From positions 1,800,813 to 1,864,812 of the forward strand of contig CP157796.1 in the NCBI GenBank assembly GCA_040112665.1: a stretch of 64,000 nucleotides of DNA, written 5' to 3'. Position 1 is the stretch's first letter; each line of letters begins with the position of its first letter. This DNA is from Oceanicaulis sp. GTDB lineage: Bacteria > Pseudomonadota > Alphaproteobacteria > Caulobacterales > Maricaulaceae. Made by a program: the position numbers and the translations under genes. A model generated the notes under the pieces. It worked only from the letters and a program-made list of their open reading frames with translations. It was not told where the DNA came from and made no database searches. Of the stretch, positions 1 through 64,000 are shown one piece after another.

Positions 1-55
1 TGAACAGCCGGTTCAGGCTTGACACCGGCGGCCCCGCGGGCCCATCGCCAGCGCC

Positions 56-1333
56 ATGTCCTCACGCCGCAAACCCAAAGCCCCGCCCGCCCGCACAGCC
101 ACGCTGACCGCCCGCGAGATCGGCGCGCGCGGCGACGCGGTGCTTGACGGTCCGGTCTATGCGCCGGGGCTCCTGCCCGGCGAAGAGGCGAGCCTTGAAA
201 TCCGCGGCGAGCGGGGCCGGGTGATCGAACGGCTCACCACCAGCGAGGACCGGGTCGCGCCCTTCTGCCCGGTGGCGGGCACGTGCGGGGGCTGCGCGCT
301 TCAGCATTTCGAGGAGACGGCCTATCAGCGCTGGAAGCGCGGCCTTGCGGAGACCGCGCTCGAAAGCGCCGGGATCTCAGCCGAGCTCGCCCCGCTGCTC
401 GACGCGCACGGCCAGGGCCGCCGGCGGCTGACCTTCCACGCCGCGCGGATCGGCCGGAAATTCGTCTTCGGCTTTCACGAGCGCGCCGGCGACCGCATCG
501 CCGATCTTCACGACTGCCCGGTCGCCACGCCCGCCATCCGCAGCGCCGTGCCGGCCCTAAGACAGGTCGCAGAAGCCGCCCTGCCCGGCGAGGGGGCGAT
601 CGACCTGGCGGTGGCCGATTGTTCGCCGGGGCTCGACATCTCGATCGGCGGCGTGCGCAAGATCGAACTGGCCTTGCGCGAAACCATCGCCGCAGCGGCC
701 GCGAAGCACGGCTGGTCGCGCGTGACGGTGAACCGCGAGCCGGTGATCGAGACCAACCCACCCACCGTCAGCTTCGGCGACGTGAAGGTCACCCCGCCGC
801 CCGGCGGATTCCTTCAGGCCACCGAAGCGGGCGAAGCCGCGCTCGCCGCCGTCGTGATGAAGGCCGCCGGGCTCGTGCCCGGCAAGCTCGACCGCGCCGT
901 CGATCTTTACGCGGGCTCAGGCGCGTTCGCGCTCAGGCTCGCCCGGATCTGCAAGGTCACGGCGGTTGAGGGCGAGGCGGGCCCGCTAGAGGCGCTGCGA
1001 TCGGCGGCGAACCGCACGCCGGGGCTCAAACCCGTCGACGCCAGGGTCCGTGATCTCGCCCGTGAACCGCTCAGCGTGAAGGAGCTCGAAGGCGCGGGCC
1101 TCGTCGTGCTCGACCCGCCCCGCGCCGGCGCGAAAGCCCAGATGGAGCGGCTGTCGGACAGCGCCGTGCCGGTCGTCTGCTCGATCAGCTGCAACCCCGC
1201 CACCTTCGCCCGCGACGCCGCGATCCTGATCGAGGGCGGCTATCGCCTCGCCGGCCCGATTCTGCCCGTCGACCAGTTCAAATGGACCGGGCATCTGGAA
1301 CTCGCGGCGGTGTTCGTCAGGAAGGGCGTCTAG
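56..1333 (+). CDS. rlmD: Class I SAM-dependent 23S rRNA (uracil-C5) methyltransferase, RlmD/TrmA family
   Basis: Predicted to make 5-methyluridine in 23S rRNA using SAM. The 425-residue protein has an N-terminal TRAM-like segment (about 14-70) and an iron-sulfur cysteine set C71, C77, C80 and C154, matching the RumA/RlmD cluster pattern. The SAM-binding loop DLYAGSGAF is near residue 283. The nucleophile is C379 in SCNP and the general base is the Glu in GHLE (E415). The length is normal for the family. The ATG lies just after a C/G-rich stretch and no strong ribosome site was seen. RlmC or TrmA activity cannot be excluded from sequence alone, although the cluster favours RlmD/RlmC. Confidence 0.9.
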   Translation: MSSRRKPKAPPARTATLTAREIGARGDAVLDGPVYAPGLLPGEEASLEIRGERGRVIERLTTSEDRVAPFCPVAGTCGGCALQHFEETAYQRWKRGLAETALESAGISAELAPLLDAHGQGRRRLTFHAARIGRKFVFGFHERAGDRIADLHDCPVATPAIRSAVPALRQVAEAALPGEGAIDLAVADCSPGLDISIGGVRKIELALRETIAAAAAKHGWSRVTVNREPVIETNPPTVSFGDVKVTPPPGGFLQATEAGEAALAAVVMKAAGLVPGKLDRAVDLYAGSGAFALRLARICKVTAVEGEAGPLEALRSAANRTPGLKPVDARVRDLAREPLSVKELEGAGLVVLDPPRAGAKAQMERLSDSAVPVVCSISCNPATFARDAAILIEGGYRLAGPILPVDQFKWTGHLELAAVFVRKGV

Positions 1334-1377
1334 GGTTCGGGGCAGGGCGCATCCTCCAGGCCCCCGCCCGGTCTGCG

Positions 1378-1475
1378 GTCGACGGGTGGGGGAGCGCTGA
1401 GTTTTCAGAGTAAGGCGCTCTACGCCCCTCACCCCACCCCCGGCCTCCGGCCGGACCCTCCCCATTGAGGAGAGG
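1378..1475. repeat. Shortened copy of a dispersed intergenic repeat
   Basis: This stretch starts with the gacgggtgggggagcgc motif. It continues to the right-hand end of the repeat (cggaccctccccatt...gagggagtta) but lacks the central segment present in the fuller copies at 1527-1750 and 4076-4298. Together with the next copy it fills the 465-bp gap between rlmD and the amidase gene. No gene was seen in that gap. Confidence 0.75.
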
Positions 1476-1526
1476 GAGTTAGGTTGGAGCTTTGCCTTCT
1501 GACGTTTCCGATAGCGCTGAGCCTTA

Positions 1527-1750
1527 CTCCCTCCCCCCCCCTGTGGGGAGGGTGGATCGGCACGAAGCGCCGAGACGGGTGGGGGAGCGCCAGCGTCTGC
1601 AGATTTAGGCGCTCTACGATCCTCCGGGGCCTGCCGGCCCGTTCGCCGCCTTCAATCGATCCCCCGGATCGATTGATGCGCTGCGCGCACCGGCGCTCAC
1701 CCCCACCCCCGGCCTTCGGGCGGACCCTCCCCATCAAGGGGAGGGAGTTG
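1527..1750. repeat. Dispersed intergenic repeat, full copy 1
   Basis: About 220 bp, nearly the same as 4076-4298. It opens with a ccctcccc/ggggaggg hairpin and passes through a gacgggtgggggagcgccagcg block. A dyad around aatcgatc-cccc-gatcgatt follows, then tgatgcgctgcgcgcaccgg. It ends with a second hairpin, ccctccccatcaaggggaggg. It has no coding potential and no flanking duplication that I could find. It resembles the non-coding hairpin repeats scattered between genes in GC-rich Proteobacteria. Confidence 0.85.
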
Positions 1751-1798
1751 CGTTGGCGTTTTATGTTCCGACGTTCCCGGTGTTGCAGCGTCCGGCGC

Positions 1799-2473
1799 TC
1801 ACCCCACCGGCTTGCCGCAGGCCGGGCAGTCCTCCGGCCCGCCTTCGTCCGCCTCGTCTTCGGCGCGGCCGTAGAGCCGGCCGCGCAGGGCGGACATGGG
1901 GAAGGCGGGGCCGGGGTCGCGCTTGCGGTTCGGGGCGATGTCGTCATGGCCGAGCACGGCTTCGAAGCCGTATTTCTCGTGCAGCGCCGCAGCGGCTGCG
2001 TGCAGGGCGTCGAGCTGTTCGGGCGTGAAGACGTGCCAGCCCGACGGGCCTGAACCGGGCGGGTCGAGGCGGTGAGGGGCGACGAGGACCTCCTTGTCCT
2101 TGTAGGTCTCCCCGAACCAGGCGCGCCACTCCCCGCCTTCGGTCTTTGAAAGCTCGCCGGCGTTGTCGAGCTCGATGCCGATCGAGCAATTGTTGAGCCC
2201 GGTCGCCTCGCCCCAGCTCGACCGGCCCGCATGCCAGGCCTTGCGGTTGAACGGGACCATCTGGACGATCTCGCCCTTGCGGCCGATGACCAGGTGCGCC
2301 GAGGCCTTGGCCTGCTTGTTCTGAAACCAGTTCACCGTGCTCTGAAGGCTGCGCCCGGCGGTGTAGTGGATCACCAGAAAGCGCGGCGTGATGACGCCCG
2401 ATCGGTTCGGGCTCTCCTCATAGCTGACCGGCTTTCCGTTCTCGTCGAGCAGGCGATGGCTGACCACGCGCAT
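1799..2473 (-). CDS. N-acetylmuramoyl-L-alanine amidase, Amidase_2/PGRP fold
   Basis: Zinc amidase predicted to cut the amide bond between MurNAc and the stem peptide, as in AmpD/AmiD-type peptidoglycan turnover. The 224-residue protein shows the first zinc ligand H36 in VIHYTAG. The second half of the site is GHDDIAP (H176) with DPGPAF (D186), the family signature. No signal peptide or lipobox is visible, so a cytoplasmic AmpD-like role in muropeptide recycling is the simplest reading. The C-terminus holds an extra CPACG, which could be a small zinc knuckle. The stop codon lies in a fragment (ggcgctcacccc) shared with the adjacent dispersed repeat, so the tail may have been trimmed or extended by the repeat. 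Confidence 0.88.
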   Translation of the reverse strand: MRVVSHRLLDENGKPVSYEESPNRSGVITPRFLVIHYTAGRSLQSTVNWFQNKQAKASAHLVIGRKGEIVQMVPFNRKAWHAGRSSWGEATGLNNCSIGIELDNAGELSKTEGGEWRAWFGETYKDKEVLVAPHRLDPPGSGPSGWHVFTPEQLDALHAAAAALHEKYGFEAVLGHDDIAPNRKRDPGPAFPMSALRGRLYGRAEDEADEGGPEDCPACGKPVG

Positions 2474-2562
2474 GGGCGTCCTCCCGCAAACGTCAGGAAG
2501 GGGAGGCTAGCACGACTTTTCCGCGAGTGGGACAGGGGCGGGATAACTTTCCCGCGAACCGG

Positions 2563-3492
2563 TCAGCCGAGCACCGCGCCCGCCGGCACGGAAGTCCCGT
2601 TCAGGAACTCGCGCGCCTCCATCACCCCGCGGCCCTCGCGCTGCAGCCGGCTGAGGCGCACCGCCCCGCGCCCGCAGGCGATCAGGAGCCGGTCGTCGAG
2701 CGCTTCGCCGGGCTCGCCTTCACCCGGTTCAGGGCTGGCGAAATGGACCTTCACCCGCACAGGCCTGTCGCCGTGCAGCTCGAAATACGCGCCGGGGAAA
2801 GGGGACAGGCCGCGGATATGGTCGGCCACCTCGCGCGCCGGCCGGCTCCAGTCGATGCGCGCTTCGGCCGGGGTGATCTTTTTGGCGTAGGTCACCTCGT
2901 CTTCGGACTGGGGGCGGGCTTCCAGCGAGCCGCGTTCGAGCGCGGCCAGCGTGCGCGGCCAGAGCAGGGCGCCCGTGCCCATCAGCCTGTCGTGCAGGCT
3001 CGCGGCGGTGTCGGTCTCGGCGATCGGGACGATCTCGCTCATCAGGACCGGACCGGTGTCCAGGCCCTCCTCCATCTGCATGATCTGCACGCCGGTGACC
3101 TCGTCGCCGGCCATGATCGCGCGCTGGATCGGCGCCGCCCCGCGCCAGCGCGGCAGCAGCGAGGCGTGAAGGTTCAGACACCCCAGCCGCGGCGCGGCGA
3201 GCGCTCTGGCGGGCAGGATCTGGCCGTAGGCGACGACGCAGGCCGCATCGAGGTCCAGCGCCTCGAAGTCGTCGAGCACGGCGGCGTCGCGGAAGCTGGC
3301 GGGGGTCTGAACCTCCAGCCCGAACTGCTCGGCCAGCTGGTGGACGGGGGTCTTGGTCTTCTGCTGGCCGCGGCCGCGCCGGCGCGGCGGCTGGGAGTAG
3401 ACCCGGACGACCTCGTGACCGGCGCCGACGATCTCGGCCAGCGAGGCGGCGGCGAATTCGGGGGTGCCCATGAAGGCGAGACGGAGAGCCAT
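2563..3492 (-). CDS. fmt: Methionyl-tRNA formyltransferase
   Basis: Transfers a formyl group from 10-formyl-THF to initiator Met-tRNA. The 309-residue length is typical. The N-terminal Rossmann-like domain has FMGTPEFA at 7-14, the basic loop [10 protein letters not shown] and the catalytic triad N107, H109 (LNLHASLLP) and D145 (GLDTGPV). A C-terminal OB-like domain follows from about residue 205. The usual partner def (deformylase) is not next to it here. The upstream gene on the opposite strand starts 110 bp away, so the promoter region is shared and divergent. Confidence 0.96.
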
Positions 3493-3602
3493 GAATGCGG
3501 TCGGATTTCTCGGCTGAAGACGGGAGATTTGCCGCGTGATACGCGTTTGTGACCGGTTTGACCACGTAAGCCCGTTTTCTGATGCTGTTGGAGCCTTTTT
3601 TG

Positions 3603-4004
3603 ATGATGAATCCGACCACGGCCCGCCTGTCCGCCTTTGTCCTCGGGATGTTCGCCGCGCTGATCCTCGGCGCCTGCGCCGCGCCTGACGCGGGCGGTCC
3701 TTCCGACAATCCCCCGCCGCTGAAGCCCGGCCAGACCGTGGGCCTAGGGCAGGTCTGCGGCGGCATGATGGGGCTGCGCTGCGAAGGCGCGGAGGCCGGC
3801 GAGAGCTTCTGCCGGATCCCGGCCGAAGGCATGTGCGGCGCAGCCGACATGACCGGCGTCTGCGCGGTCCCGCCCCAGGCCTGCACCCGCGAATACCGCC
3901 CGGTCTGCGGCTGCGACGGGCAGACCTATCCCAACACCTGCGAAGCCCACGCGGCGGGCACGAGCGTGTCCTCCGCCGGACCCTGCACGAAGCGGGTGGA
4001 GTAG
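3603..4004 (+). CDS. Kazal-type protease-inhibitor-domain lipoprotein
   Basis: A secreted protein of about 133 residues. A hydrophobic signal ends in the lipobox LGAC (C25), so it is likely lipid-anchored. A Pro-rich linker follows, then a first Cys-bearing segment and a C-terminal Kazal-like module with C87, C94, C102, C104, C113 and C128. The [12 protein letters not shown] signature is the form seen in bacterial Kazal domains. Kazal domains inhibit serine proteases, so a periplasmic or surface inhibitor role is inferred, but the target is unknown. An upstream ATG at 3582 is possible. The ATGs at 3603/3606 sit better behind ttggag and give a cleaner signal peptide. Confidence 0.8.
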
Positions 4005-4075
4005 GCGGGCCCCTTCAAGACCTGGCGCTCTTTTGGCGCTCTTGGGAAAGTGGAAGGCGGGCGCCGACAGGAAAT

Positions 4076-4298
4076 TCCCTCCCCCTCTGTGGGGAGGGTG
4101 GGCCGAGGCGAAGCCTCGGGTCGGGTGGGGGGAGCGCCAGCGTCTGTAAGTCTCGGCGCTCGACGATCCCGTCCGGGGCCTGCCGGCCCGTTCGCCGCCT
4201 TCAATCGATCCACCGGATCGATTGATGCGCTGCGCGCACCGGCGCTCACCCCACCCCCGCCCTTCGGCCGGACCCTCCCCATCAAGGGGAGGGAGTTG
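4076..4298. repeat. Dispersed intergenic repeat, full copy 2
   Basis: Near-identical partner of 1527-1750 in the same orientation. It has the same outer G-run hairpins, the same inner dyad (aatcgatc-cacc-gatcgatt) and the same tgatgcgctgcgcgcaccggcgctcaccc block. It fills most of the gap between the Kazal gene and the thiolase gene. A further degenerate hairpin fragment (ccctccccatagagcagaggg) lies at about 4347-4368. No gene is seen in 4005-4390. Confidence 0.85.
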
Positions 4299-4390
4299 TG
4301 GTTCGGCTGGCGGCTCACACGCTTCAGAGAATGCCGACGCGCGCTTCCCTCCCCATAGAGCAGAGGGAAGCAGGGTCGGCGGCTCGGCTC

Positions 4391-5593
4391 CTACAGAACC
4401 TCGAACAGGCCGGCCGCGCCCATGCCGCCGCCCACGCACATCGTGCAGACGACGTATTTCGCGCCGCGGCGTTTGCCTTCGATCAGGGCGTGGCCGACCA
4501 TGCGCGCCCCGCTCATCCCGTAAGGGTGGCCGACCGAGATCGCGCCGCCGTTGACGTTCAGGTTCTCGCTGGGGATGCCGAGCTTGTCGCGGCAGTAGAG
4601 CACCTGCACCGCGAAGGCCTCGTTGAGCTCCCACAGGCCGATATCGTCCATGGTCAGCCCGTTGGCTTTCAGCAGTTTCGGCACCGCATAGATCGGCCCG
4701 ATACCCATCTCGTCAGGATCGAGACCGGCCACCGCTATCCCCCGATAGGCGCCGAGCGGTTCGAGACCGCGCTTTTCGGCTTCCTTGCGCTCCATCAGAA
4801 CGCTCGCCGAGGCGCCGTCGGACAGCTGTGAGGCGTTGCCTGCGGTGATGAATTTGCCTTCCTTCACCGTCATGCCGTTGGCGAAGACCGGGTTGAGGCC
4901 CTGCAGGTTCTCCAGCGTGGTCTCGGGCCGGTTGCCCTCGTCTTTTTCCAGCGTGACCTCCTTTTTGGAGATTTCGCCTGTGGCCTTGTCCTTCACCAGC
5001 ATGGTCGAGGGCAGGGGGACGATCTCGTCGTCGAACTTGCCCGCCTTCTGGGCTGCGGCGGTGCGCTGCTGGGACTGCAGGGCGTACTCGTCCTGCGCCT
5101 CGCGGCTGACGCCGTAGCGTTCGGCGACGATCTCGGCGGTCTCAAGCATCGACATGTAAAGGTCGGGCCGGTGCTCGTTGATCCAGGGATCGAACGCCTT
5201 GTGCAGGTTCATGTGCTCGTTCTGCACCAGGGAGATCGACTCGAGCCCGCCGCCCACGGTCACAGTCATGCCGTCGGAGATGATCTGCTTGGCCGCGATG
5301 GCGATCGCCATCATGCCCGAGGCGCATTGGCGGTCCACGCTCATGCCCGCTACGCCGGTGGGCAGGCCCGCCCGGATCGCGGCCTGGCGCGCGACGTTCT
5401 GGAAGGTCGAGCCCTGCTGCATGGCCGCGCCGATGACCACGTCCTCGATCTCGGCGGGGTCGATCTTCGCGCGCTCGACGGCGTGCAGAATCGCGTGACC
5501 GCCCAGCGCCTGGGCCTGGGTGTCGTTGAACGCGCCGCGATAGGCCTTGCCGATCGGGGTGCGCGCGGTGGAGACGATGACGGCTTCACGCAT
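4391..5593 (-). CDS. Acetyl-CoA C-acyltransferase (thiolase)
   Basis: Catalyses thiolytic cleavage of 3-ketoacyl-CoA (last step of beta-oxidation) or the reverse condensation. The 400-residue protein carries the thiolase nucleophile C90 (DRQCASGM). It also has H356 in [10 protein letters not shown] and C386 in [10 protein letters not shown]. It lies 37 bp downstream of an SDR dehydrogenase on the same strand, so the two likely form a beta-oxidation operon. Substrate chain length cannot be read from sequence. The GHPYGMSG variant rather than GHPLGASG points to the FadA-like degradative branch, but not decisively. Confidence 0.93.
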
Positions 5594-5630
5594 GGGTGAA
5601 ACTCCTTTGAAAACGAGGGGGTAGAGGGGG

Positions 5631-6554
5631 TCAGCCGATCTTCACGCCGTGATGGTCGGCGGCGGCCTTGAGGAATTTGAAGGTCTGCGAGCCGCCTTCG
5701 GTGTATTCGTCTTGGCCGCCCGCGTCGGTGATCTTTCCAAGCGCGGCCATGACGTTCTCGGCGGTCTGCTTTTCCGGCTCGAGGTAGATCCCCGGCGTCT
5801 CGTAAATTTTCGTGGCCGCGTAACCGCCCGCGCCGGCGCACAGGATCAGACGGTTCGGCGCGTCCTCGGCGACCAGCGGGATCAGACCGGCGGTGACGCT
5901 TTCAGGCGTCATCAGCTCGCCGGCCTCGGGCGGGATCAGCCCTTCGGTCATGCGGGTGTAGGCGGTCGGCGACAGCGTGTTGACCCGGATGTCGTACTTG
6001 CGGCCTTCCAGGTGGAGCACGTTCATCAGCCCCACCAGGCCCATCTTCGCCGCGCCGTAATTGGACTGGCCGAAATTGCCGTAGATCCCCGAGCTCGAGC
6101 TCGTCATGGCGATGCGGCCGTAATTGTTCTCCTTCATGTGCTCCCACACCGCCTTGGTGCAGATCACCGAGCCCATGAGGTGGACCTCCAGCACCGCGCG
6201 GAAATCGTCGAGCCCCATCTTCGAGAAGCTCTTGTCGCGCAGGATGCCGGCGTTGTTGACCAGGATGTCGACCTTGCCGAACGTCCCGATCGCGGTCTCG
6301 ACCATGTCGGCGACCTCGTCAGGCTTTGCGACATTGGCGCCGTGGGCGATCGCCTCTCCGCCGGCCGCCTTGATCTCGGCGACGACGTTTTCGGCGGCGG
6401 CGGAGGACCCGCCCGTGCCGTCGACCGCTCCGCCCAGATCGTTGACCACCACCTTCGCGCCGCGGCGCGCCAGCTCCAGCGCGTGAGAGCGGCCGAGCCC
6501 GGCGCCTGCGCCGGTCACGATCGCGGTTCGCCCGTCGAAGCGGATGTCGCTCAT
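5631..6554 (-). CDS. SDR-family 3-hydroxyacyl-CoA dehydrogenase-like oxidoreductase
   Basis: Short-chain dehydrogenase of 307 residues. The Rossmann motif TGAGAGLG is at 14-21, NNAG at 100-103, the serine run at 152-155 and the catalytic pair Y166/K170 in YGAAK. The NDLGG stretch after beta-2 and the C-terminal extension beyond residue 250 resemble the dehydrogenase part of multifunctional peroxisomal-type enzymes (HSD17B4-like). That fits oxidation of 3-hydroxyacyl-CoA just before the thiolase encoded downstream. Cofactor choice (NAD expected) is inferred from the acidic residue at the end of beta-2. Confidence 0.9.
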
Positions 6555-6607
6555 GAGTGCTCCTCGCCTTCCTTAATTCAGGTCGGCGACATGCGAGCCG
6601 GTTTTGC

Positions 6608-6625
6608 GCGCGATTGCAATCGCGC
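6608..6625. promoter_or_regulatory. 18-bp perfect palindrome upstream of the SDR-thiolase genes
   Basis: GCGCGATTGCAATCGCGC is an exact inverted repeat centred at 6616/6617. It lies 54 bp before the SDR start and 28 bp beyond the stop of the MerR-like gene. It is not followed by a T-run on the minus strand, so it is better read as an operator than as a terminator. Its ligand protein is unknown. The neighbouring regulator-like protein is one candidate. Confidence 0.5.
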
Positions 6626-6653
6626 CCGTGCATTTACGGGTGCCGCGGCGAGC

Positions 6654-7166
6654 TCAGAGCAGGAAGGCGGGCCGGGCGGCGTCCTTGAACCGGTTGCGGC
6701 TGAGGAAGTCGCAGACGGCGTTGCGGGCGAAGCGCTCGAGCGCCTCGTCCTCGTCGAGCGCCCGGGTCAGGTCGCCTTCGCGCACGTCGCTGGCCGCGGT
6801 TTCGCAGCAGCCGGTCTCGACGACTTCGCTGGCGATCCTGTCGACGGTTTCGAGCCGGTCGCTCACCGCCCGCGCCGCCCGGGTCAGGCTGACGCCGGTC
6901 AGTGCGGCCAGGCTCAGCGCGATCTCCATGCGCAGCGCCGCCTCCAGCGACCACAGCCGCATCCGCCCGCCCTGGGGCCTGACGCCGTGCTCGGCCTTCA
7001 CAAGGCCCAGCCGCTGCAGCTGGCGCAGCGTCGGCGCGGCGGGCGCCTCGGCCAGCGCCGCGCCGAGTTCGGCGTCGGTCAGCACCCCGCGCAATCGCCA
7101 GTCCAGCCCCAGAAGGGCGCTGAGGGCGGCGGGCTCGCGATAGGCGAAAGCGCTGTGGCTCGTCAT
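6654..7166 (-). CDS. MerR-like winged-helix protein of unknown function
   Basis: 170 residues. The stretch from about 46 to 100 (TLRQLQRLGLVK ... GRMRLWSLEAALRMEIALSL ... GVSLTRAARAVS) has the spacing of a MerR-type DNA-binding domain: a recognition helix, a GxxRxW wing, then a second helix-turn-helix with G-x-S-L. The C-terminal part (110-170) has a CC pair at about 119-120 and many acidic residues but no family that I recognise. It lies upstream of the SDR-thiolase pair on the same strand, so it may regulate them and itself. A dyad sits just upstream of its start. Confidence 0.55.
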   Translation of the reverse strand: MTSHSAFAYREPAALSALLGLDWRLRGVLTDAELGAALAEAPAAPTLRQLQRLGLVKAEHGVRPQGGRMRLWSLEAALRMEIALSLAALTGVSLTRAARAVSDRLETVDRIASEVVETGCCETAASDVREGDLTRALDEDEALERFARNAVCDFLSRNRFKDAARPAFLL

Positions 7167-7181
7167 GACTTCACCATGATC

Positions 7182-7209
7182 GTGTTCGGTGACCGTATAT
7201 ACTGAACAC
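7182..7209. promoter_or_regulatory. Inverted repeat gtgttcggt-N10-actgaacac, candidate operator
   Basis: GTGTTC and GAACAC form a perfect 6-bp dyad separated by 16 bp (8 of 9 positions pair when the arms are extended inward). The spacer holds an AT-rich gtatatac core that could be a -10 region. It is 16 bp upstream of the ATG of the MerR-like gene and faces the gene at 7375 on the other side. Autoregulation by the MerR-like protein is inferred from position only. Confidence 0.5.
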
Positions 7210-7374
7210 CGTCATGCGGCTTCGGTTAACGAAGTCTTGCGAAGCGCTTCGCCTGGGAATTTTTTAGTCGCAGGCCACCAAAGCGAGGCGCGCACCCCAC
7301 AGGTCTCAGCGCGGGGCGCAACCGAGGCCGGAGCGCGCGCGTAGGCACAGCCGAGCCGCAGCGCAGGAGCGCCC

Positions 7375-7821
7375 ATGGTTTTCGTGATCTTGTTCGCCCT
7401 GATGGCGGGGCTTGGGATATTCCACCATTACAGCCTGGCGCTGCTGATGCGGATGATTCCGTCCTGGATCCACACCCACGAGCTCCGGCCCATGGCGATC
7501 TTCGGCGGCATGGCGCTGGTCCATTTCATCGAGATCCTCGCGTTCGCGGGCGTCTACGGGATCCTGACCACTGCGCTCTGGCCGGACAGTTTCTCGCCCA
7601 GCTTCGGCGGCGCGCCGATGGACTACATCTATTTTTCCGCCTCGATGTTCACCACGCTGGGCTATGCGCCGTTCGTGGCGGAAGGACCGATGCGGTTGAT
7701 CGCGGCGGGCCAGAGCCTTCTGGGCTTCATGGTGCTGACCTGGTCGGCCACTTTCCTTTACGCCATGGCTTCCAAGGAATGGCACGAGATCGCCGAGCGC
7801 AAGGTGAACGGCGATGACTGA
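7375..7821 (+). CDS. Ion-channel-like membrane protein with a pore-loop motif
   Basis: 148 residues with about three hydrophobic segments (2-24, 42-66, 105-130). Between the second and third is a re-entrant-looking stretch with SMFTTLGYAP (about 91-99). This matches the K+ channel pore pattern TTxGYG except that the last Gly is Ala. The layout (helix, pore helix plus filter, helix) is that of Ion_trans_2 proteins. Ion selectivity may differ from a K+ channel because of the GYA sequence. The short C-terminal tail has no RCK domain. Assignment is by motif only. Confidence 0.65.
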   Translation: MVFVILFALMAGLGIFHHYSLALLMRMIPSWIHTHELRPMAIFGGMALVHFIEILAFAGVYGILTTALWPDSFSPSFGGAPMDYIYFSASMFTTLGYAPFVAEGPMRLIAAGQSLLGFMVLTWSATFLYAMASKEWHEIAERKVNGDD

Positions 7822-7921
7822 AAAAATGCGTTCAATCTGCGCGCTAGCTGCATAACCGTACTTTCCTTCCGGGTATGGCCGCCTAGCTTGCGTCGCCGTC
7901 TAAGGCGGAAAGGGGCGACAC

Positions 7922-8542
7922 ATGGACTGGGCGCGGCAGGTGCGGGAATTCCGCGAACGGGTGAAACTCAAGCAGGATGCGCTGGCCGACCTCTTGCTGG
8001 TCAGCCAGTCGACGGTCTCGCGTCTGGAGAGCGGAACGCTCACGCCTGCGCCGGCCCTGCGCGCCCGGCTCGAGCGCCTGTTCAGCCGGCCTGAGAACGA
8101 GCCGCTTTTCTCCCGGTGCAGGACCCTGGTCGCCGTGTCCCCGGCCATCTGCTTCCTGCTCGGCCTTCGCGACGGCGCAATCGTGCTGGAAGCGGCCAGC
8201 GAACCCGCCCGCCGGCTCGGCCCGCCATGGAGCGAACAGGCGGTCGGCGCGCCGTTGCGCGGGGATCTCGGCGCCGACGCGCCGGCCCATCTCAAGAAAC
8301 TCGTCGAGCTCGGCGTATTCCGGGGTGAAGTCTCCAGCGTGGACGTGCTCTGGACCCAAGGCGCGGGCGAAGCGACTGAGCGGTGGCATACTGTATTTGT
8401 TCCGGTCCGCGATGAGGCCGGTGACTGGTTTTTGCACGGCACTGCGGTCGCAATTGATGCGGAGGAATTCGCACGCTTCGAGCGCGGATGGGGCGGCGGC
8501 TTGCGCCTGCGCGGGCGGGAACCCGCCCAGGAGGTCGCGTAG
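7922..8542 (+). CDS. XRE-family transcriptional regulator with a C-terminal sensor-like domain
   Basis: 206 residues. The N-terminal helix-turn-helix (about 8-55) contains KQDALADLLLVSQSTVSRLE, a clear XRE/Cro fold. Residues about 68-190 have alternating strands and short helices with a PAS-like feel, which might sense a ligand, but no cofactor motif is visible. The start follows aaaggggcgacac. The gene sits 105 bp upstream of the globin chemoreceptor and BLUF genes on the same strand, so a sensory or regulatory link is plausible but unproven. Confidence 0.75.
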   Translation: MDWARQVREFRERVKLKQDALADLLLVSQSTVSRLESGTLTPAPALRARLERLFSRPENEPLFSRCRTLVAVSPAICFLLGLRDGAIVLEAASEPARRLGPPWSEQAVGAPLRGDLGADAPAHLKKLVELGVFRGEVSSVDVLWTQGAGEATERWHTVFVPVRDEAGDWFLHGTAVAIDAEEFARFERGWGGGLRLRGREPAQEVA

Positions 8543-8647
8543 AATGAATGCAATAATTCAATGCGCTAGCGGTTCTGAGCTGGAAAGGTCCTGTTAACTG
8601 CGCGACGCGGCATCTGGTCGCATGACCTAATCCAGGGAGGAGGGGCC

Positions 8648-9994
8648 ATGACCGGGACCGACTGGGCCGAAAGGCTCGCATTCATCGAGGCGGCGGAGGG
8701 GCCCGCGCCTCAGATCGCAGTTGTCCGTGAAGCGCTGGGCCGGGCCATGCCCGATCTGCTGGACTCGCTCTATCGCGAAATCCGCGCGACGCCGCATACA
8801 AGCGGCTTCTTTTCCGACGGCGACACGATCGGACGCGCCCGGGGCGCGATGGAGCGGCACTGGTCCGCTGTGCTCGACGACGGATTTGACCGCGCGCGGG
8901 CCGCCGATGCGGCTCGGATCGGCCTGATGCATGCCGGTCTCGGGCTAGAACCGCAATGGTATATGGGCGCTTACGCTCGGGTCGCCGCCGGGCTGGTTCA
9001 TGCTGCCGTTAAGGCCGGCGTGGGGGGTATGGCTGCGCCGGGCCGGGCGGATCGCGCGGCTGCGGCGGCCGAAACCCTCGTGCGTCTGTTCGTTCTGGAC
9101 ATGGAGATGGCGGTCACCGCCTATCTCGAGGCCCGCGATCGCCGCGCGGCGGCTGAGCGCGCCGAGACGGCTGACGAGATCGAAGCGAATGTCGGCGAAA
9201 CCGCTGATGCGCTCGCCGCGGCCGCCGAAACGCTGGATCTGGCCGCAAGGGCTGTAACCGAAGCGATGAGCCATACCGTCGAAGCGGCGAGCAGCGCTGC
9301 GGCCGGGTCTGAAGAAGCGGCCGCCAGCGTCCGGTCGGTCGCGGCCGCGTCAAGCCAGCTGGGCGCCGCGAGCAAGGAGATCTCCGGCCAGACCGCGAGC
9401 CAGAGCGCCAAGCTCGGGGACGCCGTCGGCAAGGTCGAGTCCGCTTCGCGCACGATCGGAGAGCTGAGCGAAGCCTCTGGTGAGATCGGCGCCGTGATCG
9501 CCTTGATCGAACGGGTCGCCGAGCAGACCAACCTGCTCGCGCTCAATGCGACGATCGAGGCCGCGCGGGCCGGCGAAGCGGGCAAGGGCTTTGCGGTGGT
9601 GGCTGACGAAGTCAAGCAACTCGCCGATCAGACTGCGCGCGCCACTGAGCAGATATCGCAGAAGATTTCGGCCATGCAGGATGCGTCGCGCTTCGCGGTC
9701 GACGCCATCGGTGAAATTCGGACCGTCGTCGATGCGGTCAGCGGTTCGGCGCTGGCCATTGAAGCGGCTGTGGAAGAGCAGTCCGCCTCCATCCAGGAAA
9801 TCACGCGCTCCGCAGAGGACGCCGCGCACGGCAACCAGTCCGCCGCAGAAGCCGCTGCGTCGCTGGACGCTCGGACACGGGGCGGCGCCGAGGCTGCGGC
9901 ATCGGTCGGCGACGCAGCCGAGACGGTCCGCTCACGGTCCGGTCAGCTGCGTGCCCAACTCGACGGACTGCTGGCCAAGATCAGGGCTGCGTGA
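8648..9994 (+). CDS. Cytoplasmic globin-coupled methyl-accepting chemotaxis protein (HemAT-like)
   Basis: 448 residues with no membrane segment. The N-terminal domain (about 5-160) is a sensor globin. [16 protein letters not shown] closely matches the proximal-His region of HemAT, giving H95 as the haem ligand. The rest is a long coiled coil ending in the canonical MCP hairpin tip [19 protein letters not shown] (about 293-311), which binds CheA/CheW. It probably reports oxygen or another gas to the chemotaxis array, and no che genes lie nearby. A strong ribosome site (gggaggagggg) precedes the ATG. Its TGA overlaps the ATG of the following BLUF gene, so the two are translationally coupled. 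Confidence 0.93.
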
Positions 9995-10428
9995 TGTTTC
10001 TGACGCGACTGATCTATGTGAGCCGGCCCACTTTCGAGATTCGCCCGCCGGTCCTGGACGGCGAGTTGCGCCGGATCGCCGAGGCCGGCCTTCGCCGTAA
10101 CCCTCTCGAAGCGGTGACCGGATTGCTGGCGATCGACAGCGACTGGTTTGTCCAGGTGCTGGAAGGCTCGCGTCCGACGGTGAACCGGACGGTCATGCGT
10201 ATCGCAAACGATCGCCGCCATACCGGATTCGAAATCGTACTCGCCGAAGAGGCGGACAGACGGGTGTTTCCAGATTGGGCGGTGGCGTTCAGCGACCAGT
10301 CGACCCTGCCCCTGTCAGAGCCTCGCCATGTTGATTTCAGCGCCATGCCGGGCGACGCGCTGCTTCAGCGCATGCTCCGCATTCGACGGACGGGGGTGAT
10401 CGCCTGCAGCTCGATAGAGGCGGCCTGA
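9994..10428 (+). CDS. BLUF-domain blue-light photoreceptor
   Basis: 144 residues, consisting essentially of one BLUF domain with a short C-terminal tail. The flavin-site residues are visible: Y8 (RLIYVS), N36 (LRRNPLEA), Q54 (FVQVLEG) and FPDW with W95. BLUF proteins bind FAD and signal through Tyr/Gln hydrogen-bond switching. No output domain is fused, so it must act on a partner. The ATG overlaps the chemoreceptor stop (TGATG). An alternative GTG start at 9991 would add one residue. Coupling suggests that the globin MCP, or the chemotaxis machinery, is its partner. Confidence 0.9.
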   Translation: MFLTRLIYVSRPTFEIRPPVLDGELRRIAEAGLRRNPLEAVTGLLAIDSDWFVQVLEGSRPTVNRTVMRIANDRRHTGFEIVLAEEADRRVFPDWAVAFSDQSTLPLSEPRHVDFSAMPGDALLQRMLRIRRTGVIACSSIEAA

Positions 10429-10493
10429 GCCGCCGCGCTGCGTTTCGCTGCGGGCGTACGCGACTCTCTGCCGTCTCAGCCGTTTAAGACGCC

Positions 10494-11141
10494 ATGACAG
10501 ACAAGGCGGCCTCCGGCGACCGGCGCGGCAAGATGAAGCGCGCCTCCGACAAGCTCGACGACGCGGCGCGCGGGCGCTGGGCGCTGCCCTTCCTGTTTCT
10601 GGGCTCGGTGCTGGAGTCCACCGTCTTTCCCTGGCCCATCGAGTTTCCGATGATCGCCTACATGCTCAAGGGCAAGCGGGCCACGGTGGAGGTGGTGATC
10701 ATCGCCACGCTGGGCTCGATCGCCGGGGCTATAGCGCTCTATTTCGGCGGCCGGGCCGCGTTCGAAGCGATCGAGACCTATCTGATGTCCAGACCCGGGC
10801 TCGAGGCCGGGTTCGATCGCTCGCGAACATGGATCGACGAATGGGGCGCCTGGGCGGTGTTCCTCGCCGTGCTCGCGCCGATCCCGATCCAGGCCGCCGC
10901 CTTCGCCGCAGGTGCGGCCAAGCTTCCGGTCTGGGCCTTCGTGATCGCGGTGGCCGGCGGCCGGTCGCTGCGCTACGGAGCGATCGGGCTCCTGGTCTAT
11001 TTCTTCGGCGACGACATCACGCGCTGGTGGAAGAACCAGCCCAAGGCGCTGCGGCGCTGGGGCTCGATCGCCGTCGTCGTGATCTTCGTGGCGCTGTTCG
11101 TCTGGGCGGTCTGGAGCGTGTTTTTCGGTTCGCCGATATAG
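10494..11141 (+). CDS. DedA/VTT-family inner-membrane protein, YqaA-like
   Basis: 215 residues. A charged N-terminus is followed by hydrophobic segments (about 30-50, 66-87, 115-160, 188-212). The DedA/VTT re-entrant signatures are visible: an E/P-containing first loop (ESTVFPWPIE) and a G-G-R-rich second half (AVAGGRSLRYGAIG). The family is linked to lipid flipping and membrane homeostasis. The specific substrate is not known. The YqaA subgroup is suggested by the length and the first-loop motif. Confidence 0.8.
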   Translation: MTDKAASGDRRGKMKRASDKLDDAARGRWALPFLFLGSVLESTVFPWPIEFPMIAYMLKGKRATVEVVIIATLGSIAGAIALYFGGRAAFEAIETYLMSRPGLEAGFDRSRTWIDEWGAWAVFLAVLAPIPIQAAAFAAGAAKLPVWAFVIAVAGGRSLRYGAIGLLVYFFGDDITRWWKNQPKALRRWGSIAVVVIFVALFVWAVWSVFFGSPI

Positions 11142-11144
11142 GGC

Positions 11145-11360
11145 TCAGACGGGCATCATCCGGTTTCTCGGCTCAAGCCCGAACAGGCTGAACAGATGGG
11201 TCAGCAGCGTCAGGAAGAAGACGCCGCACACCAGCATGATCATCGTCCAGGGAATGTAGCGCGGCCGAAGCGGGTCGGACGGACGCCCGCTGCGCCAGGC
11301 CGACAGGGCGAACAGGCCTGCGGCCAGCGCCATCAGCAGCAATGTCGTCCATAGCGGCAT
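11145..11360 (-). CDS. Small two-helix membrane protein
   Basis: 71 residues with two hydrophobic helices (3-20 and 37-62). A conserved-looking RPRYIPWTMIMLV stretch lies between and into the second helix. It overlaps the last 188 bp of the glycosyltransferase gene in another frame. In the overlap this frame gives a sensible membrane protein, while the glycosyltransferase frame gives a low-complexity Arg/Ala/Pro tail. The small gene therefore looks like the genuine coding frame there. Function unknown. Confidence 0.65.
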   Translation of the reverse strand: MPLWTTLLLMALAAGLFALSAWRSGRPSDPLRPRYIPWTMIMLVCGVFFLTLLTHLFSLFGLEPRNRMMPV

Positions 11361-12774
11361 CGGGCGCCTCCCGCCGGGTTCGTGAGACCCCGTGCCGGGT
11401 CTTCACCCAGACATAGGAGCGCCCCGGCATTTCGCGCAAGGCTCTGAGAAGCGCCGGACCCTGCGCGAGCCAGTAGACGGGCATTGCCGCGTAATCGAGA
11501 AGGCCCGCCTTCACGCCCGCCCGCCGTGCGCCCTGCACCGTGCAGGCGAAGGCGGCGGCGTACGCCGCGCCGGCGAGGCAGAGCCCGCACATCGCCGCAA
11601 AACCGGCGGTCCCGGTGAGCGCGAGGGTGATCGAAAACGCCAGCAGAACAAGGCCCGGCGCGAAAAGCCCGGCGAACAGCACGTTGGCGAGCAGGCTGAG
11701 CTGAAGTCCCGCGAGGGCGCGCAAGCCCGCCTGCTGAGCCAGTCCGCGGGGATCGCGCATATGCACCAGCCAGGTGACGAGATGACCCTTCAGCCATCGG
11801 CTGCGCTGACCGGTCCAGGCTTTCAGCGTGACCGGCGCTTCTTCCAGGGTGCGCGGTTCGATTAGCCCGCATCGCCAGCCATGGCGGGCGAGGCGAAAGC
11901 CCAGATCGGCGTCCTCGGTGACGTTGAACGGATCCCAGCCGCCTGCGTCCTCCAGCGCGGTGCGGCGGAACACATTGCTCGTCCCGCCCAGCGGCAGGGG
12001 AAGGCCCAGCCGGGCGTAGGCGGGCAGAAGCGCGTCGAACTGGGCGGCGTATTCCAGCGCGAACTGGCGGGTCAGCGCATTGTCGTTCGCATTGTACCAG
12101 TTCAGCGGCGCCTGAACCGCGCCCAGGCCTGGGTCGGCGGCGAAGGCTTCGGCGGCGGCGCGCAGCTGTCCGGCGGAAGGCGCGTCCTCGGCGTCATACA
12201 CCGCGACGATTTCGCCGCTCGCAGCCTGAAGCGCGAAATTCAGTGCGCGGGGCTTGGTCGTCGGCCCGCACGGACCGAGCACCAGCACCTTCACCCCGCC
12301 GCGCCGCGCGGCCGCCCTGGCCGCTGCGATCGTGTCGAAGTCGTGATGTTCGAGCGCGAGCAGGATCTCGAGCTCGCCGGCCGGATAATCGAGCCGGGAG
12401 AGCGCGGCGACGAGGCCGGCGCACACCTCCGCCTCCTTGTGCAGCGCGACGATCACGCTCGCGCGGGGCAGGTCCGCATCGGCGAGGGGTGTTCTTTCGG
12501 CGTAGGCGGGTCTCAGTACTGCCCCGCAGAACCTGAGGACGGCGACGCCGGCGACCAGAAGGCCGACGAGGCCGAGCGCGATCGCCAAACTCGCCCCGGG
12601 CGCGAACATCATCAGTCCGAACAGAAACGTCAGCGGGCCTGCGATCAGGCGCAGCGGCGGGGCGAGCGGCGCGCCTGCGCTGGCTTTGGGGCGCCTGTCA
12701 CGCAGGCCGAACGCGGCCTCGGCCTCGCTCGGCCGCGCCTCGTCATGATCGTCCCCGATCCAGGCGAGCGTCAT
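11173..12774 (-). CDS. Membrane-bound family 2 glycosyltransferase
   Basis: 533 residues as an open frame. Two N-terminal hydrophobic helices (about 42-85) precede a GT2 catalytic domain. Its motifs are ASVIVALHKE, YDAEDAPS (the DxD-like metal site), TEDADLGFRL and GQRSRWLKG (the QxxRW motif of processive synthases). More membrane helices follow (about 355-450). This layout is that of inner-membrane polysaccharide synthases, but the polymer is not deducible. The last 62 or so residues overlap the small membrane gene and look like out-of-frame read-through, so the conserved part ends near residue 471. Confidence 0.85.
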   Translation of the reverse strand: MTLAWIGDDHDEARPSEAEAAFGLRDRRPKASAGAPLAPPLRLIAGPLTFLFGLMMFAPGASLAIALGLVGLLVAGVAVLRFCGAVLRPAYAERTPLADADLPRASVIVALHKEAEVCAGLVAALSRLDYPAGELEILLALEHHDFDTIAAARAAARRGGVKVLVLGPCGPTTKPRALNFALQAASGEIVAVYDAEDAPSAGQLRAAAEAFAADPGLGAVQAPLNWYNANDNALTRQFALEYAAQFDALLPAYARLGLPLPLGGTSNVFRRTALEDAGGWDPFNVTEDADLGFRLARHGWRCGLIEPRTLEEAPVTLKAWTGQRSRWLKGHLVTWLVHMRDPRGLAQQAGLRALAGLQLSLLANVLFAGLFAPGLVLLAFSITLALTGTAGFAAMCGLCLAGAAYAAAFACTVQGARRAGVKAGLLDYAAMPVYWLAQGPALLRALREMPGRSYVWVKTRHGVSRTRREAPDAAMDDIAADGAGRRPVRPVGLAQRASVRPASAALHSLDDDHAGVRRLLPDAADPSVQPVRA

Positions 12775-12859
12775 CGCGCTTCTCCCCCATCCGGGGAAAG
12801 AAAAGCAAAAACGCGCCTGAAAAGCGAATCAGTTGTGGAAAACTCCGATCAGACCGGGT

Positions 12860-13357
12860 TCAGCCGGCCTTGGGATCGAACAGCAATACGCGGGCCGAGG
12901 CCGTCAGCGCACCGTCTTTCAGGGCGACGTCGAACACGCCGACCGAACTCGTCGGCCAGCCGCGCGGCATGCCGGTCGCGGCCTGTGCCGAGGCGGCGAG
13001 GGAGTGGGCTAGGCCGCCGATGCCGGGGTTGTGGCCGATGACCGCGACGGTCTGGGCGCCGCGCGCGATCAGCTCGCTGGCCGCCCGTTCGAGCATCTCG
13101 GTGGAGGCGTGATAGAGCGCCATCGGATCGTGCACCGGCGGCGCGCCCAGCGTTTCGGAGACCACCGCCCAGGTCTCCCGCGTGCGGCGGGCGGGGCTGA
13201 CCAGCGCCTGATCGGCGGTGAGCCCGGCGCTCTTCATCGCCGCTGCGGCGCGGGCGGCGTCCTCCCGGCCGCGCTCGGTCAGGCCGCGTTCGAAATCGTC
13301 TTCGGCTTCGAGCCGGTCGACCGCCTTGGCGTGGCGCATCACGATCAGTCTGGGCAC
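12860..13357 (-). CDS. sixA: Histidine phosphatase, SixA family
   Basis: 165 residues. The catalytic RHA (R8, H9) lies in IVMRHAK, SPARRTRET is at 54-62, and the second His (H109) is in VIGHNPG. This is the short histidine phosphatase layout of SixA, which removes phosphate from histidine phosphotransfer proteins. The GTG start at 13357 was chosen because a gagga ribosome site lies 7 bases upstream and the mature fold begins right there. The frame stays open further upstream but encodes nothing recognisable. Confidence 0.85.
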   Translation of the reverse strand: MPRLIVMRHAKAVDRLEAEDDFERGLTERGREDAARAAAAMKSAGLTADQALVSPARRTRETWAVVSETLGAPPVHDPMALYHASTEMLERAASELIARGAQTVAVIGHNPGIGGLAHSLAASAQAATGMPRGWPTSSVGVFDVALKDGALTASARVLLFDPKAG

Positions 13358-13495
13358 GGCGGTCGTCCTCGTCTGGCGGCGGGCGCGCCCGTCACGCGCT
13401 CGTGAGCGCCGCACAGGGTTGCGCGGCGCGGGCTTCACGTCCAAGTAAAGCGGCGTTCGACGCCCCCCGCAAACGCTCAATCGGAGGAAAATTCC

Positions 13496-14131
13496 ATGGC
13501 CCTGCTGCTCGGCGACGTCGCTCCGGACTTCGAGGCGGAGACGACCGAAGGTAAAATCAAGTTCCACGAGTGGATCGGCGAGGACTGGGTGATCTTCTTC
13601 TCCCACCCGGCCGACTTCACCCCGGTGTGCACCACCGAGCTCGGGTACACCGCCAAGCTCAAGGACGAGTTCGCAAAGCGCGGCGCGAAAGCCATCGCGC
13701 TGTCGGTGGACCCGGTCGAGGATCACAAGAAGTGGATCGGCGACATCGAGGAGACCCAGAACGTCTCGATGAACTTCCCGATCATCGCTGATGAAAGCCG
13801 CGAAGTTTCCGCGCTTTACTACATGATCCACCCGAACGCCGACCCCAAGGTCACCGTGCGGGCGGTCTACATCATCGACCCCAAGAAGAAGATCCGCGCC
13901 ACCTTCACCTACCCGCCCAGCGCGGGCCGGAATTTCGACGAGGTGCTGCGCCTTCTCGACTCCCTGCAGCTCACCGACGGCTACAAGGTGGCCACCCCGG
14001 TGAACTGGCGCGACGGCGAGGACGTGATCGTGGTCCCCAGCCTGTCGGACGAAGACGCCGACAAGCTCTTCCCCAAGGGCTACACCAAGATCAAGCCCTA
14101 CCTGCGCACCACGCCGCAGCCGAACAAATAG
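13496..14131 (+). CDS. 1-Cys peroxiredoxin, Prx6 subfamily
   Basis: 211 residues. The peroxidatic Cys is C45 in the TPVCTTE motif, with DFTP just before it. A long C-terminal domain (about 150-211) is typical of Prx6-type enzymes, and no resolving Cys is seen. It reduces hydrogen peroxide and organic or lipid peroxides in the cytosol. A clear ggagga ribosome site precedes the ATG, and a strong terminator follows, so it is probably transcribed alone. Confidence 0.95.
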   Translation: MALLLGDVAPDFEAETTEGKIKFHEWIGEDWVIFFSHPADFTPVCTTELGYTAKLKDEFAKRGAKAIALSVDPVEDHKKWIGDIEETQNVSMNFPIIADESREVSALYYMIHPNADPKVTVRAVYIIDPKKKIRATFTYPPSAGRNFDEVLRLLDSLQLTDGYKVATPVNWRDGEDVIVVPSLSDEDADKLFPKGYTKIKPYLRTTPQPNK

Positions 14132-14154
14132 GCGGCCCCCACCGCCGACCTGCG

Positions 14155-14185
14155 AACGGCCGGCCCTTTCGGGCCGGCCGTTTTT
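14155..14185 (+). terminator. Rho-independent terminator after the peroxiredoxin gene
   Basis: A 12-bp perfect stem (aacggccggccc / gggccggccgtt) with a TTTC loop is followed by a short T-run. It lies 23 bp past the stop codon. Confidence 0.9.
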
Positions 14186-14259
14186 CGTTTCGGGCTGGCG
14201 AGGCGCGTCTCAGCGCCTAAACTGCGCTGAACACGACAGAAAACGCCGGGGAGGCCGCC

Positions 14260-15129
14260 TTGGACACCATCAAGCTCGACATCACGGACGGGATCGGTCT
14301 GATCACGCTCAACCGGCCCGATCACATGAACGCCTTCACCAAACAGATGGGCGAAGAGATCGCCGAGGCGTTCGACCGGACCGACGCCGCCGGTGAGGTG
14401 AAGGCGGTGGTGGTGACCGGCGCTGGCCGGGCGTTCTGCGCGGGCGCCGATCTCAGCGTCGGGGCGGAGACGTTCAACGCGGTCGCGAACGCCAAAGCCG
14501 AGGGCGCGCTCGACGACACCGATCCGCAATGGCGCGATTTCGGCGGTCTTCTGAACCTCAGAATCTTCGACAGCACGAAGCCGGTGGTCGCCGCGATAAA
14601 CGGCGCCGCAGTGGGTATCGGCGCGACCATGATCCTGCCCATGGACGCCCGCGTGGGCCTTAAGGGCGCGAAATACGCCTATCCCTTCACAAAGCGCGGC
14701 ATCGCCTGGGACGGCTGCGCCAGCTGGTTCCTGCCCCGGATCGTCGGGGTGGAGGCCGCACTCGACTGGGGTCTGTCGGGCCGGACCTTCCTGGCCGAGG
14801 AAGCGCTTGAAAAAGGCCTCGTTTCAGAGCTTTGCGACACGCCCGAAGCCGTGCTCGACCGGGCGATCGAACGCGCGCACGCGCTCACCGCCGGCGCTGC
14901 GCCGGTCTCGGTGGCGATGAACCGGCGCCTGCTCTGGCGCATGCTCGGGGCGAGCCATCCGATGGAGGCTCATCGCCTTGAAAGCAGAGCGATTTTACAT
15001 CGCGGCATACACGGAGACGCCATGGAGGGCGTGACGAGTTTTCTCGAAAAGCGCGCGCCGGACTTCCCCGGCTCGGTTCCCGGCGACTACCCGCCCGGCT
15101 GGCCCTGGGACGCAGAGCCCGAGTACTGA
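14260..15129 (+). CDS. Enoyl-CoA hydratase/isomerase (crotonase) family protein
   Basis: 289 residues beginning at TTG with a good ribosome site (ggggagg, 5 bases upstream). The crotonase features are RAFCAGADL (oxyanion-hole loop) near 57-65 and AAINGAAVGIGATM near 110-123. The usual catalytic Glu in the P-E-x-x-S-W-F-L-P-R region appears as Asp (GIAWDGCASWFLPR), while the flanking motif is kept. It likely acts on an acyl-CoA double bond, but the Glu-to-Asp change makes the exact reaction uncertain. It stands apart from the SDR/thiolase genes. Confidence 0.85.
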   Translation: MDTIKLDITDGIGLITLNRPDHMNAFTKQMGEEIAEAFDRTDAAGEVKAVVVTGAGRAFCAGADLSVGAETFNAVANAKAEGALDDTDPQWRDFGGLLNLRIFDSTKPVVAAINGAAVGIGATMILPMDARVGLKGAKYAYPFTKRGIAWDGCASWFLPRIVGVEAALDWGLSGRTFLAEEALEKGLVSELCDTPEAVLDRAIERAHALTAGAAPVSVAMNRRLLWRMLGASHPMEAHRLESRAILHRGIHGDAMEGVTSFLEKRAPDFPGSVPGDYPPGWPWDAEPEY

Positions 15130-15136
15130 GCAGGCA

Positions 15137-15505
15137 TCACCGGCCGAGCCCCAGGCTCGCCTCGATCTCGTCGGCGATGTCCTGGCGGACCTGATCGCGG
15201 AACAGCCAGATGCCGTAATACCCGTAGGCGCATTCGAGCGCGGTGGCGTCCTCGCCGCCGATCAGTCCGGCCGCCTCGTCGCGCAGCATGTCGTCGAGCC
15301 GCCCGCCGTCATTGAGCATGTTGCGCACGACGCCGACCCGCAGCGGGTACTCCGCGGCCACGATATCGAGCGCGGGCGGAACCTGGTCTGCGAACATCTC
15401 AGCACGCGCCGCGCACGGGTCGCCGCCGCCTTCATTGGCTGCGTAAAAGTATGCGCCGCCGGCGACCACCGCGATCAGACCGATGAAGGCCAAAATATTT
15501 TTCAT
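15137..15505 (-). CDS. Small exported or membrane-anchored protein, unknown
   Basis: 122 residues. One N-terminal hydrophobic helix (about 4-22) precedes a soluble acidic/helical part holding two cysteines (C31 and about C92) that could form a disulfide in the periplasm. No family recognised. It is convergent with the crotonase gene (7 bp between stops) and divergent from the MFS gene. Confidence 0.6.
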   Translation of the reverse strand: MKNILAFIGLIAVVAGGAYFYAANEGGGDPCAARAEMFADQVPPALDIVAAEYPLRVGVVRNMLNDGGRLDDMLRDEAAGLIGGEDATALECAYGYYGIWLFRDQVRQDIADEIEASLGLGR

Positions 15506-15597
15506 GCCTGTTTTCCTTTCAGGCTGAACCCAGTCATTGTGCGGCGTCTCGCTCGCCCGGCGGGTCGAACTCCGGCCCGGCCGGTCTAGCTTGCGCC

Positions 15598-16884
15598 GTG
15601 CGATTTCGAAGCCGGAGTCCTTTTTTGAAGCTTGCGACGCCTGATCCCAAACGGCCGGCCCTGACCACGGTCGAGCTGATCGCCATGGTCGGCGCGCTCA
15701 TGGGTCTCAACGCATTATCGATCGATATTTTCCTGCCCGCGCTGGGAGAGATCGGCGAGGCGCTGGGCGCGCCGGGCAACGACCGGCAATTGATCATCAC
15801 CGCCTACGTGTTCGGCTTCGGCCTCGCCCAGCTCGCCTTCGGCCCGCTGTCGGACGCGCTCGGCCGGCGCGTGGTCGTGCTGGGCGCGCTCGTCGCCTAT
15901 CTCGCCTCGACCGCGCTGTGCCTGCTTGCGCCGAACATCGAATGGATGATCGCCGCGCGCGCGCTTCAGGGCGTCTCTGCAGCGGCGACGCGTGTGATCG
16001 CCGTCGCGCTCGTGCGCGACCTCGTCTCGGGCCGGCGCATGGCCGAGATCATGAGCTTTGCGATGACGGTCTTCATGGTCGCGCCGATTCTCGCGCCGGG
16101 GATCGGTCAGGGCGTGATGGCGATCGGCGGCTGGGGCGCGATCTTCGAGGTGCTGCTGGTGCTCGCCGGCGCGCTGGCGGTCTGGATGTTCATCCGCCTG
16201 CCCGAGACGCTGCAGCCCGAGCGCCGCGTCGTGCTCGGCGCGAAGTCCGCCGCGCGCAACTATCTGCTCGCCGCCAGCCACCGCCAGTCGGCGGGCTACA
16301 TCATCGCTGCGGCGCTGATCTTCGGCGCGCTCTTCGCCTTCATCGCGACCGCCGAGCAGATCCTGCAGGAGCTGTACGGGCTGGAGGAATGGTTCGCGCT
16401 GGCCTTCGGCTCTGTGGCGCTGGGGCTCGCTGCGATCAACATCGTCAACGCGCGCATCGTCAGGCGGCTGGGGATGCGGCGGATCTCCCACGCGGCCCTG
16501 GTCGGGTTCGTGGCGCTGAACGCGATCCATCTCGCGGTCTCGCTGGCCAGCGACGGCGCGCCGCCGTTCTGGATCTATTACGTGCTTCTGTCCGCCGCGC
16601 TGATGCTGTTCGCGATGATGGGCGCGAACTTCTCCGCCCTCGTCATGGAGCCGGCGGGAGACCGCGCCGGCACGGCCGCAGCGCTGTACGGAGCGGTGAC
16701 GTCGATGTCCGGCGCTGTGCTCGGATCGCTGATCGGGCAGACCTATGACGGCACGGTCACGCCGCTGCTCATGGGCTTTCTGGTGATGGGCGCGCTCGCC
16801 CTGGCGGTGGTCTTCGTCGCTGAACGCGGACGGCTGTTCGGCGCAGGGGAGGCCGAGGACGCCGAGCCCGCGGTCGCAGACTAG
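15598..16884 (+). CDS. MFS drug-efflux transporter, Bcr/CflA family
   Basis: About 428 residues with 12 predicted membrane helices. Helix 1 carries LSIDIFLPAL, the Bcr/CflA signature. The helix 2-3 loop reads GPLSDALGRRVV, the MFS antiporter motif. RALQGVSAAATRVIAVALVR in helix 4 matches the family. Probably an inner-membrane proton-coupled exporter of drugs or sulfonamide-like compounds. GTG at 15598 has no clear ribosome site. TTG at 15625, 7 bases after a ggag, would drop nine residues and may be the true start. The stop overlaps that of rlmJ (CTAG, 4 bp). Confidence 0.88.
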   Translation: MRFRSRSPFLKLATPDPKRPALTTVELIAMVGALMGLNALSIDIFLPALGEIGEALGAPGNDRQLIITAYVFGFGLAQLAFGPLSDALGRRVVVLGALVAYLASTALCLLAPNIEWMIAARALQGVSAAATRVIAVALVRDLVSGRRMAEIMSFAMTVFMVAPILAPGIGQGVMAIGGWGAIFEVLLVLAGALAVWMFIRLPETLQPERRVVLGAKSAARNYLLAASHRQSAGYIIAAALIFGALFAFIATAEQILQELYGLEEWFALAFGSVALGLAAINIVNARIVRRLGMRRISHAALVGFVALNAIHLAVSLASDGAPPFWIYYVLLSAALMLFAMMGANFSALVMEPAGDRAGTAAALYGAVTSMSGAVLGSLIGQTYDGTVTPLLMGFLVMGALALAVVFVAERGRLFGAGEAEDAEPAVAD

Positions 16885-17771
16885 AACGCGTCGACCGGCA
16901 GGCTGTCTTCTGCGATCGCGCCGTCCAGCCGCCAGCCCGCGCCCTCGCTCTGGGCCAGGGTTTCAGAGAGCCACGGCAGCAAGGCGAGCAGGTCGGCTTC
17001 CAGCGTGAAGGGGGGATTGATCACCACCACGCCAGCGCCTGCGAGCTTGCCCTCGGTCCCGAGCTCTCGAACCCACAGATCGGCGCGCAGGATCTTTTCA
17101 GGCTCGAAGCCCTTCTCCTCGATCAGCCATTCGGCGAGACCGACGTCAAATCGTTCGGCGGCCCAGAGATCCTTGAGGGGCCGCCAGAAAATGAACGTGC
17201 CGGTGGGCCAGACGCTCAGCGCGTCGAACGCGGCCTGGGCCATGAAAGCCATCTCGTCGCGATGCTCGAAAGGCGGGTCGATCAGGGCGAGGCCGCGCTT
17301 CTCCTTCGGCGGCAGCACGGATTTCAGGCCCGCATAACCGTCCTCGTCGCGCACCTTCACCCGCCCGTCCCGGGCATAACGCCTGTCGAGCGTGCGCGAA
17401 TCCTCGCGGTGAAGCTCGAACAGTGTCAGCCGGTCGGCTTCGCGCAGCAGCTGTGCCGCGATCTCCGGCGAGCCGGGGTAGGTTTTCAGCCCGGACGGGT
17501 TCATCGCGGTCAGGACGTCGAGCAGCGGTTCGAGCGCTTTGGCGGCGGCTTCAGGCTTGTCCGCCTCGATCACCCGGGCGATCCCCTCGCGCCATTCGGG
17601 GCTGCGCTCGGCCTCGCGTGCAGCGAGGTCATAGGCGCCGATCCCTGCATGGGTGTCGAGATAGCGGAAGGGTTTGGGCTTTTTCTTAAGGTGCTCTAGG
17701 CACAGGGCGAGCACCGCGTGCTTGAGCACGTCGGCGAAATTGCCGGCATGGAAGGCGTGGCGATAGTTCAT
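16881..17771 (-). CDS. rlmJ: 23S rRNA (adenine2030-N6)-methyltransferase
   Basis: 296 residues. The N-terminal MNYRHAFHAGNFADVLKH is the family hallmark. The SAM region YLDTHAGIGAYDL is at about 37-49 and the catalytic DPPF at 165-168. RlmJ methylates A2030 in 23S rRNA. Convergent with the MFS gene with a 4-bp overlap of stops. Confidence 0.95.
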   Translation of the reverse strand: MNYRHAFHAGNFADVLKHAVLALCLEHLKKKPKPFRYLDTHAGIGAYDLAAREAERSPEWREGIARVIEADKPEAAAKALEPLLDVLTAMNPSGLKTYPGSPEIAAQLLREADRLTLFELHREDSRTLDRRYARDGRVKVRDEDGYAGLKSVLPPKEKRGLALIDPPFEHRDEMAFMAQAAFDALSVWPTGTFIFWRPLKDLWAAERFDVGLAEWLIEEKGFEPEKILRADLWVRELGTEGKLAGAGVVVINPPFTLEADLLALLPWLSETLAQSEGAGWRLDGAIAEDSLPVDAF

Positions 17772-17884
17772 GGCCGCGCTTTTACCGCGCTCCGGACCGT
17801 CCGAACAGGCGCCCTTGCGGCGGAACCCCGAGCGCTCCGCAGGCGTATAATTCCGGTTATTTCCGAAACAGCAGAAGGCCGTTC

Positions 17885-18775
17885 ATGGCTGAGAACGAGA
17901 CCGACCGCCGCAAGGCGGAGGAAGAAAACGCCGACCCGAAAAACACCTCCACCGTCGAAGGCTGGCAGGCCGAGCGCGCGGTGAGCGACCGGGTCCGCCC
18001 GAGCGCGCTCATGGTGTTCGAAACCGTCCGCCGCGAGGGCGCGGAGGAGATGTACCGTCCCTCCGCATCGCTGTGGTGGTCAGGGGTGGCGGCGGGCTTT
18101 GCGCTGTCGTTCTCGCTGATCATCACCGGCATTTTGACCGCGATCATGGAGCCCGGCGTGGCGGCTAGCCTGATCACGCCGTTCGGTTATGTGACCGGGT
18201 TCGTGATCGTGGTGTTCGGACGGCTTCAGCTGTTCACCGAGAACACGATCGCCGCGATCCTGCCGCTGGTCGCGAACTTCAACAACACGAACCTTTACCG
18301 CGTGATGCGGCTCTACGTGATCGTGTTCTCAGCGAACATGGTCGGGGCGGGGTTGGCCGCGACGGTGCTCACCTTCCTGCCCGTGCTCAAGCCCGACCAT
18401 CTGGCCGGACTTATGGAGGTTTCCCGCAAGGCCATGGAGCCTGGCTTCTGGGAGACGCTGGCGCTCGGCGTGCCCGCGGGGTTCCTGGTCGCGGCGATGG
18501 TGTGGATGCTGCCCGCCTCGAAAGGCGGCGAGTTCTACATTGTCGTCACGCTGATCTATATGGTGGGCCTGGGCGAGTTCGCGCACGTCATCGTGGGTTC
18601 GGTAGAGGCCGGCATGATGGTGCTGGCCGGTGAAATCAGCCCGTTCAACGGCCTGTTCGGCTTCATCCTGCCCGCGCTGCTCGGCAACATGATCGGCGGC
18701 ACCGCGCTGTTCGCGCTCCTGTCCTACGCGCAGATCCGCGACGAGATGCGCCAGTCCAAGGAGCGCAAGGTCTGA
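17885..18775 (+). CDS. Formate/nitrite transporter (FNT) family protein, YfdC-like
   Basis: 296 residues. A charged soluble N-terminus of about 60 residues precedes six membrane helices typical of FNT channels. Motifs include GRLQLFTENT, GEFAHVIVGS and LLGNMIGG, as in the YfdC branch. Such pentameric channels carry formate, nitrite or other small anions. The YfdC branch has no settled substrate. No formate or nitrite enzymes lie nearby. Confidence 0.85.
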   Translation: MAENETDRRKAEEENADPKNTSTVEGWQAERAVSDRVRPSALMVFETVRREGAEEMYRPSASLWWSGVAAGFALSFSLIITGILTAIMEPGVAASLITPFGYVTGFVIVVFGRLQLFTENTIAAILPLVANFNNTNLYRVMRLYVIVFSANMVGAGLAATVLTFLPVLKPDHLAGLMEVSRKAMEPGFWETLALGVPAGFLVAAMVWMLPASKGGEFYIVVTLIYMVGLGEFAHVIVGSVEAGMMVLAGEISPFNGLFGFILPALLGNMIGGTALFALLSYAQIRDEMRQSKERKV

Positions 18776-18833
18776 GCCTTGCGGTTCGCGTATAGCGCTA
18801 TAACGTGAGCCTGTGATCGCGTAAGGAGCGAGC

Positions 18834-19598
18834 ATGGGCCCGGGGGCTGCGACACGGCGAAGACTGCTCGCCTCGATGGCGGGGCTGGCGATGGCGGCGC
18901 CCGTGCTGGGCGGCTGCGCGGGCGGTGCGACCTATCGCTCGGGCCGGGGCGCGCCGCCCGAACGTCGCGTGCTGATCCTGCCCCCGCACACCATGCTGGG
19001 GCAGCGCGTGATGGGCGGGCGCTTCGATCTGCGGCGCGACTGGAGCGAGGTGCTGCGCCCCGTGCTCATCGCGCAGACCGCGCGCATGCTCGACCGGCGC
19101 GGCCGCACGCCGGTCTTCCTCGATTCCGATGACGATCTCGATCAGACCTGGCGGCTCGTCAGGCTCGGCGCGGAGGTCTCGCGCGCCGCGCTCGGAAGCG
19201 ACCGGGACGAACACGGCGGGCGCAATCCGCCCACCAGAGGTCTCTCCGGGCCGTTCTCGATCGGGCCGGGCGGCGCGGGGCTGATGGACCGGCACGCCGC
19301 GCCCACCGCCGTCCTCATCGCCGTGACCGGCGACTGGCCCGCCGGCATGCAGCGGGTCGGAGAGTATTTCGGCGCGGCCAGCTTCGGCGTGCGGCGCGAG
19401 CCGCTCAGGCGCGAACTCATCGTGGCGATCGTCGCGCTCGAAGACGGCCGGATCGTCTGGGCCGGATCGCGCCGCGACCGCGACATCCGCGATCCGAGGA
19501 AAGCGGCGCGGCATGTCAGGGGGCTTCTCGGCAAGGCCTGGCTGAACCCCGAGCCGCGGCCCCGCCGCCGCCGGCGCTTAGGACGGCCGGTCACATGA
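18834..19598 (+). CDS. Putative lipoprotein of unknown function
   Basis: 254 residues. An N-terminal TRRRLL plus hydrophobic stretch ends in a lipobox LGGC (about C25). The body has RRVLILPPHTMLGQRVMGG, DWSEVLRP and an Arg-rich C-terminus, and no family was recognised. It overlaps the next lipoprotein gene by 4 bp (ATGA), so both are likely made together and may act in the envelope as partners. Confidence 0.6.
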   Translation: MGPGAATRRRLLASMAGLAMAAPVLGGCAGGATYRSGRGAPPERRVLILPPHTMLGQRVMGGRFDLRRDWSEVLRPVLIAQTARMLDRRGRTPVFLDSDDDLDQTWRLVRLGAEVSRAALGSDRDEHGGRNPPTRGLSGPFSIGPGGAGLMDRHAAPTAVLIAVTGDWPAGMQRVGEYFGAASFGVRREPLRRELIVAIVALEDGRIVWAGSRRDRDIRDPRKAARHVRGLLGKAWLNPEPRPRRRRRLGRPVT

Positions 19599-20123
19599 TC
19601 CGCCTGATCGTTCTCGCCCTCGTGCTCGTGCTCGCCGGCTGCGCCGGTACGGGCGTGTACGGGCCGGGGCTCTACGATGCGGGGCGGTATTCGCTCGCGT
19701 TGCAATCGCGCTGGAGCCGGATCGGGGCGGCCGCCGACGGCGACCTCGCCACCGCGCAGCTCACCCGAGACGGGCTCTTTCTGAACCGTGTGATCCTGGT
19801 CTCGGAGCTACGGCCCGGCGGAACGCTCTTCACGCCGGGCTTTGATCACCCGCCGCGCTTTGATCCGGCTGCCGGAGAGGCGGGGATCGATACGTTCCTG
19901 ACCGGCTCGATCGAACGGCTCGACTATCAGGGTCTGGAGATCACCAAACGCGAGACGGACGAAGACTGGACGGTGCGCCGCCTCGCCGCCCGCCGGCCCG
20001 ACGCGCTGGCGATTTCAGGACTGGCCTGGTCGCGGGTGCAGGACGGCCGGCTCGATCTGGTGATCTATCTCGCCCCGGACGAGCACTATTTCGAGCGCGA
20101 CCGGGCCGAGGTGGAACAGATGC

Positions 20124-20134
<11 letters not shown>
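19595..20134 (+). CDS. Putative lipoprotein of unknown function, partner of 18834-19598
   Basis: 179 residues with a short signal and lipobox LAGC (C16). The soluble part is a mixed alpha/beta sequence ([41 protein letters not shown]), with no family recognised. Its ATG overlaps the stop of the gene before it. Its stop overlaps that of ychF on the other strand by about 11 bp. Confidence 0.65.
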
Positions 20135-21221
<1,087 letters not shown>

Positions 21222-21297
21222 GTCCTCGCCCTTCTCGGCCGCTCATCTGTGCAGCCCGGGCGTATAGGCGAAGCGGCCTTGTCGCGAAAGAGGCGCG

Positions 21298-21576
21298 TCA
21301 GCGCGGCGGGTCGTCACCCTCGCCGCCGCCGGGCTCGTCATTGCGCCGGCCGGAATAGGCTGCGAGCCAGGTGTCGAATTCGGGCGGGTCGTAGCTTCCG
21401 TTCCCGTCCGCATCGTAAAGCGCGTACTGGGCTTCGGTGACGTCGGGGGCGACGGCGAGCAGTTCGGCGTGGGTCACCGCGCCGTCGCTGTCCGCGTCGA
21501 CCTCGATGAAGCTCACCGGATCGGCGACGCCGGCGAGAACGAGCGATAGCGCGGCGGCGCTTGCATGAAGGGTCAT
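21298..21576 (-). CDS. EF-hand calcium-binding exported protein
   Basis: 92 residues with a short N-terminal signal-like segment and two EF-hand loops. The first is D27-x-D29-x-D31-G...E38 and the second D55-x-D57-G-N59-G...E66, both full 12-residue calcium loops. The acidic Gly-rich tail is probably disordered. Calcium binding is well supported by sequence but the role is unknown. A second EF-hand protein is encoded at 26198. Confidence 0.8.
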   Translation of the reverse strand: MTLHASAAALSLVLAGVADPVSFIEVDADSDGAVTHAELLAVAPDVTEAQYALYDADGNGSYDPPEFDTWLAAYSGRRNDEPGGGEGDDPPR

Positions 21577-21644
21577 GGCTGCCTCCCTGTCTCAGGCACG
21601 GTGAAACGCAAAGCCCCGGCGCCGGGTTCGGCCGGGCCGGAACG

Positions 21645-21669
21645 AAAAACCCCGGCGCTCTGGCCGGGG
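21645..21669 (-). terminator. Rho-independent terminator for the ybjN-like gene
   Basis: Read on the minus strand: stem ccccggc / gccgggg with a 6-nt loop, followed by TTTTT. It lies 24 bp past the stop at 21693. Confidence 0.85.
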
Positions 21670-21692
21670 CTCGGTGTTTCCTTGCAGCTCGA

Positions 21693-22190
21693 TCAGGCCT
21701 CTCCGACCGTGTCGAACATGGCCGCCGACACCGCCTCGGCCGCGCTCTTGCCGCTCCACAGAAGATAGTGGAAGGCAGGGTAGAGCCGCTCGCCGGCCTC
21801 TTTGGCGGCCGCGATCAGCGCGGCGGCCTGGGAGACCGATACGCCCTCGGCTTCAGGCAGGGTCAGCGCGTGGCGGAAGATGATCGAGCCGTCGTCTGCC
21901 CAGACGTCGAAATGGCCCAGCCACAGCCGCTCGTTCAGCCGCGCGACCAGCTCGCACACGTCCTTGAAGCGGTTGTCGGGCGCTTTCAGCTCCAGGCTCG
22001 CGCAGACATGGATGACGTCCAGCTCGGGCCGGTAGGCGAACCAGATCTGATGGTCGCGCCAGGCGCCCGGCGCGGCCAGGTGCAGCTCCAGCTCGTCGCG
22101 TTCGTATGGATATTGCTCGCCGATGACGGCCTGTTCGACGCTTTCGAGCGGATCGATCGCGGTCGAAACGTCCTGGGTCTCGAGCTCCAT
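21693..22190 (-). CDS. YbjN domain-containing protein
   Basis: 165 residues matching the YbjN fold. Visible features are the start DPLESVEQ, the central strands LELHLAAPGAWRDHQIWFAYRPELDVIHVCA, quoted here only as a region at about 34-66, and the FPEVxxLVARLNERLWLGHFD-type helix near 82-97. YbjN proteins are linked to stress responses and resemble type III secretion chaperones in fold. The exact job is unknown. It sits upstream of ubiK in many alphaproteobacteria. Confidence 0.8.
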   Translation of the reverse strand: MELETQDVSTAIDPLESVEQAVIGEQYPYERDELELHLAAPGAWRDHQIWFAYRPELDVIHVCASLELKAPDNRFKDVCELVARLNERLWLGHFDVWADDGSIIFRHALTLPEAEGVSVSQAAALIAAAKEAGERLYPAFHYLLWSGKSAAEAVSAAMFDTVGEA

Positions 22191-22298
22191 GTGGTCCTCT
22201 CCCCCTAGCGCGCCGGTCTTGTGAGCCGGACGCGCGAACGACGGTAAGCCGCGTCGTGGACGCGGCGCAACTGAACAAAAGGTGACAATGCTAAGCGA

Positions 22299-22607
22299 TT
22301 AATCGGACGCCTTTTTCGACGTTCCGCGTTTGGCCGCCGGCTTGCGGGTGGCGGTCTTGGCCCCCGCCGGTTTCGCCTCCAGCGCGTCGAGCCGCGCCTT
22401 GAGCGATTCGAGTTCGGCCTCGGCGCGCTCGGCTTTCAGGCGCACCGCCTCGAACTCCTCGCGGGTCACCATGTCCAGCTCGGCGGCGACGCGCTCGGCC
22501 TGCGCCCGGAAGGCGGTGCGGGCCTCCTCGCCCGCCGCCTGGGCGGCGGAGAACGCATCCGTCATCAGATCGGCGAAATCGGAAAAGAAGGGACTGCGCG
22601 ACTGCAT
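22299..22607 (-). CDS. ubiK: Ubiquinone biosynthesis accessory factor UbiK family
   Basis: 102 residues. N-terminal amphipathic region SPFFSDFADLMTDAFSAAQ, then MVTREEFEAVRLKAERAEAE and a heptad coiled coil (about 45-78) with a Lys/Ala-rich tail, the UbiK/BMFP layout. It helps ubiquinone synthesis complexes at the membrane. It is divergent from lgt, a common pairing in this class. Confidence 0.85.
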   Translation of the reverse strand: MQSRSPFFSDFADLMTDAFSAAQAAGEEARTAFRAQAERVAAELDMVTREEFEAVRLKAERAEAELESLKARLDALEAKPAGAKTATRKPAAKRGTSKKASD

Positions 22608-22717
22608 GACAACACCGCTCGAACTGCTATGAAGGCCCCATATAGGCGGTCGGGCCCCGCCCGCGCAACGTGCGCGGCGGAGATCGAGGCGCCTGACCTG
22701 CGTCCGGGAGGGGATGA

Positions 22718-23596
22718 ATGGGCTTCTGTCCGCCGAGTTTCGACCTGATCGATCCGGTGCTGGTGACCATCCCGGAGGTCTTCGGGATCGGCCCGTTCCC
22801 CATCCGTTGGTATGCGCTGGCCTATATCGCGGGCCTGTTCATCGGCTTGTGGTGGGTGCTGCGGCTTGTGAAGAACGACGCGCTGTGGGGCACGACGGCG
22901 AAGACCATGACCGCGCCCTATTCGCGCGCCTTCGTCGACGATCTGGCGCTGTGGATCATGCTCGGCGTGATCGGCGGCGGCCGTCTGGGCTATGTGCTGT
23001 TTTATCAGACCAGCGCGATCTGGGAGCGGCCGCTCTGGGTGCTCACCGGCATCACCGAAGGCGGGATGAGCTTCCATGGCGGCCTCATCGGCGTAGCGCT
23101 GGCGGTCTACTTCACCTCGCGCCATTACAAGGCGCCGCTGCTCAGGGTCGCCGACGCGGTGGCTGCGGCCACCCCGATCGGGCTGTTCTTCGGACGGCTC
23201 GCGAACTTCATCAACGGCGAGCTTTGGGGCCGGCCGACCGACCTGCCCTGGGGGATGCGCTTCGCCACCGATCCGCTGTGCGTCGATCGCCATCCCAGCC
23301 AGCTCTACGAAGCGTTCCTGGAAGGCGCGGTGCTGTTCGCCGTGATCGCGTTCCTGATCTACCGGTTCAAGGCGCTGGCCCGTCCCGGCCTCAGCGCGGG
23401 CGTGTTCTTGCTGGGCTATGGTGTTTTCCGCGCCATGGTCGAGCTGGTGCGCGAGCCTGACCGGCACATGCCAGAGGCGCTGCAGGGCTATGTCACGATG
23501 GGCATGATCCTGTGCATCCCGATGATCGCCGCCGGCGCGTTCCTGATCCGCCGGGCGCTGCAGCGCCCGGCTATCGGACAGACCGCCGCCGCCTGA
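22718..23596 (+). CDS. lgt: Prolipoprotein diacylglyceryl transferase
   Basis: 292 residues, seven membrane helices expected. Conserved GGMSFHGGLIG (catalytic-site His) near 115-125, GRLANFINGELWGRPT near 159-174, HPSQLYEA, and an Arg/Glu cluster at MVELVREPD. Attaches diacylglycerol to lipobox cysteines, needed for the many lipoproteins in this window. MidA follows 8 bp after its stop. Confidence 0.96.
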   Translation: MGFCPPSFDLIDPVLVTIPEVFGIGPFPIRWYALAYIAGLFIGLWWVLRLVKNDALWGTTAKTMTAPYSRAFVDDLALWIMLGVIGGGRLGYVLFYQTSAIWERPLWVLTGITEGGMSFHGGLIGVALAVYFTSRHYKAPLLRVADAVAAATPIGLFFGRLANFINGELWGRPTDLPWGMRFATDPLCVDRHPSQLYEAFLEGAVLFAVIAFLIYRFKALARPGLSAGVFLLGYGVFRAMVELVREPDRHMPEALQGYVTMGMILCIPMIAAGAFLIRRALQRPAIGQTAAA

Positions 23597-23604
23597 GTTT
23601 CGTG

Positions 23605-24735
23605 ATGACAGACGACGAGTTCCGCCCCGCCGAGATGCTGGCCGAACGCCTGCGCGCCCGCATCCGAGAGGAGGGGCCGCTGCCCGTCTCGGCCTATATG
23701 GCCGAGGCGCTGTTCGATCCGATGGCGGGATTTTACGCCACGAAAGATCCGCTGGGCGCTGGAAACGACTTCATCACCGCACCCGAGATCAGTCAGATGT
23801 TCGGCGAGCTGTGTGGGTTGTGGGCCGCCGAAGTGTGGGCGCAGATGGGCGCGCCCGCCCCGGTCCAGCTCATCGAGCTTGGTCCCGGCACGGGCCGGAT
23901 GATGAGCGACATGCTGCGCGCGAGCCGCGCCGCGCCGGGCTTTCTCGATGCGTGCGACGTCACTCTGGTCGAGGCCAGTCCCGCGCTGAAAATGGTGCAG
24001 GGCCGGACGCTGTCCAAAGCGCCCGTCCCGGTGCGCTGGGCCAGGCGGATCGAGGACGCCGCCGCAGGGCCGTGCGTCATCGTGGCGAACGAGTTTCTCG
24101 ATTGCCTGCCCATTCGGCAGGCGGTGCGGATCGAAGGCGTCTGGCGAGAGCGCGTGGTCGGCATCGCGCCCGACGATCCGGAGACGTTCGCCTTAGGTCT
24201 GGGCGCCGTGCTCTCCCCGGCCGACCTTGAAAGCCTGCCCGAGCCTCTGCGCGAGGCGCCGGAAGGCGCACTTGTCGAGCTGCGCCCGGCGGACGGCCCG
24301 CTTATCGAGGAGATCGCGCGCCGGCTGAAGGCTGCGCCCGGCTATGCGCTGTTCATCGATTACGGATCGGACGCGCCGGAGTTCGGCGACACGCTTCAGG
24401 CCATCCGCAGGCACCAGAAAGTCGATCCGCTCGACGCGCCGGGCACGGCGGATCTCACCGCCTGGGCGGCCTTCGACCGGTTCGGCGCGCTGGCGCGGGC
24501 CGCCGGGCTCGACGTGTACGGCGCCGAAGGGCAGGGCGCGTTCCTCAAAGGACTCGGGATCGAACACCGCGCCGCCGCGCTCTCTCGCGGCCAGGACGCC
24601 GAAGGCCGCGGCCGGATCGCCCGCCAGCTGCAGCGGCTCGTCGATCCTGAAGAGATGGGGACCCTGTTCAAGGTGATGGCGCTGGCGAGCCCCGGCCTGC
24701 CGCCCGCGCCAGGGCTGGAGCGGTTCGGGGAGTAG
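23605..24735 (+). CDS. SAM-dependent methyltransferase, MidA/NDUFAF7 family
   Basis: 376 residues. DFITAPEISQMFGE and the SAM loop ELGPGTGRMMSDML are family signatures. FLDCLP and FIDYG motifs follow. The mitochondrial homologue NDUFAF7 methylates an arginine in complex I. The bacterial substrate is likely the same subunit (NuoD/NDUFS2) by inference. ATG 23605 was chosen because it lies 8 bp after the lgt stop and begins the conserved fold. An in-frame GTG lies 3 bp before. Confidence 0.88.
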   Translation: MTDDEFRPAEMLAERLRARIREEGPLPVSAYMAEALFDPMAGFYATKDPLGAGNDFITAPEISQMFGELCGLWAAEVWAQMGAPAPVQLIELGPGTGRMMSDMLRASRAAPGFLDACDVTLVEASPALKMVQGRTLSKAPVPVRWARRIEDAAAGPCVIVANEFLDCLPIRQAVRIEGVWRERVVGIAPDDPETFALGLGAVLSPADLESLPEPLREAPEGALVELRPADGPLIEEIARRLKAAPGYALFIDYGSDAPEFGDTLQAIRRHQKVDPLDAPGTADLTAWAAFDRFGALARAAGLDVYGAEGQGAFLKGLGIEHRAAALSRGQDAEGRGRIARQLQRLVDPEEMGTLFKVMALASPGLPPAPGLERFGE

Positions 24736-24737
24736 AC

Positions 24738-25007
24738 CTAGAACCGCACGGCGATCCCGGCGTCTTTCAGGATCGCGTTCGTCTCCCAGAAAATGCTCGG
24801 CACGAGGTCGGCGAGATCGCGGGAGGCGAGAGCCTCTGCTGAAAGATGGTTAGCCACGATCAGTTTCGGCGCTTCCTCGCGCATCACCTGCTCGAATTCC
24901 TCGATCGTGGCCGCTTCGATGTGCAGGCCGAGGATATCGCTTTCGGACACGTAGACGCCGGCTTCGTCGTCCCACAGGGCTTTCACACGGAAGGCGGGAT
25001 TGGACAT
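24738..25007 (-). CDS. DUF1902 (HicB-like fold) protein
   Basis: 89 residues. The VKALWDDEAGVYVSESDILG start and the ATIEEFEQVMREEAPKLI helix match the DUF1902 / HicB N-terminal fold, which in HicAB systems neutralises a toxin. No hicA-like gene lies next to it and no DNA-binding tail is present, so an orphan or non-toxin role is as likely. Convergent with midA (2 bp between genes). Confidence 0.75.
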   Translation of the reverse strand: MSNPAFRVKALWDDEAGVYVSESDILGLHIEAATIEEFEQVMREEAPKLIVANHLSAEALASRDLADLVPSIFWETNAILKDAGIAVRF

Positions 25008-25154
25008 GGGCGCTCCAGAGATGTTTGACCGAAAAGAAGCTAACGCATTCCGCGCGTTTGCGCGAACACGCCCCTACCGCCCCCAGCCTTTGCGCGGCGC
25101 GCCCATCCTGCTATGAGCGCGCCGGACACGGACGATGTGCGAAAGGCGATTCCC

Positions 25155-26090
25155 ATGAAGCTCATGTGCGGCAACGCGAACCGACCGCTCGCCAAGGCGA
25201 TCGCCGATTATCTCGACGCGCCGCTTTCGAACGTCGACATCGAGACCTTCGCCGACGGCGAGCTGTTCGTCCGGATCGACGAGAACATGCGCGGCCAGGA
25301 CGTCTTCATCATCCAGTCCACGTCCAAGCCGGCGAACGACAATCTGATGGAGCTTCTGATCTGCATGGACGCGCTCACCCGGGCGAGCGCGAAGCGGATC
25401 ACCGCGGTCATTCCCTATTTCGGCTACGCCCGGCAGGACCGGAAGACGGGCGGGCGCACGCCGATCACCGCCAAGCTGGTGGCGAACCTCATCGCAGGGG
25501 CGGGCGCGCACCGCGTGCTGACGCTCGATCTGCACGCCGGCCAGATCCAGGGCTTTTTCGACATTCCGACCGACAATCTGTTCGCAACCCCGGTGATCGA
25601 GGCGGACATCCGCCGCGCCTACGACACCAAGGATCTGATGATCGTCTCGCCCGACGTGGGCGGGGTGGTGCGCGCGCGCGCGCTCGCCAGCCGCATCGGC
25701 GCGGACATCGCCATCGTCGACAAGCGCCGTCCCAAACCCGGCCAGGCCGAGGTGATGAACATCATCGGCGACGTCGAAGGCCGGCGGTGCATCATCTTCG
25801 ACGACATCATCGATTCGGGCGGCACGCTGTGTAACGCCGCCGCCGCGCTGAAAGACCGCGGCGCCGCCGAGGTCGCCGCCTACATCACCCACGGCGTGCT
25901 GTCGGGCAAGGCGGTCGAGCGCATCGGCGCCTCGGCGCTGAAGGAGCTTGTGGTCACCGATTCCATCGACGTGACCGAGAAGCTGGGCGGGCAGAAAACC
26001 AATGTGCGCGCTCTTTCGGTCGCGCCCCTTCTGGCCGAGGCGATCCGGCGCATCGCCAACGACGAATCCGTCTCCAAGCTGTTCGACTAG
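25155..26090 (+). CDS. prs: Ribose-phosphate pyrophosphokinase (PRPP synthetase)
   Basis: 311 residues from ATG 25155. [13 protein letters not shown] matches the usual start, so the upstream in-frame ATG at 25113 is rejected. ATP/R5P loop [11 protein letters not shown] at 87-97, metal His H128 in DLHAGQ, and PRPP-binding [10 protein letters not shown] at 216-225. Makes PRPP for nucleotide, His and Trp synthesis. Confidence 0.97.
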
Positions 26091-26197
26091 AACCCCTTCA
26101 CCGAAAGCGCTGCGACCGCTCGGAACGGGGCGGGTGGGCTCGCGTTGACTCCGCTGAACACGCCGCAGACGCGGCGCGAACAAAGGAGGACGACCCG

Positions 26198-26533
26198 ATG
26201 AAAAAGTTCGCTCTGATCGGCTCTGTCGCAGCGCTCGCCCTCGGCGGCGCGGCTTTCGCCGACCATCACGACGAAGACGAAACCTGGATGGACGCTGACG
26301 AAGAAGGCTTCGTCATGATGTTCGACAGCCGTCTTCAGCGCGCCTATTCGGCCATCGACGCGAACGATGACGGGACCGTCTCGTACCAGGAATGGGGCGA
26401 GTGGCAGGCCGATGACGGCTTCTACGCCGAACGCTTCGACATTTTCGACACCGATGGCGACGATACGATCAGCTGGGACGAGTACCGCACCGCGACCATG
26501 TCGCTGTACGACACCAGCAACCTGACCGACTAA
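26198..26533 (+). CDS. EF-hand calcium-binding exported protein
   Basis: 111 residues. Signal peptide (1-21, cut near AFA-DHH) and two full EF-hand loops: D54-x-N56-x-D58...E65 and D84-x-D86-x-D88...E95. A His/Asp-rich stretch follows the signal. Strong ribosome site (aaaggagga). Probably a periplasmic calcium-binding protein with unknown partner. Followed by a terminator, so likely monocistronic. Confidence 0.85.
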   Translation: MKKFALIGSVAALALGGAAFADHHDEDETWMDADEEGFVMMFDSRLQRAYSAIDANDDGTVSYQEWGEWQADDGFYAERFDIFDTDGDDTISWDEYRTATMSLYDTSNLTD

Positions 26534-26557
26534 GTCTGGTCGGAATTCTCCGGAAGG

Positions 26558-26583
26558 GCCCGGCGCGCCGCGCCGGGCTTTTT
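26558..26583 (+). terminator. Rho-independent terminator after the EF-hand gene
   Basis: Stem gcccggc / gccgggc (extendable to 10 bp) with T5 after it, 25 bp past the stop. Confidence 0.9.
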
Positions 26584-26677
26584 CGTGTCTCAACCCGGCT
26601 CGCCTCCGGTTTTGCTCGCCTCCGCCGCTTCGCCCCGCTAGATTCGCTGCAGGCTGACCAGAAAGGGAGGGCGGCGC

Positions 26678-26872
26678 ATGCTGCTGGCGATCGGGCTTTT
26701 TCTGTTTGTTTGCGGCGTGGTGTTCGTGGGCGCGCCGTTGATCAAGCGCCCGGCGCTGACGCGTCTTCTCGAGCTCGACGGCCGGTTCGAGGCCGCCGCT
26801 TCGATCTTCGCGGGCGTGCTGTTCCTGCTTTCGGGCGGCGCGCTTCTGACCGGGTTCGAGCAGCCGCGCTGA
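26678..26872 (+). CDS. Small two-helix membrane protein
   Basis: 64 residues, hydrophobic segments 2-22 and 39-58 separated by a charged loop (KRPALTRLLELDGRFE). A good ribosome site (aagggaggg) and GC-rich third positions support it as a real gene. Function unknown. Confidence 0.6.
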   Translation: MLLAIGLFLFVCGVVFVGAPLIKRPALTRLLELDGRFEAAASIFAGVLFLLSGGALLTGFEQPR

Positions 26873-26986
26873 CCGGCTTCAGGAACGCGGCTTTAACTCA
26901 GCGCCTGCGCTTGCGCCCCCCCGCGTCATCGGCTATACGCCGCGGCTCGAATTACGGCGAAGCGTCCATAAAGCGCTGCGCCTCGT

Positions 26987-27008
26987 AGCGCCGCCGGCAG
27001 GCGGCGCT
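26987..27008 (+). promoter_or_regulatory. Stable hairpin in the leader of the L25 gene
   Basis: Perfect 9-bp stem agcgccgcc / ggcggcgct with a GGCA loop, ending 35 bp before the L25 start codon. It lacks a T-run, so it is not a normal terminator. It may modulate ribosomal-protein expression, but that is a guess. Confidence 0.35.
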
Positions 27009-27043
27009 CGCGTTTGAACCGACTTCGCCTAAGGACCGGACCG

Positions 27044-27724
27044 ATGAGCGATATTGTTCTTAATGTCGAGGTGCGCGAGCGCACCGGCAAGGGCGGCGCC
27101 CGTCAGGCGCGCCGCGACGGCTTCGTGCCGGGCACGCTGTACGGCGGCGGCCAGGACCCTGTTTCGATCTCGCTGAAGAACAACGAGCTCATCAAGGCGA
27201 TCAACTCCGGCAAACTGCTGGCGAACATGATCACCATCGAGCACAAGGGCGACAAGCAGACCGTGTTCGCCCGCGACGTGCAGTTCCATCCGGTCAAGGA
27301 CCTGCCGCTCCACGTCGACTTCCAGCGCGTCAACGCGCAGGACGTGATCTCCGTGGAAGTGCCGGTGCACTTCGTCGGCGAAGAGCAGGCCGAAGGCATC
27401 AAGCGCGGCGGGGTTCTGAACGTGGTCCGCCACGCGATCGAAGTGAACTGCCCCGCCGGCTCGATCCCCGAAGCGATCGAAGTCGACGTCTCGGGCATGG
27501 ATATCGGCGACTCGGTGCACATCTCGGCGGTCTCGCTGCCTGAGAACGTGACCCCGACCATCACCGACCGCGACTTCACCATCGCCACGATGCAGGGCTC
27601 GCGCGCCCTGGTCGAGGAAGAGGCCGAAGCCGACGACGAAGGTGAAGGCGTGACCGACGCCGAGGGCGACGAGGCCGAAGCTTCCGCCGAGGACGGCGAA
27701 GGCGAAGGCGACGCCGAAGACTAG
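27044..27724 (+). CDS. rplY: 50S ribosomal protein L25/general stress protein Ctc
   Basis: 226 residues from ATG 27044 with taagga 9-10 bases upstream. The N-terminal L25 domain that binds 5S rRNA contains RTGKGGARQARRDGFVPGTLYGG. The C-terminal TL5 beta domain runs from about 98 to 190. A highly acidic Glu/Asp/Ala tail of about 35 residues follows, as in the alphaproteobacterial long form. An earlier TTG at 27014 is not favoured. Confidence 0.95.
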   Translation: MSDIVLNVEVRERTGKGGARQARRDGFVPGTLYGGGQDPVSISLKNNELIKAINSGKLLANMITIEHKGDKQTVFARDVQFHPVKDLPLHVDFQRVNAQDVISVEVPVHFVGEEQAEGIKRGGVLNVVRHAIEVNCPAGSIPEAIEVDVSGMDIGDSVHISAVSLPENVTPTITDRDFTIATMQGSRALVEEEAEADDEGEGVTDAEGDEAEASAEDGEGEGDAED

Positions 27725-27752
27725 GCGCGCCGGCCTATTTGCAAACCCGTTT

Positions 27753-27790
27753 AAGGGCGGCCGGCCGGACATCGCGGCGGCCGCCCTTTT
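27753..27790 (+). terminator. Rho-independent terminator between rplY and pth
   Basis: Stem aagggcggccg / cggccgccctt (11 bp) with a 14-nt loop, followed by TTcgTTT. It lies 28 bp past the L25 stop and only 20 bp before pth, so pth may depend partly on read-through or a promoter within. Confidence 0.75.
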
Positions 27791-27809
27791 CGTTTCCGGG
27801 AGCGGGCGG

Positions 27810-28391
27810 ATGTATCTGATCGCAGGGCTGGGAAATCCAGGTGCGCAATACGCCGGCAACCGGCACAACGCCGGCTTCATGGCGCTGGACGCCATCGCCG
27901 AGCGTCATGCGCAGACCCCCTGGCGCAAGCGCTTCCATGGCCAGGCCTGCGAGGCGCTGATCGAGACCGGCCAGGGCCCTCAGAAGGTGCTGCTCTTAAA
28001 GCCTGAGACCTACTACAACGAGGCCGGCCGGTCGGTCGGCGAGGCGGCGCGCTTTTACAAGATCCCCACGCCCATGGTCGCCGTCTTCCACGACGAGCTC
28101 GACCTCGCGCCGGGCAAGTTCCGGCTCAAGCTGGGCGGCGGGCATGCGGGAAACAACGGCCTGCGCTCGATCATGGCGCATCTGGACGGCGATTTCCGCC
28201 GCGGCCGGATCGGCATCGGCCACCCCGGCGACAAGAACAAGGTGACCGGCTGGGTGCTGTCGGACTTTCCCAAGGCCGAGACCTGGATCTCCGACCTCAC
28301 CGACGCGATCGCCCGCGCCGCCCCGCTTCTGGTCGAAGGCCAGGACGACGCCTTCCAGACCAAGGTCACCCATCTCGCGCCGGCGCCCTGA
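27810..28391 (+). CDS. pth: Peptidyl-tRNA hydrolase
   Basis: 193 residues. GLGNPGAQYAGNRHNAGF with N9 and catalytic H19, and HDELDLAPGKFRLKLGGGHAG near 92-112, quoted only as a region. Releases tRNA from stalled peptidyl-tRNA. Its order after L25 is common in Proteobacteria. Confidence 0.97.
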   Translation: MYLIAGLGNPGAQYAGNRHNAGFMALDAIAERHAQTPWRKRFHGQACEALIETGQGPQKVLLLKPETYYNEAGRSVGEAARFYKIPTPMVAVFHDELDLAPGKFRLKLGGGHAGNNGLRSIMAHLDGDFRRGRIGIGHPGDKNKVTGWVLSDFPKAETWISDLTDAIARAAPLLVEGQDDAFQTKVTHLAPAP

Positions 28392-28444
28392 CGTTCAGCT
28401 ACCTTTCGCTTCCGCTAAAGTTTGCTATCTGCTAACCTCCGCGC

Positions 28445-28695
28445 ATGAAGCGTGTGGTCTATGAGCGGCAGGCGGTGAGAACGCTCGCGAAAATGCCCGC
28501 GAACACGGCGGGCTTGATCCGTGAGAAGATTGATCACTCGCCGCCGATCCCACCTCGCTTGGAAACAACGTCAGGCGCTTGAAGGGCCGGGAAGGCGTTT
28601 TTCGCCTCAGGGTCGGGGACTGGCGCGTTCTCTACCGGGACGGTGTCGTGATCGCGGTCATCCGGATCGCGCCGCGCGGATCGGCTTATGAATGA
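28445..28695 (+). pseudogene. RelE/ParE-family toxin gene broken by a one-base frameshift
   Basis: ATG 28445 encodes MKRVVYERQAVRTLAKMPA, a RelE-type start, but the frame changes near 28536/28537. It then ends early at TGA (28580-28582). The next frame resumes at once with LGNNVRRLKGREGVFRLRVG and DWRVLYRD, the classic C-terminal half of RelE-like mRNA interferases, and stops at 28695. Inserting one base after 28536 restores a full toxin of about 84 residues. This is either a natural loss of toxin with the antitoxin kept, or a sequencing error. The antitoxin gene follows directly. Confidence 0.85.
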
Positions 28696-28702
28696 GGATG
28701 TC

Positions 28703-29077
28703 ATGTCGAGACAGGTGATCACCGCTCCGAACGGCGACCGGCTCGTCGTCATGCCGGAGGCCGAGTACGAGGCTCTGGTCGAGGCGGTCGAGGACGCCGA
28801 GGACCGGGCCGTGGTGGACGCTTATGATCGTGCGGCTGCGGCGGGATTGACCGATCCGGTTCCCTCCGAGATCGTCGATCGCCTGCTCTCCGGCGCTGAA
28901 AGCAAGGTGCGGATCTGGCGCGAGCATCGCGGCCTGTCGGCGGTCGAACTCGCGCGCGCCGCCGAACTGAGCGCGCCCTACGTCTCCCAGATAGAAAGCG
29001 GCCGCCGGGAGCCGGGCATCGACGCCCTGAAGCGTCTGGCGGCCGCCTTGAAGGTGGATATCGACGATCTCGTCTGA
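28703..29077 (+). CDS. XRE-type antitoxin (HigA/RelB-like partner)
   Basis: 124 residues from ATG 28703, with gagg 5 bases upstream; an ATG at 28688 would overlap the toxin. The N-terminal part (EAEYEALVEAVEDAEDR) resembles the toxin-wrapping part of antitoxins. Residues about 66-120 form an XRE helix-turn-helix (LSAVELARAAELSAPYVSQI) that likely binds the operon promoter. Toxin-first order matches HigBA-type loci. The antitoxin frame is intact while the toxin is broken. Confidence 0.88.
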   Translation: MSRQVITAPNGDRLVVMPEAEYEALVEAVEDAEDRAVVDAYDRAAAAGLTDPVPSEIVDRLLSGAESKVRIWREHRGLSAVELARAAELSAPYVSQIESGRREPGIDALKRLAAALKVDIDDLV

Positions 29078-29081
29078 ACAA

Positions 29082-29111
29082 AAACGCCCCGCTCGTCCGA
29101 GCGGGGCGTTT
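29082..29111. terminator. Bidirectional terminator between antitoxin and metalloprotease genes
   Basis: 14-bp perfect stem aaacgccccgctcg / cgagcggggcgttt with a 2-nt apparent loop. A-run on the left and T-run on the right let it serve both convergent genes. Confidence 0.88.
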
Positions 29112-29132
29112 GTGTCCGACCCTGGCCGCTGA

Positions 29133-31715
29133 TTAGAGGCCGGACGCCTTTATCAGCGCGCGCAGGTGGGCGCGGTGGGCCTTGGCTTCACGGCTGCCGA
29201 TGAGGTCGGGCAGCCAGTCCGGGCCGACCCAGCCCTTGACGTCGTTGATCGACGCCAGCGCCGCAGAGCGGGCGAAGGGCGCATACGGGCCCGACGGGCT
29301 CGCGATCGCGATCAGCTGCTGCAGATAGGCCACCTGCAGGTTCTGCCGGTAGGTGTTCGGCTCGCCGCGCACGTCGGCGGCGAACATGATCGCCGTCAGG
29401 TCCTGCATGTAGTCGGCGACCGGGTACTCCCCGCCGTAACGCGCCGCGTCACCCATACGGTTCAGGACGTTGGGGTGGACGAGGTGTGCGAGGATCGCCT
29501 GCTGCTGGGCGAAGGCCCGGGCGTGCAGGGACGGGTCCTCGTCGGTCGGGAAGTGGTCGAAGAAGCGCCGCTGGCGCTGCAGCCGGTCGGCGTAGGCCTC
29601 CTCCACGGTGAAGGCGTCGGGGCCGAACACCGCCGCTTCGAGCACGTCGAGCGCCTGCTCCTGCTTGGCGCGGGGGACCGGCACGAAGGGCGTCTGAGCG
29701 CCTTCCTGACCGACCACGGCGCGGTTGTTGTAGATGCCGCCGACATGACGGCTCGCCACGTTCGCCGCGCCGAAGCGCTGGCCGGAGAGGATGAGATAGC
29801 TCGTCAGAAGGTTCTGATAAGTCTCGCCTTCTTCGACCGCGATCTCGGGCAGGCGCGCCAGCGTGTCGTTGATCAGCGCCACCCGGCCTTCGGCCCAGGC
29901 GACAGGATCGTCGGACAGGTCGTTGATCATCACCCGCGGGTCGATGTGACGGCCGGGCGAACGCATGTCGTCGGCATCGTTGCCCAAGAACAGCTCACGC
30001 TCGGTCGATCGTGCGAGGATCGTGGGCAGAGCCGCGTCCTCAGCGGTGTAACCGTACTGGATCGCCCAGACATCGTAGGCGCCCGGAATTTCCTGGGAGT
30101 ACTGCACGCTCGCGCCGGGCTCGCCGGGCAGGTTCAGCGCCGGGTAGTCCATGATCGAGTGGGTCACGGTCTGGCCCGAGGCGAGCTCTTCCAGGCTCAC
30201 GCCCGAGCTTGCGCCCATGTTGTGCATCAGGCCCAGCGTGTGGCCGATCTCGTGGATGACGAGATAGTGGAGCGCCTGGCGGATCAGCTCGTCGATATCG
30301 ACCTGGCTCGCGCCCTGCGCCCTGAGCGCGGCGACGCCGGCCTGGGTCTCGAACTGCAGGTGTTCGGCGAAATTGCACATCGCGCCGTGCTCATGATCGT
30401 GCGCGAACATGTGCGCCGGCTCGCCGGTCAGCTCGGCGAGCTGGTCTGCGGGCAGCCACTGGCTGAGGCCGGCCACCTCGAACAGCTCGGAATAGCGGAT
30501 GCGATTCGTCAGGAAGACGTATTCGAGCATGATGTCCGCGCCGATGATCTCGCCGGTGCGCGGGTTGGTGAAGCTCGGCCCGTAGCCGCCGAAGGGCGGG
30601 GTGGGCGAAGAGGTCCAGCGCAGCACGTTGTAGCGGATGTCGCCGGCGTCCCAGTCCGCGTCGTCGGGCTGAACGCGCACTTCGATGGCGTTGGAGAAGC
30701 CCGCCGCCTCGAAGGCCTGGTTCCAGGTCAGCGCCGCCTCGCGGATGGTGTCGCGCAGTTCGAGCGGGGTGGTGTTCTCGATCCACCACACGATCGGCTC
30801 GACCGGGTCGGAGATTTCCGCCTCGGGGTCCTGCTTGACCAGCCGCCAGCGATTGATGACGTCGTCATACGGCGTCACCGAGGTGTCGGTGAGATTGGTC
30901 ACGCGCTGGCCGAAATAGCCCACGCGGAAATCGTCCGCGCGCGGCTCGAAACCCTCTTCGGGCATGGCCACGAAGGAGTGCTGCAGCAGCACCGCCACGG
31001 TGCGCGGATCGGTGATCTCCGCGCCGGCCGGGCCGTTCGGCGTGCCGTCGTGATAGACGTACTCGACGACCACGTCGGTGTTTTCCGGATAGGAGCGCAC
31101 GTCGGTGATACGGGTCTGGCCCGACTGCAGCCGGCCGAGCTGGAACGTGGTCCGGGCCGCCGGACCCCGCGGCGGGGTCGGCTTGATCTGGTGCAGGTCT
31201 TCGCCGCGGAGCAGGTCGCCTACGTCGATCAGATAGCGCGCCGGCGCGGCGTCCTCGCCTTCGCCCGCGGGCGTTTCCGCTTCGATGTCGAGCATGGCGA
31301 GCGGCGCGCGGGTGATGTTCGCGTCCGCGGCGCGCGAGAGCGCGTTGTCTTCATCGAAGGAGAAGTTCGTGTTTTCCGCAGCGATCTCGATCTCGCCGTA
31401 GCGCTTGGTGAAGGTCAGCACCCGGTTGGCGCGGAACTGGCCGCGGAAATGCCCGACCCGGGGCGCGCCGTTCTCGGTGTAGGTGAAATAAATCACCTCT
31501 TCGCCGAGTTGGTCTTCGCCGATCTCCATGTAGAGATCGCCGTCCTCGGGATCGCGATAGAGCGTGAACAGGCCTTCGAAGCGCTCGAAGTCCTCGGTGA
31601 AGCTCTCGATGGTGTCGTCGTCCTCGTCCGCCTCGGCGTCCTGAGCGAAGCCGGGCGCACCGGCGACCACGGCCGCGAGCAGCGCCGCGGACCAGCGGCT
31701 GCGAATAAAGCGCAT
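29133..31715 (-). CDS. Zinc-dependent metalloprotease, DUF5117/DUF4953 type, exported
   Basis: 860 residues. Signal peptide 1-24 (cut after GFA). An N-terminal acidic linker precedes a beta-rich DUF5117-like region (about 60-320). The catalytic zinc motif HEIGHTLGLMHN starts at H488 (HExxH at 488-492, third-ligand H498). A C-terminal helical region continues to the end. Members are large periplasmic or secreted proteases of unknown substrate, frequent in Bacteroidetes and marine alphaproteobacteria. It seems to be transcribed alone. Confidence 0.88.
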   Translation of the reverse strand: MRFIRSRWSAALLAAVVAGAPGFAQDAEADEDDDTIESFTEDFERFEGLFTLYRDPEDGDLYMEIGEDQLGEEVIYFTYTENGAPRVGHFRGQFRANRVLTFTKRYGEIEIAAENTNFSFDEDNALSRAADANITRAPLAMLDIEAETPAGEGEDAAPARYLIDVGDLLRGEDLHQIKPTPPRGPAARTTFQLGRLQSGQTRITDVRSYPENTDVVVEYVYHDGTPNGPAGAEITDPRTVAVLLQHSFVAMPEEGFEPRADDFRVGYFGQRVTNLTDTSVTPYDDVINRWRLVKQDPEAEISDPVEPIVWWIENTTPLELRDTIREAALTWNQAFEAAGFSNAIEVRVQPDDADWDAGDIRYNVLRWTSSPTPPFGGYGPSFTNPRTGEIIGADIMLEYVFLTNRIRYSELFEVAGLSQWLPADQLAELTGEPAHMFAHDHEHGAMCNFAEHLQFETQAGVAALRAQGASQVDIDELIRQALHYLVIHEIGHTLGLMHNMGASSGVSLEELASGQTVTHSIMDYPALNLPGEPGASVQYSQEIPGAYDVWAIQYGYTAEDAALPTILARSTERELFLGNDADDMRSPGRHIDPRVMINDLSDDPVAWAEGRVALINDTLARLPEIAVEEGETYQNLLTSYLILSGQRFGAANVASRHVGGIYNNRAVVGQEGAQTPFVPVPRAKQEQALDVLEAAVFGPDAFTVEEAYADRLQRQRRFFDHFPTDEDPSLHARAFAQQQAILAHLVHPNVLNRMGDAARYGGEYPVADYMQDLTAIMFAADVRGEPNTYRQNLQVAYLQQLIAIASPSGPYAPFARSAALASINDVKGWVGPDWLPDLIGSREAKAHRAHLRALIKASGL

Positions 31716-31868
31716 GATGGAATCCCCTCCCGTTCTGTATCGAACAAACTAGGTCCGAACACCCCGGGGGGCCAAGGCGCGGAACGTTACCATTCGTTCA
31801 AATTGCAGCCCGCTGTCGCCTTTATGCACAGACCGCTGCACCCGCGCGGCTGGCGTGCGCCACGCTTT

Positions 31869-31883
31869 GTTCTATAAACGTTC
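31869..31883 (+). promoter_or_regulatory. LexA (SOS) box, alphaproteobacterial type
   Basis: GTTC-TATAAAC-GTTC is an exact match to the direct-repeat LexA box of Alphaproteobacteria (GTTCN7GTTC). It lies 31 bp before the ATG of the small gene at 31915. Its TATAAA core could be a -10 element, so LexA would block the promoter directly. Confidence 0.7.
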
Positions 31884-31914
31884 CTGTGAGCACAGCCGAG
31901 ATCGGCGAGGGGAT

Positions 31915-32136
31915 ATGAGCGGCGAGGACGAGACATTGCGCGACGCGCTGGCCTACGCGCTGTGGCGCTCGCCCTGGCGGACGCGGCTCGGCGGGCTGGA
32001 CGCGTGCCGGCTCGCCGCGGCCGATCTGGTGCGTCATCTTCGGCGCGCTGGCTACGAGGTCCGCCCAGGCCCCCCGATGGAGCCGCACGGGGGGCTTTCC
32101 AGAGGCGCGCCGGACGATCAGTCCTCCGCCCACTGA
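31915..32136 (+). CDS. Small protein of unknown function, probably SOS-controlled
   Basis: 73 residues from ATG 31915 with gcgagggg upstream. N-terminal DETLRDALAYALWRSPWRTR, then a short amphipathic helix and a Pro/Gly-rich tail; no membrane helix. No family recognised. The perfect LexA box upstream suggests induction by DNA damage. Its 3' end overlaps the end of the PKHD hydroxylase gene by 19 bp on the other strand. An in-frame upstream ATG at 31855 lies before the LexA box and is not favoured. Confidence 0.6.
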   Translation: MSGEDETLRDALAYALWRSPWRTRLGGLDACRLAAADLVRHLRRAGYEVRPGPPMEPHGGLSRGAPDDQSSAH

Positions 32137-32780
32137 CGCAAGAGATTCGCCCGGCTCTTGGCGATCCGGTCATAGGCTTCGGTCTTGCCGCCGGTCCTGA
32201 AGACCTCGCGTGCGGCCGCGCCGAGATCGAACAGGATCTCTCGCTGGTCGGCCCGGCGCACGAAGCTGCGCACCCAGCCTACACAGGCCAGGCGCTCGCC
32301 TCGGGTCACAGGCGTCACCTCGTGCAGGGCGCCTGTCGGGTAGAGCACCGCGTCACCGGCTTCGAGCTTCACCTCCGTCGCCCCGGCGCTGTCGTAAAGC
32401 ACCAGCGCGCCGCCTTCATAGCCGGACGGATCGCTGAGAAAGACGGTGAAGGACAGATCGCTGCGGCTGCGCCCCATCAGCGCGTCGTCGACATGGACGC
32501 CATACGCCTCGCCCGGCCCGTAAAGGCTGATCATGGTGCGCAGGATGCGGTTCGGAAGGGCGGCTTCCCGGAACGTCTCATGACGATTGAGCGCGGCCTC
32601 GACCAGTCGTCTCGCGGTGTCCGCCTGAGGCCCGGGACGCATCTGCCGGTTCGCCTTCACCGCCCTGGCCGCCGCGCCCGCGGTCCGCGCGCCGTCGGAG
32701 AACAGGGCGGGATCGGCGGCGAGCTTTCGAACCGCAGCGAGGTCTTCGGCGTTCAAAACCTGTGAAAGGCGATGCAGCAT
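32118..32780 (-). CDS. Fe(II)/2-oxoglutarate-dependent PKHD-type hydroxylase, PiuC-like
   Basis: 220 residues. Iron ligands H96 and D98 (VHVDDALM) and H153 (GALHEVTPVTRGERL), with 2-oxoglutarate-binding R163. This is the PiuC/YbiX layout; members are often iron-regulated and near TonB siderophore receptors, but none is here. Substrate unknown. Confidence 0.9.
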   Translation of the reverse strand: MLHRLSQVLNAEDLAAVRKLAADPALFSDGARTAGAAARAVKANRQMRPGPQADTARRLVEAALNRHETFREAALPNRILRTMISLYGPGEAYGVHVDDALMGRSRSDLSFTVFLSDPSGYEGGALVLYDSAGATEVKLEAGDAVLYPTGALHEVTPVTRGERLACVGWVRSFVRRADQREILFDLGAAAREVFRTGGKTEAYDRIAKSRANLLRQWAED

Positions 32781-32850
32781 TGCGGGCTTTCTTGCAAATC
32801 GTTCGCAGCCGGGCTAGCACGGCCGCCACAAGAAAGAAAAGGACGCGCTC

Positions 32851-33795
32851 ATGGCTATCCGCAAGACCCCGTTGTTCTGGACCGCGAGTCTGGCCGCCGT
32901 CGCCGCCGGTTCGCTGGGCGCGTGCGGCGAGCCGGAGACCGGCCGGGAAAGCGCCGATCAGGTCGAACTGACCGATCCCGAAGCGCTGCGCGACGGCGAG
33001 GCGGCGATCACGGCGTCTGACGATGAAGCCGGTACACAGACCGAAACCGCGGCCGCGGGTCCCGATCTCGAAGGCGAGGGCGGAGAAGGCGGCGAAGGTG
33101 GCGAGGCCGGCGGCGAATTCGGCATCGACCCGGCGATCGCGGCCGACGATCCGGTGGTCTATCTTTCGGCGATCGAGGTGATGCGGGCGCACTATCTGGC
33201 GGGCCTCGCCGCGCTGGAAGCGGGAGACCGCAGCGCTGCGTCGGAAATGTTCTCCCACCCGGTCTCCGAGATCTACATCGACTTCGAACCGGTGATCGAG
33301 GAGCGCGGCGGCACGGTCATGCTCGAAGAGATGAACGAGGCCGCGGTGCTGCACTTCCAGGGCGCGTCGGACGAGGAGATCCGCAACGCGGTGGTCACCG
33401 TGCTCGAGCTTCTCGATCAGAACGAAGAGGTCGCGCCCGCGCCGCGCACCGAACAGGCGCTGGTGGACGCCGAGGTCCTGCTCGATCTCGCCGACCGCGC
33501 CGCGCTCCAGTACGGGTTCGCGGCGGGCGAAACCGCCGGCGGGGAAGCCTGGCTCGACGCTTATGGTTTCAACGCCGCCGCCCAGATCTACGCACGGCGC
33601 AAGACCGAGGCGATCATCCTCGAGCGCCCTGATCTGGCGCAGGCCATCGCCGAGCTTTTGGTGGTGATGGAGAGCGCGTTCAGCGACTATGATGGACCGG
33701 ACGAGAGCGCGCCGTCGCCTCAGGCCGTCGCGGATGCGGCGGAGGCGCTGCGCCGTCAGATCGACCCGCCGGGCGACGAGGCGACCGCGCCCTAG
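32851..33795 (+). CDS. Putative periplasmic lipoprotein, unknown
   Basis: 314 residues. Signal with lipobox LGAC (C25), then a Glu/Gly-rich low-complexity linker (about 70-90, repeated GEGGEGGE units). An all-helical domain follows from about 100 to 300 (VMRAHYLAGLAALEAGDRSA and similar), with His and Glu residues spaced as in helical metal-binding proteins. No family could be named. Divergent from the hydroxylase gene and convergent with the DUF3299 lipoprotein gene. Confidence 0.65.
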   Translation: MAIRKTPLFWTASLAAVAAGSLGACGEPETGRESADQVELTDPEALRDGEAAITASDDEAGTQTETAAAGPDLEGEGGEGGEGGEAGGEFGIDPAIAADDPVVYLSAIEVMRAHYLAGLAALEAGDRSAASEMFSHPVSEIYIDFEPVIEERGGTVMLEEMNEAAVLHFQGASDEEIRNAVVTVLELLDQNEEVAPAPRTEQALVDAEVLLDLADRAALQYGFAAGETAGGEAWLDAYGFNAAAQIYARRKTEAIILERPDLAQAIAELLVVMESAFSDYDGPDESAPSPQAVADAAEALRRQIDPPGDEATAP

Positions 33796-33799
33796 GCGG

Positions 33800-34363
33800 C
33801 TACTCCCTGTAGGGCGATACCGACCGGGCCGTCATCGCATAGGCGCTGGCGGCCAGATCGGTGTCCACGCGCTCGATCTCGATGCGCCCTTCCACCCAGA
33901 CCGGCTCCCACAGGCTGTCGAACCGGATCGGTTCGGGCGAGCGCAGATAGACCACCTGGTTGGGCGGCGGCGCGGGCGAGTGGATGCAGGCGCCGTGATA
34001 GGGCAGCAGCAGGAATTCCCGCGCCTCGCCGCGCTGGGCGTAGTTCAGCGGCAGGATGTAGCCCGGCATGCGGACGACCAGCCCGTCGAGATCCTCCACC
34101 ACGTTGAACGTGCCGATCTGGCCCTCGACCGGGCTCTGATTGAGGAAGCGGCCGAGCATGGAGGGATCGGCCCGGCCCTCGTCCAGCGCCTGGATCGTTT
34201 CGAGGTCCTCGTCGGGGATGAGGTCGCGCCAGCTGACCGTTTCAGCCTCGATCGAGGCGTCGACCGGCTCCAGTCCCAGATCCGCGCCCGGAGGCGGCGC
34301 TGCGTCCTCTCCGCAGGCGGCGAGCAGGACCAGGCTGGCGGCGAGGGCGAGGCGAAGCGTCAT
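33800..34363 (-). CDS. DUF3299 lipoprotein
   Basis: 187 residues from ATG 34363. Lipobox LAAC (about C17) after a short signal. The DUF3299 core is visible: MPGYILPL, FLLLPYHGACIHSPAPPPNQ. The conserved Cys/His in GACIH could bind a metal or haem, but this is not established. An upstream ATG at 34402 would only add residues before the signal peptide. Confidence 0.82.
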   Translation of the reverse strand: MTLRLALAASLVLLAACGEDAAPPPGADLGLEPVDASIEAETVSWRDLIPDEDLETIQALDEGRADPSMLGRFLNQSPVEGQIGTFNVVEDLDGLVVRMPGYILPLNYAQRGEAREFLLLPYHGACIHSPAPPPNQVVYLRSPEPIRFDSLWEPVWVEGRIEIERVDTDLAASAYAMTARSVSPYRE

Positions 34364-34521
34364 GATCGTTTCCGGTCCGTCGGCGACGTAACAAAGTAAC
34401 ATCCAGAATGGGGATCGCGGTGCCCTGCCGCAAGATGAATCCGAAATCCACGCTGTTTTAAGACCTTTGCGGGATGATCCTCTCCAGAACTGCGGAAAAA
34501 CGCGGTCAGGAGGGTGGATTG

Positions 34522-36357
34522 ATGGCGCTCGAGGATACGAGCAAACAAACCGTCGCGGCTGAGAGCCGGCGGATGAAACGGCTGCTGGTCGCGCGCAGCG
34601 CTGTGCGCGCCGTGCCGATGAATATCGTGAACGCGTTGCTTTTGAGCGTGCTTTTCCTGGGTCATGTCGACCCGGTCGCGCACGGGGCGTGGTTCTCGGT
34701 GCTCACGATCGCGGCGCTTCTGCGCCTGGCCTCGATGTGGCGCGCCACCCGCGCCGACCGGGTGCCGACCGACGGCGAGATGCTGCGCTACACCCTGATG
34801 AGCGGCGTTGTCGGGCTGTGCTGGGGCGCCACGCCGTTCCTTCTCACCGACTCCACCCCTGCGATCGTCGGTCACGCCGTTGCGCTTGTGATCGCGGGCA
34901 TGGTCGCCGGCGCGGGCCTGACCAGCGCGGCGGAGCACCGGGTGGTCACCGCCTACGCCGTGCCTGCGCTGGGTCTCTGGGCTGTCTCGCTGGCGCTCGA
35001 AGGCACCTGGCAGGGCTTTCTCGTCGCCTTCATGCTGGCGGCCTTCTATCTGGCGATGAACACGCTGACGAAGACCTATTCCAACACGCTGGCCGAAGCG
35101 GTCCGCGCCAATGTCGCGCTTGAAGAGGCGCACCGGCACACAGAGGCGCAGGCCGCCGCCCTGTCGCGCCTGGCCGAGCATAACGACCAGGCCGCCCGCC
35201 GCGCCGAAGATCAGGCGCGGGCGAGCGCGGCGATGATCGCGAACATGAGCCATGAACTGCGCTCCCCGCTGAACGGCGTGCTCGGCATGGCCCAGCTTCT
35301 GGCGGAGAACGATCTGTCCGCGGATCAGAAGCGCATGGCTCGCCGCATCACCGAATCCGGCGAGGAGCTGAACCGGCTCCTGACCGACGTGCTCGACGTC
35401 TCGCGCATTGAGGCAGGCAGGCTTGAGCTGAGCCTGGAGGACGTCACCGCCCGGAGCCTCGCCGATAAAGTGCGCCGGCGCATGCAGCCGATCGCCGACG
35501 CCAAGGGCGTGGCGTTCGAGGTGCAGGTGTCCGGGGAGGCCGTGCGCCCCTTGCGCGCCGATGAAGAACGGCTCCTGCAGCTCGCCACCATTTTCGTCGG
35601 CAACGCCGTGCGCTTCACCGACGCGGGCGGGGTGACCGCCGCCTTCATCGCCAAGCCGGGCGGAGAGGGCGAGGCGCGCCTGCGCGTGCAGGTCCGTGAC
35701 ACCGGATGCGGCGTGCCCGAAAGCGCGCGGCCGAACCTGTTCGACGCGCTGTCGGCGGACAAGATGGACGCGAATATCCGCGAGGCCGGCACCGGTCTCG
35801 GGCTCTACCTCGCCAAGCGCCTTGCGCGCCTGATGGACGGCGAGGTCGGCTACGAACCCGCCGCCAGCGGCGCCGGCTCCGTGTTCTGGTTCGAAGTCGG
35901 GCTGAAGCTCTCGGGCAAGGCCGACCGCTGGGCGGACGGCGAGCAGCTGACCTTCGAAGCGCGCCGGTTGCGCATGCTGGTGGGCGAGTCCGATCCTGCG
36001 CGCCGGTCCGTGCTGCTGGGTTATCTGAAATCGTTCAATTGCGTCGTCACCTGCGTGGAGACGAGCGAGGAACTGGTCGAAGCGCTGGGCGCGGCCGCCT
36101 ACGACTCGGTCGTGCTGGGTCTGGCGCTCAGCGATTGCGAGCCCGAAGAGGCCGCCGGCGATATCCGGGGTCTTGCGTCGACCGCAGCGATGACGCCGAT
36201 CGTGCGCCTGGTCCGCGATCTCGAACAGCCCGTTCTGGCTGCGGCGACCGAGACGCGCGTGCGCGCGCCGGTGTCGGCCGACGCCCTGCTGGACGGGCTG
36301 AACATGGCGCTGTCCAGCGATGCGGCGGCGCTCGCCAATCTGCGCCGCATCGCCTGA
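34522..36357 (+). CDS. Membrane sensor histidine kinase with a degenerate receiver domain
   Basis: 611 residues from ATG 34522, chosen for its aggaggg site 7 bases upstream (ATG 34474 has none). About five or six membrane helices (30-180), a coiled linker, HisKA with H244 in MSHELRSPLNG, and an ATPase domain with N361, DTGCGVP and GTGLGLYLAK. The C-terminal part (482-600) has the receiver fold but lacks the phosphoacceptor Asp (Gly533 sits in its place) and the conserved Lys (Ala582). It cannot be phosphorylated normally and may act as a docking or inhibitory module. Signal unknown. Confidence 0.85.
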   Translation: MALEDTSKQTVAAESRRMKRLLVARSAVRAVPMNIVNALLLSVLFLGHVDPVAHGAWFSVLTIAALLRLASMWRATRADRVPTDGEMLRYTLMSGVVGLCWGATPFLLTDSTPAIVGHAVALVIAGMVAGAGLTSAAEHRVVTAYAVPALGLWAVSLALEGTWQGFLVAFMLAAFYLAMNTLTKTYSNTLAEAVRANVALEEAHRHTEAQAAALSRLAEHNDQAARRAEDQARASAAMIANMSHELRSPLNGVLGMAQLLAENDLSADQKRMARRITESGEELNRLLTDVLDVSRIEAGRLELSLEDVTARSLADKVRRRMQPIADAKGVAFEVQVSGEAVRPLRADEERLLQLATIFVGNAVRFTDAGGVTAAFIAKPGGEGEARLRVQVRDTGCGVPESARPNLFDALSADKMDANIREAGTGLGLYLAKRLARLMDGEVGYEPAASGAGSVFWFEVGLKLSGKADRWADGEQLTFEARRLRMLVGESDPARRSVLLGYLKSFNCVVTCVETSEELVEALGAAAYDSVVLGLALSDCEPEEAAGDIRGLASTAAMTPIVRLVRDLEQPVLAAATETRVRAPVSADALLDGLNMALSSDAAALANLRRIA

Positions 36358-36381
36358 TCGGCCTTCACAGGCTGAACGAAG

Positions 36382-36410
36382 AACGCCGCGGGGCGACCCG
36401 CGGCGTTTCT
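36382..36410. terminator. Terminator between convergent kinase genes
   Basis: 11-bp perfect stem aacgccgcggg / cccgcggcgtt with a GCGA loop, followed by TTTcTcg on the plus side and preceded by cgaaga on the minus side. Works best for the plus-strand gene. Confidence 0.75.
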
Positions 36411-36433
36411 CGTTTCGGAAAGGCGGTGAGCGC

Positions 36434-38077
36434 CTACGCTGCGCCGCGAGCGGCGTCTTGCGTCTCGCGCTGAAGACGCAGCGCGGCTTCGATCGCGTCG
36501 AACAGCCTGTCCTTCTCGATCGGCTTGGCGACATAGCCGTCCATCCCCGCCTCGCGGCAGCGGATCTCGTCGCCGCGCATGGCGTTCGCCGTCAGCGCGA
36601 TGATCGGAACCCTCGAAGCCGGACCGTCGAGCGCGCGGATGCGGGCGGTGGCCTCGAACCCGTCCATGCCGGGCATCTGCACGTCCATCAGCACCACGTC
36701 GTAGGCCGCGCGCTGCACGGCGGCGAGCGCCTGGACGCCGTCCGGCGCCATGTCGCAGCTCCAGCCGCGCAGCTTCAGAAAGCCGCGTACGACCTCCTGG
36801 TTGATCGGGTTGTCCTCGGCAACGAGGATGCGCGGGCCGTCGCCCTCGGCTGCCATTTCCGGAACCGCCGCTTCGATATCGACGGGCGCTACGTCCGTCT
36901 CGACCGGCGCGGCGCGCCGCAGGGGCGCCTCGAACCAGAAGGTCGAGCCCGACCCTTCGGTGCTCTGAAACCCGATCGAGCCGCCCATGAGGTCTGTCAG
37001 CCGCTTGCAAATGGTCAGCCCCAGCCCCGTGCCGCCGAACTTGCGCGTGGTCGCCCCGTCTGCCTGGGTGAAGGCGGTGAAGAGCTTGGCCTTGGCCGCT
37101 TCGGGCACGCCGCAGCCGGTGTCGGTCACCTCCGCGCGCAGCACGGTGCGGCCCGGCCCGATATCGGTCAGGGTCAGGCGCGCGGTCACGGAACCTTCCT
37201 TCGTGAACTTGATCGCGTTGCCCACGAGGTTGAACAAAAGCTGCTTGAGCCGGACCGGATCGCCCTGAAGGCTCGCCCCGGCGCAGCCCTCCGCGGTGAC
37301 GCTCAGGCGCAGGCCCTTCTCCTCGGCGCGCGGCCGCCACAGCGACCAGGCCGCCTGCACCAGCTCGTCGAGCTCGAAGCGCGTAGTTTCGAGCTCCATC
37401 TTGCCCGCCTCGATCTTGGACAGGTCGAGAATGTCGTTGAGCAGCCTTAAAAGCACCTCGCCCGAGGTCCGGATCGTGCGGACGAGCCTCGCCTGCTCGT
37501 CGTTCAGGCCGCTTTCCTGAAGCAGCTGCGCCACCCCCAGCACGCCGTTCAGAGGGGTGCGGATCTCATGGCTCATCGTGGCGAGGAACTCGCTCTTGGC
37601 CTGGTTCGCGCTCAGCGCCTCGATCCGGGCGCGGCCGAGCTGTTCGGCCAGGGCGACGAGCTTGCGATTACGCTCCTCGCTCTCGGCCTGCAGCATCTTC
37701 ATCAGGCTCACGCCCGTGCCGACGCCGGCGTACTTGCCGTCCTCGGTGATGATGAAACCGTCGAACAGCGCCGCGTTGCGGTCGGTGAGGATGTGGCGGC
37801 TGAGTTCGGACACGAGACGGTCCGCCTCGACCACGAGCGGGTCCTTGTCCATGACGAACGTGACGGGGCGCTTGGCGAAAAGCGCGCGGCCGTGGGTGTC
37901 CGCCATGCGCAGGAAAAACGCGTTGCGCGCGACCAGGCCGATCGGCCGGCCGGCCTCCACTACTGCGCACACCAGAAGATCGGGATCGTCGCTGAAGAGA
38001 TCGTAGACCTCAGAGCCGGAGGTCATCGGATCGAGCTGGGGCGCGTCCTGACGGAGCAATCTGACGGTGCGGCTCAT
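36434..38077 (-). CDS. CBS-domain hybrid histidine kinase/response regulator
   Basis: 547 residues. The N-terminal 135 residues look like a CBS pair ([20 protein letters not shown] ... [19 protein letters not shown]), a nucleotide-sensing module. A coiled linker precedes HisKA ([11 protein letters not shown]), the ATPase domain ([27 protein letters not shown]) and a complete receiver ([26 protein letters not shown]). No membrane segment, so cytosolic. No cognate output regulator lies nearby; a phosphorelay through an HPt protein is likely. Confidence 0.9.
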
Positions 38078-38196
38078 GAGGTCCCGGCGCTCATCTCATG
38101 CGGGCGGGATCGCCCGTGTCTTCAGGGCGATAGGCCACCGGCCCGCTTGCGCGCGGGTTAACGCCCGGACGGTTTCATCGAAACTTCACCGCCCTG

Positions 38197-38535
38197 TCAT
38201 GAACCGCGCGGCGAGGCGGTCTGTTCTGCAATCCAGGCGAGAAAGCCTGCAGACGATCCCTCCGCCTGCACGCCCAGGCGCACGACGGCGGGTTCGTCAT
38301 AGGGATGAAGCGCGACGATCCGCGCCGCGCAGGCGTCAGCCTGGGCCGCGCCGGTCTTGAAGATCACCGCCACCTCGGCGTCGGTGCAAACCTCGCCCTT
38401 CCAGCGATAGACCGAGCGCATCGGGCCCAGCACGTTCGCGCATGCTATGAGGCCTTCGTCCAGAAGCGTCCCCGCCGCCGCCTCTGCGGTCGCGGCGTCC
38501 GGCCAGGTGGTGTAGATGAGCGCGGCCTCGGTCAT
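38197..38535 (-). CDS. cutA: Divalent-cation tolerance protein CutA
   Basis: 112 residues from ATG 38535 with aagga upstream. Matches CutA1: ALIYTTWPDAATAE start, LIACANVLGPMRSVYRWKG (27-45) and ALHPYDEPAVV (75-85). Forms stable trimers; linked to copper tolerance, though its real role is debated. The frame stays open further upstream but antisense to queC, so it is not coding there. Confidence 0.93.
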   Translation of the reverse strand: MTEAALIYTTWPDAATAEAAAGTLLDEGLIACANVLGPMRSVYRWKGEVCTDAEVAVIFKTGAAQADACAARIVALHPYDEPAVVRLGVQAEGSSAGFLAWIAEQTASPRGS

Positions 38536-38580
38536 GACCCGTCCTTGCAGCAGAGCGCGTGAAGGCGGATATAGCCCGCC

Positions 38581-39294
38581 ATGAACACCGACACCAAACC
38601 CGGAGCCGCACTGGTGCTCTTTTCCGGCGGGCAGGACTCTGCCACCTGCCTGGCCTGGGCGCTGTCGCGCTTCGACCGGGTGGAGACGATCGGGTTTTCC
38701 TACGGCCAGCGCCACGGCGTGGAGATGCAGGCGCGAGAGCGCGTGCGCGCCGCGGTCGCCGAGGCGTTTCCCGCATGGGCGCAAAAGCTCGGCGAGGACG
38801 TGGTGGTCGATATTTCCGGCTATGGCGCTCTGGCTGAAAGCGCGCTGACGCGCGAGGCCGAGTTCGCGATGAGCGAGAAGGGCCTGCCGACCACCTTCGT
38901 GCCGGGCCGCAATCTCGTCTTCCTCGCCATAGCCGGCGCGCACGCCTACCGGCGCGCCACGCCGCATCTCGTCACCGGCGTCTGCCAGACCGATTACTCC
39001 GGCTATCCCGACTGCCGGGAGGCGACGATGAGGGCGCAGGAGCAGGCGCTGTCGCTCGGCCTTGATGAACAGGTGCGCATCGAGACCCCGCTCATGCACC
39101 TGACCAAGGCGGAGACCTGGGCGCTCGCGCACGATCTCGGCGGCGAGGCGCTGGTCGATCTGATCATCGAAGAGAGCCACACCTGCTATCGCGGCGATCG
39201 CGAACACCGGCACGCCTGGGGGTATGGCTGCGGGGATTGCCCGGCGTGCGAGCTGCGCGCGAAGGGCTTTGCTGAGTGGCGGGCGAGCGCATGA
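38581..39294 (+). CDS. queC: 7-cyano-7-deazaguanine synthase
   Basis: 237 residues. PP-loop SGGQDSAT at 15-22 and a C-terminal zinc site (CYRG ... CGDCPAC). Converts 7-carboxy-7-deazaguanine to preQ0 using ATP and ammonia, in queuosine synthesis. Overlaps queE by 4 bp (ATGA), so they form an operon. queD and queF are not in the window. Confidence 0.97.
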
Positions 39295-39920
39295 CCTATT
39301 CGGTCAAGGAGATGTTCCTCACCGTGCAGGGCGAGGGCGGCCAGGCGGGCCGGCCTGCGGTGTTTGTGCGCTTCGCCGGCTGCAATCTGTGGAGCGGGCT
39401 CGAGCGCGACCGGGCGAGCGCGGTCTGCACGTTCTGCGACACCGACTTCGTCGGAACCGACGGCGTGAACGGCGGCAAATTCAAGACCGCGCAAGCGCTG
39501 GCGGAGGCGGCCTATTCGCTCTGGCCGGGCGGGGGCGAGCCCTATCTGGTCTGCACCGGCGGCGAGCCGCTCTTGCAGCTCGACCCGCCTCTGATCGACG
39601 CGTTTCACGAGGCCGGCTTCGAGATCGCGGTGGAGACCAACGGCACGATCGCCGCGCCTGAAGGGATCGACTGGATCTGCGTCAGCCCGAAATCGACCGC
39701 GCCGCTGGTGCAGCGCTCAGGCCATGAGCTCAAGCTCGTCTACCCGCAGGCGGACGCGCCGCCTGAAGCCTTCGAGCATCTCGATTTCAGGGAGTTCCGG
39801 CTCCAGCCCATGGACGGGCCGAACCAGATGCAGAACGCGCGCGCCGCGTTCGAGTACTGCACGAAGTACCCCAAATGGCGGCTGAGCCTTCAGACCCATA
39901 AATGGATCGGCGCGCCCTGA
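39291..39920 (+). CDS. queE: 7-carboxy-7-deazaguanine synthase, radical SAM
   Basis: 209 residues from ATG 39291, coupled to queC; an in-frame GTG lies at 39276. The iron-sulfur cysteines are C31, C46 and C49, a CX14CX2C spacing rather than the common CX3CX2C, as known for some QueE enzymes. TGGEPLLQ binds SAM. Makes CDG from 6-carboxytetrahydropterin. Confidence 0.93.
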
Positions 39921-39926
39921 CCGGCC

Positions 39927-40484
39927 TTACTCGGCGGCCCGCACCGGCTCTTCGGTGAGTTCTGCGGCGACCATGCGGGCGAAGCGGTCGAAGGCGTTCT
40001 CCGCATCGGTCCACACCAGCGTGTACTGCTCGCGATCGAGCGCCGGCGTGCGCCAGGAATAGGCGAAGCGCCCGAGCTCGTCGCCGGCGGGGTCGGACAT
40101 CACAGCGGTCACCCGCGCTCCGCCGATGGAGACGGTGCGCGCAGACAGGCTGGGGCGGTCTGCGAGCTGCTGGAAGGTGGGCCGGTTGGGCGTCGCGTCC
40201 TCGATCACCACCAGAAGCGTGCTGGCGCTGGGATCGTCCACTTCGGCGTAGCGGCCTGCGTCGAGCAGGGCGTCGATCAGCGCGCCTTCGAGCTTTCTTT
40301 GAAGAATGAGCAGCTCGCGCTCACCGTATTCGCCCGCGCGCTCGGACAGTTCGGGACCGATCTCGATCACCGCGACCGCGACAGGACCTTCCGGAGATCC
40401 GTTGAGGCTCTGGCGGAATTCCTCGGCGCTCGCCGGAGCGGCCAGGGCGAAAAGCGTAGCGATGAAGACGATAAGCTGACGCAT
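39927..40484 (-). CDS. Exported protein of unknown function
   Basis: 185 residues with a clear signal peptide (1-20, cut after ASA). The rest is alpha/beta with no motif that I recognise (VAVAVIEIGPELSERA, STLLVVIEDATPN, GELGRFAYSW-like strand). Convergent with queE (7 bp gap). Likely periplasmic. Confidence 0.65.
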   Translation of the reverse strand: MRQLIVFIATLFALAAPASAEEFRQSLNGSPEGPVAVAVIEIGPELSERAGEYGERELLILQRKLEGALIDALLDAGRYAEVDDPSASTLLVVIEDATPNRPTFQQLADRPSLSARTVSIGGARVTAVMSDPAGDELGRFAYSWRTPALDREQYTLVWTDAENAFDRFARMVAAELTEEPVRAAE

Positions 40485-40556
40485 GGGGCGCTCCCGTGTC
40501 TGACGGGAGAACGCGCCCGATGCGGGAAGGTTCGCGCCGCGCGGTGGGTTCGGCGC

Positions 40557-40754
40557 CTAGTCTTCGCCGTCGTCCTCGTCGTCGTCCCCGTCACCGGGGA
40601 TGAGGACTTTCGCCGTGCCTTCCGCGACGTCGCCGGCCACGCCGATCGTCGCGCCGGCGACGCCGGCCGCCACGCCGACGGCCTGAACCGCCACGCAGCC
40701 CTGGGTGAAAACGAGGGCGGCGAAGGCGAAAAGCGCGGCGAGCGTACGGGACAT
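40557..40754 (-). CDS. Small lipoprotein
   Basis: 65 residues. Short signal and lipobox TQGC (C20), an Ala/Gly/Val-rich middle (VGVAAGVAGATIGVAGDVAEG) and an Asp/Glu-rich C-terminus. Resembles small Gly/Val-repeat lipoproteins of Proteobacteria. Function unknown. Confidence 0.65.
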   Translation of the reverse strand: MSRTLAALFAFAALVFTQGCVAVQAVGVAAGVAGATIGVAGDVAEGTAKVLIPGDGDDDEDDGED

Positions 40755-40778
40755 GGCCGGTCTCCAGAAAAACGGAAC

Positions 40779-40803
40779 GCCCGCCCGGAATAACCGGGCG
40801 GGC
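40779..40803 (-). terminator. Hairpin terminator downstream of the pirin gene
   Basis: Perfect 10-bp stem gcccgcccgg / ccgggcgggc with a 5-nt loop. On the minus strand it is followed six bases later by TTTTT. It separates the pirin gene from the small lipoprotein gene. Confidence 0.7.
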
Positions 40804-40838
40804 TGAACCGCGCCTTAACGATGAACCGCCGTACTGCG

Positions 40839-41534
40839 CTAGCGGGTGTCGGTCATCACGATCTCGGCGTCCTCGGAGGCCTTGATCTCGATCGTGCCGA
40901 CATCCTTGATCGCCGCGCCGTCGCGGGCGTTCACGAACACGCCGTTCACCTCCGCCGAGCCGCGCGCCAGGGCGATATAGGCGTGCCGGCCCGGTTCGAG
41001 GTCGTATTTCGCGCTCTCGCCTGCGGCCAGCGCGGCGCCCAGCACCCGCGCGTCCGCCCGGATCGGCAGGGCGTCGTCGCCCTTGCGGCCCGAGGCGAGC
41101 ACTTCGAGCGCGCCGGACCGGTCGCCCCTGGGGAACTCGCGCGCGCTCCAGTACGGCGCGCCGCCGCGATGATCGGGCAGAATCCAGATCTGGAAGATCC
41201 GGGTGAGGACGTCTTCCTTGTTGTACTCGGCGTGCCGTATGCCCGAGCCTGCGCTCATCACCTGCACGTCGCCGGCGACCGTGCGGCCGCGATTGCCCAG
41301 GCTGTCTTCATGGGTGATCGCGCCGTCGCGCACATAGGTGATGATCTCCATCTCCGCATGCGGATGGGGCGGAAAGCCGGTCTGGGGCCGGATCTCGTCG
41401 TCGTTCCACACCCGAAGCGCGCCCCAGCCCATGCGGCGGGGATCGTGGTAGTGGCCGAAGCTGAAATGGTGTTTGGCGTTCAGCCAGTCGGTGCGGAAAG
41501 CGCCGAGGCTTTCAAAGGGCCGAAGGTCGATCAT
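40839..41534 (-). CDS. Pirin-family bicupin, YhhW-like
   Basis: 231 residues. N-terminal cupin with metal ligands in FPPHPHAEMEIITYV (two His and a Glu) and the later GIRHAEYN His. Second cupin from about 135. YhhW-type pirins bind iron or nickel and show quercetin 2,3-dioxygenase activity in vitro. The cellular role is unclear. Confidence 0.9.
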   Translation of the reverse strand: MIDLRPFESLGAFRTDWLNAKHHFSFGHYHDPRRMGWGALRVWNDDEIRPQTGFPPHPHAEMEIITYVRDGAITHEDSLGNRGRTVAGDVQVMSAGSGIRHAEYNKEDVLTRIFQIWILPDHRGGAPYWSAREFPRGDRSGALEVLASGRKGDDALPIRADARVLGAALAAGESAKYDLEPGRHAYIALARGSAEVNGVFVNARDGAAIKDVGTIEIKASEDAEIVMTDTR

Positions 41535-41639
41535 GGTTCGCTCTCCCTCATTGGGGTTTCGTTGAGCGAGGAGATAGGCGAAGCCGAGCGCCGCCTTAAT
41601 AGGCGTAAAAGCGGCTCAGTCTTGCCGTCTGGGAAAAGA

Positions 41640-43682
41640 TCAGCCGCCCTCCCTGCGCCAGGCGCCGGCGAGGAGCCCCAGGATCAGCGCGGCGATCAGA
41701 AGGCCCGGCGCGAGCGGGGTGCGCTCTGCGTCGGTCACCCGGTAGGCGCCGCGCCGCTCCAGCCCCAGCCAGCCCCGCCCTCCTGCGTCGGCGTTCTCGT
41801 TCACCCGCCGGATCTGCGGCGGTCCGCCGGAGGCCAGCCTGAACACGCCGCCGCCCGTCGGATCGACGAGGCCGGCGAGCCCTTCGGGATCGGGGCGCAG
41901 GTCTGCGTATTCGCGTGGATTGAGCGGGCCCGAGGCGACCACGGCGGTGAGATCGCCCGAACGAAGGCGCACGAGGCCCAGCTCGTCGGCCTCTGTGCGG
42001 GCTGTGAACCGGCCCGGCGCGGTCTCGCTCATGTCCAGCGTCTCGACCGCGCCGGACGGCCATTCGACGACCAGCGGCGGAGCGGTTTCAGCCAGCGTCG
42101 TGCGCACCGCTTCCAGCGCGCCGTCGGAGACCTGAGCGCTCAGCCGTTCCTCGTCGAGTTCGGGTTCGCCCATCAGCCAGTGCGCGACCCGGCGGAACAG
42201 CTCGTCATGCGGCCCGCCGCCTTCATGGCCGCGCGCCCAGAGCCAGGCCTGATCGGACAGAAGGATCGCCGCGCGGCCTTCCCCGGCGCGGGCGAGCGTG
42301 AGCAGGGGATCGCCGTCAGGGCTCTCAAGCAGGGTCTCGCCCGCGACCGCACGCGCGCCGATGCGGCGATACCAGGGCCCCCAGCTTTCTTCCTGGCCGG
42401 ACATCGGCGCGGTCACCGGATGGCGCTGGCCGGCCGCGCTGATCTCGGGCGTGAACGCGCCTTCCTCGATCGTGCCGTCCGGCGTGGCGGGCAGGACCGA
42501 GGCCAGCGGCGAGCGCGCCACGCTTTCAGGTCCGGCGAAGGGCGGACCGGTGGTCACCAGAAGCGCGCCGCCGCCTTCGACATAGCGGGCGATATTGTCA
42601 AAATAGAGCGGGCGCAGAATGCCGCGCCGCCGGTAGCGGTCGAAGATGACCAGATCGAACTCGTTCAGCCTCAGCTGGAACAGCTCGAAGACCGGAAAGG
42701 CGATCAGCGCCAGCTCGTCGGCGGGTACGCTGTCGTCCTTGTCCAGCGGGCGCAGAATGGTGAAGTGGACGAGATCGACGCCGGGGTCGGATTTCAGAAG
42801 ATTGCGCCAGGCGCGCGCGCCGTTATGCGGCTCGCCGGTGACCAGAAGCACGCGCAGCCGGTCGCGGACGCCGGTGACGCTGACCGCGGCGCGGTTGTTC
42901 ACAAGGCTCAGCTCCTGCCGGCCGGGCTCGACCTCGATCTGAACGGTGTTGGGTCCGCGATTATCGAGCCGTGCGCGCACCTGCACGTCCCGGCCGATGG
43001 CGAGGCGCTCGCGCACGGGCGGGCCGCCGTCCACCGACAGGCTGACCTCGGCGCTGCCGGCCGCTTCGGTGTCGTCCTCGACGCGGACGGTGAAGGTGAC
43101 GAACTCGCCCACCAGCCCGTATCGGGGCGCTTCGGAAACCACGAGCCGGCGGTCGCCTGCGGCCGGATCGCCGGCGAGCAGATGGTGGACGGGCACGTCG
43201 AGACCGAAATTCTCCGCCTCCAGCGCGCCGTCATGGGTCTGCCCGTCGCTGACCACGACCACACCGGCGAGGCGCTCGCGCGGGACCCGGCCCAGCCCTT
43301 CGCGCAGCGGATCGGCCAGGCGCGTGCCGTCCGCGTCCCGCCCGCCGCTGACGGTGACGAGTTCCAGCGTCTCGTCGCGCGCCGCGGCGTCTTCGAGCGC
43401 GGCGCGGACCGCGTCGGCCTGGGCGGTGCGTTCGCCGACCTCCATCGAGATCGAATCGTCGAGGATCAGAAGGGCGATGTCGCTCAGCGGTTCGCGCAAT
43501 TCGCGCACCAGCGCCGGGTTGGCGAGCGCTGCGGCGATGAGCAAGGCGGCGAGCCCGCGCCAGATCCAGCCCTTGAGGCCACGCACTGCAGCGAAGCCGC
43601 ACACCGCGAGCGCCAGGATCGCCAGCGCTGCGATGAACGCCGGGGCGATGAGCGGAGAGAGGTCGAGGCTGGCCGCGTTCAT
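41640..43682 (-). CDS. VWA-like/glutamine-amidotransferase-like membrane protein of the MoxR cassette
   Basis: 680 residues. Two N-terminal helices (about 14-57), then a VWA-like domain with the metal site LILDDSISME (DxSxS), a beta-sandwich region (about 150-270) and a class I glutamine amidotransferase-like domain (about 285-480). One C-terminal helix ends the protein (about 655-672). Likely a periplasm-facing partner of the MoxR/DUF58 system. Its ATG overlaps the stop of the DUF4159 gene by one base. Confidence 0.8.
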   Translation of the reverse strand: MNAASLDLSPLIAPAFIAALAILALAVCGFAAVRGLKGWIWRGLAALLIAAALANPALVRELREPLSDIALLILDDSISMEVGERTAQADAVRAALEDAAARDETLELVTVSGGRDADGTRLADPLREGLGRVPRERLAGVVVVSDGQTHDGALEAENFGLDVPVHHLLAGDPAAGDRRLVVSEAPRYGLVGEFVTFTVRVEDDTEAAGSAEVSLSVDGGPPVRERLAIGRDVQVRARLDNRGPNTVQIEVEPGRQELSLVNNRAAVSVTGVRDRLRVLLVTGEPHNGARAWRNLLKSDPGVDLVHFTILRPLDKDDSVPADELALIAFPVFELFQLRLNEFDLVIFDRYRRRGILRPLYFDNIARYVEGGGALLVTTGPPFAGPESVARSPLASVLPATPDGTIEEGAFTPEISAAGQRHPVTAPMSGQEESWGPWYRRIGARAVAGETLLESPDGDPLLTLARAGEGRAAILLSDQAWLWARGHEGGGPHDELFRRVAHWLMGEPELDEERLSAQVSDGALEAVRTTLAETAPPLVVEWPSGAVETLDMSETAPGRFTARTEADELGLVRLRSGDLTAVVASGPLNPREYADLRPDPEGLAGLVDPTGGGVFRLASGGPPQIRRVNENADAGGRGWLGLERRGAYRVTDAERTPLAPGLLIAALILGLLAGAWRREGG

Positions 43683-46393
43683 CAGTCCCGCCCCAGCCGC
43701 TCGAGAATGGCCGGCACGTGGACCTGGTCGGCCTTGTAGTTTCCGGTCAGGGCGTACATGGCGAGATTGACGCCGAAGCGGATCGACAGCTCGCGCTGGT
43801 ACTCCCCGCCCTCGACCGGCGCCAGCGGCCGTCCTTCCTCATCGAGCGCCCAGGCCGAGGCCCAGTCCGCCGATCCGATCACCACGCCGGAGACCCCGTC
43901 GCGCGCCGAGCCTTCGGGGATCGCCTCCACCCAGACCTGCCCGCCGGGGAAACGGCCCGGATAATCGTCGAGCAGGTAGAAGGCGCGGCCGATCACGTGA
44001 TCGTCGGGCACGGGCTGCAGGGGCGGCACGTCGATCGCGTCGAGAATGCGCACCAGCCCGGGATGGGGCGCGTCGCCGGGCCGTCCGATCCCGCCGTCGC
44101 GGGTGTCGAAGACGATGAGCCCGCCTTCCTGAAGATAGTCGCCGACCTTGGCCGCGGCCGCTTCGGACAGGGGTGGCGCGGTCTCGCTGACCGGCCAGTA
44201 GATCAGCGGGTAGAACAGGATCTCGTCGGTTTCGATGGTCACGCCCACCGGCTCGGCGGGCTCTACGGCGCTCCTGCGCGTGCTCTCCCGGCTGAGGCCT
44301 GACAGGCCCGCCCGGCTGATCGCGTCGGTGCGCGCATCGCCTGTCAGGACATAGCCGAAGCGGACGTCGAGCGCGCCATGGGCGGCGGCGCTGTCCTGCG
44401 CGGCCGCCTCGCCCTGGGCCGCGATCGCGAGGAGCGGCGCGGCGAGCATCGCTGCCGCAGCGCCTGTCCGGGGCAGTTTCGGCATCCGGCCCGAGAGCAC
44501 GAGCCCGATCAGCGTATCGGCGATCAGCAATAGCGCGGCGAGCACCAGAAGCGGACCGGCGAAGCGAATCTCGCGGGTCTCCCCCCGCGTCTCGATCACC
44601 GCACCGGGCAGCGTGCGGGCCATGGGCTGCAACGTGTCGCCGGGCTGCAGCGTGTTGAGCGCGGCGCTCGCCGCACCGAGCGTCCAGAGTCCCGGCGGGG
44701 TCTCCGCGCTGGCGCGCGCCTGAGAGAAGGCGTCGGACGGGATGGGCTGGGCCGCGTCGGAGGGTTCGGTCAGCGCGCCCGATCCGTCCAGCATGGCTTC
44801 GAGCCGCCAGGCGCCGCCCGTAGGCGCGGGGGCGCGCGATCCGCCCGACAGGGCCAGCGTGCGTTCGAGCATGGCCGGGTAAAGGCCTGAAAGCGGCAGC
44901 GAGGACCAGTCCGGTCCGGCGGTGACGTGAAACAGCACCACCCAGCCGTCGCCGCGCCGCTCGGCGGTCACCAGCGGCGTGCCGTCCTCGAGCCGGGCCC
45001 AGACCCGCGCGTCCAGCGCCGGGCCGGGCTCGGCGAGCACCTGACGGCGGATCTCGACCTCGCCGCTGGCCCTGAGCCCTGCGAACGGGCTGTCCTCGGG
45101 AAACGCTGCGAGGCCTTGCGGATCGTCCCAGGCGAGCGCGCCGCCGAAGAGCCGGCCGCCGGTCCTCAGCCGCACGGGCAGTATCCCGTCCGGGTTCGCG
45201 GCCAGGCGCGGTCCGGCGAAGCGCAGGACGAGCCCGCCCGCTTCGGCGAAGCGTTCGATCTCCGGCGCGTCGGCGCGGGCGGCGTCGGTCAGCACAAGAG
45301 CGGCGGGTTCGGCGGCGAGCACGGTTTCGAGGTCCCCTGTCACAAGCTCGGCCGAGCCCGACAGCGCCTCGCGGGCGTAGTGAAGGTCGGAAAGCAGCGG
45401 CTGGGCGTCTTCGCCCGCCCCGCCGATCAGGCCCACACGCGGCCTGAGCCAGCGGTCGCCGGTCAGGTGCACGAGGCCGGCCGAGCGCGCGCCTTCCACC
45501 TCGACCCGGGCGATGCGGTTTCTGAGATCGAGCGGCAGGCGGGCTTCCAGCCGGGCTTCGGTCTCGCCGGGCTCGAACGCGCCGGTCGCACGCGCGATCG
45601 CCCGCCCGTCCGCGCCCAGAGCGATGGCGGAGACCGGCGCGCCGATCTCGGGGTTGGCGCGGCGCACGACGGCGGTGAATCCGTCAGGGCTCGCCTCGAT
45701 AGCGGTGAGGCCGAGCACGCTGTCCGAGGCCGGCGGCAGCAGCACGCGCAGCGCGCCGCGCGCCGAAGCGGTCCGCGACAGCTCCGCTTCGCCTTCGCCG
45801 GAAAGCCCGTCGGCCAGCCAGACAGTCTCGATCCGGCGCGGCGCGCCGTCTTCAGACAGCGCCGCGGCAAGGCGGTCTGCGGCGCGCGTCCGGTCCGCAG
45901 GCCAGGGCCGGGGGTCGTGCGCGGCCAGGCGCGAGAGGGCGTTCGACGCGTCGCCAAATTCAAGCGGCGCCGCGCCGGGCGGTGCGGCGGTGAACAGAAG
46001 CGCCGCGTCCCGGCCGTCCGCGCGCGCCGCTTCCAGCCTCACGCGCGCCGCGTCCGACAGGGCGGACCAGGTCTGAGCGCCGGCCCAGCCGTCGTCGACG
46101 ATGACCAGAAGCGGCGCCTCGCCCAGCGTGGCGGGCTCGGGCTGCAGGACGGGCCGGGCCAGCGCCAGGATCGCCAACGCGGCGAGCAGCAGCCTCAGAA
46201 TGACCAGCCACCACGGAGTCGCCTCGGGCGTTTCCGGCGTGCGCGCCAGACGCTGCAGAAGGCGGAGCGGCGCGAAGGCGACCTCTCTCGGCGCCGGCGG
46301 GGTGGCGCGCAGCAGCATCCACAGAAGCGGCAGGGCCAGGAGACCCAGAAGCGCCAGAGGCGCGCCGAAGGCGAGCGGTCCCAGGCTCAGCAT
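43682..46393 (-). CDS. BatA-N/DUF4159 membrane protein
   Basis: 903 residues. N-terminal BatA-like part with two helices (about 8-28, 60-80) and PREVAFAPLRLLQRL between them. A long beta-rich middle follows, then a helix at about 605-630, and a C-terminal DUF4159 domain from about 695 (VRFGYVLTGDARTDA ... EILFYPLIYWPVSE ... GDYLQEGGLIVFDTRDGG, given as separate pieces). Second-last member of the MoxR cassette; one-base overlaps on both sides show tight coupling. Confidence 0.88.
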   Translation of the reverse strand: MLSLGPLAFGAPLALLGLLALPLLWMLLRATPPAPREVAFAPLRLLQRLARTPETPEATPWWLVILRLLLAALAILALARPVLQPEPATLGEAPLLVIVDDGWAGAQTWSALSDAARVRLEAARADGRDAALLFTAAPPGAAPLEFGDASNALSRLAAHDPRPWPADRTRAADRLAAALSEDGAPRRIETVWLADGLSGEGEAELSRTASARGALRVLLPPASDSVLGLTAIEASPDGFTAVVRRANPEIGAPVSAIALGADGRAIARATGAFEPGETEARLEARLPLDLRNRIARVEVEGARSAGLVHLTGDRWLRPRVGLIGGAGEDAQPLLSDLHYAREALSGSAELVTGDLETVLAAEPAALVLTDAARADAPEIERFAEAGGLVLRFAGPRLAANPDGILPVRLRTGGRLFGGALAWDDPQGLAAFPEDSPFAGLRASGEVEIRRQVLAEPGPALDARVWARLEDGTPLVTAERRGDGWVVLFHVTAGPDWSSLPLSGLYPAMLERTLALSGGSRAPAPTGGAWRLEAMLDGSGALTEPSDAAQPIPSDAFSQARASAETPPGLWTLGAASAALNTLQPGDTLQPMARTLPGAVIETRGETREIRFAGPLLVLAALLLIADTLIGLVLSGRMPKLPRTGAAAAMLAAPLLAIAAQGEAAAQDSAAAHGALDVRFGYVLTGDARTDAISRAGLSGLSRESTRRSAVEPAEPVGVTIETDEILFYPLIYWPVSETAPPLSEAAAAKVGDYLQEGGLIVFDTRDGGIGRPGDAPHPGLVRILDAIDVPPLQPVPDDHVIGRAFYLLDDYPGRFPGGQVWVEAIPEGSARDGVSGVVIGSADWASAWALDEEGRPLAPVEGGEYQRELSIRFGVNLAMYALTGNYKADQVHVPAILERLGRD

Positions 46394-47265
46394 CAGACCG
46401 CTCCCGACACCGCCTGATGAAGCGCCAGCACCGCGCTCGCCGCAGGCCGGTCTGTGCGGTGGGTCACCATCACGAAGCCGGAACGGCGCGACAGATCAGC
46501 CAGTCGCTCGCCATGCTCGGCCCAGAGCCTGTGATAGGCGGTCCGCGCATCCTGCGCCCGGCCGAACAGAAGCGGCTCTCCTGCTAGATCGAAGCGGAAG
46601 CGGGTGCGGCCTTCGAAGGGGAAGTCCTCTTCGGCCGGGTCGATGACGCGCAGCATGACCCCGCGCGCACCGGCGGCCGACAGCGCTTTGAGGCGCGCCT
46701 CCCAGGTTTCCGGCGGGTCAAGAAAATCGCTCGCGAGCACGACACGGGCGTGTCGCGGCAGGTCAGGCGCCTCGACCGACGCCGAAGCGCCAGGGCCGTC
46801 GGCCAGCGCGCGGGCGGTGAGTTCGAGCCCTGTCCGCCCGCCGCGCGCGCGCCCGGTCTCGCCCAGCGCCGCCATGCGCTCCCCGCCGCGATGAAGCAGG
46901 CTCGCCAGCGCGATCAGGCAGACCGCCGCACGGTCGCGCTTCAGCGGAACGCCGGACGAGCCGGTGCGCATGCCCGCCTCGCCGTCGCGCCAGAGAAAGA
47001 CGGCGTTGGCCGCCTCATGCTCGGTTTCGCGCACGAAAAGCTGGTCGCCGCGCGCAGAGCGCCGCCAGTCCACGCCGCGCGCGCCGTCCTCGGGACGATG
47101 GCGGCGGTATTCCCAGAAGGTTTCGCCTGAACCGGGCCTGCGCCGGCCGTGCACGCCGTGCGCCACGCTGGCGGCGATCGTCTCCGATTCGGCCAGAAGC
47201 GCGGGAAAGCGCGACGCGGCGCGCTCGCCTTCCCGGCGCAATGTGACGGCGCGGGGTTCAGCCAT
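46393..47265 (-). CDS. DUF58 domain protein of the MoxR cassette
   Basis: 290 residues. The DUF58 signature is visible: VDWRRSARGDQLFVRETE. A VWA-like fold follows, with LASDFLDP in the place of a metal site. Such proteins are encoded after MoxR ATPases and are thought to be their substrates or partners. It starts 6 bp after the moxR stop. Confidence 0.9.
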   Translation of the reverse strand: MAEPRAVTLRREGERAASRFPALLAESETIAASVAHGVHGRRRPGSGETFWEYRRHRPEDGARGVDWRRSARGDQLFVRETEHEAANAVFLWRDGEAGMRTGSSGVPLKRDRAAVCLIALASLLHRGGERMAALGETGRARGGRTGLELTARALADGPGASASVEAPDLPRHARVVLASDFLDPPETWEARLKALSAAGARGVMLRVIDPAEEDFPFEGRTRFRFDLAGEPLLFGRAQDARTAYHRLWAEHGERLADLSRRSGFVMVTHRTDRPAASAVLALHQAVSGAV

Positions 47266-47271
47266 GGACGA

Positions 47272-48270
<999 letters not shown>

Positions 48271-48329
48271 CGGCTTACATCCGTTAGAGAGGTTTACGCC
48301 AAACATGGCCGCAGCCACGGAAGGTGTCC

Positions 48330-48911
48330 ATGGCCACCCCCGAACCTGACCGAAATGCAATGCAGTCCCTGATCGAGGCCGCCGAGAGCGGCGGAGAAGG
48401 CGGCTATCCGCCCGTCGAGCGCTGGGAGCCGGAGTATTGCGGCGAGATGGACATGGTCATCCGCCGCGACGGCTCCTGGTGGCACGAAGGCAGCCGGATC
48501 GGCCGGGAGAAGCTGATCCGCCTGTTCTCGCGCATCCTCAGGAAGGATCAAGACGGGGAGACGTATCTCGTCACCCCGGTCGAGAAGATCAAAATCGTGG
48601 TCGAAGCCGCGCCCTTCCTCGCCGTCAGGCTGGACGCCGCGGGCGAGGGTAAGGATCAGCGCATCGCCTTCGCCACCAATATGGACGATCTGGTCGTCGC
48701 CGGTCCCGACCATCCGCTCCGCGTCGAGATCGGACCTGACGGCGAGCCCGAGCCCTTCGTTCATGTCCGCGGCCGTCTGGAAGCCCTGATCACCCGGGCC
48801 TGCTTCTACGATCTCGCCGAGCTGGCCGTGGAGGGCGAGGGCCCTGACGGCGCGCCCGTGATGGGCGTGTGGAGCCGCGGCGCGTTCTTCCCGCTCGGAC
48901 CCAAAGCGTGA
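48330..48911 (+). CDS. DUF1285 protein
   Basis: 193 residues from ATG 48330 (ggaagg 5 bases upstream; GTG 48324 is the alternative). DMVIRRDGSWWHEGSRIGRE and LVTPVEKIKIVVEAAPF are the family hallmarks. A two-domain beta-rich fold of unknown function, often beside the Nudix/CCA genes in alphaproteobacteria. First gene of a coupled run of five. Confidence 0.85.
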   Translation: MATPEPDRNAMQSLIEAAESGGEGGYPPVERWEPEYCGEMDMVIRRDGSWWHEGSRIGREKLIRLFSRILRKDQDGETYLVTPVEKIKIVVEAAPFLAVRLDAAGEGKDQRIAFATNMDDLVVAGPDHPLRVEIGPDGEPEPFVHVRGRLEALITRACFYDLAELAVEGEGPDGAPVMGVWSRGAFFPLGPKA

Positions 48912-49591
48912 GCGAACGATCCCTGAGCGAAACAGGCGCGAGCGGAGAAGCCGCCGCGCGCCGCGCCGGGGCGGACGCCGTCATCGCGCGCCTGAAAGCC
49001 GTGCTCGATCCGGTCGACGGCAAACGCCGCCCGCCCGCCTTCGGTGACGGCGACCTCAACGGCGCGCCCTCGCCGACGGGCCGGCCCTTGCGTCCGGCGG
49101 CCGTGCTGGCGCTGATCGTGCGGACCGGCGACGCGCTGGAGCTCGTCTTCACGCTGAGGGCCGATCACCTGCAGGCGCACGCCGGCCAGGTCAGCTTTCC
49201 GGGCGGCCGGCTGAATGTCGGCCGCGAGAGCCTCGCGGAGTGCGCCCTGCGCGAAACCGAAGAGGAGATCGGCGTGCCGCCCGAAGCGATCGAGCTTCTG
49301 GGCCGCTGGGAGCCTTACGAGACGGTGACCGGCTACGAGGTCACGCCGTTTCTGGGGCTGGCCGAAGGACCGCTCGACTTCACCGCCGATCCCGGAGAGG
49401 TGGCGGAAGTGTTTCTCGCCCCGTTCGATTTTCTCATGAATCCGGTTAATCACCGGCTGGAAGAGCGCGAATTCCGCGGCCGGCTGAGGCGCTATTACGC
49501 CATGCCGTGGAAGGGGCGGTATATCTGGGGCGCGACCGCGGGGATGCTCAAGGCGCTCTCGGCGCGCTGGTCGGAGGGGCGTGGACGATGA
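48908..49591 (+). CDS. Nudix hydrolase, coenzyme A pyrophosphatase type
   Basis: 227 residues from GTG 48908, which overlaps the upstream stop (GTGA). The Nudix box runs through GGRLNVGRESLAEC and ALRETEEEIGV, preceded by LRADHLQAHAGQVSFPGG, the CoA-specific (UPF0035) signature. Probably cleaves CoA to 4'-phosphopantetheine and 3',5'-ADP. Confidence 0.9.
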   Translation: MSERSLSETGASGEAAARRAGADAVIARLKAVLDPVDGKRRPPAFGDGDLNGAPSPTGRPLRPAAVLALIVRTGDALELVFTLRADHLQAHAGQVSFPGGRLNVGRESLAECALRETEEEIGVPPEAIELLGRWEPYETVTGYEVTPFLGLAEGPLDFTADPGEVAEVFLAPFDFLMNPVNHRLEEREFRGRLRRYYAMPWKGRYIWGATAGMLKALSARWSEGRGR

Positions 49592-49875
49592 TGCGTTTCA
49601 TCCTGGTGCTCGTGCTGGTGTTCGCAGCGCCCTTCGTCATCTGGGCGGTGTACAATCTCATCAAGGGCGGATCGGGCGGCGCGCCGACGCGGACGCTGGT
49701 CATCACCGCCTCGCTGTCGACGGCTGCGGCCTTCGTGGTGCTGGCGATCCTGTCGCTTCAGGACGGCTCGCGCGACGGGGTCTACACGCCGCCGCGCCTT
49801 CAGGACGGCGAGGTCCGGCCGGGGCGCTTCGACGACCGCGAACCTTCGCCGAGCCAGGACCCCGCCGCCCGATGA
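49588..49875 (+). CDS. DUF6111-like small membrane protein
   Basis: 95 residues with two hydrophobic helices (3-23 and 36-57) and a polar Pro/Asp/Arg-rich tail. Coupled by ATGA overlaps to the Nudix gene before and the CCA gene after. The length, layout and position match the DUF6111 family of Alphaproteobacteria. Function unknown. Confidence 0.7.
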   Translation: MMRFILVLVLVFAAPFVIWAVYNLIKGGSGGAPTRTLVITASLSTAAAFVVLAILSLQDGSRDGVYTPPRLQDGEVRPGRFDDREPSPSQDPAAR

Positions 49876-51116
49876 GCGGTCAGGCCGCCCACCGGCTCGA
49901 TCCGGCCGGGCACGGCTGGATGACCGCACCGGAGACGCGGGCGGTGATGGAGGCGCTGAACGGTCCGGGCGGGGATCGGGCGCGCTTTGTCGGCGGCTGC
50001 GTGCGCAACGCCCTGATCGGCGCGCCCGTCGACGACGTCGATATCGCCACCGTGCTCGAACCCGGACAGTCCACCGCCAAGCTCGAGGCCGCCGGGATCA
50101 AGGTGATCCCCACCGGCGTCGAGCACGGCACGGTGACTGCGGTCTGCGGCGGCAAGCCCTTCGAGGTCACCAGCCTGCGCAAGGACGTGGAGACCTTCGG
50201 CCGCCGCGCGGTGGTCGCCTTCACCACGAACTGGGAAGAGGACGCCGGACGGCGCGATTTCAGGCTGAACGCGATCTACGCCAGGGCGGACGGCACGCTG
50301 TTCGACCCGTTCGGCGGAGTTGAAGACGCGCGCGCCGGCCGGGTCGTCTTCATCGGGCGGGCGGAAGACCGGATCGCCGAGGATCATCTGAGGATCCTGC
50401 GCTTCTACCGTTTCACCGCCTGGTACGGCCGGGCGATCGATCCGGACGGCCATGTGGCGTGCGTCGCCATGCGCGAGACCTTGCACGGCCTGTCCGCCGA
50501 GCGGGTGTGGAGGGAGCTCAAGAAGCTCCTGGCCGCGCCCGATCCCCGCGCGGCGGTCAGGGCGATGCTCGAAGGTCACATTCTTAACGAAGTCTTGCCC
50601 GGAAGGGTCGACTTCAACCTTTTCGCAGGCATAATTAACGCTGATCGAGGGAAGAACCGCGCGGCCGATCCGCTTTTGCGGCTGGTCGCGCTGCTGGGAC
50701 GTGACGAGGACGCGACTGCGTCGATGATGGCTGTGATGAAAACGTCCAAGGCTGAAACCGCCCGTACCGAGGCGATGACCGGACCCGCCGAAGCGGTTCC
50801 GTCCGGCGCGCTGCGCCCCGGCATGACCCCTGCGCTTCGAAACCGTGCGCTTTACGCGCTGGGCGCCGACGCGGTGATCGCGCGCCTGCGGCTCGACGAG
50901 GCCGAAGGGCTGGGCTCCGCGGACGCCGATATCGAGGCCGCCGGCGTCTGGACCCGGCCGCGCTTTCCTGTGAAGGGCAAGGATCTGATCGCGCTCGGCT
51001 ACGCGCCCGGCCCGGCTCTGGGCGAAGCGCTCGCCCGGCTTGAAGCCGAATGGATCGAGTCCGGATTCACGCTGGACAAGGCGAGCCTTCTCGCGCGGGC
51101 CGGAGGGGGCGCATGA
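49872..51116 (+). CDS. cca: CCA tRNA nucleotidyltransferase
   Basis: 414 residues from ATG 49872. Class II nucleotidyltransferase motifs: FVGGCVRNALIGAPVDDVDI, RRDFRLNAIYA and the RILRFYRFTAWYG flexible-loop region. Adds or repairs the 3' CCA of tRNAs. Coupled to neighbours by ATGA overlaps on both sides. Confidence 0.95.
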   Translation: MSGQAAHRLDPAGHGWMTAPETRAVMEALNGPGGDRARFVGGCVRNALIGAPVDDVDIATVLEPGQSTAKLEAAGIKVIPTGVEHGTVTAVCGGKPFEVTSLRKDVETFGRRAVVAFTTNWEEDAGRRDFRLNAIYARADGTLFDPFGGVEDARAGRVVFIGRAEDRIAEDHLRILRFYRFTAWYGRAIDPDGHVACVAMRETLHGLSAERVWRELKKLLAAPDPRAAVRAMLEGHILNEVLPGRVDFNLFAGIINADRGKNRAADPLLRLVALLGRDEDATASMMAVMKTSKAETARTEAMTGPAEAVPSGALRPGMTPALRNRALYALGADAVIARLRLDEAEGLGSADADIEAAGVWTRPRFPVKGKDLIALGYAPGPALGEALARLEAEWIESGFTLDKASLLARAGGGA

Positions 51117-52306
51117 GCGAGCCGGGCAAGCTGAACCCTGAGACGGTGTTCGAGCGCGCGATCGATCGAATGACCGCCTTCGGCTATGTCGATCGCGGCT
51201 GGATCAAGGCCGCCTGCTACGCCTTTCTCGACAAGCAGCAGAAGAAAAAAGACAAGACCGAGGAAAAGCGGTCGGGCTTCTTCACGCTGATCGGCGACGT
51301 GTTCGCCGCGCTCAATCCGTTCCGCGTACCGCAGGACATTCCGCCCTCTGAGCGCGATCAGCGCGGACGGGCACATCCGGCCTGGCTGATCGTGCAGGCC
51401 GTGCTCGATCAGGTGCCCGCACGCATGGCCCAGCGGGCGCCCGCCGGCGGCCGGCGCCGCAAGTCGCTGAAGGAGGTCCTGGCCGAGACCGAGGCTGAGG
51501 ATCGCGAACTCGCCGCGAAATTCCTGCGCAAGTCAGGCCTTGAGGAAACCGGGTTTCCGGTCCGCATGATCGGCGAAGGCGAGGAGACGCCCAGGCCGGT
51601 CTCCGCCTCGACGTTCAAGACGCCGGAAACCACGGCCGCCAAGCGCGGCGCGGCGCTGTCGACGCTGACCGGCGGGCTGCTCTACCGGTTCGCCTACGAC
51701 CACGACAAGAAGCTCAAATGGGAAGACACCCAGAAGGTCTTCCGGGCGAGCGGTCTTTACAGCGTCTATATCGTGCCGCCCGATCCGGCGTATGTGGAGC
51801 GGCGGCTGCTTCTGGTCCGGCTGGACGAGGACGGCGCGATCGTGCGCGCCGCCGAGATCAGGAAGCCGCGCGACCGTTTCGTCGTGCGCGGCGGCTATGT
51901 AATCCCCGCCAGCGGCGTGAACACGCTGATCCTGTCCTCCGACTTCTCGCCCGAAACCCTCGCCGAGATGATCGAGAGCGAACTCTCGGCCGCCGCCCGC
52001 GATCTGATCTTTCCCGACGGCACGCCTGAAGAAAGCCAGACCTCGGCGTCCTTCCTTCAGGAGCACCAGCTCGGCTTCTACAGTCTGTTCAGCCGGGGCG
52101 AGGGCGAGCTGCGCGGCGCGGTCCTGGAAGGCCCGACGCCCTCGACGGCCGTGGGCTACAAGATCCGGCCCGAAGATCTGGACCTCACCGGCGAGCGCAC
52201 GCCGGGGCTGGGCTTCCTGGAGTTCGACGAAATCGCCGATCGCCGCGACCGGATCCTGATCTCCGCGATCGGGCGCAATCCGGCCGTCAGCATCGATATC
52301 GGATAA
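51113..52306 (+). CDS. Conserved-looking protein of unknown function
   Basis: 397 residues from ATG 51113, overlapping the cca stop (ATGA). N-terminal helical part (1-75) includes a Lys/Glu-rich QKKKDKTEEKR stretch. A central beta-rich domain contains SVYIVPPDPAYVERRLLLVR and NTLILSSDF. The C-terminal part ends FDEIADRRDRILISAIGRN. No signal peptide or membrane helix; no family recognised. Last gene of the coupled run. Confidence 0.75.
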   Translation: MSEPGKLNPETVFERAIDRMTAFGYVDRGWIKAACYAFLDKQQKKKDKTEEKRSGFFTLIGDVFAALNPFRVPQDIPPSERDQRGRAHPAWLIVQAVLDQVPARMAQRAPAGGRRRKSLKEVLAETEAEDRELAAKFLRKSGLEETGFPVRMIGEGEETPRPVSASTFKTPETTAAKRGAALSTLTGGLLYRFAYDHDKKLKWEDTQKVFRASGLYSVYIVPPDPAYVERRLLLVRLDEDGAIVRAAEIRKPRDRFVVRGGYVIPASGVNTLILSSDFSPETLAEMIESELSAAARDLIFPDGTPEESQTSASFLQEHQLGFYSLFSRGEGELRGAVLEGPTPSTAVGYKIRPEDLDLTGERTPGLGFLEFDEIADRRDRILISAIGRNPAVSIDIG

Positions 52307-52321
52307 GGCGGCGGGCCGAGC

Positions 52322-53221
52322 TTAGGGCCAGATCGCTTCAGGCGGCATCGAGGACAGAATGGACTCGATGTTGCCGCCGGTCTCCAGCCCGAATTTCGTG
52401 CCCCGGTCGTAGAGCAGGTTGAACTCGGCGTAGCGGCCGCGGCGGATCAGCTGTTCACGGCGGTCCGCGTCGGTCCAGCGTTCGCCCATCCGGCGCTCGA
52501 CGATCCTGGGATAGACGTCGAGAAACGCCTCGCCGACATCGCGGGTGAGCGCGAAGTCCGCCTCATAGTCGCCGGTGTCGAGGTGATCGTAGAAGATTCC
52601 GCCGGTGCCGCGCGGCTCGGCCCGGTGCCTCAGCCAGAAATACTCGTCGCACCACTTCGAGAACCGCTCCCAGTAGTCCGCGCCATGCGCGTCGCAGGCC
52701 TTTTTCGCCGCGGCGTGGAAGTCCTGCGTGTCGGGGAAGCTCTTGTCGCGCTGATAGTCCTGGGTCGGGTTGAGATCCATGCCGCCGCCGAACCAGTTCA
52801 GCGTGGTGGTGATGTAGCGCGTGTTCATATGCACGGCCGGCACGTGCGGATTGCGCATATGCGCGATCAGCGAAATACCGGTGGCGAAGAAGCGCGGATC
52901 GTCCTTAGCGCCGCGCACACGGGCGGCGAATTCGGGGCTGAACGAGCCGTAGACCGCCGAGACGTGCACGCCGACCTTTTCAAACAGCCGGCCGCGCATG
53001 ATGCCCATCACGCCCCCGCCGAGATCCTCGCTTCCGTCGCCGCGCTTCCAGGGGGTGAGCTCGAACCGGCCGGCCTCTCCGGGATAGAGCGCCGGATCGG
53101 CCGCGTCCTCGAGCGCCTCGAACCGGGCGGTGATGCGGTCGCGCAGCGATTCAAACCAGGCCTGCGCCTCGGCGCGGCGCTCCTGCATTGTTTCGGGGGC
53201 GGCTTGGGCGAGATCGGTCAT
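52322..53221 (-). CDS. hemF: Oxygen-dependent coproporphyrinogen III oxidase
   Basis: 299 residues from ATG 53221 with aagga upstream. Family signatures AVHMNTRYI, GGGMDLNP and FNLLYDRGTKFGLETGG. Converts coproporphyrinogen III to protoporphyrinogen IX using oxygen, in haem synthesis. Divergent from the nitroreductase gene, with a palindromic operator in the shared region. Confidence 0.97.
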   Translation of the reverse strand: MTDLAQAAPETMQERRAEAQAWFESLRDRITARFEALEDAADPALYPGEAGRFELTPWKRGDGSEDLGGGVMGIMRGRLFEKVGVHVSAVYGSFSPEFAARVRGAKDDPRFFATGISLIAHMRNPHVPAVHMNTRYITTTLNWFGGGMDLNPTQDYQRDKSFPDTQDFHAAAKKACDAHGADYWERFSKWCDEYFWLRHRAEPRGTGGIFYDHLDTGDYEADFALTRDVGEAFLDVYPRIVERRMGERWTDADRREQLIRRGRYAEFNLLYDRGTKFGLETGGNIESILSSMPPEAIWP

Positions 53222-53301
53222 GGCGCGTCCTTGAAAACTTTCACAGCCGAGACAAGCGCGCACCGCCCGATTTGGCAAGCGCCGGGGGAACGGCGGAGAG
53301 C

Positions 53302-53337
53302 TTGACTTCTGTATTCGTATATTCATAGATATCTATG
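53302..53337 (+). promoter_or_regulatory. Promoter with MarR-type palindromic operator
   Basis: A TTGACT -35 element (53302-53307) is followed about 17 bp later by a perfect 14-bp palindrome CATAGATATCTATG (53324-53337) that covers the -10 area. AT-rich palindromes of this size are typical MarR sites, and the operon it precedes encodes a MarR protein. Autoregulation is inferred. Confidence 0.6.
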
Positions 53338-53357
53338 TAAAAGGAGAGGAGGCGGAT

Positions 53358-54491
53358 ATGCCGACGCGTCGTTTCATTCTCACCGCTGCGGGTGCGACTG
53401 CGGTCGTCCTCGGCGCCGGGCTGGGCGGGACGGCGGTCCTTGCGCCCTCCACAGACGCGGCGCGCGCGCCCTGGGCGGCCGCGGGCGCGGGGTTCGGCGA
53501 TCCCCGTCTCGATGCGCTGTCCTACGCCGTTCTCGCGCCGAGCCCGCACAATCGTCAGCCCTGGCGGATCGCGCTTCAGGGCGCGGACGCGATGACCGTC
53601 TTCTGCGATCTCGATCGAAGGCTGCCTGAGACCGATCCGCTGGACCGCCAGATCGTCATCGGCTTCGGCGCGTTTCTGGAACTCTTGCGCATGGCCGCGG
53701 CCGATCTCGGCTACGCTGCAGAGATCACGCCGTTTCCGGACGGCGTGCCGGCGGGCCGGCTGGACGATCGTCCGGTCGCCCATGTGAGAGTCCACGCCGC
53801 AGCCGGCGCACGCGATCCGCTGTTCGCCCATGTGCTCGATCGGCGGACGGTGCGAACCCCGTTTTCCGGAACCGTTCCCGGTGAAGCGGTCCTTGCGCGT
53901 GTGTTTTCAGAGCCGATGGCCGGATTTACGGCTCGTCCCGAACGCGTCTCGGAGCTGAAATCGCTCTGCCGCGAAGGCTGGGAGATCGAGCACGCCAATC
54001 GTCCGACCCTGGAGGAAAGCGTCGATCTCACCCGTATCGGCGCCAACGAGGTGAACGCCAGCCCGGACGGCATTTCGCTGAGCGGGCCGGCCATCGAGGC
54101 GGTGCGGCTGACCGGTACGCTGTCGCGCGCCGCGATGCGCGAGCGCGGCAGCTGGGCGTATCGTCAGGTGCTCGATTTCTACCTCGCCGCCATCGAGGCG
54201 AGCCCGGCCTTCGGCTGGCTGCTCGGCGAGGGCGACACCCAGCTCGACCGGCTGGACGCAGGCCAGCGCTGGCTGCGCGTTCATCTGCACGCGACGCGGG
54301 AGGGGCTGGCGCTTCAGCCGCTCAGCCAGGTCCTTCAGGAGTTCGAGCCGATGCGGCCGCTTCTACGGCGGGCGCATGATCTGCTCGCACCGGACGGCGG
54401 GCGCGTGCACGGCCTGTTCAGGCTGGGCTTCGCCGCTTCGCCGCCGCCCGCGCCGCGATGGCCGCTGGAAAGCCGGATCACCCCGGCATGA
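53358..54491 (+). CDS. Exported nitroreductase-like (Acg-type) flavoprotein
   Basis: 377 residues. Twin-arginine-like signal (TRRFILTAAGATA) suggests Tat export in folded form, fitting an FMN protein. A duplicated nitroreductase-like fold: LAPSPHNRQPWRI (FMN-site SPHNxQPW motif) and LDRRTVRTPFSG with a later SWAYRQVLDFYLAAIEA region. Acg-type proteins bind FMN but their substrate is unknown. Good ribosome site (aaggagaggagg). Coupled to a MarR gene. Confidence 0.85.
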   Translation: MPTRRFILTAAGATAVVLGAGLGGTAVLAPSTDAARAPWAAAGAGFGDPRLDALSYAVLAPSPHNRQPWRIALQGADAMTVFCDLDRRLPETDPLDRQIVIGFGAFLELLRMAAADLGYAAEITPFPDGVPAGRLDDRPVAHVRVHAAAGARDPLFAHVLDRRTVRTPFSGTVPGEAVLARVFSEPMAGFTARPERVSELKSLCREGWEIEHANRPTLEESVDLTRIGANEVNASPDGISLSGPAIEAVRLTGTLSRAAMRERGSWAYRQVLDFYLAAIEASPAFGWLLGEGDTQLDRLDAGQRWLRVHLHATREGLALQPLSQVLQEFEPMRPLLRRAHDLLAPDGGRVHGLFRLGFAASPPPAPRWPLESRITPA

Positions 54492-55006
54492 CCGGGACGC
54501 GCGCGCGACTGACCGAAGGCGGGGCGGCGGAGGCCGGGCTTCCCGAGGATCCGACATTCTTCAAGGCGATGAGCGAGATCGCCATGATCGCGCATCTTTC
54601 CGACACGGCGTTCGCCCGTCTGCTCACCGGCGGCCTCACCCCGGCCCAGTTCGGCGTGCTGAACCGGCTGGTGCGCCTGCGCCGGCTGGAGACCGTCAGC
54701 GAGCTCGCCGACGCCTTCCAGGTGGCGCAGCCGACGATGACGAGCACGGTCAAGAAGCTCGCGGCCAAGGCCTTGATCGAGATCCGCCATGATCCGGGCG
54801 ATCGGCGGGTCCGGAGGATCGCGATCACGCCGGCGGGCGAGGCGGCGCGGGAGGAGGCGGTCGCCGCGCTCGCTCCCATCGGCGACCTCGTCGCCGGCGA
54901 GCTTCGAGACGTCGATTTCGAGACCCTGCTCCCCGTGCTGACGCGGATCCGGGTTTTCCTCGATGAGCGGCGCTCGATGCTGGCGCCGGGCCGGGCGGGC
55001 GGCTAG
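54488..55006 (+). CDS. MarR-family transcriptional regulator
   Basis: 172 residues from ATG 54488, overlapping the nitroreductase stop (ATGA). Winged helix with LTPAQFGVLNRLVRL, SELADAFQVAQPTMTSTVKKLAAKA (in two parts) and DPGDRRVRRIAIT, the classic MarR wing. Likely represses its own operon through the palindrome at 53324-53337; effector unknown. Confidence 0.93.
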   Translation: MTGTRARLTEGGAAEAGLPEDPTFFKAMSEIAMIAHLSDTAFARLLTGGLTPAQFGVLNRLVRLRRLETVSELADAFQVAQPTMTSTVKKLAAKALIEIRHDPGDRRVRRIAITPAGEAAREEAVAALAPIGDLVAGELRDVDFETLLPVLTRIRVFLDERRSMLAPGRAGG

Positions 55007-55038
55007 GGTCCGCCGCCTGTTTCCACAAACGCTTTGCA

Positions 55039-56475
55039 ATGCCGATGTCACACTCGCTCGACCGCTTTCAATCCGCGCTTCAGTCCGGCGACATGCTCGC
55101 CGTGTCGGAGGCAGCGCGCGCGCTTGTCTCCGAGAACCCGCCGCTGGGCGGGGAATGGGGACAGATCGCGGACATCACGCTTCAGGCCGGCGACGAGATC
55201 GCCGCGATCGATGCGGCCAAGGCGTTGCGCGAGGCCTTGCCCGAGCACGCCGAGTCCCATGTCTGGGTCGCCTCGATGCTTTCGAGCGCCGGCGACCATG
55301 CAGGCGCGCTGACCGCCATAGACGCGGCGATCGCGCGATTCCCGGATCGCGCCGACCTTCATCGCCGGCGAGGCAGGTTTCTGACTGAGCTCGGGCGTAT
55401 CGATGCGGCGCGCGAGGCTTTTTTTGCGGCGATCAGCAGGAACGGTCAGGACGCGCTGGCCTGGGAGGGGCTGGCGTCGGTCTACACGTTCACTGATGCA
55501 GATCCGATCCTTCTGAAGATGGAGGAGCTCCGAATCGGATGGCCGCCGGAGACGCCCGCCCGGGACCGCGGAATTCTCGCCTATGCTCTGGCCAAGGCCT
55601 ACTCGGACACCGGGCAGCACGATCTTGCGGCGCGCCGGGTCGCCGAGGGCGCGGCCTTCGTGCGCGAGGGGCAGGAATTCGACGTCGATCATCACGAACG
55701 GGCGATGGATCAGATCATAGCGACCTATGACGATCGTTTCGCCGCCGATCATGACGAGGCCGGCCTGGTCGATTCCCGGCCCGTCTTCCTGATCGCCCCG
55801 CCGGCGGCCGGCGCGAGCTGGCTCGCCCGTGTGCTTGCTGCGGGTGAGGGCGCAGTCAAGCTGCCGCGGCGCAACGCCTTGTTCTGGCTGGCGTCTTCGC
55901 CCCTCGCCGACAAGGACGGCGACCGGCTTCTCCGAGAGCTCGAGGCTGGCGAAGCCGAGGGCCTTTTCGGCAAGGTGGGCCGCTTCTATCTCGACCGGGT
56001 TTCCGAGCGTTTCGGACGGGAACCCAAGAAGGTCGTCGATCCCAGCACGCTGAATGAAATGTCCGCCGGCGTCGCCGGGCTCGCTCTGCCCGCCGCGAAG
56101 TTCATCAGGCTGACCCGCGAACCGCGCGACCTCGCCTGGGCCATCTATGCGCGGCGCTTCGCTCAGGCGCGGACCTGGACTTACCATCCCGACGACATCG
56201 CCCGGGTGCTCGCCACCCATGAAAAGCTCTGCGCGCGTTGGGAGGCGCTGTTTCCCGACCGGTTCCTGACGATTTCCTACGAGGATCTCGCCGCCGATCC
56301 GGCCGCGACGGTCAAGCGCGCTGCGCAATTCGCCGGGATCGAGGCCGAGGGCCCGGTCGCCGAAGCCTGGCTGCGGGCGGACGTGTTCGAAGCCGATCCG
56401 GTCGGTGTGCACGAACGCGCCGGCAAGCGCTTCGAACCGGTCGAAGCCGCACTGAAGCGGGCGGGGCTGGTCTAG
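55039..56475 (+). CDS. TPR-containing sulfotransferase-like protein
   Basis: 478 residues. TPR-like helical repeats occupy about 5-230. The C-terminal part (about 248-478) has a sulfotransferase fold: FLIAPPAAGASWLARVLAA as the PAPS 5'-phosphate loop, although the usual R-S-G-T is changed. KFIRLTREPRDLAWAIYARR matches the 3'-phosphate motif and FLTISYEDLAADP follows. It may sulfate an unknown acceptor; the altered loop leaves activity open. Confidence 0.8.
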   Translation: MPMSHSLDRFQSALQSGDMLAVSEAARALVSENPPLGGEWGQIADITLQAGDEIAAIDAAKALREALPEHAESHVWVASMLSSAGDHAGALTAIDAAIARFPDRADLHRRRGRFLTELGRIDAAREAFFAAISRNGQDALAWEGLASVYTFTDADPILLKMEELRIGWPPETPARDRGILAYALAKAYSDTGQHDLAARRVAEGAAFVREGQEFDVDHHERAMDQIIATYDDRFAADHDEAGLVDSRPVFLIAPPAAGASWLARVLAAGEGAVKLPRRNALFWLASSPLADKDGDRLLRELEAGEAEGLFGKVGRFYLDRVSERFGREPKKVVDPSTLNEMSAGVAGLALPAAKFIRLTREPRDLAWAIYARRFAQARTWTYHPDDIARVLATHEKLCARWEALFPDRFLTISYEDLAADPAATVKRAAQFAGIEAEGPVAEAWLRADVFEADPVGVHERAGKRFEPVEAALKRAGLV

Positions 56476-56491
56476 CGCGTCGCCGAGCGTG

Positions 56492-57661
56492 TCAACGCGG
56501 TTCGAGGCCGAAACTGTCGTCGACGATCCGTGCGGCCATGCGCGCGGACTCCTCGCCCTCCTCTCGGGCGGTGACCAGGTCGGCGTCGGCCTCGAGCCGG
56601 TAGACGAGGTCTCCGTCCTCCACCGCCTTGCTCGCCGATCCTTTCAGCACCGCCGGCACGACGCGCGTGAGAAGCTGGGTGCCAAAGCCTTCGGGCGCAG
56701 CGTCGCCATTCGTCGCCGCGTCGGCCAGGCCTGTTTCGCGCCAGATCAGTTCGAAGCGCTCGCCGTGAAGCCGCCAGGAGACGTGCACCCGGGCGTCCTC
56801 GTTCACGCCCAGCCCGTATTTCTGGGTGTTCGTGGCGAGTTCGTGCAGGGCCAGGCTGAGCTGCTGGGCCGCTTCGGGGGAGATCTCGATCGAGGGGCCC
56901 TCGATGGAGACGCGGTCGCTCCAGGCGTCTTTCAGTGCGGCGAGCCGGGTTTCGACGACCTGCTCGATCCCTGTCGACGACCGGTTCTTGCTTTCGGTGA
57001 CCGACCGTGTCGCGTCCGACAGCGCTGCGACGCGCGCAAGAAACGCGCTCAGGAACTCGTCGGTGCGCTCGGCGCCCTTGGCGGTCTGGTTGGCGAGCGA
57101 GGACACCACGGCGAGCAGGTTGCTGCTGCGATGCACCGCCTCGCGCGCCTGAACCGCCAGCATGGCGTTGGCCTGTTTGAGTTCGGCGGTGCGCGCCTCC
57201 ACCTGGCTTTCGAGCGAGGCGAGCGTTTCCTTGTGCGCGGCGATCTCCTCGCGCAGCTGCCGGTTCGCAAACTCCATCGCGGCGGGCGAGGGCAGGCGGA
57301 CGAGCGTCGGAATCAGCCTGAAAAGGACGACCGCCGTAGCGAGCGAGACCAGCCCCGTCGCGAGCTTCAGCGCGCCGACGAACGGGTAGATCGGCCACCA
57401 CAGAGTCACGATGCCCATCAGGTGGGTGAGGCCGCACAGCAGGATGAACGAGGCGAACAGCGCGACCAGACCGCTATGGGGCACGTCCTTGCGCTGGCGC
57501 AGCACGAGGAGCAGGGCGATCGGGATGGCCGTGTAGGACAGAAAGATCAGCGCGTCCGAGCCGGCCCAGAGAAGCACCAGCCAGGGCTGCCACAGCAGGC
57601 ACATGCCGTGCGGCATATACTCGCCGAACTCCATTGCGTGGGTCACGTCCGGGTCCTCCAT
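56492..57661 (-). CDS. HWE-family histidine kinase with an ETR1-like ethylene-binding domain
   Basis: 389 residues. The N-terminal 120 residues form about three membrane helices that follow the plant ETR1 ethylene-binding domain: D36, Y43, P47, I73, C76 and H80 correspond to ETR1 D25, Y32, P36, I62, C65 and H69 at a constant offset of 11. FILLCGLTH contains the copper-ligand Cys and His. A coiled coil (about 128-172) leads to an HWE-type kinase: phospho-His H177 in AVHRSSN, N-box ALHELATN and WRE at 307-309. The correspondence comes from recalled ETR1 positions, not a search. No response regulator is encoded next to it. Confidence 0.85.
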   Translation of the reverse strand: MEDPDVTHAMEFGEYMPHGMCLLWQPWLVLLWAGSDALIFLSYTAIPIALLLVLRQRKDVPHSGLVALFASFILLCGLTHLMGIVTLWWPIYPFVGALKLATGLVSLATAVVLFRLIPTLVRLPSPAAMEFANRQLREEIAAHKETLASLESQVEARTAELKQANAMLAVQAREAVHRSSNLLAVVSSLANQTAKGAERTDEFLSAFLARVAALSDATRSVTESKNRSSTGIEQVVETRLAALKDAWSDRVSIEGPSIEISPEAAQQLSLALHELATNTQKYGLGVNEDARVHVSWRLHGERFELIWRETGLADAATNGDAAPEGFGTQLLTRVVPAVLKGSASKAVEDGDLVYRLEADADLVTAREEGEESARMAARIVDDSFGLEPR

Positions 57662-58027
57662 CCAAGCCGAACCCGCTGACCTTGAGGCGTCGTGCGCGAA
57701 CCCGGGCGGATGCTGCTGGCGGAGACCGCGAAGCTAAGCAGAAAACGCCGCAACCGGCTATCCCGCCGCTCATGCGAGGATCAGCCCGTCCCGCCGCCGG
57801 CGCGACCTGCTGTCGCGCGCGGCGCGGTTTTACGCCGCCTCGCGCACTAATCCGGTTGAAAAACGGCGGGGGTCGTTCTAAGCCGCGCCGATGGCGGGGC
57901 GACGCGCGCCCGTGCGTCAGCTCGACGCACTGTCGCGCGCGGCCCCGGCTCTATGTCTGGCATGGCCGCCGACGGGCGCTTCGAAAACGGGGCGTGCGGC
58001 GGACGGTTCCAATCAAGAGGTCGGCAC
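57662..58027. other. 366-bp intergenic region upstream of petABC
   Basis: No gene supported. A 14-bp GC-rich direct repeat (ctgtcgcgcgcggc) occurs at 57810-57823 and 57930-57943, exactly 120 bp apart. A weak TTGAAA ... TCTAAG pair near 57857-57882 could be a promoter for petABC but its spacing is short. The in-frame ATG at 57953 is upstream of the true Rieske start. Confidence 0.4.
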
Positions 58028-58642
58028 GTGACGGACGTTACCAACAATCCGGAGACCGGGCAGGAACCCAGCCGCCGGGACTTCATCCATATCGCGGCCA
58101 TCGGCGCGACCGCCGTGGGCGGCGCGTTCGTGGTCTGGCCGTTCATCGACCAGATGAACCCGGCTGCGGACACCCTGGCGGCGGCCACCACCGAAGTGAA
58201 TATCGGCGAACTCGACGAAGGCACGGAAATGACCGTGATGTTCCGAGAACGTCCGCACTTCGTGCGCCGGCGCACGGCCGCAGAGGTCGAGGCCGCCCGC
58301 GGCGTCGACGTCTCGCGCCTGCCCGACAACGACGCGCGCAACGTCAATATCGACTCCGGCGCGCCGGCCACTGACGAGAACCGGTCCGCCCTGACCGCCG
58401 CCCTCGACGAGGGCGTGCAGGTGGACGAAGCCCTGCGCGCGTCGCTGCTGGTCACCAGCGCGAACTGCACGCACCTGGGCTGCGTGCCCACCGAAGGCGC
58501 GGGTGAATACGGAGCCTGGTTCTGCCCGTGCCACGGCTCTCACTACGACACGTCGGGCCGCATTCGCCGCGGCCCGGCTCCGGAAAACCTTCCGGTGCCG
58601 CCGATGACCTTCATCTCGGCGACCACGCTGCGGCTCGGCTAG
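58028..58642 (+). CDS. petA: Ubiquinol-cytochrome c reductase Rieske iron-sulfur subunit
   Basis: 204 residues from GTG 58028, with aagagg about 8 bases upstream; this start gives a normal twin-arginine anchor ([12 protein letters not shown]). Cluster ligands C147/H149 (CTHLGC) and C166/H169 (CPCHGSHYD), with C152 and C168 as the disulfide. Transfers electrons from ubiquinol to cytochrome c1 in the inner membrane. First gene of petABC. Confidence 0.97.
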
Positions 58643-58652
58643 GAGACCTTCC

Positions 58653-59963
58653 ATGAGCGGACCAAGCACTTACGAACCGAAAACCGGCTTTACGCGCTGG
58701 CTCGACGCGCGGCTGCCGGTCGTGCGGATGGGGTGGGACTCCTTCGTGGATTTCCCGACCCCGCGTAACCTGAACTACTGGTACACGTTCGGCGGCATCC
58801 TGACCGTCTGCCTGATGGTGCAGATCATCACCGGCATCGTGCTGGCCATGCACTACGTGCCGCACATCGATTACGCCTTCGACTCCGTCGAGCGTATCGA
58901 CCGTGACGTGAACTTCGGCTGGCTGCTGCGGAACATCCACGCCAACGGCGCCTCGATGTTCTTCCTGGCGGTCTACCTGCACATCTTCCGCGGCCTGTAC
59001 TACGGCTCGTACAAGGCGCCGCGCGAGCTTCTGTGGATCCTGGGCGTGGTCATCTATCTTCTGATGATGGCGGCCGCGTTCCTGGGCTACGTGCTGCCCT
59101 GGGGCCAGATGTCCTACTGGGGCGCGATGGTGATCACCAACCTGTTCGGCGCGCTGCCGCTGATCGGCGGCCCGGTCACCGAATGGCTGTGGGGCGGGTT
59201 CTCGGTCGGCAACGCGACGCTGAACCGCTTCTTCTCGCTGCACTACCTGATCCCGTTCCTGATCGCGGGCGTCGTGGGGCTGCACATCTGGGCGCTGCAC
59301 GTGCCGGGCAACAACAACCCGACCGGGCTCAACGTGAAGACCAAGAACGACACGCTGCCCTTCCACCCGTACTACACGGTGAAGGACGGCTTCGCGATCG
59401 TGGTCTTCCTGATCATCTTCGCCTTCTTCGTCTTCTACTGGCCCGACGCGCTCGGCCATGCGGACAACTATATCGAGGCCGACCCGCTGGTGACCCCGGC
59501 GCACATCGTGCCCGAATGGTATCTGCTGCCGTTCTACGCGATCCTGCGGGCCGTTCCCGACAAGCTTGGCGGCGTCATCCTGATGTTCGGCGCGATTGCG
59601 GTGCTGTTCATCCTGCCCTGGCTGGACACCAGCAAGGTGCGCTCCATGCGCTACCGCCCGATGGCCAAGTGGTTCTTCGGCTTCTTCCTGATCGCCTGCC
59701 TGGGTCTGGGCTGGGCCGGTGCTGAGCTGCCTGACGATCCAGTGCCGGTGCTCGGCGCGATCGGCGTGGACTTCCTGCTGATGGGCCGGGTCCTGACGAT
59801 CTACTACTTCGCCTACTTCCTGGTGATCCTGCCGGTGCTGGGCTTCATCGAGAAACCGACCCCGCGTCCGGCCTCGATCGAGGACTCCGTGCTGGGCACG
59901 GGCCGGAAGACCGAAACCGGCGGCACGGCCGACAAGCCGTCCGCTCCGGCGCCTGCCGAATAG
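58653..59963 (+). CDS. petB: Cytochrome b of the bc1 complex
   Basis: 436 residues, eight or so membrane helices. Haem-ligand histidines occur in [19 protein letters not shown] and in [20 protein letters not shown] as pairs 14-15 residues apart. The Qo-site motif [13 protein letters not shown] is present. The C-terminal tail is polar. It is a full-length fused b6/subunit IV-type cytochrome b. Confidence 0.98.
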
Positions 59964-59974
59964 GAGAGCGAGAC

Positions 59975-60781
59975 ATGAAGAACATCCACCGTCTCCTTCT
60001 CGCCGTGGCGGGCGCGGCTGCGATCGCCGCGCCGGTCGCCTGGGCTGCGGGCGAGTACAAGAAGCCCCGCGAGCACACCTGGGAGTTCGAGGGGCCGTTC
60101 GGCACCTTCGACCGGGCGTCCATGCAGCGCGGCTTCCAGATCTACCAGCAGGTCTGCTCGGCCTGTCACGGTCTGGCCCAGCTCGACTTCCGCCATCTCG
60201 GTTCGGAGGGCGGCCCCTTCTACATGGAGGAGTACCCCAACCCGAACGACAACCCGATGGTCCGGGCGATCGCGGCGGAATACATGGTCGAAGACGGGCC
60301 CGACGAATGGGGCGACATGTTCGAACGCCCCGGCCGTCCGTCCGACGATTTCCCCTATCCCTACGAGAACGTCCAGCAGGGCCGGGCCGCGAACGGCGGC
60401 GCCTATCCGCCCGACCTGTCGGTGATCACTAAGGCGCGCAAGGGCGGGCCGGAGTACATCTACTCGCTGCTGCTGGGGTATGATTACGAAGTTCCCGCCG
60501 ACGTCGAAGTGCGTCCGGGCAACTATTACAATCCGTACTTCCCCGGCGGTCTGCTGGCCATGCCGCCCCAGCTCTACCCCGACCTGGTGGTGTTCGAGGA
60601 CGGCACCGAAGCCACGCCGGAACAGATGGCCCACGACGTGGTCCAGTTCCTGACCTGGGCGGCCGAGCCGCACATGGAAGCGCGCAAGCGCATGGGCCTG
60701 ATGGTGATGATCTACCTTCTGATCCTCGCCGGCCTGCTCTACGCGTCCTACCGTCAGGTCTGGTCGCGCGTGAAGCACTAG
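59975..60781 (+). CDS. petC: Cytochrome c1 of the bc1 complex
   Basis: 268 residues. Signal peptide 1-25 (AWA-AGE), haem c site C61-x-x-C64-H65 (CSACH), and axial Met in LLAMPPQLY near 190. A C-terminal anchor helix (about 238-258) ends the protein. Completes the three-subunit complex III; followed by a terminator. Confidence 0.98.
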   Translation: MKNIHRLLLAVAGAAAIAAPVAWAAGEYKKPREHTWEFEGPFGTFDRASMQRGFQIYQQVCSACHGLAQLDFRHLGSEGGPFYMEEYPNPNDNPMVRAIAAEYMVEDGPDEWGDMFERPGRPSDDFPYPYENVQQGRAANGGAYPPDLSVITKARKGGPEYIYSLLLGYDYEVPADVEVRPGNYYNPYFPGGLLAMPPQLYPDLVVFEDGTEATPEQMAHDVVQFLTWAAEPHMEARKRMGLMVMIYLLILAGLLYASYRQVWSRVKH

Positions 60782-60808
60782 GACGTTCTGTCCACGCCTT
60801 TTTCGATG

Positions 60809-60840
60809 ACGGGCCGTCTGCAGCGCAGGCGGCCCGTTTT
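60809..60840 (+). terminator. Rho-independent terminator of petABC
   Basis: Stem acgggccgtctgc / gcaggcggcccgt (one G-U pair) with a 3-nt loop, then TTTTcgTTT, 28 bp past the petC stop. Confidence 0.88.
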
Positions 60841-60874
60841 CGTTTGCGCACGGACCGGCTAAAGCTCGCAGGCG

Positions 60875-61482
60875 ATGAAGAAAGATCCGATCGAGGTGAC
60901 GCCCTATCAGCCCGGCTGGGCCGAGGAGGGGCTGGACTGGGCCGAGCGCGTGGCCGGCGCGCTGGGCGAGGCGGGCCTGCGCGTCGACCATGTGGGCTCG
61001 ACCGCGGTGCCGGGGCTCGCGGCCAAGGATGTGATCGACATCCAGGCGCTGATCATCCGCTTCGACGATGTCGAGGATCTGATCGCGCGGATGAAGGCGG
61101 CGGGCTTCCGCCATGCGCCGGAAAACATCGGCGACCCGCCCCATGAGGACACGACCCCGATCCTGGGCGAGGACGACTGGCGCAAGCTGTATTTCCGCGA
61201 GCCCAAGGGCGAACGCCGGGTGCATGTCCATGTCCGCCGAAACGGCGGGGCCGGCGCGCGCAACACGTTCCTGCTGCGCGATTATCTGAGGGACGACCCG
61301 GCCGCGCGGCGCGATTACGGCGCGTTCAAGCTGGCGCTCGCGACCAAGACCAAGAAGGACCGCGAGGCCTATCAGGCCATCAAACGGCCCTTCATCGCGA
61401 CCGCGCTGCGCGCCGCGGAGGGCTGGGCGGAGCTCAGCCGCTGGCAGGCGGGCGCGCCGGACGCGTTCTGGAGGAGCGGGGA

Positions 61483-61486
<4 letters not shown>
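60875..61486 (+). CDS. GrpB-family (UPF0157) nucleotidyltransferase-fold protein
   Basis: 203 residues. HVGSTAVPGLAAKDVIDIQ (39-57) is the GrpB signature and contains the GS and DxD-like parts of the nucleotidyltransferase fold. A later HVHVRRNG strand and the NTFLLRDYLRDDP motif agree. Substrate unknown. Coupled to mtnP by a 4-bp overlap. Confidence 0.9.
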
Positions 61487-62358
<872 letters not shown>

Positions 62359-62444
62359 TCGCGCCCGGCAACACCGGACGCTTCTGGTACGTTTGACTGG
62401 GAGGCGGTCTCCGCCACCCTATTTCCGTATCCGGAGGTCGGCCC

Positions 62445-63269
62445 ATGCGGTGCGTCGCTTTCGTTCTGCTTCTGCTTCTTGCTGCGCCGGCTGACGGCGC
62501 CGCGCAGTCCGGTCCCCAGGCCGCTCTGGATCGAGGCGACTGGGTGGTCGCGCGCAATCTCGGCCGCACAGGCTCTGACGCCGCAAGCCAGACCCTCGCC
62601 GCCGAGGCCGTGCTGTCGCCGCTTGTTCTCGGGCTCGACCGGGAGGTGCGGGCGCTGAGGGCGGGCGAGGACATGCGCGCGCCGGTGGGGATCGCGCTCG
62701 AGGCCACAGAGCGCGAAGTCCGCCGCGACGCGGCGCGTCAGGCCGCCGGCTACGCCCGCGCTGCAATCGACGCTGATCCCGACTACGCCCCGGCGCACCG
62801 GGCGCTCGCCGCCGCGCTGGGGATCGAGGGCCGCAACACCCATCCGCTCCGCGCCGCGCTCAGCCGCCTGCCGGGCCGCAGCCGCGAGGCGATCGACCGC
62901 GCGATCGAGCTCGATCCTGTTTCGCCCGCCGGCCGGGCCCTTCTGGGCGCCTGGCATCTGGAGATCGTGCGGCGCGCTGGGGAGGGCACTTTCGGCGCAG
63001 ACCTCGAGACCGGGCTCGAACAGTTCCGCGCCGCCGCCGCCGCCGAGACCGGCCCGCCCATCCCCTATCAGTTCGCGCTGCACCTGCTGGCGCTGGACCC
63101 GGCCGTTTACGGTGATGAAGCCGAGGCGATGCTGGGCCGCGCCGTCGAAGCGGAGACGAACGGCGCGTTCGAAGCGGCGATCAAGGCGCAGGCCCAGACC
63201 CTGTTCGACCTTGCTCTGACCAGCCGCGCCGCGGCGGCTGAAGAGGCCCGCGACCGGCTCTCCCGCTAG
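62445..63269 (+). CDS. Exported TPR-like helical protein, unknown
   Basis: 274 residues. Signal peptide 1-20 (cut after GAA or nearby). The rest is helical with TPR-like units such as AIDADPDYAPAHRALAAALG and AIELDPVSPAGRALLGAWHL. Possibly a periplasmic scaffold. No family named. Confidence 0.75.
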   Translation: MRCVAFVLLLLLAAPADGAAQSGPQAALDRGDWVVARNLGRTGSDAASQTLAAEAVLSPLVLGLDREVRALRAGEDMRAPVGIALEATEREVRRDAARQAAGYARAAIDADPDYAPAHRALAAALGIEGRNTHPLRAALSRLPGRSREAIDRAIELDPVSPAGRALLGAWHLEIVRRAGEGTFGADLETGLEQFRAAAAAETGPPIPYQFALHLLALDPAVYGDEAEAMLGRAVEAETNGAFEAAIKAQAQTLFDLALTSRAAAAEEARDRLSR

Positions 63270-63277
63270 CAAGTAAG

Positions 63278-63341
63278 AAATGTTTGACATGAGGTCGGAG
63301 ATCTCTTACCTCTACGCATGTCAGAAATTTTTGACATGAAG
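63278..63341 (+). promoter_or_regulatory. Repeated operator-like elements upstream of the membrane/XRE gene pair
   Basis: Two 19-bp near-identical direct repeats (agaaatgtttgacatgagg at 63278, agaaatttttgacatgaag at 63323; 17 of 19 match) lie 45 bp apart. The second is part of an inverted repeat ATGTCA-N8-TGACAT (63318-63337). TTGACA in the first copy could be a -35 box. Likely binding sites for the XRE protein encoded at 63780. Confidence 0.55.
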
Positions 63342-63356
63342 TTAAAGGAGATCGAC

Positions 63357-63776
63357 ATGTCGTTTCGGGAAAAAAGCAACCTCGCCATGCTGGCGATCTT
63401 CTTGCTGGCCTATGGCTGGTACTTCATGGCCGTCACGCCGGTCGCGCTTTCCGGCGCGCCGAGCATCGCGGAGATCGACGGGCTGTTCCTGGCTGCGATC
63501 GTCTTTCTGGTCGCCGGCGGGATCGTCGCGCACATCCTGATCGCGATCGTGGGCAAGGACGACGAGGAGGACGCCGACGAGCGCGACAGGATGATCGAGA
63601 TGCGCGCGGACGCGAAGACCAGCTACGTCATCGGCGCAGCGGCGATCATCGCCATGGGGCTCGCGCTCAAGGAGTTCGACCCGTTCTGGATCGCCCACAC
63701 GATTCTCGCCGGCCTTGTCGTGGCGGAGATCACCAAGGCCGTGCTGCGCGCCATCGCCTACCGGTTCGGAGGCTGA
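63357..63776 (+). CDS. Small membrane protein paired with an XRE regulator
   Basis: 139 residues from ATG 63357, with aaggag 6 bases upstream; the ATG at 63318 lies inside the operator dyad and is rejected. Four hydrophobic segments (about 9-28, 38-62, 87-103, 110-130), with an acidic loop GKDDEEDADERDRMIEMRAD between the second and third. It resembles the small membrane proteins encoded before short YozG-like XRE genes. Function unknown. Confidence 0.75.
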   Translation: MSFREKSNLAMLAIFLLAYGWYFMAVTPVALSGAPSIAEIDGLFLAAIVFLVAGGIVAHILIAIVGKDDEEDADERDRMIEMRADAKTSYVIGAAAIIAMGLALKEFDPFWIAHTILAGLVVAEITKAVLRAIAYRFGG

Positions 63777-63779
63777 GGC

Positions 63780-64000
63780 GTGGGCAAGCCGACGAAGATC
63801 AGGAACCGCATCCGCGAGCTGCGCTTTCACGCCGGGGAAATGACCCAGGCCGAGCTCGCCCGCCGGATCGGCATGACGCGCCAGACCGTCATCGCCATCG
63901 AGCAGAACAAATACTCGCCCTCTCTGGAAGCCGCGTTCCAGATCGCGCAGGTGTTCGGCGTCGGGCTTGAAGAGGCGTTCCAGTACGGCGAACCCCAGGC
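63780..64000 (+). CDS. XRE-family regulator, cut by the window end
   Basis: At least 73 residues from GTG 63780, 3 bp after the upstream stop. A compact helix-turn-helix: MTQAELARRIGMTRQTVIAI, then EQNKYSPSLEAAFQIAQVFG. This matches the short YozG-like XRE regulators of about 70 residues that accompany small membrane proteins. The stop codon is beyond the window. Probably autoregulates the pair through the repeats at 63278-63341. Confidence 0.85.
   Translation, partial: MGKPTKIRNRIRELRFHAGEMTQAELARRIGMTRQTVIAIEQNKYSPSLEAAFQIAQVFGVGLEEAFQYGEPQ

What the first reader, a model, noticed from the sequence alone, without database searches (positions are those of the whole stretch)
56492..57661. 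Bacterial histidine kinase with a complete ETR1-like ethylene/copper-binding domain
The N-terminal membrane domain carries D36, Y43, P47, I73, C76 and H80. These match ETR1 D25, Y32, P36, I62, C65 and H69 with one constant offset of 11, including the copper-ligand Cys and His in FILLCGLTH. The kinase half is HWE type, unlike plant receptors, and no partner regulator is adjacent. A gas- or copper-sensing system in an alphaproteobacterium of this kind would be little described. The ETR1 positions are from memory.
Basis: partly seen in the sequence, partly recalled or inferred. Interest (0 to 1): 0.85.

Follow-up and report, generated by a model that had tools for sequence, protein, structure and literature searches.

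The report
ETR1-type ethylene sensor with HWE kinase
This bacterium carries a protein that joins a domain of the same family as the ethylene-binding part of the plant hormone receptor ETR1, with its key copper-site residues in place, to a different, bacterial type of kinase, so it is likely an ethylene sensor, predicted to need copper and to act on a stress-type signalling pathway that is still untested.

Summary
The minus-strand ORF 56492-57661 matches Pfam ETR1_N (107 bits, cut-off 27) and HWE_HK (58 bits). D36, C76, H80 and K99 align without gaps to AzoEtr1 of Azospirillum brasilense (44% over 131 residues), which binds ethylene (PMC11819568). C76 and H80 are kept in all 119 other listed homologues, D36 in 117. 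Family membership is secure; ethylene binding is likely; output is inferred. Less expected: the HWE pairing (12 of 53 proteins); likely horizontal arrival from a Sphingomonadales-dominated clade; an HGxC motif before helix 1, outside the Pfam model, kept in 59 of 63 copies with intact copper Cys/His and 1 of 6 without, suggesting a periplasmic copper-loading element; a second receptor gene in the same genome; and, in Maricaulis, stand-alone ethylene-binding-domain proteins of about 127 residues encoded beside a kinase.

The parts
56492..57661 (-). ETR1_N + HWE sensor histidine kinase gene (ORF 389 aa; likely start GTG at 57646, 384 aa)
57655..57659 (-). GGAGG, likely ribosome-binding site for the GTG start at 57646 (spacing 8)
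   Evidence: sequence printed; most listed homologues begin at or near this codon
57599..57613 (-). P17-H18-G19-M20-C21: conserved HGxC motif just before helix 1, outside the Pfam domain
   Evidence: P17, H18, G19, C21 in all 119 other listed homologues; H18 and C21 in 59 of 63 family members with intact Cys/His
57293..57580 (-). ETR1_N ethylene-binding domain (residues 28-123); predicted helices at 57494-57586, 57398-57475, 57296-57388
   Evidence: Pfam 107.3 bits; AlphaFold model mean pLDDT 85.6
57422..57436 (-). C76-G-L-T-H80, predicted Cu(I) ligands on helix 2
   Evidence: aligned with AzoEtr1 C75/H79; kept in all 119 other listed homologues
56894..57142 (-). HWE_HK phosphoacceptor domain (residues 174-256) with H177-R-S-S-N181
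   Evidence: Pfam 58.2 bits; H177, R178, N181 in all 119
56660..56890 (-). ATP-binding domain (residues 258-334), N-box H273-E274, W307-x-E309, G325-F-G327
   Evidence: HATPase_c_2 21.2 bits, below its cut-off of 27.4; fold matches Brucella LOV-HK kinase domain 5epv, E 7e-14; E274, W307, E309 and G325-G327 in all 119, H273 in 94 with Y in 25

Best explanation
The gene encodes a domain of the ETR1 ethylene-binding family joined to an HWE histidine kinase, and it is likely a Cu(I)-dependent ethylene receptor in the membrane that would signal by phosphotransfer to an unlinked response regulator, probably of the PhyR general stress response. Steps: (1) shown: the domain belongs to the ETR1_N family and keeps the D, C, H and K positions mapped between ETR1 and AzoEtr1, and Y43, I46, P47 and I73, which complete the seven-residue list as I recall it. 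(2) Predicted: three membrane helices, N-terminus outside, followed by a long helix into the kinase. (3) Inferred by homology to AzoEtr1: Cu(I) held by C76 and H80 binds ethylene. (4) Hypothesis: the conserved HGxC motif at the outer face passes periplasmic Cu(I) to that site or completes it. (5) Inferred: ethylene changes helix packing and so the autokinase. (6) Shown: HRxxN and HWE residues are present; inferred: the phosphoryl group goes to PhyR or to a single-domain regulator, as for other alphaproteobacterial HWE kinases. (7) Supported by a tree: the gene arrived horizontally.
For: Pfam match; residue conservation in the 119 other homologues listed, of 733 found; gap-free 44% identity over 131 residues to AzoEtr1, which binds ethylene (PMC11819568); model with helices 21-51, 58-83, 87-117 and 121-191 in 384-aa numbering and a charged first loop (RQRKDVPH), which suggests that the N-terminus is outside; kinase fold like Brucella LOV-HK. 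Output: HRxxN in all 119; S. melonis Paks of the HWE/HisKA_2 family with HRxxN phosphorylate PhyR and SdrG (PMC5898713, passages); several Caulobacter HWE/HisKA_2 kinases phosphorylate MrrA (PMC5964349, passages). The genome holds PhyR, NepR and a HisKA_2 kinase side by side and 9 HWE matches. A plasmid orthologue (59%) in Blastomonas sp. RAC04, source 'algal phycosphere', lies next to an integrase and two response regulators of 129 and 131 residues.
Against: No ligand was tested. No receiver-domain gene is adjacent in the window. The exact SdrG/MrrA motif PFxFATG was not found in the genome by DNA pattern; a looser pattern found only PFLFLTGY, in a single-domain regulator beside another HWE kinase. 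In the other Maricaulaceae orthologue (G108) the gene follows PhoU and a DNA-binding regulator of the PhoB/OmpR type, not PhyR. D36 is N in 2 and H273 of the HWE N-box is Y in 25 of 119 homologues. The Paks of S. melonis are described as cytoplasmic; this kinase is predicted to be in the membrane. HGxC as a copper element rests on correlation among related rows only; four copies with intact Cys/His lack it and one of six without keeps it, and the motif lies in a poorly modelled stretch (mean pLDDT 57 for residues 11-20). The window protein's four nearest tree neighbours have no named host.
Confidence: 0.55

Rival explanations
1. The domain binds Cu(I) but the physiological signal is copper itself, or another small ligand of Cu(I) such as carbon monoxide or another alkene, rather than ethylene.
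For: The copper site and the HGxC motif are among the most conserved features; homologues come from many bacteria with no evident tie to plants; ethylene binding was shown only for relatives.
Against: AzoEtr1, 44% identical in the domain, binds and responds to ethylene (PMC11819568); the residues mapped as needed for ethylene binding, not only the copper ligands, are kept.
Confidence: 0.25
2. The ethylene receptor reading is right, but the output is a dedicated or shared single-domain regulator controlling attachment or motility, not the PhyR stress response.
For: Small response regulators lie next to the Blastomonas plasmid orthologue and one gene beyond the genome's second receptor; AzoEtr1 has a 135-aa single-domain regulator overlapping it and affects biofilm (PMC11819568).
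Against: HWE kinases in two alphaproteobacteria feed PhyR directly or through SdrG/MrrA; no single-domain regulator is linked to the window gene.
Confidence: 0.3
3. The gene is a recent horizontal arrival without function in this host.
For: Present in 3 of 137 family genomes at E<=1e-40, own included, and in none of the 14 other same-genus genomes listed.
Against: The domain, phosphoacceptor and ATP-site residues that are invariant in the listed homologues are intact, the reading frame is whole and a likely ribosome-binding site is present.
Confidence: 0.05

Closest known systems
AzoEtr1, Azospirillum brasilense (PMC11819568; abstract, section 6, passages)
   Same: Alphaproteobacterial ETR1-type domain, 44% identical over 131 residues without gaps, same D, C, H and K positions and the same HGxC motif
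   Different: AzoEtr1 has a PAS domain before its histidine kinase and an overlapping single-domain regulator gene; the window protein has no PAS match, an HWE kinase and no linked regulator
SynEtr1 (Slr1212), Synechocystis (passages in PMC11819568, PMC6682694 and PMC7700396)
   Same: Bacterial ethylene-binding histidine kinase; three other cyanobacterial homologues fetched from plasmids show HGxC
   Different: SynEtr1 is a bifunctional ethylene and light receptor with a known regulator; its own sequence was not compared here
Plant ETR1
   Same: Counterparts of D25, C65, H69 and K91, through the published AzoEtr1 mapping
   Different: Plant receptors signal through CTR1 and have no HWE kinase (recalled); plant sequences were not fetched, and I recall no HGxC in plant ETR1
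HWE/HisKA_2 kinases: Brucella LOV-HK (5epv, 6ph4), S. melonis Paks (PMC5898713, passages)
   Same: Kinase half: fold, HRxxN and HWE residues
   Different: Sensor half is an ETR1-type domain instead of LOV, PAS or GAF

Membership tests
ETR1-type ethylene-binding domain (Pfam PF25487) | Profile match above the curated cut-off | tested here: met
   107.3 bits, cut-off 27
ETR1-type ethylene-binding domain (Pfam PF25487) | Residues needed for ethylene binding in ETR1 (D25, C65, H69 and K91 mapping read in PMC11819568; Y32, I35, P36, I62 recalled) | tested here: met
   D36, C76, H80, K99 aligned gap-free to AzoEtr1; Y43, I46, P47, I73 present
ETR1-type ethylene-binding domain (Pfam PF25487) | Three transmembrane helices at the N-terminus | tested here: met
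   AlphaFold helices 21-51, 58-83, 87-117; a prediction only
Ethylene receptor (function) | Saturable ethylene binding that needs copper | not testable with these tools
   Ethylene binding shown for the relative AzoEtr1 (PMC11819568)
Ethylene receptor (function) | Ethylene-dependent signalling | not testable with these tools
HWE histidine kinase | HWE_HK profile, HRxxN phosphoacceptor, H in N-box, WxE | tested here: met
   58.2 bits, cut-off 22.8; H177, R178, N181, W307, E309 in all 119 other homologues; H273 present here, in 94 of 119 relatives
HWE histidine kinase | Kinase fold | tested here: met
   Best PDB matches of the model are 5epv and 6ph4
General stress response input kinase (Pak type) | Phosphotransfer to PhyR or SdrG/MrrA | not testable with these tools
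   PhyR, NepR and a HisKA_2 kinase beside them exist in the genome
General stress response input kinase (Pak type) | SdrG/MrrA-type regulator with PFxFATG(G/Y) present | tested here: inconclusive
   Exact motif not found by DNA pattern; one variant PFLFLTGY

The most novel reading that the evidence does not exclude
Bacterial ethylene receptors carry a second metal element that plant receptors lack: an outward-facing His-Gly-x-Cys that takes Cu(I) from the periplasm and hands it to the Cys/His site, so ethylene and periplasmic copper are sensed together. In the HWE branch this receptor has been wired to the alphaproteobacterial general stress response, making a photochemically or algally produced gas a stress cue, and the branch moves between lineages, in one case on a mobilizable plasmid of an alga-associated strain.
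Probability: 0.2. Interest if true: 0.8.

Novelty: new variant of a known kind. Interest (0 to 1): 0.52.

Why it matters
Ethylene sensing outside plants is known in detail for only a few bacteria. An HWE-type receptor would connect a plant hormone, also formed by sunlight in water (PMC6682694), to the alphaproteobacterial stress network, and it can be tested with existing assays. No solved structure of the ethylene-binding membrane domain was found by sequence, and the stand-alone domain model has no PDB fold match at E<=0.001, so how Cu(I) and ethylene are held looks still open; the stand-alone versions of about 127 residues found in Maricaulis are small candidates for such a structure, and the HGxC motif gives a specific mutation to make.

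Tried and rejected
A conserved gene neighbourhood was sought in 36 loci (34 named genomes, the window and G108, simple gene caller): order is shared only among near relatives, so no operon partner was found. A receiver-domain scan of 37 sources, including the Blastomonas plasmid (home-made profile, which missed one of the two annotated plasmid regulators), found 12 matches. A free-standing regulator is immediately beside the gene in 2 sources (G108; the plasmid) and a hybrid kinase is beside it, or one short called frame away, in 4 (L076, L082, L085, L092; domains confirmed). L096, L101, L103 and L105 have one about 6-7 kb away, the window one 18 kb away.

An SdrG/MrrA orthologue by exact motif: none. 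A PDB structure of the membrane domain by sequence: none; by fold: the 50 rows shown for the whole model are kinases or kinase-like proteins (50 of 514), and for the stand-alone domain nothing at E<=0.001 (50 of 153 rows shown). Papers: 'ethylene receptor' with 'HWE histidine kinase', 2 papers, both on phytochromes by title, not read; 'ethylene-binding domain' with 'alphaproteobacteria', none; receptor terms with Sphingomonadales, Erythrobacter or Maricaulis, 213 papers held two of five terms, none of the 15 listed titles is on a bacterial receptor; a cryo-EM structure paper, none. Open-access library only.

The class sample (1 of 337, own) scored at most 5 candidates per genome and can miss orthologues; it is not used for a frequency claim. 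The 47 named loci were picked by the peptide patterns YMPHGMC and WAGSD[LA]LIF, so they were left out of the HGxC count. The 120 listed homologues include the window's own protein, so counts are given for the other 119. In one search, 5 of 60 loci (L055-L059) gave no CGxxH stretch; L055-L058 entered the count through a profile search. Not in that count: L059, a second match in G443 and a 48-residue fragment in G558 (no locus), and the two weak matches with a stop in G158 and G103 (L071, L072), which the profile did not find. The 69 rows include near relatives, so the Fisher value (6e-5) overstates independence. Of 60 full-length references made, 7 stand-alone domains were left out of the 53 scanned; long proteins were cut at the locus end. 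My notebook says 17 same-genus genomes; the listing shows own plus 14.

Full report
The gene. The minus-strand ORF 56492-57661 encodes 389 residues from an ATG. The ATG overlaps a GGAGG that lies eight bases before a GTG at 57646, and most listed homologues start at or near that codon, so 384 residues is likelier. Pfam finds ETR1_N at residues 28-123 (107.3 bits, cut-off 27) and HWE_HK at 174-256 (58.2 bits, cut-off 22.8), with a weak ATPase-domain match (21.2 bits, cut-off 27.4). The plus-strand frame of the same coordinates gives no family.

Is the binding site complete? The only alphaproteobacterial receptor with shown ethylene binding that I found is AzoEtr1 (PMC11819568; abstract, section 6 and passages). 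That paper maps ETR1 D25, C65, H69 and K91 to AzoEtr1 D35, C75, H79 and K98, says that C65 is needed to hold the copper, and reports that the first 130 residues of AzoEtr1 bind ethylene. I took AzoEtr1 from the A. brasilense Sp7 plasmid record (L165): it has 525 residues with D35, C75, H79 and K98. The window protein aligns to it over 131 residues, 44% identical, without a gap; D36, C76, H80 and K99 are the counterparts. The remaining positions (Y43, I46, P47, I73) follow the seven-residue list of ETR1, which I recall and did not read. Of 733 homologues with E<=1e-3, 120 were listed, one of them the window's own protein. In the other 119, Y43, I46, P47, I73, C76, H80 and K99 are invariant and D36 is kept in 117, N in 2.

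Kinase half. H177, R178, N181, E274, N278, W307, E309 and G325-F-G327 are invariant in the 119; H273 of the N-box is H in 94 and Y in 25. The best sequence and fold matches in the PDB are to the LOV-HK kinase of Brucella (5epv, 6ph4). An AlphaFold model (63 rows, mean pLDDT 85.6, pTM 0.58) shows helices at 21-51, 58-83 and 87-117 (384-residue numbers), then one long helix 121-191 into the kinase. The charged loop RQRKDVPH between helices 1 and 2 suggests that this loop is inside and the N-terminus outside (inference). The predicted copper ligands then sit in the outer half of helix 2.

A motif outside the Pfam model. P17, H18, G19 and C21, just before helix 1, are invariant in the 119. To test this with less bias I used copies found by the Pfam model, which does not include the motif, plus plasmid homologues found by tblastn with a domain that has it: 69 rows. 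Cys76 and His80 equivalents are both present in 63; of these 59 have His18 and Cys21. Six rows lack Cys or His; one of these keeps the motif. Among the six are two HisKA kinases in the window's own genus (L069, L070) whose domain still passes the Pfam cut-off but has lost the Cys, the Asp and the whole motif. AzoEtr1 and three cyanobacterial copies have the motif. Rows are related, so this is correlation, and the motif lies in a poorly modelled stretch. I read it as a functional coupling of the motif to the copper site, perhaps copper loading from the periplasm. I recall no such motif in plant ETR1.

How common is it? The domain is in 32 of 299 genomes sampled from the order (31 over the cut-off) and 29 of 398 from the phylum (28 over the cut-off), own genome included in both. 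Of 53 proteins scanned, HisKA is matched in 37, HWE_HK in 12 and HisKA_2 in 6, often with PAS domains. The window's own subfamily is rare in its family: 3 of 137 genomes at E<=1e-40, own included and one only 40% identical, and none of the 14 other same-genus genomes listed. Of the 47 named loci, those aligned over most of the protein are mainly Erythrobacteraceae and other Sphingomonadales, with some Rhodobacterales and Hyphomicrobiales. In a tree of 45 rows the window protein lies in a starred set of 18 rows (100/98) whose named members are all Sphingomonadales, while the other full orthologue of its family (G108) branches outside that set. The window's four nearest rows (P0002-P0005) have no named host. 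This supports horizontal arrival, possibly twice in the family. One orthologue (59% identical) is on the mobilizable plasmid pBSY18_2 of Blastomonas sp. RAC04, source 'algal phycosphere', beside an integrase and two response regulators.

Who is the host? Four contigs of genomes labelled g7, 'same family' as the window (G158, G113, G188, G068), have the same lengths as contigs listed for proteins named as Maricaulis. The window's family is therefore probably Maricaulaceae; this is inference from lengths.

Output. In S. melonis the seven Paks are HWE/HisKA_2 kinases with HRxxN that phosphorylate PhyR and SdrG (PMC5898713, passages); in Caulobacter MrrA is phosphorylated by several HWE and HisKA_2 kinases and one HisKA kinase, and also affects attachment and motility (PMC5964349, passages). 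The window kinase has HRSSN. Its genome has 9 HWE matches and 38 receiver-domain matches, and at C1:850-854 kb PhyR, NepR and a HisKA_2 kinase with a sub-threshold Cache match. The exact SdrG/MrrA motif was not found; one single-domain regulator beside another HWE kinase has PFLFLTGY. The route to PhyR is therefore plausible, not shown. Neighbourhoods of the subfamily give no consistent partner: G108 has PhoU and an OmpR-type regulator upstream, the Blastomonas plasmid two small regulators, three Sphingomonadales loci a divergent DUF4118-PAS-HWE kinase with a C-terminal receiver match.

A second receptor. The same genome has an ETR1_N-HisKA protein at C1:914709, 125.7 bits, with a 142-residue receiver-domain protein one gene further on.

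Side finding. In 7 genomes labelled g7 the domain match lies in a short frame (127-158 residues; 255 in one, where the open frame runs upstream). In six of them my caller placed both genes, and the next gene, overlapping (L061, L065) or 6 to 9 bases away (L062, L063, L066, L067), is a kinase of 558-573 residues; in L064 the caller stretched the kinase frame over the domain and did not call it. The two kinases scanned have HisKA and HATPase_c and no ETR1_N. The 127-residue protein has 60 homologues with E<=1e-3, some of them fragments or partial kinases; in the 27 that I aligned, D, Y, I, P, I, C, H, K and PHGxC are invariant. Of the kinase's 120 listed homologues the first 28 (P0181-P0208) stand apart, 27 of them aligned over at least 93% of its length, and six share a contig length with a stand-alone domain. 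The stand-alone domain is predicted to fold as three helices plus a tail helix (pLDDT 81.3). This looks like a split receptor, or a small ethylene- or copper-binding protein that acts on the kinase.

Environment. PMC6682694 (passages) notes that sunlight makes ethylene from dissolved organics in water; this gives a possible source of the signal.

Verdict. A real, well-conserved member of the ethylene-binding-domain family with an output kinase of a type not found described in the searches named in Tried and rejected. Interesting as a variant and for the HGxC motif and the stand-alone versions; not a new kind of system.

Noticed in passing
L061-L067 (genomes G143, G068, G188, G123, G049, G113, G158, genus label g7, probably Maricaulis): Stand-alone ethylene-binding-domain proteins of about 127 residues, in six of seven loci called directly before a 558-573-residue HisKA kinase; in L061 UPF0176/rhodanese and glutathione S-transferase genes follow: a possible split ethylene receptor.
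   Followed up: partly
L001 / G000:C1:914709-914996 (+): Second ETR1_N protein of the window's genome, HisKA type, with a single receiver-domain protein one gene downstream (L073 9229-9657).
   Followed up: partly
L069 6751-7857 and L070 5415-6527: In two same-genus genomes a HisKA kinase in a neighbourhood like that of the window genome's second receptor carries a degenerate ETR1_N domain (41 and 39 bits) without the copper Cys, the Asp and the HGxC motif, while an intact ETR1_N gene lies elsewhere: a natural loss of the binding site.
   Followed up: partly
window 32118-36357: A 2OG-Fe(II) oxygenase gene (PKHD type) and a lipoprotein-like gene resemble, by eye, those next to the Maricaulis stand-alone domain; in the window another HisKA kinase (34474-36357; like the Maricaulis kinase only over its kinase core, 24%) follows instead of the pair.
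   Followed up: partly
L164 (Blastomonas sp. RAC04 plasmid pBSY18_2, 2113-4095): Orthologue of the window gene on a mobilizable plasmid next to an integrase and two overlapping small response regulators, candidates for the kinase's partners.
   Followed up: partly
L082, L085, L092 (upstream, divergent): In three Sphingomonadales loci the receptor gene lies beside a divergently transcribed DUF4118-PAS-HWE kinase with a C-terminal receiver match (below the Pfam cut-off in two of the three).
   Followed up: partly
L112-L115, L117-L119: Distant ETR1_N proteins keep CG..H but lack the conserved Pro (and in several the Ile) of helix 1, which may change ligand choice; their HGxC was part of how they were found.
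   Followed up: no
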